From assembly GCA_030550155.1 (NCBI GenBank), contig JAUQPZ010000002.1:65568-103807 (forward strand): 38,240 bases of DNA. The letters run 5' to 3'. Position numbers and translations under genes: made by a program. The DNA is from Thermoproteota archaeon. GTDB lineage: Archaea; Thermoproteota; Nitrososphaeria_A; Caldarchaeales; Calditenuaceae. Position 1 is the first letter of the stretch. Each line of letters opens with the position of its first letter. The notes below the pieces were generated by a model, which worked only from the letters and a program-made list of their open reading frames with translations, searched no databases and was not told where the DNA came from. Positions 1 through 38,240 of the stretch are shown here, one piece after another.

Positions 1-336
1 GTAGAGCAGGTTCACGTAGCTGAGACCGTGCCTGCTGAGGCGTTTGATAAGCTGTCACAGTATGTTAGTGAGATTGAGGGCACACTTATGGCCGTGGCTT
101 TTGATGAAGGTCTCAACGAGCTTTGGCGGAGACCTGTCAGCGAGCTCGCCCAACAGCTCTCAGACACGAAAGGCTACAAGTTTATTCTCTTCGACGGCGT
201 GGTCACTCAGAGGCTCATAGATATTACGTCGGCGAGCGGGGAGGAGGTTTATCTCATAGGTGTGAGGCTGGGAGACAACCTCTCGTTTAAGCCTGGAGTC
301 AAAGTCCTGACCATGGAGAGGCTGAAACACCACTAA
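1..336 (+). CDS. dnaG: Archaeal DnaG-type primase, C-terminal part (truncated by window edge)
   Basis: The reading frame is open from base 1 to the TAA at 334-336, so only about the last 111 residues are present and the start lies outside the window. The text resembles the C-terminal domain of archaeal DnaG: a segment on the theme 'EGTLMAVAFDEGLNE', then 'PVSELAQQL', then the conserved 'FDGVVTQRLIDI' block followed by a short 'YLIGVRLGD' strand. In archaea this domain follows the TOPRIM core, and the protein is linked to primase activity and to the exosome. The TOPRIM catalytic region is outside the window, so activity cannot be judged. A T-tract follows the stop. It converges with the pelota gene on the other strand, leaving only 17 bases between the stops. 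Confidence 0.8.
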   Translation, partial: VEQVHVAETVPAEAFDKLSQYVSEIEGTLMAVAFDEGLNELWRRPVSELAQQLSDTKGYKFILFDGVVTQRLIDITSASGEEVYLIGVRLGDNLSFKPGVKVLTMERLKHH

Positions 337-345
337 AACATGCCC

Positions 346-354
346 ATTTTTTCT
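346..354 (+). terminator. T-tract terminator after dnaG
   Basis: A run of six T residues (347-352) sits about 10 bases after the dnaG stop, in the short gap before the convergent pelota stop. Poly-T tracts are the usual intrinsic archaeal terminators. No hairpin is evident. Confidence 0.4.
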
Positions 355-1409
355 TAGTCCCTTTTACTTAAGCATACGATGCCTCCGAACGACCTGAGCT
401 TATCGGCGGCCTCCGAGCTGGAGAGTATGATTCGCAAATCTATCAACCCCTTCTCAGCCATTGACAGTACCTCGTTAACCGTGCTGTTCTCCAAGTTCTG
501 CCAGAGAAATTCCTCCTCAGCTAGGACCAGCTGACAACGTTTTTTCCTACACGCCTCCGCCACCTCCTCTAATCCCATGTATACCTTCTCCGGGCTTCTT
601 ACGATGGCTGTGAGGGCACTTTCCACAAGTATGGCGTCTGCGAGGGGCTTCAGCTCCTCTCCCAGGGCCCCGCGCCTCAGAGCCTCCCTCAGCCCGTCCA
701 TGCCGCCTATGTTAGTCGTTATTCTCCTCTTGACGAGGCCGTGTAACCCTATGTCTCGGCGTCTTATCTCCCTGCCCAGCTCATCGACATGAACATCGAT
801 TCCGAGCAGAGCTATCTTGACGCGTTCTTCTCTCGCGAGCTCTTTCAACAGCTGAACCAGCTCGTCGAATACCTCCTCCTGCTCACCCTCCACCCTTAGT
901 CCAACCCTCTTCGAGGCTGGGCTTCTCCGCCAGCTCTTCAAGAGCCTCACGCCCTCGCCGCTTATAAGCGCTACAGCCAGCTCCTCGTCATCTACGGAGA
1001 CAGCAACAATTTTCTGCTCAATCTCTCTCCCACCATCCTCGACCAGTTTTAGAAAGAAGGGGAGCTTCTCGCGGCTCTCAATCTCTATGACATCGCCCCT
1101 ACCCACCTGGATGGTGTGGTACTTCTTCAAGATATCCAGGTCCTTCTCGGCGAAGATAATCCTCCCCTGAAACCTCACCCGCTTCATGAGGGGGTCTGCG
1201 GATTTCTTCTCGACTGAGAGCCCGATTTTGAGGCTTACGCGTTCGCTGTCTACCGCGCCCGTAGCCCTCTCCTTCTTCACCTCCCTCGTGGTTTCCTGGA
1301 AAACTACATCGTCTTTCCCCACCAGCCTGTATAGGTTGATGAGGTCAATGTTATTCGTGATTGCAAGACGCAGCCATCCCCTTTTCTTATCGACGGCCAG
1401 GAGCCTCAT
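354..1409 (-). CDS. pelA: Pelota (Dom34) ribosome rescue factor
   Basis: Pelota recognises stalled ribosomes and, with aABCE1, splits them for no-go and non-stop decay. It is an eRF1 paralogue lacking the GGQ peptide-release loop. The protein has the three Pelota domains: an N-terminal Sm-like domain with the typical 'DLINLYRLVGKDDVV' and 'TTREVK' signatures, a central domain, and a C-terminal L7Ae-like eRF1_3 domain ending near 'GIVCLSKRD'. I chose the ATG at 1409 (351 residues, normal length). It overlaps the TGA of the upstream nucleotidyltransferase as ATGA and has a GGAGG about 10 bases upstream. An in-frame TTG at 1433 would add 8 residues. The coupling suggests one bicistronic mRNA with the upstream gene. 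Confidence 0.93.
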   Translation of the reverse strand: MRLLAVDKKRGWLRLAITNNIDLINLYRLVGKDDVVFQETTREVKKERATGAVDSERVSLKIGLSVEKKSADPLMKRVRFQGRIIFAEKDLDILKKYHTIQVGRGDVIEIESREKLPFFLKLVEDGGREIEQKIVAVSVDDEELAVALISGEGVRLLKSWRRSPASKRVGLRVEGEQEEVFDELVQLLKELAREERVKIALLGIDVHVDELGREIRRRDIGLHGLVKRRITTNIGGMDGLREALRRGALGEELKPLADAILVESALTAIVRSPEKVYMGLEEVAEACRKKRCQLVLAEEEFLWQNLENSTVNEVLSMAEKGLIDLRIILSSSEAADKLRSFGGIVCLSKRD

Positions 1410-2113
1410 CTGCTCATCCTCCTCTTCAGCCAAGGATTTTCGTCTATGAGTGAGGCCAGAACGCTGGAGAAACTCTCCCCCTCGCTCAGCACTAATTTCC
1501 TGAAGACTCCGGTCTTTCCGTGAAGCCTCCTCCTCTTCAGGACGCTGATGCGGCTTCTAAGGTCGCGCGGGTCGACGCCTATGAGTCTAGCCGCGGCCTC
1601 CGGCTCCCTGTCTGCTGGAAATTCCGAGTGGCCCTCGGGTGTGGGGATTATAGCTTTTAGCTCCTTGTTCATGCCCGGCGTCCTCTTCTTCTCCAAGACA
1701 TCTTCCAACGTGAGTTTCCCGGCTATCTCGTAGAAGACCCATTCCTGCCTGAGCATCTCGAGAAGTGGGAAAGATATGGTCGTGTAGTCGTCAATGTAAA
1801 TGTATGCTTTGGGGACGTAACCCGGTGTTGCCTGGACCATCTCCCTTCTAACCCATCCACCAGCCTCACGCTCGACAAGCGCCTCTACAAGGATGGGGTT
1901 GACCGGCCGAGGTATGAATACCTCGACATCGCTGAGCGGGTGAACATCGCCCCTCGCGACGCTTCCATAGGTTATGGAGTCGATTCCCGCTCGGGAGATG
2001 ATTACCATAAGCCTGAGGGCTATCTCCCTCTTCTGCCACAGAATTCTCCACCTCTCCTCATCGTAGACAACACTCAAGTATAGCTCCCCGGCCGCGTATC
2101 TGGAGGGCTCCAC
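1406..2113 (-). CDS. Nucleotidyltransferase-fold protein (archaeal MNT/Pol-beta type)
   Basis: The N-terminal half contains the Pol-beta superfamily signature 'GSVARGDVHPLSDVEVFI', in which a GS motif is followed by paired acidic residues that bind metal and NTP. The second acidic residue is Glu rather than the more usual Asp. The protein is 235 residues, and the C-terminal third is basic ('LKRRRLHGKTG'), possibly for nucleic-acid contact. Archaeal proteins of this type have no settled substrate. Placement directly upstream of pelota, with an ATGA overlap, hints at a translation or RNA role, but that is inference. The start is ATG 2113, about 22-28 bases downstream of a palindromic TATA element shared with acylphosphatase. 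Confidence 0.75.
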   Translation of the reverse strand: MEPSRYAAGELYLSVVYDEERWRILWQKREIALRLMVIISRAGIDSITYGSVARGDVHPLSDVEVFIPRPVNPILVEALVEREAGGWVRREMVQATPGYVPKAYIYIDDYTTISFPLLEMLRQEWVFYEIAGKLTLEDVLEKKRTPGMNKELKAIIPTPEGHSEFPADREPEAAARLIGVDPRDLRSRISVLKRRRLHGKTGVFRKLVLSEGESFSSVLASLIDENPWLKRRMSR

Positions 2114-2131
2114 TCTGGTAGATTCTCGCTC

Positions 2132-2141
2132 TAACCGTTAT
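2132..2141. promoter_or_regulatory. Shared, near-palindromic TATA box between nucleotidyltransferase-pelota and acyP
   Basis: The sequence 'gttatatagt' reads as a TATA box in both directions. It lies about 20-30 bases from the ATG at 2113 on the minus strand and from the ATG at 2171 on the plus strand. Both mRNAs would therefore be leaderless or nearly so. Confidence 0.5.
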
Positions 2142-2170
2142 ATAGTCATGGCGGGATGCCTGCACAGAGA

Positions 2171-2449
2171 ATGGCTAACGTGAGATATCACGTCTACGTC
2201 TCAGGCCTCGTACAGGGAGTCTTCTACAGGCAGAACACCAAGAGGGTGGCCGACTCTCTTGGGCTGACGGGCTGGGTGAGGAATCTTCCGGATGGAAGGG
2301 TTGAGGCGGTTATCGAGGGGCCTGAAGAGAAGGTTCAGGAGCTGGTGAGGTGGATGGAGAGGGGGCCGCGCCTAGCCCGTGTAGAGAGGGTGGATGTTAG
2401 GAAGGAGGCGTATAGTGGGGAGTTTATAGGGTTTAGTATCCTGGGTTAG
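2171..2449 (+). CDS. acyP: Acylphosphatase
   Basis: Acylphosphatase hydrolyses acyl phosphates such as 1,3-bisphosphoglycerate and carbamoyl phosphate. The fold signature is clear: 'VYVSGLVQGVFYRQ' carries the phosphate-binding loop and catalytic Arg, followed by 'GLTGWVRNLPDGRVEAVIEG' with the catalytic Asn. Length is 92 residues, typical for the family. I chose ATG 2171 because it lies about 30 bases from the TATA element and gives the usual short N-terminus. An in-frame ATG at 2156 would add five residues. The stop is only 2 bases from the convergent stop of the ATPase subunit C gene. Confidence 0.92.
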   Translation: MANVRYHVYVSGLVQGVFYRQNTKRVADSLGLTGWVRNLPDGRVEAVIEGPEEKVQELVRWMERGPRLARVERVDVRKEAYSGEFIGFSILG

Positions 2450-2451
2450 CG

Positions 2452-3498
2452 CTATGCCAGGAGGGAGAGGCTGTCCAGCAGCTCGGTGGGGGTGAGGCCC
2501 TGCTCAATACCCGCGGCTAAACCTACCAGCCGGGAAACCTCCTCCTCCAAGAGCAGAACCACGGCCACCGAGAGTGAGGGCTCATCATAAGGTCTCAAGA
2601 AGCTGCGGGAGGCCCTTAAGAGTAGCATGGCGTGATAACCTGTCTGGAGAGCGTTGACCAGACCGGTCAGAGTGCCTGTCTCGGAGATAGTTGGGAGCGA
2701 GCCCTTTGGCAATACTGATAGGGCCCTCTTCACCTCCTCAACGTCCTTTGCCTCTATGGTCGTCGAAATGATGGGCATGATGGAGGGGTCAATAAAGCCC
2801 TCTACGAGTTGCTGTATCTTTCTCTCTTGGAGGCCCCAGATTTTCGCCCTGAGGATTGAGGTGAGAATGAAGCCGAGGTATAGTGGTTCTATGAGGTGTG
2901 ATAGGCTTGGCCTCCATCTTCTCGGCGTCTTCTTAAGACCTTCCCTCAGCCTCAGCAGGACCCACCTGTCTATCTCCAGCTCAAGAGCCAAGGGCTCGGT
3001 CGCCTCGGCAAAAATGAGGGGCACTGAGTCGTCCCCCGCGAAAGTACTCAGAACGCCTAGTGCTTCCTTAACGTTTTCAGCGGCCAGCATCCTCGCGATA
3101 ACGTCTCGGATGCCCAGCAGCTCCTCGGCATAGGGGTCGACGAGTCTAGCCAGGTCCTCACCCCTAATCCCCGCGTGAAGTCCCCGCAAAATCGTCTTGA
3201 AGTCCCTGGCGACGTGTCTTGAGAACAGCGCGACTAAGACCCTGTTTTTCTTGTAGCCGTTCATCAGCCTGTAATGTGTCTTTACCAGTCTCCTTCTGAG
3301 CGCGTGCTCCACTTTTAGGGCATTTATGGGTTGTGTGAGAGCCTGCATCTCTTGCGAGTATGGTGTGGCCTTGAGAGCGTCCACGAACTCGGAAAGACTC
3401 TTCGAAGAGGCTAGCTCCCGTATGAAGGATTTGGGGAGAACCATACCCTTCCAGGCGTAGGCCTTTGCGAGGAAGTAAGGATGCAAGTCCCAGCTCAC
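2452..3498 (-). CDS. atpC: A-type ATP synthase subunit C
   Basis: This 348-residue protein matches subunit C (V-ATPase subunit d family), the funnel-like collar joining the central stalk to the membrane ring. Features are the N-terminal 'YFLAKAYAWKGMVL', the helical repeats, and the central 'ALELEIDRW' region typical of the family. It is almost wholly alpha-helical. The GTG start at 3498 overlaps the TGA of the upstream subunit H gene as GTGA, so the two are probably translationally coupled. No other ATPase subunits (I, K, E, F, A, B, D) lie nearby, which departs from the usual single archaeal atp operon. Confidence 0.85.
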   Translation of the reverse strand: MSWDLHPYFLAKAYAWKGMVLPKSFIRELASSKSLSEFVDALKATPYSQEMQALTQPINALKVEHALRRRLVKTHYRLMNGYKKNRVLVALFSRHVARDFKTILRGLHAGIRGEDLARLVDPYAEELLGIRDVIARMLAAENVKEALGVLSTFAGDDSVPLIFAEATEPLALELEIDRWVLLRLREGLKKTPRRWRPSLSHLIEPLYLGFILTSILRAKIWGLQERKIQQLVEGFIDPSIMPIISTTIEAKDVEEVKRALSVLPKGSLPTISETGTLTGLVNALQTGYHAMLLLRASRSFLRPYDEPSLSVAVVLLLEEEVSRLVGLAAGIEQGLTPTELLDSLSLLA

Positions 3499-3824
3499 CC
3501 GCGGGGTAGGAGGCTGTCCAGAACCAACCTGACAAGCTCCTCCTCCTTCTCTGAGAGCCTCCTCCTAACCTCCTCAGCCTTTCTGCGGTACTCCTTCCTA
3601 ACCTCCTCGGCCTCACCCTCAGCCAGCCTAATAGCCTCGTTCAAGACTCTTGCGCGTTCCTCCTCGTATATCTTGGAGAGACGCGCTCTCGCCTCGGCTA
3701 TGGACGCGTCAACCTTTGCTCTGACAGCCTGCCTGGCTTGAGCTATCTTCTCCTCGACCTCTCTTAACCCCTCTTCAAACTCCTTAACCACTCTCTGAAC
3801 TCTTTCAGTGTCCTCCAATCTCAA
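3495..3824 (-). CDS. ahaH: A-type ATP synthase subunit H (coiled-coil peripheral stalk)
   Basis: This is a 109-residue, highly charged protein, almost all coiled coil (heptad-rich from about residue 5 to 100, Glu, Arg and Ala dominant). Size and composition fit subunit H, which pairs with subunit E in the peripheral stalk. The position immediately upstream of subunit C, with a GTGA overlap, supports an ATPase assignment. Sequence alone could not separate H from a short E-like or other coiled-coil protein. The start is TTG 3824, about 22-30 bases below an A/T-rich TATA-like element, so the mRNA may be leaderless with a non-AUG start. Confidence 0.7.
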
Positions 3825-3845
3825 ACACTCTTCATTCGAACCTCT

Positions 3846-3856
3846 CTTTTAACTCT
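3846..3856 (-). promoter_or_regulatory. TATA-like element for ahaH-atpC
   Basis: On the minus strand this reads 'gagttaaaaga', centred about 27 bases upstream of the TTG start at 3824. Confidence 0.4.
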
Positions 3857-3929
3857 TAGCCGCACCGAAACCTTAGCTGGAAAAGGGGGGCCCGGCTGCC
3901 TCCGGCCTTCAAGGGAGCGAGAGAACAGG

Positions 3930-3937
3930 TTTAATAT
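3930..3937 (+). promoter_or_regulatory. TATA box for rpl12
   Basis: 'tttaatat' lies about 30 bases upstream of the ATG at 3969. A GGGAGG at 3960-3965 directly precedes the start. The GC-rich stretch at about 3880-3905 upstream is unexplained. Confidence 0.45.
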
Positions 3938-3968
3938 CTGGCACACTCCCACTTATCCAGGGAGGCTC

Positions 3969-4280
3969 ATGGAGTACGTTTACGCGGCTCTCCTGCTACA
4001 TAGGCTTGGCAAAAAAATCGACGAGGAGAACATCTCTAGCGTAATCAGGGCGGCTGGTGGTGAGGTTGACGAGGTTAGGGTGAAAGCACTTGTTGCCGCG
4101 CTTCAGGGAATAAACATAGACGAGGCGATTAAGTCCGCCAGCTTTACCGCTCCAGTGGCTGCTGCTCCGCAGCCGGCTGCTCAGGAGGCTCCGAAGGAGA
4201 AGGTGGAGGCCAAGAAGGAGGAGGTTGAGGAGAAGAAGGAAGAGGAGGCCCTCGCAGGTCTGAGCGCCCTCTTCGGTTAG
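3969..4280 (+). CDS. rpl12: Large subunit ribosomal protein P1 (archaeal L12)
   Basis: L12/P1 forms the flexible stalk dimers that recruit translational GTPases. The 103-residue protein has the N-terminal dimerisation helices ('[22 protein letters not shown]'), an Ala/Pro hinge around residues 60-75, a Glu/Lys-rich segment, and the canonical C-terminal 'GLSALFG' motif that contacts elongation factors. The start is ATG 3969, with a strong SD just upstream. It is followed by alaS on the same strand, not preceded by L10. The P0/L10 gene is 2.8 kb away on the opposite strand, which is unusual. Confidence 0.95.
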
Positions 4281-4288
4281 CCGAGCCG

Positions 4289-4298
4289 ATGGCTATAT
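4289..4298 (+). promoter_or_regulatory. TATA box for alaS
   Basis: 'atggctatat' is centred about 26-28 bases upstream of the TTG at 4321, consistent with a leaderless TTG-initiated mRNA. Confidence 0.45.
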
Positions 4299-4320
4299 AC
4301 CTCGGATAGCGTTAGTCTTT

Positions 4321-7116
4321 TTGGATGGAGGCTTGGAATTCGGCGAGGAGCATTACAGTATAGGCTTCTTCAGTAGGGAGGGGTATAGGAGGCTCCGATG
4401 CCGCTCCTGTGGAAAATACTTCTGGTCTCTGACTGAGAGGGAGACCTGTGGAGAGGCTCCCTGCGAGCCTTACACCTTCATAGGCTCTCCGCCCACGAGG
4501 AGGCCGTACTCCGTCCCAGAGATGAGGGAGGCTTTTCTCAGCTTCTTCGAGAGTAAAGATCACAGAAGAGTCGCACCTTACCCCGTCGTCCCCCGCTGGA
4601 GAAAGGACCTTTACCTCGTCTCAGCGAGCATAGTCGATTTTCAGCCCCACGTAACGTCGGGTGCCTCGGAGCCTCCGGCCAACCCGCTCGTCGTCAGCCA
4701 GCCTTGCATCAGGATGGTTGATATCGAAAAGGTCGGCCCAACTCTAGGTCGGCACCTCACTATTTTCGAGATGGGTGGCGCGCACGCATTCAACTTCCCG
4801 GGCAGGGACGTTTACTGGAAGGACAGGACGGTCGAGCTCTGCCTAGAGTTCATGGAGGGGTTGGGGCTGAGGGCGGAGGAGATTGTCTTCAAGGAGGGTA
4901 TCTGGGCTGGCGGAGGAAACGCTGGACCTTGTTACGAGGTTATTCACAGCGGCCTCGAGGTAGCGACGCTCGTCTTTATGAGCTACAGGGTCTTAAACGA
5001 CACTCTCGAGGAGCTGCCAGTAAGAACAGTAGACACGGGATATGGGGTTGAGAGGTATGCCTGGCTCTCTCAAGGAACACCCTCTGCCTTCCAAGTGATT
5101 TACTCCAGCATCATGGACAAGGTTTCGAGCATCATCGAGATACCCGAGCTCAACTCAGAGGCCTTTGCGAGATATGCGCGCTACTCCGCGTGGATTCAGC
5201 CTAGCCCGGGATTTGGCCCGAGAGAAGCCAGGCACCAGGCCGCGAAGCTGGCAGGAGTGAACCTCGACTATATACTGCCTGCGTTGGAAAGGCTTGAACA
5301 GGTCTACAAGCTCTTAGACCATACAAAATCCATAGCCTTCATACTGGCCGACGGAGTAGTGCCATCCAACTCAAAAGTCGGATACCTGGCCAGGCTGCTA
5401 CTCCGGAAGTCTCAGAGGATACTGGAGATCATGGGTAGGGGAGACGCCCTTCCCGAGCTGGTGTCGCTGCAGGTGGAGATTTGGGGGAGGGACTTCCCAA
5501 GGCTCAGAGAGATGAGGGAAGAGATTCTGGAGCTTGCGAGTCACGAGGTCAGGAGGTTCAAGGAGTCAGTTAGCCGCGGATTGTCACAGCTCGAGCGGGA
5601 GCTCTCTGAGATGAAGAGGAGCAATAAGCCCCTCACAAGCGAAAGCGTAGCTCGAATCTACGAAGAGAGAGGGCTGACCCCCGACCTAGTGATCTCTAAA
5701 GCGCGAGCCATGGAGCTCGAGACTCCGAGCATCGAGGAGGTTGAGGAGCTCATGATCAGCCGCCACATCGAGGCGTCAAGGGAGAGGGGGGAGGAGAACT
5801 GGGTTGCCGGCGCTCTCCAGGTGGCCGGGGGGCTACCAAAGACCGAGAAGCTTTACTATGAGGACCCTTACGCCTCGAGCTTTGAGGCCAAGGTTCTCGC
5901 CTCGAGCAACGGCCTAGTGGTCCTGAATAGAACGCTGTTTTATCCAGAGGGCGGTGGACAGGTAGGTGATACAGGAGTCTTGAGGTGGAGTCGAGGGGAG
6001 GCGCGCGTCACGGACACCCAAATCTTAGACGGAGTGATTATTCATTTCGTCGGTGGCGAGGCGCCCCCCGTGGGCGAAACTGTCCAGGGCCAAGTCGACA
6101 TAGAGCGCCGTCTAAACATCATGAGGCACCACACCGCGACCCACATCCTAATCGGCTCAGTCAGAAGGGCTCTGGGGAGACATGCCTGGCAGATGGGAGC
6201 GAAGAAGGAGGCCGAGGCGGCACGTTTAGACGTCAGTCATCACAAGCCGCTGACTCAAGAGGATGTAGAGAGGATCGAGAGGCTGGCTAACGAGGTGGTA
6301 GCAAGGAGGCTGCCCGTCAAAGTTATGTGGCTGCCCCGAAGCACCGCGGAAGAGAGATACGGCTTCACACTCTACCAAGGCGGCGAGGCTCCTCTGGGAG
6401 AGGTCAGGGTCGTCGAGATCCCCGGATGGGACGCTGAGGCCTGCGGCGGCACCCACTGCGCCAACACAGCCGAGGTAGGCCTCATCAAGATACTTAAGGT
6501 CGAGAGGATTCAGGACGGCGTCGTCAGGCTCGTCTTCGCAGCAGGTGCCGCGGCACACAAACAGATATCCGAGACAATAACTCAGCTCCAGAGGAGAGTG
6601 GAGCTGGTTGAGAGGGCGCTGAGACAGCTCAAGCTGGGATACTCAAAACTCATTGAGGGCTATCAGGAGTCCGTTCTCAGAGAGTTTGAGAAGCTTGAAC
6701 GAGAGCAGCCAGACCGGTTTAAGAGCCTTGAGACCGCGGTGGCGGGCATGGCTGCAAAAATCTGGAGCTTCTCCAAGAGTTATCAGAAAGAGGAGATGAT
6801 AGGGAACGTGCGCCTAATCTTCGACTTCCGCCCAGTCGTTGACGACGCCTACTTCGCAGCGCTGGCAAGCGAGGCGGTAAGACACAACGCCCCGGCCGCA
6901 TCACTGGTAGTCGGGAGGTCGAAGACCGGCATCGTCGCCGCGGTGGGGTTGAACCGGCACCTTTCAAGGCTTGGACTGACTCCCAAGCTAGCCGCAGAGA
7001 GGTTGGGAGCGAGCAGTCTGAGAGTCGTTAACGAGGAGGTGGCTGTCTTCGAGACTTCTGCACGGGATCCTAGAGAGATTTACGGGGAGTTTAGGCGGCT
7101 GCTCGAGAGTCTATAG
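4321..7116 (+). CDS. alaS: Alanyl-tRNA synthetase (archaeal type)
   Basis: This enzyme charges tRNA-Ala and edits mischarged Ser/Gly. The 931-residue protein shows the archaeal N-terminal zinc-like segment (Cys around residues 26-50: 'CRSCGKYF', 'TCGEAPC'). The class II core includes 'YLVSASIVDFQPHVTSG' and 'FEMGGAHAFNFPG'. The editing domain has HxxxH (His604, His608) and 'CGGTHC' (Cys708, His712). A C-terminal coiled coil and DHHA1-like C-Ala domain follow. The start is TTG 4321, chosen because a TATA box lies about 27 bases upstream. No ATG is available in frame near the N-terminus. The 3' end overlaps the convergent L10 gene by 26 bases. Confidence 0.96.
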   Translation: MDGGLEFGEEHYSIGFFSREGYRRLRCRSCGKYFWSLTERETCGEAPCEPYTFIGSPPTRRPYSVPEMREAFLSFFESKDHRRVAPYPVVPRWRKDLYLVSASIVDFQPHVTSGASEPPANPLVVSQPCIRMVDIEKVGPTLGRHLTIFEMGGAHAFNFPGRDVYWKDRTVELCLEFMEGLGLRAEEIVFKEGIWAGGGNAGPCYEVIHSGLEVATLVFMSYRVLNDTLEELPVRTVDTGYGVERYAWLSQGTPSAFQVIYSSIMDKVSSIIEIPELNSEAFARYARYSAWIQPSPGFGPREARHQAAKLAGVNLDYILPALERLEQVYKLLDHTKSIAFILADGVVPSNSKVGYLARLLLRKSQRILEIMGRGDALPELVSLQVEIWGRDFPRLREMREEILELASHEVRRFKESVSRGLSQLERELSEMKRSNKPLTSESVARIYEERGLTPDLVISKARAMELETPSIEEVEELMISRHIEASRERGEENWVAGALQVAGGLPKTEKLYYEDPYASSFEAKVLASSNGLVVLNRTLFYPEGGGQVGDTGVLRWSRGEARVTDTQILDGVIIHFVGGEAPPVGETVQGQVDIERRLNIMRHHTATHILIGSVRRALGRHAWQMGAKKEAEAARLDVSHHKPLTQEDVERIERLANEVVARRLPVKVMWLPRSTAEERYGFTLYQGGEAPLGEVRVVEIPGWDAEACGGTHCANTAEVGLIKILKVERIQDGVVRLVFAAGAAAHKQISETITQLQRRVELVERALRQLKLGYSKLIEGYQESVLREFEKLEREQPDRFKSLETAVAGMAAKIWSFSKSYQKEEMIGNVRLIFDFRPVVDDAYFAALASEAVRHNAPAASLVVGRSKTGIVAAVGLNRHLSRLGLTPKLAAERLGASSLRVVNEEVAVFETSARDPREIYGEFRRLLESL

Positions 7117-7963
7117 CCTTTTGAAGGGCCGCTGCCTGCGACGCTGCTCGCGCAAGAAGCTCGCTCACGTTCTCGGGTATCGGATATCCGGCTGCTAGGG
7201 AAAGTGCGCGCGCTGAGAAGTGGGCCTTGACGAGGATGGGCACAATCGTCTCGGGAGTAGCGTATCCTATCTCCGCCGCCAGAGCCAGAGATAGTGAGTG
7301 GGCGTCGGACAACATCTTCCTAGTACCCTCCAAGTCGATCTGAAGCTGATCAGCCGTGATCACTGATTCCCGGTCGAACGTTAAGAGGAGAGACACGGTC
7401 CTGTATACTGCCCCGATCTCGAGTTTGGCGAGGAGTGAGGCGAGGGGTGGTTGAATCGTGTCACCCTTTTTAGCCACGGTTGTCTCCCTAGCAATCCAGA
7501 TGGTCCCGCCCTCTATTCTGGTGGGAATCTTCATCTTGCCGAACTCGGAGAGAATCGGGCCGGGCTGCAGCCCCGTGTTGATCGGTGGTATAACAACGTC
7601 TATCTCTGCTACCTCGTTGGGCCGGGGAGGGGCTAAGACCCGGCTCTTATCCAGCTCCAACTTGAGGAGGAACGGGTTCATGTTCGTGAATATCAGTGCC
7701 ATGGGTCGCCTGTGCCCCTCAAGATATTCGGCGATCTTTTCTCGACCTGCCTGTCTGGCCGCCTTAACAATCAGGGTCTTCTTAGCCACCGTTATGATTA
7801 CCTGCCCCCTTAGCTTGTGTCTGAAGAGGTGGATTAAGTCTGCAGAGGACTTGAAGAGGTCCACAACGCCCACCACCCTATACCCCTTAAAGAGCTCCAC
7901 CAGCTCCGCGATACGCTTAGCCTTGATCTCCCTTGCCTTCAGAATTAAACCAGCGGTAGCCAT
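7091..7963 (-). CDS. rpl10: Large subunit ribosomal protein P0 (archaeal L10)
   Basis: P0 anchors the L12 stalk to 23S rRNA. The 290-residue protein starts with the rRNA-binding domain ('KRIAELVELFKGYRVVGVVDL', 'VAKKTLIVKAAR'). The P0-specific insert ('GPILSEFGKMKIPTRIEGGTIW') follows, then C-terminal helices that bind L12 dimers. It ends at 'QKAIDSRAAA' and lacks the Glu/Lys-rich tail with a GLxxLFG motif found in many archaeal P0 proteins. Whether this is a lineage trait or a loss cannot be decided here. The start is ATG 7963, about 27-34 bases from a TATA box. The 3' end overlaps alaS by 26 bases. Confidence 0.94.
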   Translation of the reverse strand: MATAGLILKAREIKAKRIAELVELFKGYRVVGVVDLFKSSADLIHLFRHKLRGQVIITVAKKTLIVKAARQAGREKIAEYLEGHRRPMALIFTNMNPFLLKLELDKSRVLAPPRPNEVAEIDVVIPPINTGLQPGPILSEFGKMKIPTRIEGGTIWIARETTVAKKGDTIQPPLASLLAKLEIGAVYRTVSLLLTFDRESVITADQLQIDLEGTRKMLSDAHSLSLALAAEIGYATPETIVPILVKAHFSARALSLAAGYPIPENVSELLARAASQAAALQKAIDSRAAA

Positions 7964-7989
7964 GACTTTGGATTAATCAGTCCGAGCCA

Positions 7990-7999
7990 ACTATTTAAA
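7990..7999. promoter_or_regulatory. Bidirectional TATA box between rpl10 and the HhH protein
   Basis: 'ctatttaaat' is nearly palindromic. It is about 27-34 bases upstream of the rpl10 ATG (7963) on the minus strand and about 33 bases upstream of the GTG at 8030 on the plus strand. Confidence 0.5.
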
Positions 8000-8029
8000 T
8001 TGCATCCAGGCGCCTCCTCAACTCGGAAA

Positions 8030-8728
8030 GTGGGAGACATAGAGGCTCTCCGGAGACGGGTTCACGTCATCCTTAACAGCATGCCCGAGCTGGGAGAATT
8101 CTGTGACCGATGCCTAAATACGATGCGCTGGGGCGGAAGCGTCGTTCTCATGGTCGTCGACGCCGCCCTGACATCCAGCGGCCTAAACTACTTCACTGCG
8201 GTTGTTCCCAAGATCATGCAATTCTCGGAGAGGTTTGTGGAAAAAGGGGTCTACGACTCTCTCATCAAACTAAGCAGGCTAGACATAGGCTCTGCTCTCC
8301 CCCTTCTCAGAAACGAGAGGTGCTGGAGAGTAGCCAGAGAAGTGGCAGCCTCTCTCAAATGCTTCGGAGAGGAAGACCGGGAGGCCCTGAGAAACTGGGC
8401 CGCGCTCTCAGACCTTGAGAAGTGGAGGCTCGACCCCGTCGGCTCGCTGAAAGGTGTGGGGCTGGTAACCTACCAGTATCTGAGGATGATGGGTGGCGTC
8501 GACACAGTCATGCCTGACAGAGTGGTGAAGCGGGTGATGAACAGGCTTCTAGCTGAGGCCGGATTCCAACCAGTCTGGAGAGACCTCGACTTCATCAAGA
8601 CCGTATCCAAAGTCGCTGCAGAGATGGGTGTGAGGCCGGTTGAGCTATGCTGGATGACCTGGCTACACGAAGGCGAAAGCACCAAGCTTCGCTCAAAAGC
8701 CACACCCTCCATCCTGCTCAAGATATAA
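8030..8728 (+). CDS. Putative helix-hairpin-helix (HhH-GPD-like) protein
   Basis: I do not recognise a named family. The protein is about 232 residues and mostly helical. Around residues 140-165 it has 'LKGVGLVTYQYLRMMGG' followed by 'VDTVMPDRVVKRVM'. This resembles a helix-hairpin-helix followed by the 'VDxxxxR' aspartate region of HhH-GPD DNA glycosylases. No C-terminal four-Cys iron-sulfur loop is present. A base-excision or DNA-binding role is a weak inference. I chose GTG 8030 because a TATA box at 7990-7999 would place the transcript start near 8020. An in-frame TTG at 8000 directly adjoins that box and is unlikely. The gene sits between rpl10 and rpl1, on the same strand as rpl1. Confidence 0.55.
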   Translation: MGDIEALRRRVHVILNSMPELGEFCDRCLNTMRWGGSVVLMVVDAALTSSGLNYFTAVVPKIMQFSERFVEKGVYDSLIKLSRLDIGSALPLLRNERCWRVAREVAASLKCFGEEDREALRNWAALSDLEKWRLDPVGSLKGVGLVTYQYLRMMGGVDTVMPDRVVKRVMNRLLAEAGFQPVWRDLDFIKTVSKVAAEMGVRPVELCWMTWLHEGESTKLRSKATPSILLKI

Positions 8729-8765
8729 GCCACACTCGCCCCTCTCCTCACATAACGAGACTAAA

Positions 8766-8774
8766 CATATAAAC
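8766..8774 (+). promoter_or_regulatory. TATA box for rpl1
   Basis: 'catataaac' lies about 27 bases upstream of the ATG at 8797, implying a leaderless mRNA and a promoter separate from the rest of the L11 block. Confidence 0.5.
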
Positions 8775-8796
8775 AGCCCATCCTTTTTAAACCCAG

Positions 8797-9462
8797 ATGT
8801 CCGCAGCGTTGGAGCTGGATAAAGGCATTCGCGAGGCGCTCAATAAGAGGGTGGAGAGGGGGTTTAAGCAGTCTGTGGAGCTCGTGATAAATCTTAGGGA
8901 CATTGACGTGAGCAAGCCTGAGAAGCGTTTCAGCGAGGTCGTGGAGCTTCCTCACGGGCTGGGTGGCGCGGCTAATAGGATAGCCGTGGTGGCGACGGGC
9001 GAGCTAGCACTAAGGGCAACTAGGTCGCCGAGTGTGGACAGGGTCTTCGAGAGGCAGGAGATCGAGGCGCTTATCGGGAATAAGAAGGCTGCCAAGAAGC
9101 TCGTCAGACAATACGACTTTTTCCTCGTCGAGCCTCAGCTGGTGCCTGTGGTGGCGAGGGCTCTCGGCGCTGCTTTGGGCGGCGTAGGTAAGGCGCCAAC
9201 ACCTATACCGGCGAACGTGGACATTAACGAAATCGCGGCAAGATATAAGAGGAGTGTCGTGGCAAGGGTGAGGAAGGTTCCTCAAGTGATGTGCGTTGTA
9301 GGGACAGAGGACATGGGCGCTGGGCAGCTGTTGGAGAACGCTAGAGCAGTGATTGAGAGGGTTGTCTCGAAGCTGGAGAACGGGTGGGGAAATGTTAAGT
9401 CGGTGGTCTTGAAGCTGAGTATGAGCCCGCCTGTGGAGATTAGGCCTGAGAGGCGGAGATAG
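8797..9462 (+). CDS. rpl1: Large subunit ribosomal protein L1
   Basis: L1 forms the mobile stalk near the E site and in some archaea represses its own operon. The 221-residue protein has the L1 fold: 'KQSVELVINLRDIDVSKPEKRF' for the first strands and rRNA contact, a central Rossmann-like domain ('QYDFFLVEPQLVPVVARALG'), and the C-terminal 'NGWGNVKSVVLKLSMSPPVEI'. The start is ATG 8797. Usually rpl1 is co-directional with rpl11 and rpl10. Here it is inverted and converges on rpl11 with a 23-base 3' overlap. Confidence 0.95.
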   Translation: MSAALELDKGIREALNKRVERGFKQSVELVINLRDIDVSKPEKRFSEVVELPHGLGGAANRIAVVATGELALRATRSPSVDRVFERQEIEALIGNKKAAKKLVRQYDFFLVEPQLVPVVARALGAALGGVGKAPTPIPANVDINEIAARYKRSVVARVRKVPQVMCVVGTEDMGAGQLLENARAVIERVVSKLENGWGNVKSVVLKLSMSPPVEIRPERRR

Positions 9463-9943
9463 ACTCAGAGAACAGCTCGTCGTACTCCCCACTCATTAGC
9501 TCACGGATGAAATCTTTCGGATTCTTACCATCTATGGTGACGCCCATGCTTACGCAGGTCCCGGCCACGGTAAGAGCCGCGGCCTTCAGACTCTTCGACC
9601 TAAGCTGAGACATCTTCAGCTTCGTTATCTTTAAGAGGCTCTCCAGCGATAAGTCCCCTACAGCGTCCTTCCCCGCAGCCCCGGACCCCTTCTCAATCCC
9701 CAGCTCCCTGGCTATCAGGGCGACGGTGCTGGGAAGGCCGACCTCGACGGTAAACTGCTTAGTCTCCGCGTCCACCCTGACGATGACAGTTACAGGCATC
9801 CCCCTGAACTCTGCTGTCTTCCGATTGATCTCCTCGATGAGTTGAAGGACGTTTATTCCCAGGGGCGTGAGGGCCGGCCCTATTGGCGGGCCAGCGGTAG
9901 CTCTGCCACCCTCAACCAAGAACTTGTAGGTTCTCTCAGGCAC
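9440..9943 (-). CDS. rpl11: Large subunit ribosomal protein L11
   Basis: L11 binds the GTPase-associated centre of 23S rRNA. The 167-residue protein has the hallmark 'ATAGPPIGPALTPLGINV' N-terminus and the C-terminal RNA-binding domain with 'LTVAGTCVSMGVTIDGKNP'. The start is GTG 9943, with an AAGGAG six bases upstream, so this gene uses a Shine-Dalgarno rather than a leaderless start. That fits an internal position in the secE-nusG-rpl11 operon. The stop overlaps the convergent rpl1 by 23 bases. Confidence 0.96.
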   Translation of the reverse strand: MPERTYKFLVEGGRATAGPPIGPALTPLGINVLQLIEEINRKTAEFRGMPVTVIVRVDAETKQFTVEVGLPSTVALIARELGIEKGSGAAGKDAVGDLSLESLLKITKLKMSQLRSKSLKAAALTVAGTCVSMGVTIDGKNPKDFIRELMSGEYDELFSESISASQA

Positions 9944-10011
9944 AATAGCTCCTTAAGCCTCGCCCTCAATAAATACCTGCTACGAGGCCAAGCCAAGAGC
10001 CTCTCAAGCCC

Positions 10012-10473
10012 TTACCTCTGCTGGGCTGGGCGGAGGTGCCGCGCAGGAACTGAGATGGGGAGTGGATAAGTGCTCTCTATGAGCTCGATGGTCACCAAGT
10101 TCTTCTGCCTGTCCACGCGTAGGACTTTGCCTGTCACTCCCCTCAGAGGGCCCGCTATAACCTCCACCAGGGCCCCCTCATTGATTGTCTCGATGACTGG
10201 CCGCTCAACTATGTGGTCTTTCAACTCATCTATGGTTACAGCTGTTACAGGTTTCGATTTGACGTGCATGACGCCCTGAGTCACAAGCGCAACCTTGTCT
10301 TTGTCCACACCCTCTACAAAGACGTACCCCTTAATCATGGGGAGGATGAATATCGAGGAGATCTCGTCTGAAGATTCGTCTATCCTGTTCATCAAGAGTC
10401 TCGCGACGTTCTTCTCCTGCCCAACGGTTGTCCTGATCGCGAATATCTGGTATTTCTTCTCCTGCTGGCTCAA
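10012..10473 (-). CDS. spt5: Transcription elongation factor Spt5/NusG
   Basis: Spt5 clamps RNA polymerase and raises processivity. The 153-residue archaeal form has an NGN domain (about residues 7-90: 'YQIFAIRTTVGQEKNVARLL', 'PMIKGYVFVEG') and one KOW domain (about 98-150: 'EVIAGPLRGVTGKVLRVD'). The start is TTG 10473. It overlaps the secE stop codon as TTGA and has GGTGGAG a few bases upstream, a convincing coupling signal. The order secE-nusG-rpl11 is conserved across prokaryotes. Confidence 0.95.
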   Translation of the reverse strand: MSQQEKKYQIFAIRTTVGQEKNVARLLMNRIDESSDEISSIFILPMIKGYVFVEGVDKDKVALVTQGVMHVKSKPVTAVTIDELKDHIVERPVIETINEGALVEVIAGPLRGVTGKVLRVDRQKNLVTIELIESTYPLPISVPARHLRPAQQR

Positions 10474-10646
10474 AGGGCTCCACCCTGAAATACCAGCATC
10501 AGAAACCTAATCAGGAATGAGATGGCTCCAAGGAGAAATATCCCTATGAGGACGATTCTGCCTAAGACTGTGTAGGTCTCCTTGCTCGGCTTCTGGGACA
10601 CTCTCAACACTACTAGGACCGACTTCGCAAATTGTCTGACTCCCAT
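10470..10646 (-). CDS. secE: Preprotein translocase subunit SecE/Sec61-gamma
   Basis: This is a 58-residue protein read from ATG 10646 to TGA at 10470. It has an amphipathic N-terminal part ('VLRVSQKPSKETYTVLG') and one C-terminal membrane helix ('IVLIGIFLLGAISFLI'), the standard archaeal SecE layout. The conserved 'RVxQKPxKxEY'-like stretch is the family signature. SecE clamps the SecY channel. It overlaps spt5 as TTGA. A TATA box about 27 bases upstream suggests it leads the secE-spt5-rpl11 operon. Its small size makes it easy to miss in automated calling. Confidence 0.9.
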   Translation of the reverse strand: MGVRQFAKSVLVVLRVSQKPSKETYTVLGRIVLIGIFLLGAISFLIRFLMLVFQGGAL

Positions 10647-10670
10647 CTATCGAGTATCTCGCGCCCCCGC

Positions 10671-10679
10671 CTATATAAT
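10671..10679 (-). promoter_or_regulatory. TATA box for secE-spt5-rpl11
   Basis: 'ctatataat' lies about 25-30 bases upstream of the secE ATG at 10646 on the minus strand. Confidence 0.5.
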
Positions 10680-10690
10680 GTTTAGTTTAG

Positions 10691-12586
10691 CTAGAGAATT
10701 CCCGAGAGTCTCATGAGGAGGTAGAAGAGTAGGATGACCATGCCTACTGCTACTCCGCTGATGTTTATGTTGCTGCTGCCGGTTTGGAGGTATCGGATAA
10801 TTTCCACGAGCCTTTGGAATCCCTTAGCGGAGGCGTAGTTTATCCCGTCTATCACCCTCTCCTCCACCCCCCTTCTCAGAGCCGCCGACATCTTGGAGAA
10901 GCCGTCAACAAATATGGCCTTATAGATAGAGTCTATGTAGTATCTGTTCTCGACCAATGAGTGTATCGCTCCCAGAATTGGCCCGCTTCTCGCCAATTCT
11001 GGACTGACGAGCCGCCTGATGTAGAATAGGTATGCGATTAAGAGGCCGGCGGAGATTATCCCCGCTGAGAGTAAGTAAGTCGTTGCTGGGACTTTGACCT
11101 CCTCGTGCAACCCTATGTAGTGGTGGAGCTCAGCCTCGAGGGGCGGTAGGCCTGTCAGTGTTAGGGCTGCGAGGACTATCAGGGGCGCGGTCATGGTTTT
11201 CGGTGCCTCGCCGTGGCCATGATGTGTTGGGTTCGTTTTCTGCGCACCTAGGAATATTTTGCTGAGCCATCTGAAGCTATAGATCACCGTGAGAATAGAG
11301 GCCGAGGCCACGAGTAGGAGCGGAAGCCAGGCGCCGCTCTCTATAAGGGCGCCGAGCACTATGTCCTTGCTGAAGAATCCGTTAAAGGGCGGAATCCCTG
11401 ATAGAGACAGAACACCAATCATCGATGTATAGAATGTGATTGGCATGTATCTTCTGAGCCCGCCCATCTCGTCGATATTATTTGTCCCAACAAAGTGTAT
11501 GACGCACCCAGATGCTAGGAACAAGAGGGCCTTGAAGATGGAGTGGCTGAGGAGGTGAAAGACTCCTCCGAACCAGCCGATAGCGGTGCCGACCCCCAAA
11601 GCAGTAAACATGAGCGCGAGCTGACTGATTGTCGAGTAAGCTATCACTCGTTTGATGTCGTTCGTTACTAGGCCCATGCTAGCTGAGAAGAGGGCGGTGA
11701 ATCCGCCTATCATCGCGATAGTCGTCAGCCAGTCTGAGAGCTGAGCGGGTGTGAAATGCTCGAATGGGACTATCGTGAAGCTGTACCGCGAGACCAGGTA
11801 GACTCCCGCCTTCACCATCGTTGCGGCGTGGATGAGCGCGGATACAGGTGTGGGCCCCTCCATGGCGTCCGGCAACCAAACGTGGAGGGGGAACTGGGCC
11901 GACTTACCCACCGCCCCCCCAAATGCGAGCAGAAGTATTAGTGTCAGGAACCGCGGGTCGAGAGCCCCCGTCGATAGTCTCTGCTCTGCGATGTGTCTGA
12001 GCTCAGTGAACTCGAACGTGTTGAATGTGGCGTATGTGAGCAGAATTGAGGCGAGGAGTAGGATGTCTCCAACCCTTGTTGTTACGAAAGCCTTTATCGC
12101 GGCCTCCCTCGCCTCTCTCCTCTGAACGTAGTGGCCTATGAGGGCATAGCTACATATCCCTACTATCTCCCAGCCGATATAGAGTCCGATAAGATTTGAG
12201 GATGTGACGAGTAGGACCATCCCGCCTATGAAGAGCGTCATGAAGAAGAAGAATCGCCCAACCCCCTCTTCATGGGCCATGTAGCCAATGGAGTAAACCA
12301 TGATCAGGGTGCCTATCCCCGTCGCTATCGAGGCCATTATCACGGAAAGAGGGTCAAGCAGAACTCCGAGGCCGATGGAGCCGCCGGGAAGACTAATCCA
12401 CTCAGCCCTGACGAGGATGGTGTTTCCACCAGATACTCTCGGGATGAATTGGAGCGTGAGAAAGGCGGTAATAGCGACCACGGCTACGGCGAAAATTTCT
12501 CCAATGCGCCTCGAGAGACGCATTAGCCCGGGCACCGCGAAGGCCGCAGTCAAAGGTAGCAGCCAGATAAGCCACGCCTCAAGCAT
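10691..12586 (-). CDS. nuoL: NuoL-like proton-translocating NADH dehydrogenase subunit (or MnhA-type antiporter)
   Basis: This is a 631-residue polytopic membrane protein. It has the proton-pump core of the NuoL/Mrp family: 'GIGTLIMVYSIGYMAHEEG', 'LIGLYIGWEIVGICSYALIGHY' with the key Glu, 'FPLHVWLPDAMEGPTPVSALIHAATMVKAGVYL', and a C-terminal amphipathic segment plus a last membrane helix. Length matches NuoL. In complex I it pumps protons at the membrane-arm tip. No other nuo genes are nearby, so it could serve a dispersed complex I, a membrane hydrogenase or another Mrp-like complex. The start is ATG 12586, with a preceding in-frame TTG, and a TATA-like box about 27 bases upstream. Confidence 0.85.
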   Translation of the reverse strand: MLEAWLIWLLPLTAAFAVPGLMRLSRRIGEIFAVAVVAITAFLTLQFIPRVSGGNTILVRAEWISLPGGSIGLGVLLDPLSVIMASIATGIGTLIMVYSIGYMAHEEGVGRFFFFMTLFIGGMVLLVTSSNLIGLYIGWEIVGICSYALIGHYVQRREAREAAIKAFVTTRVGDILLLASILLTYATFNTFEFTELRHIAEQRLSTGALDPRFLTLILLLAFGGAVGKSAQFPLHVWLPDAMEGPTPVSALIHAATMVKAGVYLVSRYSFTIVPFEHFTPAQLSDWLTTIAMIGGFTALFSASMGLVTNDIKRVIAYSTISQLALMFTALGVGTAIGWFGGVFHLLSHSIFKALLFLASGCVIHFVGTNNIDEMGGLRRYMPITFYTSMIGVLSLSGIPPFNGFFSKDIVLGALIESGAWLPLLLVASASILTVIYSFRWLSKIFLGAQKTNPTHHGHGEAPKTMTAPLIVLAALTLTGLPPLEAELHHYIGLHEEVKVPATTYLLSAGIISAGLLIAYLFYIRRLVSPELARSGPILGAIHSLVENRYYIDSIYKAIFVDGFSKMSAALRRGVEERVIDGINYASAKGFQRLVEIIRYLQTGSSNINISGVAVGMVILLFYLLMRLSGIL

Positions 12587-12607
12587 CAATAGAAGTTGGC
12601 GAGGCGT

Positions 12608-12617
12608 CTATATTTTA
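12608..12617 (-). promoter_or_regulatory. TATA box for nuoL-like gene
   Basis: On the minus strand 'taaaatatag' is centred about 26 bases upstream of the ATG at 12586. Confidence 0.45.
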
Positions 12618-12704
12618 ACCCGTTTATTAGTCCGGAGACAGATAAAGGAATGGTGAGCGCTGTGTGGGCTAGCGCTGAAATGAGAGCGGAAGGTACAGAT
12701 GCCT

Positions 12705-13319
12705 CTACTGCCTCAAAACCATGGACAGGGTATCTCTTATCTCTTCGACGGTCATCTCGGGAGTCAATATGTATCTGAGGATGTGGTTTCTGTCGGCGAC
12801 ATATATCACAGCGCTGTGGCTAACATAGTAGGTTTCTCCACTCGATGAGACGGCTTCATAATCCTCGGACCTCGCAGCCCCATAGAGGCTCCAAACCCTT
12901 CTCAACTCCTCAATATCGCCTGTCAAAGCAATTGTGTCCGGATAGTATCTCGCCACCCACTCCGCAAGCCTCTCAGGAACGTCTCGGACCGGGTCAACCG
13001 TGATGAAGATAACGGCGAAGGAGGCACCAGGCCTCGGCAGGGCCTTTAAAGACTCTGAGATCTTCCTCATAGCCAGAGGACAGACATCGGGACAATTGGT
13101 GTAGCCGAAGAACAATATCACAGGCCTCCCCCTCACGTTCTCGAGGCTGAAACTTTCATTCCGCTGGTCAACCAGCGTGAAGTCTGGGAGGGGCCTGCCG
13201 CCTGAGACAGAGACTAACCCTCTCTCAAGTTGAGTGCCTGTCTGAAAGTATTGTGAAAAGAAAAATGCTAGCCCCGTAAGAATGGTCACGAGTACAGCCA
13301 GCTGAATTTTAATTTTCAT
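12705..13319 (-). CDS. sco1: Sco1/SenC family copper chaperone (thioredoxin fold)
   Basis: Sco proteins deliver copper to, or reduce thiols of, the CuA site of oxidases and other cuproproteins outside the membrane. The 204-residue protein has an N-terminal membrane anchor (about residues 5-24). It then has the Sco thioredoxin core with the CxxxC copper motif (Cys76, Cys80 in 'NCPDVCP') and the distal ligand His168 ('VSHSAV'). All three copper ligands are present. The ATG start overlaps the stop of the multicopper gene as ATGA, so the two are coupled. No cytochrome oxidase subunit is in the window, so its client is probably the adjacent cupredoxin protein (inference). Confidence 0.9.
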   Translation of the reverse strand: MKIKIQLAVLVTILTGLAFFFSQYFQTGTQLERGLVSVSGGRPLPDFTLVDQRNESFSLENVRGRPVILFFGYTNCPDVCPLAMRKISESLKALPRPGASFAVIFITVDPVRDVPERLAEWVARYYPDTIALTGDIEELRRVWSLYGAARSEDYEAVSSSGETYYVSHSAVIYVADRNHILRYILTPEMTVEEIRDTLSMVLRQ

Positions 13320-14788
13320 GAGGGTCTTGGCCGTCTACTTTGGATTGCCGCAGCCGAGATAATGACCCCGATCCCTATGAGAAACGCCAGCAACGCTGTG
13401 AGGTCCACCGAGGCTCCTCCGCCGCCTCCAAACATGGAGGCCCTATACACAACCAGCTCGCCCTTCATATATGGGTGGATGCCGCAGATATAGCTGTAGT
13501 TGCCTTCCTTAGCTAGGGAGATGGTGTAGCTCTCAGCATTCTTCAAGAGCTCCGAGGCGAAAGTCTCCGGTCCGGAGACCGCGGCCACATTATGTTGCCC
13601 CGTGACCTCGCCGGATCCGATGCTCAAGACATCTTCGTTCACCCACGTCACTTTTGACCCCACAGGGATCTTCGCAGCCTTTGGGTAAAAGCTGTTACCG
13701 ATTATTCTTATCACAACGGTTGTGCCCGGGTAGAATGTTTGGGCTTCCCCTCGTTCTTCTTGAGTGGGCTCGAAAGGCGCGATGACGCGCTTCACCAACC
13801 TTGCCTCTGTGGGGGGTGGGCCGTTAGGCAGAACGATGCTCGACCGCTCTTGGTCAACCTTCGACGAGATGTAACCGGCCGCGCCTTTTAATGTCTGTGT
13901 ACCAAAGGCATGTGTAACGAGTAGGAAGTTCCCCTCGGCGGGAACACGCCACTCAATGACGTAAGAGTCAGTCGGGCCTACAACCACGGTTTGGAGACCT
14001 CGCTCAACGTTTCTGGGGTTCCCGCCATGGTAGACATACTCCCAGATGCCGCCTACCGCGTGGAAGCTGGATACAAGGTTTGGCCCCACATTCAGGAAAT
14101 AAAACCTGACGTAGTCTCCAGGCCGCGCCCTTATCGGGTCTGTCAGATACCTAAAGACTCTTCCGTTGAAAAGCACGTAGACGGGCTTTCCATCGACGAA
14201 GTCTTTCCCATTGAGGTAAATCTCGTGTTGGACGAGGAAAACCTTCAGGTCTGGCTCTCTCCCCAGCTCCTCCTCAAGCATGTATTTTACACTCTTGGGC
14301 TCAACCACTATCATTCCATACATGCCAGCCATCGTGTGGGTCAATATGCCGTGGCCACCCGGGGCGCAGTGATACATGTAAATGCCAGGGAAGTCTGCCT
14401 TGAATAACACCGACTTGGCCTCGCCTGGTGCCACGCTCCCAACGAACATGGATGTCTGCGTGTTCGCCGCATGAATCGATGCTCCGTGAGTGTATTTGCC
14501 CTCGTTCTTGATGGTTATCTCAACTACGTCGCCCTCCTCGACATAGATGAGAGGCCCTGGTACAGTTCCGTTGAAGGTCCAAGCCTTGAAGACGACGCCG
14601 TCATCTATCAGGACGTCTGTCTCATCGGTTATCAAGAGGAACCTCTTATTCGGCTCTGCTCCTGGTGGCGGGTTGCCGGGCACGTCGGCGTATACTATTG
14701 TCGGGGTTGCTGCAGCAGTGTTGATGATGAACGCGTAAAGGATTAGGATGCTCGCTAACGGTGCAAAAGATGATGCGACTGCCCGCAT
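13316..14788 (-). CDS. Membrane-anchored three-cupredoxin protein, NirK-like multicopper family
   Basis: The 490-residue protein has an N-terminal signal helix, two NirK-type cupredoxin domains (about 45-315), a third plastocyanin-like domain (about 350-450), a Gly linker and a C-terminal membrane helix (about 463-482). Type 1 copper ligands in domain 1 are His101, Cys141, His151 and Met156. Likely type 2 ligands are His106, His140 and His293. The third domain keeps its own type 1 set (His399, Cys435, His438, Met441). The nitrite reductase catalytic Asp (position minus 2 from the first type 2 His) is Ser104, and the catalytic His of domain 2 aligns to a non-His residue. Nitrite reduction is therefore doubtful. 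ATG 14788 was chosen over an in-frame TTG two codons upstream because a TATA-like box lies about 25 bases away. Confidence 0.82.
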   Translation of the reverse strand: MRAVASSFAPLASILILYAFIINTAAATPTIVYADVPGNPPPGAEPNKRFLLITDETDVLIDDGVVFKAWTFNGTVPGPLIYVEEGDVVEITIKNEGKYTHGASIHAANTQTSMFVGSVAPGEAKSVLFKADFPGIYMYHCAPGGHGILTHTMAGMYGMIVVEPKSVKYMLEEELGREPDLKVFLVQHEIYLNGKDFVDGKPVYVLFNGRVFRYLTDPIRARPGDYVRFYFLNVGPNLVSSFHAVGGIWEYVYHGGNPRNVERGLQTVVVGPTDSYVIEWRVPAEGNFLLVTHAFGTQTLKGAAGYISSKVDQERSSIVLPNGPPPTEARLVKRVIAPFEPTQEERGEAQTFYPGTTVVIRIIGNSFYPKAAKIPVGSKVTWVNEDVLSIGSGEVTGQHNVAAVSGPETFASELLKNAESYTISLAKEGNYSYICGIHPYMKGELVVYRASMFGGGGGASVDLTALLAFLIGIGVIISAAAIQSRRPRPS

Positions 14789-14804
14789 GCTCAACTCAAC
14801 TAGC

Positions 14805-14812
14805 TAGTATAG
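14805..14812 (-). promoter_or_regulatory. TATA-like box for the multicopper-sco1 operon
   Basis: 'tagtatag' (minus strand 'ctatacta') lies about 20-25 bases upstream of the ATG at 14788. The 160-base divergent region to the HTH gene probably holds the operator sites for this module. Confidence 0.35.
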
Positions 14813-14910
14813 GGGCGTAGCATTAACGGGGATGGGCAACCCTGTTGCATAGTAGGGGGCCTCGGCTGAGTAGAGATGCATGATTTTGTATGCAGGCCAT
14901 CCTCCAGCCC

Positions 14911-14937
14911 TGTATAAATACCGCGCCCCATATAAAG
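14911..14937 (+). promoter_or_regulatory. Tandem TATA-like boxes for the HTH regulator
   Basis: Two TATA-like elements, 'tgtataaata' (14911-14920) and 'catataaagg' (14930-14938), are separated by a C-rich BRE-like stretch. The first predicts a transcript start near 14941, just before the ATG at 14949. The second may be decoy, auxiliary or regulatory. Confidence 0.45.
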
Positions 14938-14948
14938 GGGTAGAAAAG

Positions 14949-15596
14949 ATGGCGCCGACCCCAATCAGGTCTCTGATATTGATACGGAATACTGACTGCA
15001 AAGTTTGCAGTCTCCTCGAGAACGGGGTGGTTGAGGGGGTTTTCCGATTTGTGAAGTGCGGGGAGAAGAGATCGACCCACATTTTGCAGCCCTCTCTGGG
15101 TAAGGGTAGGAGGCGGCTGAATCTTTCAGGCGCCTCCGTATATAAGTTATCGGGCGGCCTTCTTCTCATCGAGGCACCTAGCTGCACCGCCTGCAGGGTC
15201 TTCTGCAACTCCCCATGCGTACCGAGGCAGGCAATCTACATACCTGGTGTTGGGGTCTTCTTCAGCCTTCTGACCCCGGGGCCTAGGGTGGCGAAGAAGA
15301 TTATTGAGCGTTTAGCCGCTGCGGGTAGGACTGTGGAAGTGGTTGAGGAGGCGGACATGAAGATTCCTCGAGGGCTGACCAAGAAGCAGTTCAACGTGCT
15401 GCTGGCGGCCATCCGCACGGGATACCTGAATACTCCTAGGGAGTGCACGCTCTCAGAGCTGTCCTCAGCACTAGGGCTCTCCAAGTCCACGGTCTATAGA
15501 TGCCTCAAGACTGGGTTAAAGAAACTGGCACTGGATGCCTTACTCGAGTATGAGCCGGAAGCCTTCAGCCGCAGATTATCCTTAATACATCGATAG
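14949..15596 (+). CDS. Cys-rich HTH_10 (Bat-type) transcriptional regulator
   Basis: The C-terminal part (about residues 147-205) has 'LTKKQFNVLLAAIRTGYLN' and 'CTLSELSSALGLSKSTVYRCLK'. This is the bacterio-opsin-activator type helix-turn-helix widespread in archaea. The 216-residue protein carries seven Cys in its N-terminal sensor region: Cys17, Cys20, Cys37, Cys79, Cys82, Cys86 and Cys90. These form a CxxC and a CxxCxxxCxxxC cluster suited to metal or redox sensing. It is divergent from the multicopper-sco1 operon, so copper or redox control of that operon is a reasonable inference. ATG 14949 was chosen from the TATA position. An upstream in-frame ATG at 14880 would place the promoter inside the gene. 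Confidence 0.78.
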   Translation: MAPTPIRSLILIRNTDCKVCSLLENGVVEGVFRFVKCGEKRSTHILQPSLGKGRRRLNLSGASVYKLSGGLLLIEAPSCTACRVFCNSPCVPRQAIYIPGVGVFFSLLTPGPRVAKKIIERLAAAGRTVEVVEEADMKIPRGLTKKQFNVLLAAIRTGYLNTPRECTLSELSSALGLSKSTVYRCLKTGLKKLALDALLEYEPEAFSRRLSLIHR

Positions 15597-15612
15597 TGGT
15601 TTTAGGAAAACT

Positions 15613-16281
15613 GTGAAGCTGCTCCAAGTAAGCGATATTCACGGCTCAATAAGGAGCACCGAGGTGGTGGGTGAAAAGGCGAGGGATGTGGGTGCAGACC
15701 TCGTCTTGGTGGTCGGCGACATTACGAATTTTGGAACAGTCCAAGAGGCTGAGGGAATCCTCACCATAATAGAGGAGGGTGCTGGGACTCCGGTTTTATT
15801 CGTGCCAGGCAACTGTGACCCTCCCCAGCTCTTGAGTTACAACCCTGCCAGCGAGAAAATAGTCAACATTCACGCAAAGACCCACCACTTAGAAGGCCTG
15901 GTCTTCATCGGCATCGGAGGAAGCTTGATTACTCCTCACAGGGGTACATGGATAGAGTTTGAGGAGAAAGAAGTGGAGAGAATACTCTCCGGCGTAGTCA
16001 AAGAGGGCCTTTCTAAGTGGATACTTGTCTCACATAACCCGCCAGCAGGCGTGGACGCGGGGCGTGCGAGGGCGGGGCTGGACCTCGGAAGCCACGTGAT
16101 TAGGAGGCTCGTTGAGCGGGACAAGCCTCTTTTGGTGAGCTGTGGACATGTTCATGAGGCGCGGAGCATCTCATACATTGGGGATACAGCTATCGTCAAC
16201 GCAGGGCCTGCGAAGGACGGATACTGTGCCGTGATAGATATACGTCAAGACGGTGTTCACCCCAGCCTCGAATCTCTCTGA
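15613..16281 (+). CDS. Calcineurin-like metallophosphoesterase
   Basis: The five metallophosphoesterase motifs are present: 'SDIHG' near the start, 'GDITN' around residue 36, 'GNCD' around 63, a single His motif ('SHNPP') around 140, and the C-terminal 'GHVHE'. Together they bind two metals for phosphoester hydrolysis. The 222-residue size fits small archaeal phosphoesterases of unknown substrate. The start is GTG 15613, 16 bases after the HTH regulator stop on the same strand, so the two may be co-transcribed. No membrane segment or signal is visible, so it should be cytoplasmic. Confidence 0.85.
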   Translation: MKLLQVSDIHGSIRSTEVVGEKARDVGADLVLVVGDITNFGTVQEAEGILTIIEEGAGTPVLFVPGNCDPPQLLSYNPASEKIVNIHAKTHHLEGLVFIGIGGSLITPHRGTWIEFEEKEVERILSGVVKEGLSKWILVSHNPPAGVDAGRARAGLDLGSHVIRRLVERDKPLLVSCGHVHEARSISYIGDTAIVNAGPAKDGYCAVIDIRQDGVHPSLESL

Positions 16282-16360
16282 GGCTCACCTTCCCAGCCCA
16301 AGAGCTTTTTAACCTCAGAGGCCGGTCCCAAGACGATACCGTCTCGGCTCTCTTTACTGG

Positions 16361-17944
16361 TTATGCGGCGGGCGTCTGGGGGAGTTGCTCCTCCTCAGAC
16401 TCCAGCTTAGCGGCCTCAGCCAGCATGTCATCCGTTATGCCCAGCCTCTTTAGCAGCGGCATTATGTCGGGGGGTTTCTGGTCGGCTAGCTCCGAAGAGA
16501 ACCTCGCTATTTTGGGGAGATATTTTGCGTAGATATTCAGCCTCTTTTTAGCCGCCTCCCTCTTCTCCAGCTTACTCAAATAAAGCCGGAGATGTCTAGC
16601 ACACTCTCTTATTGCGAGTGTAAGCTCCCTCTCGATCTCCGGCCTATCTGCGACAGCCTCTTTTCCCACGGTCTTGTAAGGGATCTTGGGGGAGCAGATG
16701 CTAGTTATCACTGAAAGGGGCGCAATCTTTGGAACTTTATAAGCTGCCCAGTCAATCCTCTCTGAGACGACTTTCCATGAAACATCGGCCCTCTCGTCGT
16801 AAAGCAGTGGAATCTTGTTGGCGAATCGCCAAAGATGTATCTCCTCTGAGGGCTCTATGGCTCCACCCCAAGCGATAGCGACCTCGACAATGAAAGGTAT
16901 TCCAGAGTAGCTCGTCGGCGGCCTCTGAACTATGTGGTAGAAGTCAGGCTTGAGGAGCGACTTTACACCGGCTTCAAGAAAAGAGACACCCACAGGTGAC
17001 AAAGAGCCTGTATCCGGAGCCCTAAAGCCCTGATAGCTTCTCATGGCGCTGACAAGCGAGGCTATCTGCTCGTGTGTCAGCTCCGAGGGCTTGGTGTCAG
17101 GGTCAATGTTAGCGTTCTTCAATATTTCTAGTGCGGTCTTCCCCCCCACCCTCTGAAACTCCTCTATAATCATCCTCAACACAGTTCTCGCCCTCGTGTC
17201 CGAGGCAATCCTGCTAACTGTCTCCGAGTCTACTCCCTGAGGGTGGGGCTTCGCCTCCTTAGGAGGCTCCGGAACCTGATCTGTGACTCTTCCAAAGAAG
17301 TAGAACCTCCCTTTAGGATCGATGAAAGAGATGCTGGCATGAGGGTTGATGAGTGCAGTCATTTTCAGATACTCTATTATCTTTGACTTGCTTGTGCTGT
17401 AGTCTGCCTCCAAGGTGAAGTCAATGATGGTTCCCCGCCAACCATTTTTGTTATCTTGGGCCTTCTTATTGATTATGCGCGGTGTATTGTTGACGATGTC
17501 TATCATCATTTCGTATTCGTAAATCTTCTGGCCTCCTCTCGATGAGATGATTTTAAACGCCCTGTTAGTAGTTATCTGCCCATAAAGCAGGGCCATTGTT
17601 CCTCCTACGCCGAACGTCCCCCTCGACTGCTTGAAGCCATACTTGCTGCCATAGAGAACAGTGCCGAATGCCTTCGGAATATAGTCACCATCGACACCTA
17701 TTCCGTTATCCCGCACAATGAGCCTGTATATCTCAGTGCCGCTATTACCGACTTCTCCCTCAGACGAAAGCTCTACACTTATCTCGGGAAGAATCTTACC
17801 AATCTCGCAGGCGTCGAGAGAGTTCTCCACAAGCTCCCTTATGCTCATGTATATTGAGCGGGCGGGGCTGCTGAACCCCGCTATGTCCCTGTTCCTGTAG
17901 AAGAAGTCCGCTGGAGAGATCTGCTCAAACTTTACCTCCACCAT
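16361..17944 (-). CDS. top6B: DNA topoisomerase VI subunit B
   Basis: Subunit B is the GHKL ATPase half of the type IIB topoisomerase. It drives strand passage for the A subunit, which cuts DNA. The 527-residue protein has the Bergerat ATP-binding motifs 'ELVENSLDACE', 'RDNGIGVDG' and 'GTFGVGGTMALLYGQ' in its first 140 residues. A H2TH region and the transducer domain follow ('IPFIVEVAIAWGG', then 'RFANKIPLLYDE'). I chose ATG 17944 over an in-frame TTG at 17962. Top6A, usually adjacent, is not in the window. The gene lies downstream of a Dim2-like KH gene and scpB-scpA-smc on the same strand. Confidence 0.95.
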   Translation of the reverse strand: MVEVKFEQISPADFFYRNRDIAGFSSPARSIYMSIRELVENSLDACEIGKILPEISVELSSEGEVGNSGTEIYRLIVRDNGIGVDGDYIPKAFGTVLYGSKYGFKQSRGTFGVGGTMALLYGQITTNRAFKIISSRGGQKIYEYEMMIDIVNNTPRIINKKAQDNKNGWRGTIIDFTLEADYSTSKSKIIEYLKMTALINPHASISFIDPKGRFYFFGRVTDQVPEPPKEAKPHPQGVDSETVSRIASDTRARTVLRMIIEEFQRVGGKTALEILKNANIDPDTKPSELTHEQIASLVSAMRSYQGFRAPDTGSLSPVGVSFLEAGVKSLLKPDFYHIVQRPPTSYSGIPFIVEVAIAWGGAIEPSEEIHLWRFANKIPLLYDERADVSWKVVSERIDWAAYKVPKIAPLSVITSICSPKIPYKTVGKEAVADRPEIERELTLAIRECARHLRLYLSKLEKREAAKKRLNIYAKYLPKIARFSSELADQKPPDIMPLLKRLGITDDMLAEAAKLESEEEQLPQTPAA

Positions 17945-18052
17945 CTGAAGTAAATTGTTCAAACCTCTTAATAGACTAATAGGATAGGCGAATAGGCATA
18001 ATACCGGCAGGATGGCAGCTGTCCTTGGTTGACCCTATTTTTGGAGCTGATT

Positions 18053-18619
18053 TTAATACAGCCTTCTAAACTTTCTCCTCTGTGCGTAGCTGTCTAAAAA
18101 CTTGTAAACGCTGTTGTGGGTTGCACCGTTGATCAGCATCTCAACCGCCTGCCTAGCAGCATCCACATCCTCGACATGCCCTATAATGCCAACCGTGTCA
18201 CGCCCCACCGAGACGTATACGTGGGCTGTCTCCTCAATTATTCTTCTGGTCTTGCCTCCGCTCCCGATAATTCTAGCTTTGATTCTCATGTTATCCTCCT
18301 TGTCCTTGGAGGTGTATTGACTAAGATCTACCACCGATAAGACCGCGTCGTCCTCCATTAGCCGTTTGGCTCTCTCAGGACTGAAGCCAAGCCCTATAGC
18401 CTCTACAATGTCTCTCGCCTTGAAGAGGTTTGTAGGGTCCCATCGGCCGGGAGCCTCATCTTTAGGGGTGATCTCGACTAGGCCTTCATTCGAGTCTACC
18501 GCTAACTTAACTCCAAGCCTCTTCTCGATCTCTCTCTTTACGCTTCCGCCCGTCCCTATTAGGATGGGGAGTCTATCTATGGGGATGCGGACTAGGAATC
18601 GTGCCTGCGGGTTTGACAA
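18053..18619 (-). CDS. Two-KH-domain RNA-binding protein, Dim2/Pno1-like
   Basis: This is a 188-residue protein with two KH domains. The first has a degenerate GxxG ('LIGTGGSVKREIEKRLGVKL') and the second 'IIGSGGKTRRIIEETAHVYV'. The connecting 'GRWDPTNLFKARDIVEAIGLGFSPERA' and the C-terminal 'LINGATHNSVYKFLD' are diagnostic of the archaeal Dim2/Pno1 (Krr1-like) family, which acts in small-subunit rRNA maturation and can stimulate aIF2-alpha. The start is TTG 18619, preceded by a GGAGG-rich SD about 10 bases upstream. It sits between scpB and top6B on the same strand. Confidence 0.88.
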   Translation of the reverse strand: MSNPQARFLVRIPIDRLPILIGTGGSVKREIEKRLGVKLAVDSNEGLVEITPKDEAPGRWDPTNLFKARDIVEAIGLGFSPERAKRLMEDDAVLSVVDLSQYTSKDKEDNMRIKARIIGSGGKTRRIIEETAHVYVSVGRDTVGIIGHVEDVDAARQAVEMLINGATHNSVYKFLDSYAQRRKFRRLY

Positions 18620-18671
18620 TCTGCCCCTCCCATAGTCTTTATCTTGGCGCTGCTTGATAGATGTATCCTCA

Positions 18672-19253
18672 TTAAGAGGTGTCTGTCTCCTGCGTCACCC
18701 CTTTCTCAGGGGGCTGCATCAACTCCTGTAACTTCTTCCTGATGACGGCGGGGTTATCCTCAACACCCACCAGCTCTGCGAATAGCTTCGAGGTTCTGAG
18801 CAGAGTTAAGCGCCCCTTCTTTTCAACCTCCACCAGCCCCCTCTCAAGAAGCTCCCGGATCTGTGAATAAGACCTGCCCCCCCTGACAGCTGCGACTGTC
18901 GCCTTATCAACTGGCTGATGGTAGGCTATGAAGGACAGGGTTCTGAGGACTCCGATGCTCAGGATATTCTTGCTGACGTGACGCTTCACCAGAACCAGCC
19001 ACTCAGGCTTTACATGCATCATGTATTTCTCTCCTCGGAACCTCGAGATTGTGAATGCTCTTCCAGATTCTTCATACTCTTTCCTGAGCTCCTCCAAGAT
19101 AGCCTCCACCTTCTCTCTCTTCCTCAAACCTGAGAGAGACCTGAGCTTGTCCATGGGCAGGGGGCGGTCGCTGAGAAAGAGCGCGGCCTCGATAATAGTC
19201 TTCGCCACAGTCTCCCTCCTGCCTAGCTGTTCGCGCCTATTCTCTCTGGACAT
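18672..19253 (-). CDS. scpB: Segregation and condensation protein ScpB
   Basis: ScpB forms a dimer that binds ScpA and regulates the SMC ring. The 193-residue protein has two winged-helix domains: 'IIEAALFLSDRPLPMDKLRSL' starts the first, and the second includes 'LRTLSFIAYHQPVDKATVAAVRG' with 'YSQIRELLERGLVEV', a strong ScpB signature. The C-terminal tail is hydrophilic. ATG 19253 overlaps the end of scpA by 17 bases, which supports co-translation with ScpA. Confidence 0.92.
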   Translation of the reverse strand: MSRENRREQLGRRETVAKTIIEAALFLSDRPLPMDKLRSLSGLRKREKVEAILEELRKEYEESGRAFTISRFRGEKYMMHVKPEWLVLVKRHVSKNILSIGVLRTLSFIAYHQPVDKATVAAVRGGRSYSQIRELLERGLVEVEKKGRLTLLRTSKLFAELVGVEDNPAVIRKKLQELMQPPEKGVTQETDTS

Positions 19254-19908
19254 CTCTGCGTCTCCCCCTCACTAAGATGTTGCCACTCTCCTCGTCGACT
19301 ATCAGCTCAAAGGCCCCCCTACCGGCTGCGATCAAGAGCAGGATAAATCTCCTAGCAGCTTCAAGCCTCTCAACACCCCTGAACAACTCAGCTAGAGGAA
19401 GAGCCTCCACGCCCTCCAGCATGCTGTCCAAGAACCTAATGAACTCCTCCAGCTCCTCCTCGATCTTCACTAGGTAGCGGTCCAAGTTGATGTCCAGTTG
19501 AAGAGCCTTAGCCGTGGCCTGCATGGTGTTTGACGAGTTAAGGACGGTCCTCAGCGCGCTAACTATCTCGAGGATCGTGGTCGCCAGCATTCCCGGCTTG
19601 ACAGGTATCTCGATGGTTGGGGGGATGAATAGATTTGGCTTCGGCCTCTCATCACGCTCTCTAACGGACTGAAACAGGTTCTCCGATCTAACCCTATGGA
19701 TGTATGCCGCGCCCCAGATGGCTATTCCTTCTTGAGGAAGCGAGAGCTGGTTTGATGCCACCACATCGCGAAGAGACTCGAGCAGCTTAAGGAGGTTAAG
19801 CCTGAGAATGTGGGACTTGTTGAGGAGGTGAGCGGCCAGAAGTACGCGCCAATCGAGCTCCTCAGGCCTGATTATCCTCGAGTCTCGTGACAACAACTCT
19901 TGACTCAC
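19237..19908 (-). CDS. scpA: Segregation and condensation protein ScpA (kleisin)
   Basis: ScpA is the kleisin subunit that bridges the SMC heads. The 223-residue archaeal form has an N-terminal helical part that contacts the SMC neck ('LDWRVLLAAHLLNKSHILRL'), a middle linker ('NLFIPPTIEIPVKPG') and a C-terminal winged helix ('LPLAELFRGVERLEAARRFILLL'). The GTG at 19908 is used here, but its AGGAGG is directly adjacent. In-frame TTG codons at 19896 and 19893 are alternatives. The start lies 47 bases inside the smc gene in a different frame, and the 3' end overlaps scpB, so smc-scpA-scpB is a tightly overlapped operon. Confidence 0.85.
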   Translation of the reverse strand: MSQELLSRDSRIIRPEELDWRVLLAAHLLNKSHILRLNLLKLLESLRDVVASNQLSLPQEGIAIWGAAYIHRVRSENLFQSVRERDERPKPNLFIPPTIEIPVKPGMLATTILEIVSALRTVLNSSNTMQATAKALQLDINLDRYLVKIEEELEEFIRFLDSMLEGVEALPLAELFRGVERLEAARRFILLLIAAGRGAFELIVDEESGNILVRGRRRDVQRE

Positions 19909-22900
19909 CCTCCTGATTATAGACTCCGATGAGCTGGTCAGCTTTTTCGGCTATCACGTCTTTGAGGCTCACCGCTATGACTTGAGACCTCTTCGAGGAC
20001 TCTTTTAGAAGCTCTGCCAGGTTTCTGCTATAGTTTGCATCCATGTGAGCGTCAACCTCATCCATGATTAGGAAGTCTGCTGGCGTGAGGCCTTGGAAGG
20101 CCATGAGGAGCGCGACGGCTGAGACGGACTTCTCGCCACCGCTGATGCTCCTTGACGGCATAGCTGATTTCCCCGGAAAGGCCACGTACATTTCTACGCC
20201 CGACTCTAATGGGTTCTCCGGGTATGAAAACTCCAGCCACCCATTCCCACCCGTAAGGGCGGTGAAGTATTTGCCAAAGTCCTCAGAGACCTTCCTAAAA
20301 GTCCTCATAAAGACCTCAAGCTTCTTCGCGTCTAAGGACTCGATGATCTCCAATATCCTTTTCCTCTCACTTTCAAGTGTCGCCACCCCCTCTGAGCGGC
20401 CCCTAAACTCCACTATCAACTCAGAATACTGGACAGGGGCCAGCTGGTTCACCATCTCGACAGAGGCGAGCTCCTTCTGGAGCTCAGCGCCAACATTTTC
20501 CAGAACCTCCTTTGGTAGAAGAGACAGGTCGTCAATCGGCTGCTCAGACATGCTGGAAAGCCTATCGAGAATTGATTTTCTACCCATAGTGAGCTCAACC
20601 CTAGCGACGGCGAGAGACCTAGCCTGCGTCTCAAGCGAGAGGAGCTCAGACCTCGTAGCCTCCAGCCTCTCCTCAAGCAGGGTCAGCCTCTCAACAAGCT
20701 CGTTCTTGGTGTGTAGTAACTGAGAGCTCCTCCTCGACAGGGCCTCTGCCTCGACCCTGCTCTCAGACTCCCTTTTCCAGACCTCGAGGTATGTCCGCGC
20801 AAGCTCTCGCAGCCTCCGGCCAGATGCCTCAGCATCGCTCCTAAGCCTCTCAGCCTCGATTTTCAGCCTCTCAACGCTTGAATCAAGTTCTCTTCTTCGC
20901 GCCTTTATCTGCTCAAGCCTCTGGGCCAGCCCCCGGGCTCTAAAGCTCTCCTCGCCTATCGCTCTCTCCAGAGAGTTGATCTCGGAGTTGAGATGAGCTA
21001 TCTCTGCCTCCAGCTCATCTGTGCCTATGTCTTTGTCTGGCGGTTTGGCCTCCTCGAGCTTCTTCTTTGCCGCCTCTAGCTCCTGCAATAGCCGCTCTTT
21101 GGTCAAGGTGAGGCCGCTGAGCACACGTCTCAGAGTCTCAAGTTCGTCTTTGATTCTGTTAGCCGCCTTTTCTAATTCTAATAGTCTTGCCTCAAGCCTA
21201 GACGCGCCAGCCATTATCTCTCTCCTCTCCGCCTCGTAACCCACCCTCTTCTCCTCCAAGCGGCTCAGCATCACCTCCAGACTCTCCAACTCCCTGTCAT
21301 TCTCTCCATCAATCCGAGACACAGTTTCTAGGGCTTGGAGAACCTCTGAGAGCATCTTTTCCAGCCTACTCTTCTTGCCGATTTTGGGGAGGGCCCGAAA
21401 ATGTCCATATCCGTTGAACTGCACCCCGCTCTGGCTTATTGCGGGCTGCCCCTTCCTGAAGTCTCCGTCTTCGAGCAGCTCGTAGCCTGGAAGTATCGAG
21501 TGGAGAACTTGGCGCAGTAGGGGGTTTTTCAGCCCGAGTCTGCACGCGACGCATTCTTTGCCGTGGATTGGTGAGGAATCACTTGACTCTAAGCTCACTA
21601 TCGAGAGATCTAAGCCGCGGCTGGCTGCGAGCTCAGCGAGGGCCAGGGCAGTTTTATCGCTTTCGACAATCAGAGCCTCACCCAATCCCTCGAGATAAGC
21701 TGACAGGAGTAGAGACTGTACCTCAGAGCCCCGCAGCAAGTCCCTTAGCTTAGGCGGGTGTCCTCCAATAGCTTCCTTCGAGGACTTCTCACCCTCGCCT
21801 GAACGGGGGCTAAGGCTCTCCAAGACGCCGTCGATCTCAGCCCTAATCCTTGTCAACTCCTCTATCATGCCTTTCACCCTTCTCCGCCTCTCCTCGAGCG
21901 ACTGTATTCTCTGTTTCAAGCTCTCTCTTTCTTCACCAAGTCTCCTCAAGTTTTCGTTGAGTGTCTCTACCCTTAACCTGTGCTCTTCAAGCTCGTTCTC
22001 GACCACACCTCTTTCTCCGCTGATTTTTTCCAGCTCATTTTCCAGCTCTGAGATTCTCTGAGCCGTGTTACCGGCCTTCTGCTCGACCAACTCTATGCTT
22101 CCTTGTAACTGGCTCACCTCCCTCATCATCGATAGTCTATTCCTCTCTAACTCTTCAAGCTCCTCCCTCCAGCTTGTCAGAGTCTTCAGAGCCTCGCCAC
22201 GCCTATCGTTCAGCTCCGCCAACCTCTTCCCCAACTCACTCAGCCTTGACGAGAGTTGTGAGTATTCTTGACCCGCCTCTCGATACTCTTTCTCGAGACT
22301 CGTGGCCTCGGCGTTGATGGCTTGGATCTTCGCTTCAACCTCAGATGAGCCCTTCCTGAAGGAGATGTATCTTGACCCCTCGCTCCTGATGGAAGCCCTA
22401 AGAGACTCCAAGGAGGTTCCTCGCTCCAGCGTCTTCGGTCTCAGCTCATTCAGCCTATTCTGAATCCTGAGCAGCTCTGCCTCAACTTCCCTGAGCTCTG
22501 CAGAGACCTCATGCCTCTCGGCGGTGAGAGCTTCAACGTTCTTCACTGCTGCCGAGCGTCTCTCCATGAGAGCCCGCTCCTCTTCCTCAAGGTGTAGAAG
22601 CTTTCTCTCTAGCTCCTCAAGCTCCTCTTGAAACCTCTGCCTCTTCAGCTGGGCTAAATACCTGGTTATGAGGCTCCTTCTAACAAGCCTGCTACTCTCA
22701 AGCTCAAGCTGCTTCACACGGCTTTTCAACTCGCTGAGACCTGCCTTAGCTATGGCCACGTTCTTCTCCGCAAGCTCCAGCTCCCTCACGGCCTCAGACC
22801 TACGCCTATCATATTCTGAAGTCCCAGCCACCTCGTCAATTATTTTCCTCAACTCTTCAGGGCTCTTCTCTGCGATGCTGAGGACCGAGCCCTGAGTTAT

Positions 22901-23320
22901 GATGTTGAATCCTCCGGGCCTTATGTTGGCAGATGCAAGTGATGCGAGAAGCTCATTCCTTGTCACAGTCTTTCCATTAACCCTATAGATGCTCTCACCG
23001 TTCGAGAGTATTGTCCGCGAAATGGTCACTTCATCGTTCTCTACGGGCAGGGCCCTTTCCGAGTTGTCGAGCTGTAAGGAGACCGTGGCCTGGCTCAGAC
23101 GTCTGCCGTTACTCTCATGAATCAGGTCTGAGAGCTTACCAACCCGCAGGGCGTTGTTGCTCAGCTCACCGAGGCAGAACTTTATCGCGTCCAGCACGTT
23201 ACTCTTGCCGCCGCCATTAGGGCCAGTGATAACTACAAATCCCTTCTCAGGCTTAATGATGACCCTTTTGGGCCCGAAGGACTTAAAACCCTGAATCGTT
23301 ATCCTCTTGATGTATACCAT
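19862..23320 (-). CDS. smc: Chromosome segregation ATPase SMC
   Basis: SMC dimers extrude or hold DNA loops for chromosome organisation. The 1152-residue protein has the N-terminal head with 'GPNGGGKSN' (Walker A), two long coiled coils (about residues 165-480 and 665-990), and a hinge around 500-660. The C-terminal head carries the ABC signature 'SISGGEKSVSAVALLMAFQ' and Walker B 'FLIMDEVDAHMD'. The hinge is divergent: I do not see the usual Gly-Arg-x-Thr-Phe hinge block, and a CxxC (Cys590, Cys593) lies in it. The start is ATG 23320. It heads a run smc-scpA-scpB on the minus strand. Confidence 0.95.
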   Translation of the reverse strand: MVYIKRITIQGFKSFGPKRVIIKPEKGFVVITGPNGGGKSNVLDAIKFCLGELSNNALRVGKLSDLIHESNGRRLSQATVSLQLDNSERALPVENDEVTISRTILSNGESIYRVNGKTVTRNELLASLASANIRPGGFNIITQGSVLSIAEKSPEELRKIIDEVAGTSEYDRRRSEAVRELELAEKNVAIAKAGLSELKSRVKQLELESSRLVRRSLITRYLAQLKRQRFQEELEELERKLLHLEEEERALMERRSAAVKNVEALTAERHEVSAELREVEAELLRIQNRLNELRPKTLERGTSLESLRASIRSEGSRYISFRKGSSEVEAKIQAINAEATSLEKEYREAGQEYSQLSSRLSELGKRLAELNDRRGEALKTLTSWREELEELERNRLSMMREVSQLQGSIELVEQKAGNTAQRISELENELEKISGERGVVENELEEHRLRVETLNENLRRLGEERESLKQRIQSLEERRRRVKGMIEELTRIRAEIDGVLESLSPRSGEGEKSSKEAIGGHPPKLRDLLRGSEVQSLLLSAYLEGLGEALIVESDKTALALAELAASRGLDLSIVSLESSDSSPIHGKECVACRLGLKNPLLRQVLHSILPGYELLEDGDFRKGQPAISQSGVQFNGYGHFRALPKIGKKSRLEKMLSEVLQALETVSRIDGENDRELESLEVMLSRLEEKRVGYEAERREIMAGASRLEARLLELEKAANRIKDELETLRRVLSGLTLTKERLLQELEAAKKKLEEAKPPDKDIGTDELEAEIAHLNSEINSLERAIGEESFRARGLAQRLEQIKARRRELDSSVERLKIEAERLRSDAEASGRRLRELARTYLEVWKRESESRVEAEALSRRSSQLLHTKNELVERLTLLEERLEATRSELLSLETQARSLAVARVELTMGRKSILDRLSSMSEQPIDDLSLLPKEVLENVGAELQKELASVEMVNQLAPVQYSELIVEFRGRSEGVATLESERKRILEIIESLDAKKLEVFMRTFRKVSEDFGKYFTALTGGNGWLEFSYPENPLESGVEMYVAFPGKSAMPSRSISGGEKSVSAVALLMAFQGLTPADFLIMDEVDAHMDANYSRNLAELLKESSKRSQVIAVSLKDVIAEKADQLIGVYNQEGESRVVVTRLEDNQA

Positions 23321-23407
23321 TATCGGATTTTCTTAAGGGATAGTCTCAAGGGTTATTTAGATGTTACTCGGAGTGAGGCTTAGCGTATTATTCCGGTCAA
23401 GAGACGG

Positions 23408-24793
23408 CTATCCGCGACCATACACGTACTTGTAGTGTGTGCCGAATATGTCTTCCGCCCGTTTCCCGACATCTTCAGGCTCGACGTAGATATCCATCAA
23501 CGTCTCAATGTCTATCGGCTTCTCGCCCGGCCTCCTCCACTTATTCTCCAGCATGTGTCTAAGCGTCCACCTCACCTCGGAGTTGTCGATTTGGTTGATG
23601 ACGGGCTCGAAGAACCCCATGGCAACCAGTCTAACGGCGTCCTCCCTGCTGACGCCTCTCGTCATCAGATACCAGATATGGTCTGGGTCAACCTGGCTCA
23701 CGCTGGCAGAATGCGTCGCCTTCACATTATCGCTCTCGATCTCGAGACCAGGTATGGCTTCAGCCCGTGCATTAGGGCTTAGAAGCATGGCGTGCTCTGC
23801 TAAGTACGCGCTTGTGTTCTTAGCAGGTTTTTCTATCCTTATAATGCCTTTAAAGATTGTCCTCGAGTAGTCAAGACCCAGGCCCTTCACTATTACTCTA
23901 CCTGTGGTTCCCTCACCCATGTGAATCAGGTTTGCGGTCACATCAAACCTCTGAGAGCCGGTAGCCATAGTGACCTCCAGAGTATCGGCCCGAGAGCCTC
24001 CCCCCACCAAGACATTGTCAACCAGCGACTTAGAGACGCTGCCGCCGATGTTGGAGCCTATCCAGGTCTGAGACGCATAAGCTAGGGTGTTGGATTTCTT
24101 GTAGACAACTACCTCGGCGTTCTCGGATAGATTATTGAAGAGAGCGTGCTTTACAGAGGAGTTTTCAGCTCCCAAAACAGTGACTATGTGGCCGACGAAG
24201 GATTTCTCGCCCGAGCCATAGGAGTGGTGCTCCTCGAGCACGGAGACTCTCGAGTCTCTGCCCGCGTAGATGAGAGTTGTTGCAGCCGTAACTCCCCCGT
24301 CGTTGTTGGTTAGCCAGACCAGCCTGAAGCTGAGCTCCTCGTTCACACCATCCGGCACATAGATCACGACACCAGCGTTGAGGGCGCCATAAATAAGCCC
24401 CAAGACCTTGTCCTCATCCGGCTTAAAGGAGTAATCACCAAGCATTCTCTCAACCAGCTCAGGCCTCTTCCTAAGAGCATCCCAGATCGTCTCCACCACA
24501 ATACCCCTCTTCTCAAGGCGATCAGGCAGGTGAACCTCGACCGGCTTGCCTGAGAGATGCATGACGAGCGGCGCTTCATGCCTCCCAATAAGTGAGGCGA
24601 AAGGTTCTGGCATCGCATCATCTCTTGGAGCTTTCCTGGCGAGGACCCACTCGTCATCGACAGAGATCTTCTCATAGTGTTTGACGTAGAGAGGATTTTT
24701 TATGTATTCAAGTGTCCTGTAAGCCTCCAACCCTTTCAGCTGAAGCCTTTCAAGCTTCTTGATAGGATCTGCAGCGTCGACTGTTTGTGACAT
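23408..24793 (-). CDS. sufB: SufB/SufD family Fe-S cluster assembly scaffold protein
   Basis: SufB and SufD form the SufBC2D scaffold that builds Fe-S clusters. The 461-residue protein has the SUF core beta-helix, including 'NALFNNLSENAEVVVYKKS'-like and 'RFDVTANLIHMGEGT' repeats, and the C-terminal helical region with 'HIWYLMTRGVSREDAVRLVAMGFFEPV'. The block usually written as D-x-V-x-C-x-HG-A-T is here 'NVKATHSAS', so the expected Cys is Ala. It may therefore be SufD-like or an archaeal SufBD homologue. No SufC ATPase gene is adjacent. ATG 24793 lies about 27 bases downstream of a TATA-like box, so it has its own promoter. Confidence 0.85.
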   Translation of the reverse strand: MSQTVDAADPIKKLERLQLKGLEAYRTLEYIKNPLYVKHYEKISVDDEWVLARKAPRDDAMPEPFASLIGRHEAPLVMHLSGKPVEVHLPDRLEKRGIVVETIWDALRKRPELVERMLGDYSFKPDEDKVLGLIYGALNAGVVIYVPDGVNEELSFRLVWLTNNDGGVTAATTLIYAGRDSRVSVLEEHHSYGSGEKSFVGHIVTVLGAENSSVKHALFNNLSENAEVVVYKKSNTLAYASQTWIGSNIGGSVSKSLVDNVLVGGGSRADTLEVTMATGSQRFDVTANLIHMGEGTTGRVIVKGLGLDYSRTIFKGIIRIEKPAKNTSAYLAEHAMLLSPNARAEAIPGLEIESDNVKATHSASVSQVDPDHIWYLMTRGVSREDAVRLVAMGFFEPVINQIDNSEVRWTLRHMLENKWRRPGEKPIDIETLMDIYVEPEDVGKRAEDIFGTHYKYVYGRG

Positions 24794-24817
24794 CCGCTAA
24801 CAGACTTTCTTTAGCCC

Positions 24818-24826
24818 TATTTAAGT
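24818..24826 (-). promoter_or_regulatory. TATA box for the SufB/D gene
   Basis: 'ctatttaag' lies about 25-30 bases upstream of the ATG at 24793. It sits between that start and the aIF1A stop. Confidence 0.45.
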
Positions 24827-24844
24827 TAAGAATAGTTAAACAGT

Positions 24845-25180
24845 TTAGACTTTCTCGATCCTTACCCTGAGGAATTCTGGAAGAACGCCTCGCTGTGCGA
24901 GGCTCAGAGCTTGGTTCTTCGTGAACCTCCACCAAATATCCCCCCGGGTGTCTTTCTGGAAATCCCATGGGCTGACAAGGACCAAATCACCCTCCTTCAC
25001 CCAGATCTTCCTCTTCAGCTGGCCACGGATTCTGCAAAGCCTCTGCTTCCCGTCAGAACAGTCGACCAGAACCTTATCATAGCCCACCATCTTAGAGATG
25101 ACTCCAAATACGTCGTCTGGCCCGGGCTCTGGAATATTCTCTAATTCCTTTGGCTCCGCGATGATTTTGCGTTTTCCCAC
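24845..25180 (-). CDS. eif1A: Translation initiation factor aIF1A
   Basis: aIF1A binds the A site of the small subunit and helps initiator tRNA placement. It has the S1-like OB fold: 'VFGVISKMVGYDKVLVDCSDG', then 'LCRIRGQLKRKIWVKEGDLVLVSPWDFQ', both standard family signatures. I chose GTG 25180, giving 111 residues (family about 100-115), because a TATA-like 'gatttaaag' is about 27 bases upstream. Longer in-frame starts would add about 30 residues running back through the promoter. The C-terminal tail after 'WWRFTKNQA' is about 20 residues. Confidence 0.92.
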   Translation of the reverse strand: MGKRKIIAEPKELENIPEPGPDDVFGVISKMVGYDKVLVDCSDGKQRLCRIRGQLKRKIWVKEGDLVLVSPWDFQKDTRGDIWWRFTKNQALSLAQRGVLPEFLRVRIEKV

Positions 25181-25202
25181 GGCCTTTACATACGCGCTCC
25201 CT

Positions 25203-25211
25203 TGATTTAAA
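25203..25211 (-). promoter_or_regulatory. TATA box for aIF1A
   Basis: 'tgatttaaa' (minus strand 'tttaaatca') lies about 27 bases upstream of the GTG at 25180. This supports a leaderless GTG-initiated mRNA. Confidence 0.5.
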
Positions 25212-25343
25212 GATGGATGTAAATGGATTGAAGAGAGCCGGCTAGTATGCTGCCTGCGGATGAGCAGCAATGCCTTGGATTACGTGTCACTGAAAGTCTC
25301 CCTAACTGAGTGGAGGCGGCAATCGCCACGTCCTCATCGTAAA

Positions 25344-25352
25344 CTTTTTATG
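25344..25352 (+). promoter_or_regulatory. TATA-like box for the membrane kinase gene
   Basis: 'tttttatgt' lies about 27 bases upstream of the ATG at 25375. The gap from 25181 to 25343 has no other feature I can support. Confidence 0.4.
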
Positions 25353-25374
25353 TGACAATACGTTGGGACAACAC

Positions 25375-26043
25375 ATGTGGGAAACCCCCACACTAAACGA
25401 GATCATCTACGCGGGAATATTGTTCGGCTGGGTGGTCTTCGTCACACTATTTCTATGCAGGAAAATTTATGAGGTTATGCTGAGGAGGGGGGCACCTCAC
25501 AACGTGGCAGTCTATTACAATAGGAAAATCATACACATACTTACGGGTGGCCTAGTAGCCGTGCTCGTCCCACTTCTTTTCAATAGCTATTTACCCATAG
25601 CAGTTTTGGTAGCTGTTTTGGCCATCGGGAACCTCCTCCCCCACATTCGTGGAAAAATTTATCATTGGTACCAAGTCCCCGAGAACATGTTCGAGGTCCA
25701 CTTCATCATCATGTGGGGCCTTTTCATGGGTCTGGGCTTCTATCTGAATAACCTGTCCTTGGGCGTTTTACCCGTAATATTTATGAGCGTCGGAGACGGG
25801 ATCACGGGGCTCGTCAGGAACACAATCTACAAGAGGAGGACTAAGTCTTGGTGGGGAAACATCGCCATGGGGGCGTTCTGCATCCCTGTTGGCTTGTTTG
25901 TGATGGGGCTGAGCGGGGCAATTGCGGGTGCGGGGGCCTCTATTGTGGAGAAGTTTGAGCTTGGAAAAATTGATGACAACATTACCGTCCCACTTCTATC
26001 TTTTCTCCTTATGGTCATCCTGCCGTGGCTAGGAGTCCCATAA
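25375..26043 (+). CDS. Dolichol/phytol kinase-like CTP-dependent membrane lipid kinase
   Basis: This is a polytopic membrane protein of about 222 residues with six or seven helices. Features of the dolichol kinase/DGK1/phytol kinase family are visible: 'NRKIIHILTGG' in the second segment (Lys and His conserved), 'FMSVGDGITGLVR' with a DG motif, 'KSWWGNIAMGAFCIPVG', and 'IVEKFELGKIDDNITVPLL' with the acidic DDN. Such enzymes phosphorylate polyprenols or isoprenoid alcohols using CTP. In archaea they may salvage geranylgeraniol or make dolichyl phosphate for glycosylation. CDP-archaeol synthase (CarS) is a distant alternative. ATG 25375 fits the TATA spacing, with an in-frame TTG at 25363 upstream. 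Confidence 0.72.
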   Translation: MWETPTLNEIIYAGILFGWVVFVTLFLCRKIYEVMLRRGAPHNVAVYYNRKIIHILTGGLVAVLVPLLFNSYLPIAVLVAVLAIGNLLPHIRGKIYHWYQVPENMFEVHFIIMWGLFMGLGFYLNNLSLGVLPVIFMSVGDGITGLVRNTIYKRRTKSWWGNIAMGAFCIPVGLFVMGLSGAIAGAGASIVEKFELGKIDDNITVPLLSFLLMVILPWLGVP

Positions 26044-26101
26044 TCTAAACTAGAGGGCCTACGCCTACCGATTCTTTCTATCAGATCGTTGAAATGGCAA
26101 A

Positions 26102-26110
26102 AAATTTAAC
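26102..26110 (+). promoter_or_regulatory. TATA box for the DUF424 gene
   Basis: 'aaatttaac' lies about 22-26 bases upstream of the ATG at 26128. Confidence 0.45.
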
Positions 26111-26127
26111 TAAGCGACGTCTTTTTA

Positions 26128-26442
26128 ATGTTGAGGATGCCGAATTCCTACTGGCTTAAAGTGCACCGGTCCCTCACAGGTGAGGTGGTCTTGGCTGCCT
26201 GTGATATCGAATTATTGGGAGTTAAACTGAGGGTAAACGACGGATACGAGGTCTGTGTTAGCGCAGACTTCTATATGGGTAGGATGGTTGACTGGCATGA
26301 TGTTAAGTCTGCAATTACTGAGGCCACCATCATAAATCTGTTGGGTAACGACATCGTCGATAAGGCTGTCTCCGAGGGACTGGTCATGGAGGAGGCATGT
26401 ATCAAGGTGGGAGGGGTAAAGCACGTTCAGCTCTTCAGGTAG
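26128..26442 (+). CDS. DUF424 family protein, conserved archaeal
   Basis: This 104-residue protein matches the archaea-specific DUF424 pattern. 'WLKVHRSLTGEVVLAACDIELLG' at the N-terminus is followed by 'VSADFYMGRMVD', then the helical 'VKSAITEATIINLLGNDIVDKAVSEGLV' and a C-terminal 'IKVGGVKHVQ'. The function is unknown. The family is widely conserved in archaea and often lies near translation genes, which here could be aIF1A 1 kb upstream, though on the other strand. The start is ATG 26128, placed by the TATA box. A second in-frame ATG at 26137 is possible. Confidence 0.85.
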   Translation: MLRMPNSYWLKVHRSLTGEVVLAACDIELLGVKLRVNDGYEVCVSADFYMGRMVDWHDVKSAITEATIINLLGNDIVDKAVSEGLVMEEACIKVGGVKHVQLFR

Positions 26443-26459
26443 AGTTAGTCTATCCCCTT

Positions 26460-27593
26460 TCACTTGGTTAGTCTAACAAACTCTTCAACAGACTCCACAA
26501 TTCTCGGCGCCCGCGGTCCCCGAGTCCTGAGAATCAGCTCCTTAAGAGACTCTATCTCCTCCTTGCCTTCATGAACAGTAAGCTCCACCTCAATCAACCT
26601 ACTCTCCCGGGGTGAGAGGGTTTGAAGGGTCCCCCATCTCCGCTCAGCGTCTCTCCCTAGCACGAGAGCATTAGCCGGCTCGATTCCGACAACATACATC
26701 CCCTCACCAATCATCTTCCACTCTATCAGTCTGTTCAGGCTCGACTTCTTGAAGCGAAGTGAGACCGCTATCCCGCCACCCAGCACCTCATTCAGAAGGG
26801 CCGCGTAGGCATATCCGTCACGGTCTACGGCGAGGTCGTGAAAGTAGACTTTCTCCCTGAACATCCGTTGAGGCTCGTCAAAGCTATCATACTGCTCCGC
26901 TCCCTCGGCCGCGTCTGCGTCGCGCGGCACTACGAGGCGAGACGTTGTGAGAAGCTTAGATTCTCTGCTCAAGAGGGGGTATCCGAAGTTGAAGTGGTAG
27001 AGTATCATGAAGGGCTGGGCATACCAGCCGTTGTTCTTGAATACGTCGCTTATCATTAATTTTCGGTCGCCCAGCTTAGCCGTTATCCTTCTATGCATCG
27101 AGATATTCGGCTCAAAGACCTTGGCTTCCCTCACCTCACCCTCCACCTCCATCCAATACTCGTCCCCCTCCCATCTGCCCCCACAGAGTGTAAGCCTAGC
27201 CGGGATGTAGGAGACGCGGCCATGGAGCCCGAGATGCTCCCCCTCATCAACGGTCGGCCTCCCAAAATAAGTCAAGCCGCAGGTGGTCAGGGCTCCACCG
27301 AAAAACCCTCTCAGCCAACCTAAACTTTCAGGCTCGTAAAAGGCAGGCCCCACAATCCCTGTGGGGCTAATCCACGCCAAAGGAATGTTCCTGTATTCAA
27401 GGTTTGCGATGTCTAACGCCCTGTCGACGACTATCGTCGCGTTCAGGAGCCCCGTCCTAAGACTGACGCATCTGACACCACTTCCGGCTCCATCGGCGAG
27501 CTTGTAGAGAGTCAGCCCTCCGACTTGAGACACATCCCCGACGTACCTCTCAAAAGATTCTCTACTGAGTTTAACTCCAAAAAGGTTTACCAC
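26460..27593 (-). CDS. DUF4432 family aldose-epimerase-like protein
   Basis: This 377-residue protein has the galactose-mutarotase beta-sandwich pattern of DUF4432. Features are 'NATIVVDRALDIANLEYRNIPLAWIS', 'GWLRGFFGGALTTCGLTYFG', the His-rich 'EGEHLGLHGRVSYIPA', and a later 'YHFNFGYPLL'. Such proteins lie in carbohydrate-use operons and are presumed to bind or epimerise a sugar, but the substrate is unknown. The start is GTG 27593, with a TATA-like box about 27-30 bases upstream. It forms a minus-strand set with a class V aminotransferase and an NAD-dependent epimerase. Each seems to have its own promoter. Confidence 0.82.
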   Translation of the reverse strand: MVNLFGVKLSRESFERYVGDVSQVGGLTLYKLADGAGSGVRCVSLRTGLLNATIVVDRALDIANLEYRNIPLAWISPTGIVGPAFYEPESLGWLRGFFGGALTTCGLTYFGRPTVDEGEHLGLHGRVSYIPARLTLCGGRWEGDEYWMEVEGEVREAKVFEPNISMHRRITAKLGDRKLMISDVFKNNGWYAQPFMILYHFNFGYPLLSRESKLLTTSRLVVPRDADAAEGAEQYDSFDEPQRMFREKVYFHDLAVDRDGYAYAALLNEVLGGGIAVSLRFKKSSLNRLIEWKMIGEGMYVVGIEPANALVLGRDAERRWGTLQTLSPRESRLIEVELTVHEGKEEIESLKELILRTRGPRAPRIVESVEEFVRLTK

Positions 27594-27647
27594 GGATTAT
27601 AGTTTGAGGAGGACGGGGCTATATCTTTTTGCGCCTCTTTAAGGAAG

Positions 27648-28838
27648 TCAATAACCGAGCTCCTTATGAAATGCCTCGACAGCCTCTCCGACACTGCGTC
27701 CCTCGCCACTCAGATAGTTCAGAGCATCTACGAGAGCGGCGACTGTTGGTAACAAGTATCTCGGGCTTGCAGTCAACCCCATGTGTCCTATCCTTATCGC
27801 GTTGTTCTCAGTTGCACCTATTCCACGGCTGATCATTATCCTGTACTTGTTTAGCATCATATCCACCAACTGCCCAATTTTGTCTCTTAGCTTCTCCGGG
27901 ACCTCGATTGCCGTTATTGTTGGGGAGGCGTAGGACTCGTTCTTGCTTACAAGTCCAAGTCTCATGGCCTTGACTGCTGCTCTGAGGGCGGCAGCCATAC
28001 GTCTATGTCTCTCGTATCTTTTCTCCAGCCCCTCTTCAAGAGCGACCTCGACTCCTTTCTTCAAGGCTAGGTATGCATAGGTGTTGACGGTCGTGGGATA
28101 GGGATGGCCGGCGCTACTCCAGTTCTCTCTATACCACCTCCACACACGAAGGTTCGTAAACCATGACATTGGGCTAACCTGCCCCCTCTCAACCCTCTCC
28201 CAGACCTCTCTGCTAATGGATACTGGAAGAGCCCCAGGGATACCGCTCAGACACTTGTTTGGATAGCCTACACAGACATCTATCCCCCACCCGTCAACAT
28301 CTAAATCAGCTCCTCCGAAAGAAGAGACCGCGTCAACCACGGTGAATAAGCCCCTCTTCTTAGCAATTGCCAGATATTCATGGATGGGGTTAAGGACTCC
28401 GGCCGCAGACTCGTTCTGAACCACTATGAGGGCCCGCGCGTCAGGATTTCTGTCCAAGCACTCCTTGAGAGTTTCTGGTGAGACAACATAACCTGCGGGG
28501 GCGCTTAGAGTCAAGACCTCCGCTCCGCAGTAGCTGGCAATCTCCACGAACCTATCACCGAAGAAACCATTTGTCAGCGCAACTATCTTATCACCCCGGT
28601 TAGCCACATTAACGATCCCCAGCTCCAACCCTAGACACCCTGGGGCAGGCATTATGATCACCTCATTACGTGTTTTGAAGATCTTCTTCACGTTCTCCTC
28701 TATCTCCGTATAGATTTGGCGCCATTCAGGTCCATAATGCGGGTAGAACCTACTCGTCAATACATCTCTTATCCGTGGATGAAGCTCAGATGGGCCTGGA
28801 ATCATCAGTATGGGGTCTTCTCCCCAGTATCTGCTCAC
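27648..28838 (-). CDS. Class V PLP aminotransferase (alanine/serine-glyoxylate type)
   Basis: This 396-residue enzyme belongs to the class V aminotransferases that move an amino group from serine or alanine to glyoxylate or pyruvate. Visible are the N-terminal 'MIPGPSELHPRIRDVL' substrate loop, 'HYGPEWRQIY', 'VVDAVSSFGGADLDVDGWGID' carrying the PLP-pyridine Asp, and the PLP Schiff-base Lys in 'GYPNKCLSGIPG'. The C-terminal 'IRIGHMGLTASPRYLL' is typical. Substrate specificity (serine-glyoxylate, alanine-glyoxylate or serine-pyruvate) cannot be set by eye. The start is GTG 28838, downstream of a short AT-rich promoter region. Confidence 0.88.
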   Translation of the reverse strand: MSRYWGEDPILMIPGPSELHPRIRDVLTSRFYPHYGPEWRQIYTEIEENVKKIFKTRNEVIIMPAPGCLGLELGIVNVANRGDKIVALTNGFFGDRFVEIASYCGAEVLTLSAPAGYVVSPETLKECLDRNPDARALIVVQNESAAGVLNPIHEYLAIAKKRGLFTVVDAVSSFGGADLDVDGWGIDVCVGYPNKCLSGIPGALPVSISREVWERVERGQVSPMSWFTNLRVWRWYRENWSSAGHPYPTTVNTYAYLALKKGVEVALEEGLEKRYERHRRMAAALRAAVKAMRLGLVSKNESYASPTITAIEVPEKLRDKIGQLVDMMLNKYRIMISRGIGATENNAIRIGHMGLTASPRYLLPTVAALVDALNYLSGEGRSVGEAVEAFHKELGY

Positions 28839-28878
28839 GCTTAAAACTGTTAAATCCTTATGATAAAAATCTCACCCT

Positions 28879-29844
28879 TTAGGGCAAATCGCTGGTGTCA
28901 AGCTCTCCGCGGCTGTGCAGATGACGGAAATAGCTAGCCGTCTTCTCTATTCCCTCCCTCGCGCTTGTTTTGTTGAGGGGGCCGAGGTCCCGCTCCGTCT
29001 CTGAATCATCGAGAGCCGCTGGAATAGGGAGGGGCTTATCCTCATAAGATATATGCCCTTTAACGCCAGTTACGTCTTCGATAAGCTCAATAATCTGGGG
29101 AACACTCAAGACATCGCCTCTAACGTTGTACACTCTCGCACCATCCAAGTCCCTAAGGGCCGCTACTGCAAACAAATATGCGACGTCCTCGACGTATTGG
29201 AGATCTACGAGCCCTCCAAACCTTATCTTGAACTGCTTACCAACGACGGCGGCCTTTATAGCGCGGGCCACGTCCGATGTAACACCTACATCCCTCCCCA
29301 GGCCGTAAACCACCTGTGGCCGAAGCCCAACACTAGGTATTCTCGCCTCATGCCAGTATGCGTTTGCTGTCAGCTCATTGCAAACCTTGAAAGCCCCATA
29401 ATGAGTGGCGGGTCTGAGAACCACGTGGACAGGAACCGGCCCCTCGCCATATAACTCCGGAGGGCCAAAGACCGCGGCAGAGCTTGCATAGACTACTCGC
29501 CTGACAGATCCACCGCTATTCTTCGCCGCCTCGAAAACCCTCAAAGTGCCTATCACGTTAACCATGCCACCCCTCACCGGGTCAGCCCTGCACTGAGGTA
29601 TTTGGAACGCCGCTAGATGTATAATCGCCTCGACAGAATACTTCTTAACAATCCCTTCGATAAAACCCTCCTCAACGATATCACCCCTCACAAAGGGCAG
29701 TTCACCGACATCACCCAGCACTTGGCGAAGCCGGGTCAGATCCCCCGAGACATCCGTTAAAACCACCTCCTCCCCCATACTCAAGAGCTGCTTCACCGTC
29801 CAAGCCCCAATAAATCCACACGCGCCAGTAACCAGAACCCCCAT
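28879..29844 (-). CDS. NAD-dependent nucleotide-sugar epimerase/dehydratase (extended SDR)
   Basis: The protein starts 'MGVLVTGACGFIG' with the Rossmann GxxGxxG motif. It then shows 'IIHLAAFQIPQC', the catalytic Ser in 'YASSAAVFG' and the YxxxK pair in 'HYGAFK', the extended SDR active site. The C-terminal half holds a substrate domain ('VDLQYVEDVAYLFAVAAL', 'YNVRGDVLSVPQIIELI'). At 321 residues it suits UDP-glucose 4-epimerase-like enzymes and also uronate or aldose dehydrogenases of this fold. The substrate is open. ATG 29844 is preferred over the start at 29865 because it gives the standard N-terminus and fits a TATA box at 29875-29883. Confidence 0.85.
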   Translation of the reverse strand: MGVLVTGACGFIGAWTVKQLLSMGEEVVLTDVSGDLTRLRQVLGDVGELPFVRGDIVEEGFIEGIVKKYSVEAIIHLAAFQIPQCRADPVRGGMVNVIGTLRVFEAAKNSGGSVRRVVYASSAAVFGPPELYGEGPVPVHVVLRPATHYGAFKVCNELTANAYWHEARIPSVGLRPQVVYGLGRDVGVTSDVARAIKAAVVGKQFKIRFGGLVDLQYVEDVAYLFAVAALRDLDGARVYNVRGDVLSVPQIIELIEDVTGVKGHISYEDKPLPIPAALDDSETERDLGPLNKTSAREGIEKTASYFRHLHSRGELDTSDLP

Positions 29845-29874
29845 GCCTAGACCCAAGTAAACCACCCGCGAGAG

Positions 29875-29883
29875 AATTTAAAC
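29875..29883 (-). promoter_or_regulatory. TATA box for the epimerase gene
   Basis: 'aatttaaac' lies about 30-40 bases upstream of the ATG at 29844. The rest of 29884-30110 shows no supported gene. Confidence 0.4.
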
Positions 29884-30118
29884 AATTACGCTCAGCCATA
29901 CCGACCAAAGCACAGAGGTCAGAGAAAGGGCCTCTGCGCGTGAATAATCATCCAAAAAGTCGAAGGGCTGTTTAATGTCTTCGTGGGAGGACAACAGGCT
30001 ACTTATTATCACCATACTATTTACGAGGAAAAGTGATTGTAATCTGCCCAAACTATAATTTGCGACCAAACTCTTTGACAATACGAGGTGTTTAAGTTTT
30101 TCTGGAAACTTCTACTCT

Positions 30119-30128
30119 CATATAAAAC
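30119..30128 (+). promoter_or_regulatory. Putative promoter for the sugar ABC transporter operon
   Basis: 'catataaaac' is a good TATA match, but it is very close to the first in-frame ATG at 30134. A second AT-rich element near 30090-30098 could serve that start. If the 30119 element is used, translation probably begins at 30146 or 30161. Confidence 0.35.
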
Positions 30129-30133
30129 TATAT

Positions 30134-31618
30134 ATGTGGGTTAATATGTTGAAGGTATTGATGGTATTGTTGAATAAAAAATTTAATAGAAGGGAAGCAA
30201 TCTCCACAGCCGCTAAAATAAGTGTCGCCACAGGCTTAGCGGCGGTGGCCGGCGGGGTCGTTGGGTACAGCGCAGGCTCTTTAACAGCGCCACGGGATAC
30301 AATTATAACCCGAACAGTAACTCAGACCGTTACCGGTGCTCCTGAGAAAGTTGAGCTACAGGTTTGGGATATAGAGACGGATCCAGGCCCCTATGATGCA
30401 ATGGAAAAAGCCATCGAGGTTTTCGAGACAGAATATCCAAACGTCACAGTGAAGAGGGAGGCTAAATCGCTGTCAGAGCAAACAACTGCCGTGATGGCTG
30501 CCCTCCAAGCAGGACGAGGTGGTGACGTAATAGTCGTCAACAATGGTGAGACTATGATGGGGCCGCTGGTGCGGGCCGGTCTCATAATACCTTTAGACTC
30601 GTATGCGGTAAAATATGGATGGTTCAAAAAAGCGTTCTCGCCCTATATATGGAAAAGAGCAATGTATTCACGGGATGGTTCTGTCTTCGGAGTCGGTAAT
30701 CTTTATGCCGTCTCATTTAGAAGCGAGATAGTAGGAGTATTTTATAATAAAAACATATTCAGAGACTTGGGCGCAGGTGTACCTCAAACTCTGCAGGAGC
30801 TTGAAGATGTCTTGGATAGGGCCAAAAGGGCCGGATACATACCGCTCGCGATAGGCGGCTTAACTGACTGGCCATTCTTCCATCTCTTCGGGGCGATACA
30901 GGCTTCCTTCCTCGCACACGAGTTTGGAAGCCCGCTCAAGGCTCAGGAATACATCGATGATATAGTGTTGTCGTGGAGGGAAGATAGAACTTGGGTAAAA
31001 GATGGCAATAAGAAGGCTATACAAAAGATACAGGACTGGATTAAGAAAGGTTACTTCCCAGAAGGGTTCACAGGGATGACGATAGAGGAAGCCTTGGCTT
31101 CTTTCAAAGCTGGGAAAGCCGCTGTCTTCTTACAGGGGAACTGGTATGCAGCCGAGATAGCTGAAGCGCTAGGCCCCAAGAACGTTGGATTCTTCCCTGT
31201 CCCTCCCATCGAAAAAGGAGAGGCTATGCCGCCACAAATCGGGGGCATGGGGACACCACACGGAATAAGTATATTCTCACCTCATCAAGACATTGCTGCG
31301 AAGTTCCTTGACCTCTACATGCTACACCCTGAAGTAATTCAGACATTGGTGGCAAAGGGCGTGTTGCCGGCAGTTCCTGTACCACTTGAAAGAGTCGAAA
31401 GGGATACACTTATGTACGATACTGCAGTAGTGTTTAACAAAACACTTGAACGAGGAACCATGTGGCACTATTTAGACTGGACCACACCTACGATGTGGGA
31501 CACAATGTCGGAAGCAGGGTTCTTGGTCTATTCCTTAGAGATCGAGCCAGACGAGTTCGTAAGGAGAGTAGAAGAAGACTACAGAGCTTGGCAGGCCAGA
31601 AAGCCGAAACCTGCATGA
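30134..31618 (+). CDS. Carbohydrate ABC transporter, extracellular substrate-binding protein
   Basis: This is a family 1 solute-binding protein (MalE/UgpB type), 494 residues from the first ATG. The N-terminus has 'NRREAIS' followed by an Ala/Gly hydrophobic stretch, consistent with a Tat-like export signal. No lipobox Cys follows. A Thr-rich linker ('TIITRTVTQTVTG') leads into the sugar-binding fold. Typical features are 'FETEYPNVTVKREAK', 'PLAIGGLTDWPFFHLFGA', 'SFKAGKAAVFLQGNW' and the late 'MGTPHGISIFSPHQDIAAKFLDLYM'. The substrate is unknown. Linkage to inositol-type catabolic genes suggests a cyclitol or sugar. The stop overlaps the next start as ATGA. Codon use (ATA, TTA, AAA) is more AT-rich than upstream genes. 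Confidence 0.86.
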   Translation: MWVNMLKVLMVLLNKKFNRREAISTAAKISVATGLAAVAGGVVGYSAGSLTAPRDTIITRTVTQTVTGAPEKVELQVWDIETDPGPYDAMEKAIEVFETEYPNVTVKREAKSLSEQTTAVMAALQAGRGGDVIVVNNGETMMGPLVRAGLIIPLDSYAVKYGWFKKAFSPYIWKRAMYSRDGSVFGVGNLYAVSFRSEIVGVFYNKNIFRDLGAGVPQTLQELEDVLDRAKRAGYIPLAIGGLTDWPFFHLFGAIQASFLAHEFGSPLKAQEYIDDIVLSWREDRTWVKDGNKKAIQKIQDWIKKGYFPEGFTGMTIEEALASFKAGKAAVFLQGNWYAAEIAEALGPKNVGFFPVPPIEKGEAMPPQIGGMGTPHGISIFSPHQDIAAKFLDLYMLHPEVIQTLVAKGVLPAVPVPLERVERDTLMYDTAVVFNKTLERGTMWHYLDWTTPTMWDTMSEAGFLVYSLEIEPDEFVRRVEEDYRAWQARKPKPA

Positions 31619-32505
31619 ATGTCATGAGCGGCCCAAAAAGCCCCTATAACTACAGGAAACAATTCAAAAACGTCATTGGCTATCTTTACTTAATTCCATT
31701 CGCTGTTTTCACTATCCCTTTTCTTTTCTACCCTTTTTCTCAGGCCTTCTACTACATATTTCTAGAATGGGACGGATTCGGTGAAAAAAAGTTCATAGGG
31801 ATTTACAACTTTATCAGAATGTTAGGAGACAGAAGATTCATTGAGGCTTTAGTGGCCAACTCCTTCTATATAATCTTCTTTTGGGCGCTACCCATAATTC
31901 TGGGGCTGCTCCTCACAGCGCTGGTAGGCAGGAGGAGTTTCCTAGGCCAAGGAATATTCAGAATAGCCATGCTTACTCCTCTGGCTATGACATCAGTCGC
32001 TATAGGCATAGTCTTTTACACAATTTTCTCCCCATCAGGTCTATTAAATGAGATAGCTCGGGTCCTAAACATACCGGTAAAGATTGCATGGCTAGGGTCT
32101 ACACCGACAGCACGACTCGCCGTAGGGCTGGTCGGTACATGGGCAATAATTGGGTTCGCCACGATATTGTTTATATCTGCATTACAAAAAATCCCAGAAT
32201 CCTTTTTAGAAATAGCGGAGCTGGAGGGGGCCACCGATTTTCAAAAATTAAGATATGTGATTATCCCCTATCTTAAACATACAATCATCTTTGTAAGTCT
32301 GTTTTCACTAATTGGTGCTCTCGGGACTACTGCCTATGGTATAGTGGCGTCACTTACGGGCGGGGCATACTACACGAGACCTCTTGCCCATTACGGGTAC
32401 GCGGTTGCATTTGTTGAATATGAAGTTGGATACGGAGCTGCAATAATCTTTATACCCGCTGTTGTTGGATTAATACTTTCGTACATTATTTACAGGGTGG
32501 AGTGA
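31615..32505 (+). CDS. Carbohydrate ABC transporter permease (MalF/UgpA type)
   Basis: This inner-membrane permease has about six helices in 296 residues. The conserved permease loop reads 'EIAELEGATDFQKLRYVIIPYL', the EAA motif that docks the ATPase. The N-terminal half includes the long periplasmic segment typical of MalF-like proteins. ATG 31615 overlaps the TGA of the binding-protein gene as ATGA, so the start is fixed by coupling; an in-frame ATG at 31624 is the alternative. Next comes the second permease, 2 bases after the stop. Confidence 0.9.
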   Translation: MNVMSGPKSPYNYRKQFKNVIGYLYLIPFAVFTIPFLFYPFSQAFYYIFLEWDGFGEKKFIGIYNFIRMLGDRRFIEALVANSFYIIFFWALPIILGLLLTALVGRRSFLGQGIFRIAMLTPLAMTSVAIGIVFYTIFSPSGLLNEIARVLNIPVKIAWLGSTPTARLAVGLVGTWAIIGFATILFISALQKIPESFLEIAELEGATDFQKLRYVIIPYLKHTIIFVSLFSLIGALGTTAYGIVASLTGGAYYTRPLAHYGYAVAFVEYEVGYGAAIIFIPAVVGLILSYIIYRVE

Positions 32506-32506
32506 G

Positions 32507-33328
32507 TTGAGAGTGAATCCATCCAAACTACTCTTACCTCTCCTAACCTTGGTGATTTCGCTTATCATGATGAGCCCTCTTATTTTTTCGGTTTTAGCTA
32601 GTTTTATGAATGAGCTTGAAATTTATAGTGGTCTTTTAAGAATACCTACTAGAATCTCCTTCGAAAACTATTACGACGTATTAGTGAAATACAAGTTCGC
32701 AAAACTTACGATCAATACAACATTAATTACCTCCATCGTGGTCGTAGCGGCTATCCCAGTTGCAATATTGGCTACCGCCTCTCTTACCTTAAAGAGAATA
32801 CGGTTTAAAAGGACAATACTAACTGTCTGCGTTATCGGCGCAACTGCTCCCGAGATCATGCTTATGATACCGATGTTCTCGTTGATGAGCGATCTTGGAT
32901 TAATTAACAATTTTTTGTCTGTCATTTTGCCTTACACCGCCATGACTATCTGCTTCGACATGCTCGTCCTATACTCCTATCAGCGTGGATTGCCCAGCGA
33001 ATTCATCGAAGCCGCTTATCTTGACGGTGCCTCAGACTGGTATCTGATCTGGAGAATTCTAACACCTTTATCCAAGCCCGCTATTATGTCTGCGGCAATA
33101 CTAACTACAGTATTTACTTGGAATAGTTTTATCTTGCCCCTAGTTCTCTTACCTGATCCTGATATGGCTACACTCCCTGTCGGTCTTCTGCGATTCTCCG
33201 GCCAATATCTCGTTAACGTGCCGCTTCTTCTGACGGGGAGCATAATAACCTCATTTCCCATGATAATCTTTTATCTAATATTCCAAGGATACGTTGTGAA
33301 GGGGGTAACTTTTGCGGTTCGCGAATAA
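32507..33328 (+). CDS. Carbohydrate ABC transporter permease (MalG/UgpE type)
   Basis: This is the second permease, 273 residues and about six helices. The EAA loop reads 'EFIEAAYLDGASDWYLIWRILTPLSKPAIM', the most conserved part of MalG-type subunits. It starts at TTG 32507, with GGTGGAG a few bases upstream inside the preceding stop region. GTG at 32513 is an alternative. No ATPase subunit follows. A GC-rich hairpin with a T-run begins about 100 bases downstream. The operon probably relies on a shared ATPase elsewhere. Confidence 0.9.
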   Translation: MRVNPSKLLLPLLTLVISLIMMSPLIFSVLASFMNELEIYSGLLRIPTRISFENYYDVLVKYKFAKLTINTTLITSIVVVAAIPVAILATASLTLKRIRFKRTILTVCVIGATAPEIMLMIPMFSLMSDLGLINNFLSVILPYTAMTICFDMLVLYSYQRGLPSEFIEAAYLDGASDWYLIWRILTPLSKPAIMSAAILTTVFTWNSFILPLVLLPDPDMATLPVGLLRFSGQYLVNVPLLLTGSIITSFPMIIFYLIFQGYVVKGVTFAVRE

Positions 33329-33432
33329 TCTCGGACTGTAACCTTTATGAGCTGAGTAGCCCATGCTTAACCCAAATCATCCCTCAATACTCTATTCTTG
33401 ACACAACGATTTTCTTTTACAATGGAGTGAGA

Positions 33433-33450
33433 GCCCCCCGGCGGGGTTTT
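33433..33450 (+). terminator. GC hairpin plus T-run after the ABC operon
   Basis: A short inverted repeat, CCCC-CCGG-CGGGG, is followed directly by TTTT (33447-33450). It lies about 105 bases after the second permease stop and about 95 bases before the tRNA. It may be a terminator or part of an unannotated RNA. Confidence 0.35.
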
Positions 33451-33507
33451 GGCCCGCGACCTGCCGCCTGCAAGGAATGTGAATATGGTGGAGCTGCATA
33501 AAAAACA

Positions 33508-33516
33508 TTATAAAGA
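33508..33516 (+). promoter_or_regulatory. TATA (box A) for tRNA-Thr
   Basis: 'attataaag' lies about 36 bases before the mature tRNA 5' end, consistent with a short 5' leader. Confidence 0.5.
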
Positions 33517-33547
33517 GATAGCGGGGACAACAGACTTGGGGAGAGAT

Positions 33548-33621
33548 GCCCTGGTAGCTCAGGCGGGTAGAGCGGTTGCCTCGTAAGCAACAGGCCGGGG
33601 GTTCAAATCCCCCCCAGGGCT
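33548..33621 (+). tRNA. tRNA-Thr (anticodon CGU)
   Basis: All four arms fold. The seven-pair acceptor stem is GCCCTGG/CCAGGGC. The D stem is GCTC/GAGC, and the anticodon stem GTTGC/GCAAC closes the loop CTCGTAA. The variable loop has five bases, and the T stem GGGGG/CCCCC closes TTCAAAT. Loop positions 34-36 read CGT, so it decodes ACG. The discriminator base is U, as reported for archaeal tRNA-Thr. CCA is not encoded and there is no intron. It separates the ABC transporter from the inositol-type cluster. Confidence 0.95.
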
Positions 33622-33622
33622 T

Positions 33623-33638
33623 ATTATCTGGAGATAAT
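33623..33638 (+). repeat. Perfect inverted repeat at the tRNA 3' trailer
   Basis: 'attatct' and 'agataat' flank two Gs, directly after the tRNA-Thr. It may be a trailer-processing or termination element, or an integrase core-type palindrome. The rest of 33639-33847 shows no supported gene. Confidence 0.35.
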
Positions 33639-33847
33639 CAATTAGAGCAGATAAATAGGGGGAGTGGTGGCTCGAGGCCATCCAACAGACAACATCTAGG
33701 AAAACCATGGAAGGCCGGCTGTTCGCGTGGGTCAAATATGCGCGGACTACTGAAGGACGCATAACACCTGCTCACTAGAAATAACAAATATGGCGGCATA
33801 TTAGAACGGGGGACCTGTATATACTTTAAAGAAATAAGTTCTAAATC

Positions 33848-35014
33848 TTATAGTGTTGGCCCGCTCTTAAGTATCGCGAAGTCTTCGTGTCTCATTAGCT
33901 CGGCAGCGGTCTCTCTGCCACTTACTATCTCTACTAAAAGGTAAAATAGTTTCTCAGCCAGCTCGTCAAGAGGTATGTCGCCTCTAAGCGCGGGGCTAAG
34001 GTCTAGGTCTATGTTCTCGCGCATGTTTCTGTAGGTTTTACTGTTTGCCGTAACTTTAATCGATGGCGCGATTGGCGATCCTATTGGCTCGCCGGAGCCA
34101 GTTGTGAAGATTATTGAGTGGCATCCTGATGCTGCAAGGGCTGTTATGGCTGGGACATCGAAGCCTGGCCCATCGACGAAGTATACGCCGGGCTCGTTTT
34201 TGCTTATTCGCTCTCCGTAACTTAGTACGTCGATTATTTTGGATGAGCCTGTCTTTAATAATGCGCCTGCAGACTTCTCCTCAATGGTCGTTATTCCGCC
34301 CCTTATGTTCCCGTAGTTGGGCTGGGCGCCCAGCCAGTTGCGCGAGTAGCTTAGTATGCTTTGAATGTTTTTCCTGACGATATGTCTCAACTTCCTCGCT
34401 ATTCCTCGGCTTATGCACCTTCTATACAGGTGTCTCTCCATCCCTATAAGCTCGGTCGTCTCTGTAAAGACTACTCTCCCGCCCATGTTCACTATAGTAT
34501 CTGCCACAAGTCCAACGACAGCATTTGCGAAGACGCTAGTATAGTCTGATGCTCCACACTTAACTCCGACAGTAAGACCGCTGATTTTCTTGATATATCG
34601 ACTCGATATTTTGTCAGATTCTTTCCTCAACATATTTACGAGCTTCACGCCCTTACTGATAGTTGCTCTCTCACCCTCTTCTTGAATGTGAAGCCAATAA
34701 ACTGGCTTGAACCTCTCTAACTCGGCAACCATGTCTTTGGCATTGTATCTCTCGTCGCCGAGCCCTATTAAGAGAGCCCCATAAACATTAGCGTTGAGGA
34801 CCGAGTTAATTATTGTTCGCCTAGTTATCTCGCTGTCTTCGCCGATCTCTCCATCAGTTCCCTTATCATGAACTAATGCAGGGGACGCGGTTCTTTTCGC
34901 AATTTGCTTAACTGCATGATTGGCCGAGGCTCCTACAGAAGCTACCACAACCTTATTCCTTATACCAAACCTGAATGTTGCGTCTTTTCGTGGATAGACT
35001 CTTATACGCATCAT
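33848..35014 (-). CDS. uxaA: Altronate/galactarate dehydratase-type large subunit (UxaA C-terminal family)
   Basis: This 388-residue protein matches the GD_AH_C family of Fe-dependent sugar-acid dehydratases. Recognisable parts are 'TFRFGIRNKVVVASVGASANHAV', 'LLIGLGDERY', 'LTVGVKCGASDYTSVFANAVVG' with a key Cys, 'MGGRVVFTETTELIGMERHLYRR' and 'IIFTTGSGEPIGSPIAPSIKVT'. D-altronate dehydratase gives 2-keto-3-deoxy-D-gluconate. The ATG at 35014 overlaps the stop of the SAF gene as ATGA. The small N-terminal domain is a separate gene here, whereas it is fused in Escherichia coli UxaA. Sulfolactate sulfo-lyase SuyB shares this split layout and is the main alternative. The neighbouring dehydrogenase favours a sugar acid. 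Confidence 0.8.
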   Translation of the reverse strand: MMRIRVYPRKDATFRFGIRNKVVVASVGASANHAVKQIAKRTASPALVHDKGTDGEIGEDSEITRRTIINSVLNANVYGALLIGLGDERYNAKDMVAELERFKPVYWLHIQEEGERATISKGVKLVNMLRKESDKISSRYIKKISGLTVGVKCGASDYTSVFANAVVGLVADTIVNMGGRVVFTETTELIGMERHLYRRCISRGIARKLRHIVRKNIQSILSYSRNWLGAQPNYGNIRGGITTIEEKSAGALLKTGSSKIIDVLSYGERISKNEPGVYFVDGPGFDVPAITALAASGCHSIIFTTGSGEPIGSPIAPSIKVTANSKTYRNMRENIDLDLSPALRGDIPLDELAEKLFYLLVEIVSGRETAAELMRHEDFAILKSGPTL

Positions 35015-35346
35015 CCTGACCACTCGTATAGGCTCTCTACGTTATGGATATGCACGTGTTCGCCAGCCCTTATTCTCTTTTTAGCTACGCCAATTTTGAT
35101 CCCCAGCTTGATTATGCCTCCACCCTTTGGGATGTTCTTAATTGCTATTTTGTGGCCTTGATTAATTGTGTTCTTGGCCTCGACCAGGTGTCTCCCAACA
35201 AGTAGGGCCTCGCCGCGGTTTATGTCCTGAACAGCCACTCCAACATTGTCCCTGGGATGTAGCAGAATAAGCCTCTGAGACCGTATAACATTCAGCGACG
35301 TTTGTGTATTCGCTTTTCTGCCTTGGCCTTTGTGACGGCCCCTCAA
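35011..35346 (-). CDS. SAF-domain small subunit of altronate dehydratase-type enzyme
   Basis: This 111-residue protein carries the SAF fold of the UxaA N-terminal domain: 'LHPRDNVGVAVQDINRGEAL', 'KNTINQGHKIAIKNIPKGG', and the ending 'KIGVAKKRIRAGEHVHIHNV'. It pairs with the downstream large subunit. The first about 20 residues are basic and unlike the family, so the start is uncertain. TTG 35346 overlaps the stop of the dehydrogenase as TTGA, which argues for it. The gene lies between the dehydrogenase and large subunit with overlaps on both sides, so all three form one operon. Confidence 0.8.
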   Translation of the reverse strand: MRGRHKGQGRKANTQTSLNVIRSQRLILLHPRDNVGVAVQDINRGEALLVGRHLVEAKNTINQGHKIAIKNIPKGGGIIKLGIKIGVAKKRIRAGEHVHIHNVESLYEWSG

Positions 35347-36524
35347 GGCTTTATCGTTACCTTGATGTGCACTCTCTCTTTAAGGGCTTGGAATGCTTTG
35401 ATGGCTTCTTCAAGCCTAAATCGCGCAGTTATCATGGGCGTGGGATCGAGTCTGCCGTTTTCAATCATCCTAATCACCCTTGGGAAGACCGCGTTCCCAG
35501 CATGACCCTGCGAGCCGTATATCTGCGAGGCGCGGGTCTGGAAATACTCTAGCCAGACTGCCGCCTCCTCGTCAGCCCTGCCTATCCAGACAACAGACCC
35601 ACCGACAGCAAGCGACTGCTCCACCTCAGGAAGTATTCTGCTTGGCTTACCTGCAGCCTCTACGTGTAGGTCCACTCCCGCTCCATCTGTGACCTCCAAT
35701 ATCTTCTCATAAGGCCTAACCCCCTTGGATCCGAGTTCCACGGGGTCGAATATGTGTGTAGCACCTATCCGCTTAGCCGCCGCCCTTCTATCTTCAACGG
35801 GCTCAAAAACTATTATTTTGGCCGCTCCCGCGGCTTTAAGTAATGCGATAGCACCCAGCCCGATTGGGCCCGCCCCCCAGACTACTGCGTTGCAGCCGGG
35901 TCTGTAGTTGCCGACTCTCACGAAAATCGCATTATAATTTACGCAGAGGGGCTCGACTAGTGAGCCTGCCTCAAGGGCCTTTTCCTCAGTGCCATAAACG
36001 TCTAAAAAGCCATTTATCTTCCAGACAAACCTAGCATCTGCCACCATATACTCCTCCATGCCACCATTCACCGTGAAACCCATCTCCTCAAGGTTGTAAC
36101 ACTGGTTGAAATAGGAAGTCCTGCAGGCATCGCATCTCCCGCAATACCACATTTCCTCCACAACAACCAGGTCTCCTGGCCTTAGTCCCTCGACTCCTTG
36201 CCCCACACTATCCACGACTCCCGAAAACTCATGCCCTGGAACCACGGGGAGTCTGGTCAACCCCGGATAGAGCATGTAACCCTCTGTGTCTCTCTCTACC
36301 ATGTGCAGGTCTGAGCCGCAAATCCCAACAGCTCCTAACCTAACGAGGACCTGGCCTCGTCCTATGCGTGGGGTCTCAATCTCTTTTAGCTTTATTTCAG
36401 GAGTGCGCCAGACTCTGCTCCCATTAACAATTCGCCTAGTCTCAGCCTCTCTTCGAGAAAGAACATAACTAGGCCTAGGGTTGAAGTCAGCCTCCAAAAC
36501 CGCTGCAAGTTGACGTGTCATCAT
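35343..36524 (-). CDS. Zinc-dependent MDR dehydrogenase, scyllo-inosose dehydrogenase (IolM)-like
   Basis: This 393-residue medium-chain dehydrogenase has a catalytic zinc set Cys69 ('GICGSDLH'), His98-Glu99 ('GHEFSG') and Glu190. Four structural-zinc Cys are at 128, 131, 134 and 142. The NAD motif is 'GAGPIGLGAI' at about 216. It has an unusual long N-terminal lead and the block 'EGYMLYPGLTRLPVVPGHEF'. That block and the 'WRTPEIKLKEIETPRI' start recall the scyllo-inosose 3-dehydrogenase of Thermotoga inositol catabolism, rather than general alcohol or threonine dehydrogenases (from memory, unverified). It is the first gene of a minus-strand operon and divergent from the creatininase-family gene. 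ATG codons at 36524 and 36521 are both possible, with a TATA-like box about 22 bases upstream. Confidence 0.8.
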   Translation of the reverse strand: MMTRQLAAVLEADFNPRPSYVLSRREAETRRIVNGSRVWRTPEIKLKEIETPRIGRGQVLVRLGAVGICGSDLHMVERDTEGYMLYPGLTRLPVVPGHEFSGVVDSVGQGVEGLRPGDLVVVEEMWYCGRCDACRTSYFNQCYNLEEMGFTVNGGMEEYMVADARFVWKINGFLDVYGTEEKALEAGSLVEPLCVNYNAIFVRVGNYRPGCNAVVWGAGPIGLGAIALLKAAGAAKIIVFEPVEDRRAAAKRIGATHIFDPVELGSKGVRPYEKILEVTDGAGVDLHVEAAGKPSRILPEVEQSLAVGGSVVWIGRADEEAAVWLEYFQTRASQIYGSQGHAGNAVFPRVIRMIENGRLDPTPMITARFRLEEAIKAFQALKERVHIKVTIKP

Positions 36525-36541
36525 TTAGGCATCTACACAAG

Positions 36542-36551
36542 CATATTTATC
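36542..36551 (-). promoter_or_regulatory. TATA-like box for the dehydrogenase-dehydratase operon
   Basis: 'catatttatc' (minus strand 'gataaatatg') lies about 20-27 bases upstream of the ATG at 36524. It is in the 113-base divergent gap shared with the creatininase-family gene. Confidence 0.45.
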
Positions 36552-36601
36552 TTTTTTAGTAGAATTTAAGCGATATCGGGATACTATCGTCGTAGATCAA
36601 C

Positions 36602-36613
36602 AGTAAATTTTTA
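36602..36613 (+). promoter_or_regulatory. TATA-like box for the creatininase-family gene
   Basis: 'agtaaattttta' lies about 28-34 bases upstream of the GTG at 36638. Confidence 0.4.
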
Positions 36614-36637
36614 GCCAAGCGTAATGTATGCAAACAC

Positions 36638-37552
36638 GTGAATCAAGATTTTAAGGCTAGGTTCGGCATAGTCTCCCTCAATAAAAATGGGAAGAAGATG
36701 TATATCGACCAGATGAGTACGTCTGAACTTCGGGAGAGATTACAGGAGAGCGATATTATTTTTCTTCCATGTGGTGCCGTAGAGAACCACGGACCTCAGG
36801 CACCTATAGGCGAGGACGTCTATATTGGCACATACATAGCTGAGAGAGTGGCACATGATACAGGAGTCTCTATAGCCCCACCGATCTTTTATGGCAGCCA
36901 CCCTTCACACCATCATGGAATGTTCGGCACCATACCTGTGAAGAAGCCCGTATACATTGGATACGTGACCTCGGTGGTCAAGTGGCTAAGCAATACAGGG
37001 TTCAAGAAAATAATCATATTTAACTCCCATGGGCAGGAGTATGTCCTACCAATAGTGAAGGATGATGCAATAATAGAGGAGGGTGTCCACGCGCTTATCC
37101 TAGTTACGAGCTGGTGGGCCTGGGTGCGGGACATACTGAAGGTGGGGACCGAGCTGGCGCCTGGACACAGGATAGAGACGCCCTTCATCCATGCAGATGA
37201 GGTCGAGACATCAGTTACATGGTATATTGTGCCACACCTCGTTTATCCAGAGAAGTTTGAGGAGGCGAAGGCGGAGAGGATGACCGCAGTTATACCTGAA
37301 AAATGGGCTGACAAAGCAGGCAACGTCTATAGTAGGCCGTTCGGATGGTATGACATCTCACAGTTCATGGAGCTTGAGTATTTTCCGAAGGGCGCCGTCG
37401 GAGACCCCACCAAAGCCACAAGTAAGAAGGGTGAAATAATAGTGGAGACGGCGGTACAGCGCATCAAGGAGTTCGTAGAGTGGCTTAAACAGAACTATCC
37501 TCCAAACAAGGTTCCCGTTGTATGGCCCTCAGAAGGCATGTTCAGGTTTTGA
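36638..37552 (+). CDS. Creatininase-superfamily hydrolase, IolN-like (3-dehydro-scyllo-inosose hydrolase candidate)
   Basis: This 304-residue protein has the creatininase metal site: 'GAVENHGPQAPIGEDVYIG' gives Glu49, His51 and Asp60, 'FNSHGQE' gives His131, and 'HADEVETS' gives Glu190. The family includes creatinine and formamide-type amidohydrolases. One member, IolN of Thermotoga, hydrolyses a diketo-inositol ring. Linkage to an IolM-like dehydrogenase and an IolG-like oxidoreductase favours that role over creatinine. The start is GTG 36638 because nearby ATG codons are out of frame. An internal ATG at 36698 ('MYIDQMST') is a possible alternative. Confidence 0.78.
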   Translation: MNQDFKARFGIVSLNKNGKKMYIDQMSTSELRERLQESDIIFLPCGAVENHGPQAPIGEDVYIGTYIAERVAHDTGVSIAPPIFYGSHPSHHHGMFGTIPVKKPVYIGYVTSVVKWLSNTGFKKIIIFNSHGQEYVLPIVKDDAIIEEGVHALILVTSWWAWVRDILKVGTELAPGHRIETPFIHADEVETSVTWYIVPHLVYPEKFEEAKAERMTAVIPEKWADKAGNVYSRPFGWYDISQFMELEYFPKGAVGDPTKATSKKGEIIVETAVQRIKEFVEWLKQNYPPNKVPVVWPSEGMFRF

Positions 37553-37677
37553 AAACTCTAAACGGTCTCCATAAAATCTGAAGTATAAAGATTAACCAAC
37601 TTTCTATAGTCATGTGCTCCGAAAAACTTGTATTCTTTCAACACGCGCCAGCGTCGCAGAAAGCTTAGGAGCCCAAC

Positions 37678-37722
37678 GGTCTAGCAGACCATGCTAAATC
37701 CTAATTCAGAGAAGACCTCTGA
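37678..37722 (+). repeat. Two small inverted repeats between the iolN-like and iolG-like genes
   Basis: 'ggtct-agc-agacc' (37678-37690) and 'tcagag-aagac-ctctga' (37706-37722) lie side by side in the 240-base gap, about 40-80 bases upstream of the TATA box. They could be operator half-sites or weak terminators. I see no gene in this gap. Confidence 0.3.
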
Positions 37723-37760
37723 GATCCTCCTTAAGCTCAACCTTTTTGGTTGTGTGGAGA

Positions 37761-37768
37761 TTTATATG
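37761..37768 (+). promoter_or_regulatory. TATA box for the iolG-like gene
   Basis: 'tttatatg' lies about 28 bases upstream of the ATG at 37793, supporting a leaderless start there rather than at the in-frame ATG at 37691. Confidence 0.45.
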
Positions 37769-37792
37769 TGGATGATAATAGCTGGGAATACG

Positions 37793-38240
37793 ATGGAGAG
37801 AATTAGGGTTGGGGTAATCGGTGCAGGTAGAATGGGCACTACTCACGCCAAAAATCTCTTAGCGCATGTGGGTGATGTCGAGTTTTCATTTGTGGTTGAT
37901 ACTGACAGGGAGGCTGCTGAGAGGCTCGCGAAAACGGTGAATGCTCGCCAACTTTTTGGCTCTCTGGAGGACGTTGACTTAGGTATGATCGACGCAGCAA
38001 TTGTCTCTGTGCCAAACATTTACCACTACCCAATCGTAACCCCCCTTGTTTCACAGGGAGTACATGTGCTGTGTGAGAAGCCGCTTGGGTTAAGGGCCTC
38101 TGATGCATACGAGTTAATGAGAATCGCTGAGAAAAGTGGGAGTATTCTTCAAGTGGCCTACAATAGACGCTACGATCCCGCGTATCAGAGGTGTAAGAGA
38201 CTTGTGGAGGAGGGGAACATGGGTAAGATCTTGCATATTA
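37793..38240 (+). CDS. Gfo/Idh/MocA oxidoreductase, myo-inositol 2-dehydrogenase (IolG)-like, truncated by window end
   Basis: Only the first 149 residues are present, and the frame is still open at the last base. The N-terminus is 'RVGVIGAGRMGTTHAKNL', the NAD(P)-binding motif. It is followed by 'SVPNIYHYP' and the family catalytic 'CEKPLG' (Glu95, Lys96, Pro97), then 'QVAYNRRYDPAYQ'. That profile fits the inositol dehydrogenase branch, but many sugar dehydrogenases share it. Context with IolM-like and IolN-like genes makes inositol 2-dehydrogenase the best guess. ATG 37793 is chosen by TATA spacing. In-frame ATGs at 37766 and 37691 would add 9 or 34 non-conserved residues. Confidence 0.8.
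   Translation, partial: MERIRVGVIGAGRMGTTHAKNLLAHVGDVEFSFVVDTDREAAERLAKTVNARQLFGSLEDVDLGMIDAAIVSVPNIYHYPIVTPLVSQGVHVLCEKPLGLRASDAYELMRIAEKSGSILQVAYNRRYDPAYQRCKRLVEEGNMGKILHI

Follow-up and report, generated by a model that had tools for sequence, protein, structure and literature searches.

Probable ring-opening core of a Thermotoga-type inositol catabolism with an operon-linked UxaA-type dehydratase in a Calditenuaceae archaeon

Many archaeal lipids have inositol as a head group, and it also occurs in di-myo-inositol phosphate, a solute that is common in hyperthermophiles. In Thermotoga maritima the inositol pathway is reportedly encoded by TM0412-TM0416 (IolG, IolM, IolN and IolO), a description that goes back to Rodionova et al. 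in 2013. Bacterial hexuronate catabolism uses the altronate dehydratase UxaA and the tagaturonate epimerase UxaE, and in the lgu pathway of Luteolibacter LG18, which starts from L-glucose or L-galactose, an altronate dehydratase is found beside dehydrogenases (PMC12632266). Our literature search, with most subscription journals outside its scope, yielded no description of the Thermotoga-type inositol route in archaea. At the level of annotation hints did already exist, as some haloarchaeal genes carry the NCBI label iolM.

The locus described here lies in a window (the whole stretch of DNA that was analysed, 38240 bases) that closes contig C45, 103807 bases long, in a 1.44-Mb draft genome, 90% complete, of a hot-spring archaeon from the Calditenuaceae within the archaeal order Caldarchaeales. 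We consider it rather probable that it encodes the ring-opening steps at the core of an inositol catabolism of the Thermotoga type with an altronate/KDG tail. It resembles the system of T. maritima in its IolM, which exceeds the curated cut-off and shares a clade with the T. maritima enzyme 3ip1, in a hydrolase of the IolN clade and in an IolG-like neighbour, and IolO and UxaE are likewise present in relatives of the window genome within the phylum. Unlike that of T. maritima, the system is archaeal, no IolO or UxaE can be recognised in this genome, its IolM operon includes a UxaA-type dehydratase, and IolM and IolN are transcribed divergently. With the lgu pathway of LG18 the proposed route would have 5-keto-L-gluconate, tagaturonate, altronate and KDG in common (PMC12632266), whereas LG18 uses no IolM or IolN step and has no inositol gene linked to its dehydratase. 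Like bacterial hexuronate catabolism it would employ a UxaA-family dehydratase toward KDG, but here UxaA is split in two and tied to IolM, and no UxaC/UxaB-type neighbours were seen. The pathway itself is a known one, predicted here for another domain of life and with a modified tail. The haloarchaeal plasmid genes annotated iolM also encode an archaeal dehydrogenase (about 41% identical to the window IolM), but they form a separate long branch and have different neighbours. As prior archaeal examples of the route they were rejected, as no IolN was found nearby in the two records examined.

An earlier note on this DNA had named an IolM-like zinc dehydrogenase coupled to a split altronate-dehydratase-type enzyme, a creatininase-superfamily hydrolase and a Gfo/Idh/MocA dehydrogenase. 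Domain and curated-model matches confirmed all of these genes at positions 33848-38240, with the families as expected (Table 1). The coupling could be confirmed as well, since the three minus-strand genes overlap by 4 bases (IolM and the small part) and by 13 bases (small and large part), which resembles a translationally coupled operon IolM-UxaA small-UxaA large. The region between IolM and IolN is presumed to be a shared promoter region.

Table 1: Features of the locus, with positions in the window
Feature	Position	Strand	Evidence
UxaA-type large part (altronate/galactarate dehydratase family)	33848..35023	-	GD_AH_second + GD_AH_C; PF20629 257 bits, PF04295 77 bits
UxaA-type small part	35011..35346	-	SAF domain, PF08666 37.7 bits
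IolM, scyllo-inosose 3-dehydrogenase-like zinc dehydrogenase	35343..36524	-	NF041097 496 bits, cut-off 450
Divergent intergenic region, 113 bases, A/T-rich stretch	36525..36637	.	sequence read directly
IolN-like creatininase-superfamily hydrolase (3-dehydro-scyllo-inosose hydrolase-like)	36638..37552	+	NF041098 236.6 bits, cut-off 245
IolG-like Gfo/Idh/MocA dehydrogenase, N-terminal half	37691..38240, contig end	+	TIGR04380 109 bits over 145 residues

The block of IolN and the divergent three-gene operon is kept in a second species, represented by the nearest named relative, Candidatus Calditenuaceae MAG SKYB103 (JANXDI010000021.1, locus L038), with identities between orthologues of 90% for IolN, 85% for IolM, 76% for the large and 61% for the small UxaA part. 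As the flanks of the two blocks differ, the arrangement does not seem to be due to chance. A genome-wide scan of the source genome for IolM gave this one locus, and the contig also bears housekeeping genes of archaeal type, recognised from their translations, which argues against bacterial contamination.

The dehydrogenase scores above the curated equivalog cut-off and clusters with 3ip1 in a clade of 39 rows (support 100/100) apart from the paralogues, with a small outgroup of two paralogues that covers few types of zinc dehydrogenase. Haloarchaeal and Streptomyces genes labelled iolM are also located within this clade. Its identity is 43.5% to 3ip1 and 51-55% to the archaeal IolMs that are linked to IolN, and the catalytic-zinc residues C69, H98 and E99 as well as the structural-zinc cysteines C128, C131, C134 and C142 together with E191 are invariant across 36-37 aligned IolM sequences. 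These data support its identification as IolM, with oxidation of scyllo-inosose as the predicted reaction.

That the hydrolase is an IolN, as had been proposed, is borne out by its phylogeny, though it stays 8 bits under the curated cut-off, on either side of which homologues from the same clade score. The creatininase 1q3k and 16 further creatininase-family proteins from archaea served to root the tree, and canonical IolN was represented by archaeal members at 300-560 bits, T. maritima IolN not being among the rows. The protein falls into an IolN clade of 36 rows (support 100/97) that leaves out the remaining creatininase-family proteins of those genomes. A position of the dehydrogenase or the hydrolase outside the IolM and IolN clades had been named as the result that would speak against the whole idea, and both are located inside. 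The residues E49, H51, D60 and H131 and the motif HADE at 185-188, common with canonical IolN, are kept, and the gene is the divergent neighbour of IolM both in the window and in SKYB103. The protein is thus well supported as IolN-like and predicted to be a ring-opening hydrolase.

The Gfo/Idh/MocA dehydrogenase is present and IolG-like, although truncated by the contig end; ATG 37793 is a likelier start than 37691. The fragment fits the IolG model best, its score coming from half a gene while the cut-off of 355 bits refers to the full-length protein, and its best match (41%) is the IolG-like gene of genome G235, located inside a near-complete iol cluster.

In order to judge how widespread the module is we surveyed 398 genomes of the same archaeal phylum. 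IolM was found in 36 of them (about 9%) and IolN-family matches in 39; both occurred together in 34 genomes, leaving two with IolM only and five with IolN only (Fisher p = 1.8e-41, which overstates independence as the surveyed genomes are related). Gene adjacency shows the link between IolM and IolN directly, the two being adjacent in most genomes having both, and the five IolN-only proteins all lie outside the IolN clade of the tree.

The lower part of the pathway gives a more mixed picture. SAF and GD_AH domains are both present in the UxaA-type pair, split over the two proteins. The only solved structure matching the large part is the galactarate dehydratase 6u7l, and none of the subfamily models matched the UxaA-type proteins above cut-off. 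The UxaA family includes several specificities, and altronate, galactarate, sulfolactate and idonate were considered as substrates. The claim that UxaA is encoded in the IolM operon is true for the window but describes a special case, as this coupling was found in only 2 of the 36 IolM genomes, the window genome and SKYB103, while most others carry UxaE (27 of the 36, compared with 0 of 15 IolM-negative genomes, a narrow control of close relatives of the window genome). UxaE (PF16257) gave no match in the window genome and is absent from SKYB103 too. Where IolM is present, UxaA and UxaE show a weak tendency to stand in for each other (p = 0.04), and the UxaA coupling seems to have replaced the UxaE branch in this lineage specifically.

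The earlier note had also proposed searching the genome for an IolO-like epimerase, a tagaturonate reductase and a KDG kinase/aldolase pair. No credible IolO candidate was found in the window genome, the best match reaching 131 bits (cut-off 300), and no mannitol-dehydrogenase-type tagaturonate reductase (PF01232) was matched; these absences are soft, as the window genome and SKYB103 are 90-92% complete drafts. The best IolO match, a gene on contig C37, was rejected because it has 77-79% identical orthologues in four IolM-negative congeners and because its best structural relatives are 3kws and 6wn6 and not the IolO structure 2zvr. A second IolO-like match in SKYB103 was also discarded; with a PfkB kinase, ABC genes and an aldolase-like gene as neighbours, it looks by eye like a D-tagatose/D-psicose 3-epimerase. 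For the KDG enzymes overlapping candidates are present on C37, a KDG-kinase-like gene (366 bits, cut-off 400) that best matches the bifunctional KDG/KDGal kinase model and a KDG-aldolase-family gene (140 bits, cut-off 390), both under their cut-offs. The idea of the same route in an archaeon therefore holds for the host, IolM, IolN and the IolG-like protein and fails to find its IolO, tagaturonate reductase and UxaE, so that it is well supported for ring opening and partly supported as a whole, a complete route in this genome being a prediction.

In the pathway that we favour, IolG would oxidise myo-inositol to scyllo-inosose, IolM would convert this into diketo-inositol and IolN would hydrolyse a C-C bond of the latter to give the open acid 5-keto-L-gluconate. 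Epimerisation and reduction, by enzymes that were not found in the window genome, would lead to D-altronate, which the operon-encoded UxaA-type enzyme would dehydrate to 2-keto-3-deoxygluconate, to be consumed by the KDG kinase/aldolase pair encoded elsewhere in the genome. We infer from these genes each of the reactions, the direction in which it runs and the step through altronate.

An operon-linked UxaA in a genome where IolO and UxaE were not found could also point to a tail without IolO, in which 5-keto-L-gluconate is reduced to D-idonate and the UxaA-type enzyme forms 2-keto-3-deoxygalactonate for the promiscuous Entner-Doudoroff enzymes of archaea, a KDG/KDGal kinase and aldolase. According to Fischer projections drawn by hand D-idonate and D-altronate have the same configuration at C2 and C3, reduction of 5-keto-L-gluconate can yield D-idonate and its dehydration would yield 2-keto-3-deoxygalactonate; the kinase candidate would fit as well, and the L-gluconate route of Paracoccus laeviglucosivorans 43P has the same intermediates with other enzymes (PMC12632266). 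If true, neither IolO nor UxaE would be needed in Calditenuaceae. We nevertheless regard this tail as unlikely: a divergent or unassembled IolO could also explain the gap, the reductase was not found, and LguB, a characterised altronate dehydratase, formed no product when given D-idonate (PMC12632266). As LguB, one altronate dehydratase tested, was inactive on this substrate, the altronate route is kept as the more likely one.

The two Calditenuaceae IolMs share a long branch of about 1 change per column, and together with the IolN score under the cut-off this would fit enzymes that have drifted to a related substrate, such as a different cyclitol or a cyclic ketone derived from sugar and released by glycosidases near the SKYB103 block. 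The neighbours of this block include GH130 and a protein resembling GH42, ABC genes of the oligopeptide type and Gfo/Idh proteins that differ from IolG (those beside IolN reach a weak 79.6 and 116.9 bits). We find such a drift rather unlikely, as the metal and motif residues are kept in IolM and IolN, the Gfo/Idh protein of the window itself is IolG-like and the glycosidases nearby are not retained alongside the block. Since Gfo/Idh and creatininase-family proteins occur widely, on other contigs of the window genome too, an unrelated dehydrogenase and hydrolase might have been paired by chance, while the UxaA-type genes would belong to a uronate or galactarate route of their own; the four-gene block kept in two species with different flanks, the overlapping reading frames and the phylum-wide link of IolM and IolN make this very improbable.

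The conserved IolM/IolN module in about 9% of the sampled genomes offers a concrete and testable archaeal route of inositol breakdown, and the two kinds of tail, UxaE and UxaA, hint at a swap of the lower pathway between lineages. In archaea beyond the window genome, too, ring opening of the Thermotoga type appears to be established, and this part of the earlier idea reaches far beyond the window. In genomes G235, G348, G380 and G342 IolM and IolN are clustered with IolO-like, IolG-like and UxaE genes, and ABC transporter genes are included in the first three clusters and not in that of G342. The maltose-type ABC genes at 30134-33328 of the window were dismissed as an inositol transporter, being about 24-29% identical to the cluster-linked transporters and absent at the SKYB103 locus. 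In some genomes the module thus adjoins sugar transporters or a glycerophosphodiesterase: a glycerophosphodiester phosphodiesterase (GDPD) gene is part of the iol clusters of G235, G008, G040 and G261, which is in line with an inositol-phospholipid head group as substrate, and glycerophosphoinositol may be imported where such a gene is present.

Since the Thermotoga-type inositol breakdown (iol) clusters of four archaeal relatives from the same phylum (G235, G008, G040 and G261) include glycerophosphodiester phosphodiesterase genes, glycerophosphoinositol is suggested as the substrate of these clusters. A ~710-residue protein that matches the transaldolase family only weakly was found repeatedly in the iol clusters of four genomes, and one TIM-barrel, one glyoxylate-reductase-like and one cyclophilin-like protein likewise recur in such clusters. 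Canonical IolN is accompanied by canonical UxaE, the tagaturonate epimerase, in G235, G261 and G343 (542–567 bits); in most other IolM genomes UxaE is diverged (73–107 bits).

On contig C11 of the window's own genome, an aldo/keto reductase gene, a Gfo/Idh gene and two genes for sugar-isomerase-like TIM barrels adjoin the glycerophosphodiesterase gene; together they possibly represent a second sugar or polyol cluster. The IolO-like TIM barrel of contig C37 is related to the 3-keto-glucoside epimerase 6wn6 and is 77–82% conserved in every sampled genome of the genus. Within the window, the DUF4432 row adjoins maltose-type ABC transporter genes, which have no adjacent ATPase gene.

Coordinates of the gene groups (L, locus)
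Feature	Position	Location
Glycerophosphodiester phosphodiesterase genes	L106:2143-2859; also in L074, L114, L102	within iol clusters
~710-residue protein, weak transaldolase-family match	L106:12313-14442; L081:11802-13970; related loci	
Glycerophosphodiesterase, Gfo/Idh, two sugar-isomerase-like TIM barrels, aldo/keto reductase	L169:3964-8554	contig C11 of the window's genome (G000)
Gfo/Idh and IolO-like TIM-barrel pair	L093:7866-9646	contig C37 of G000
Row of genes: DUF4432, class V aminotransferase, SDR epimerase-like	26460-29865	window
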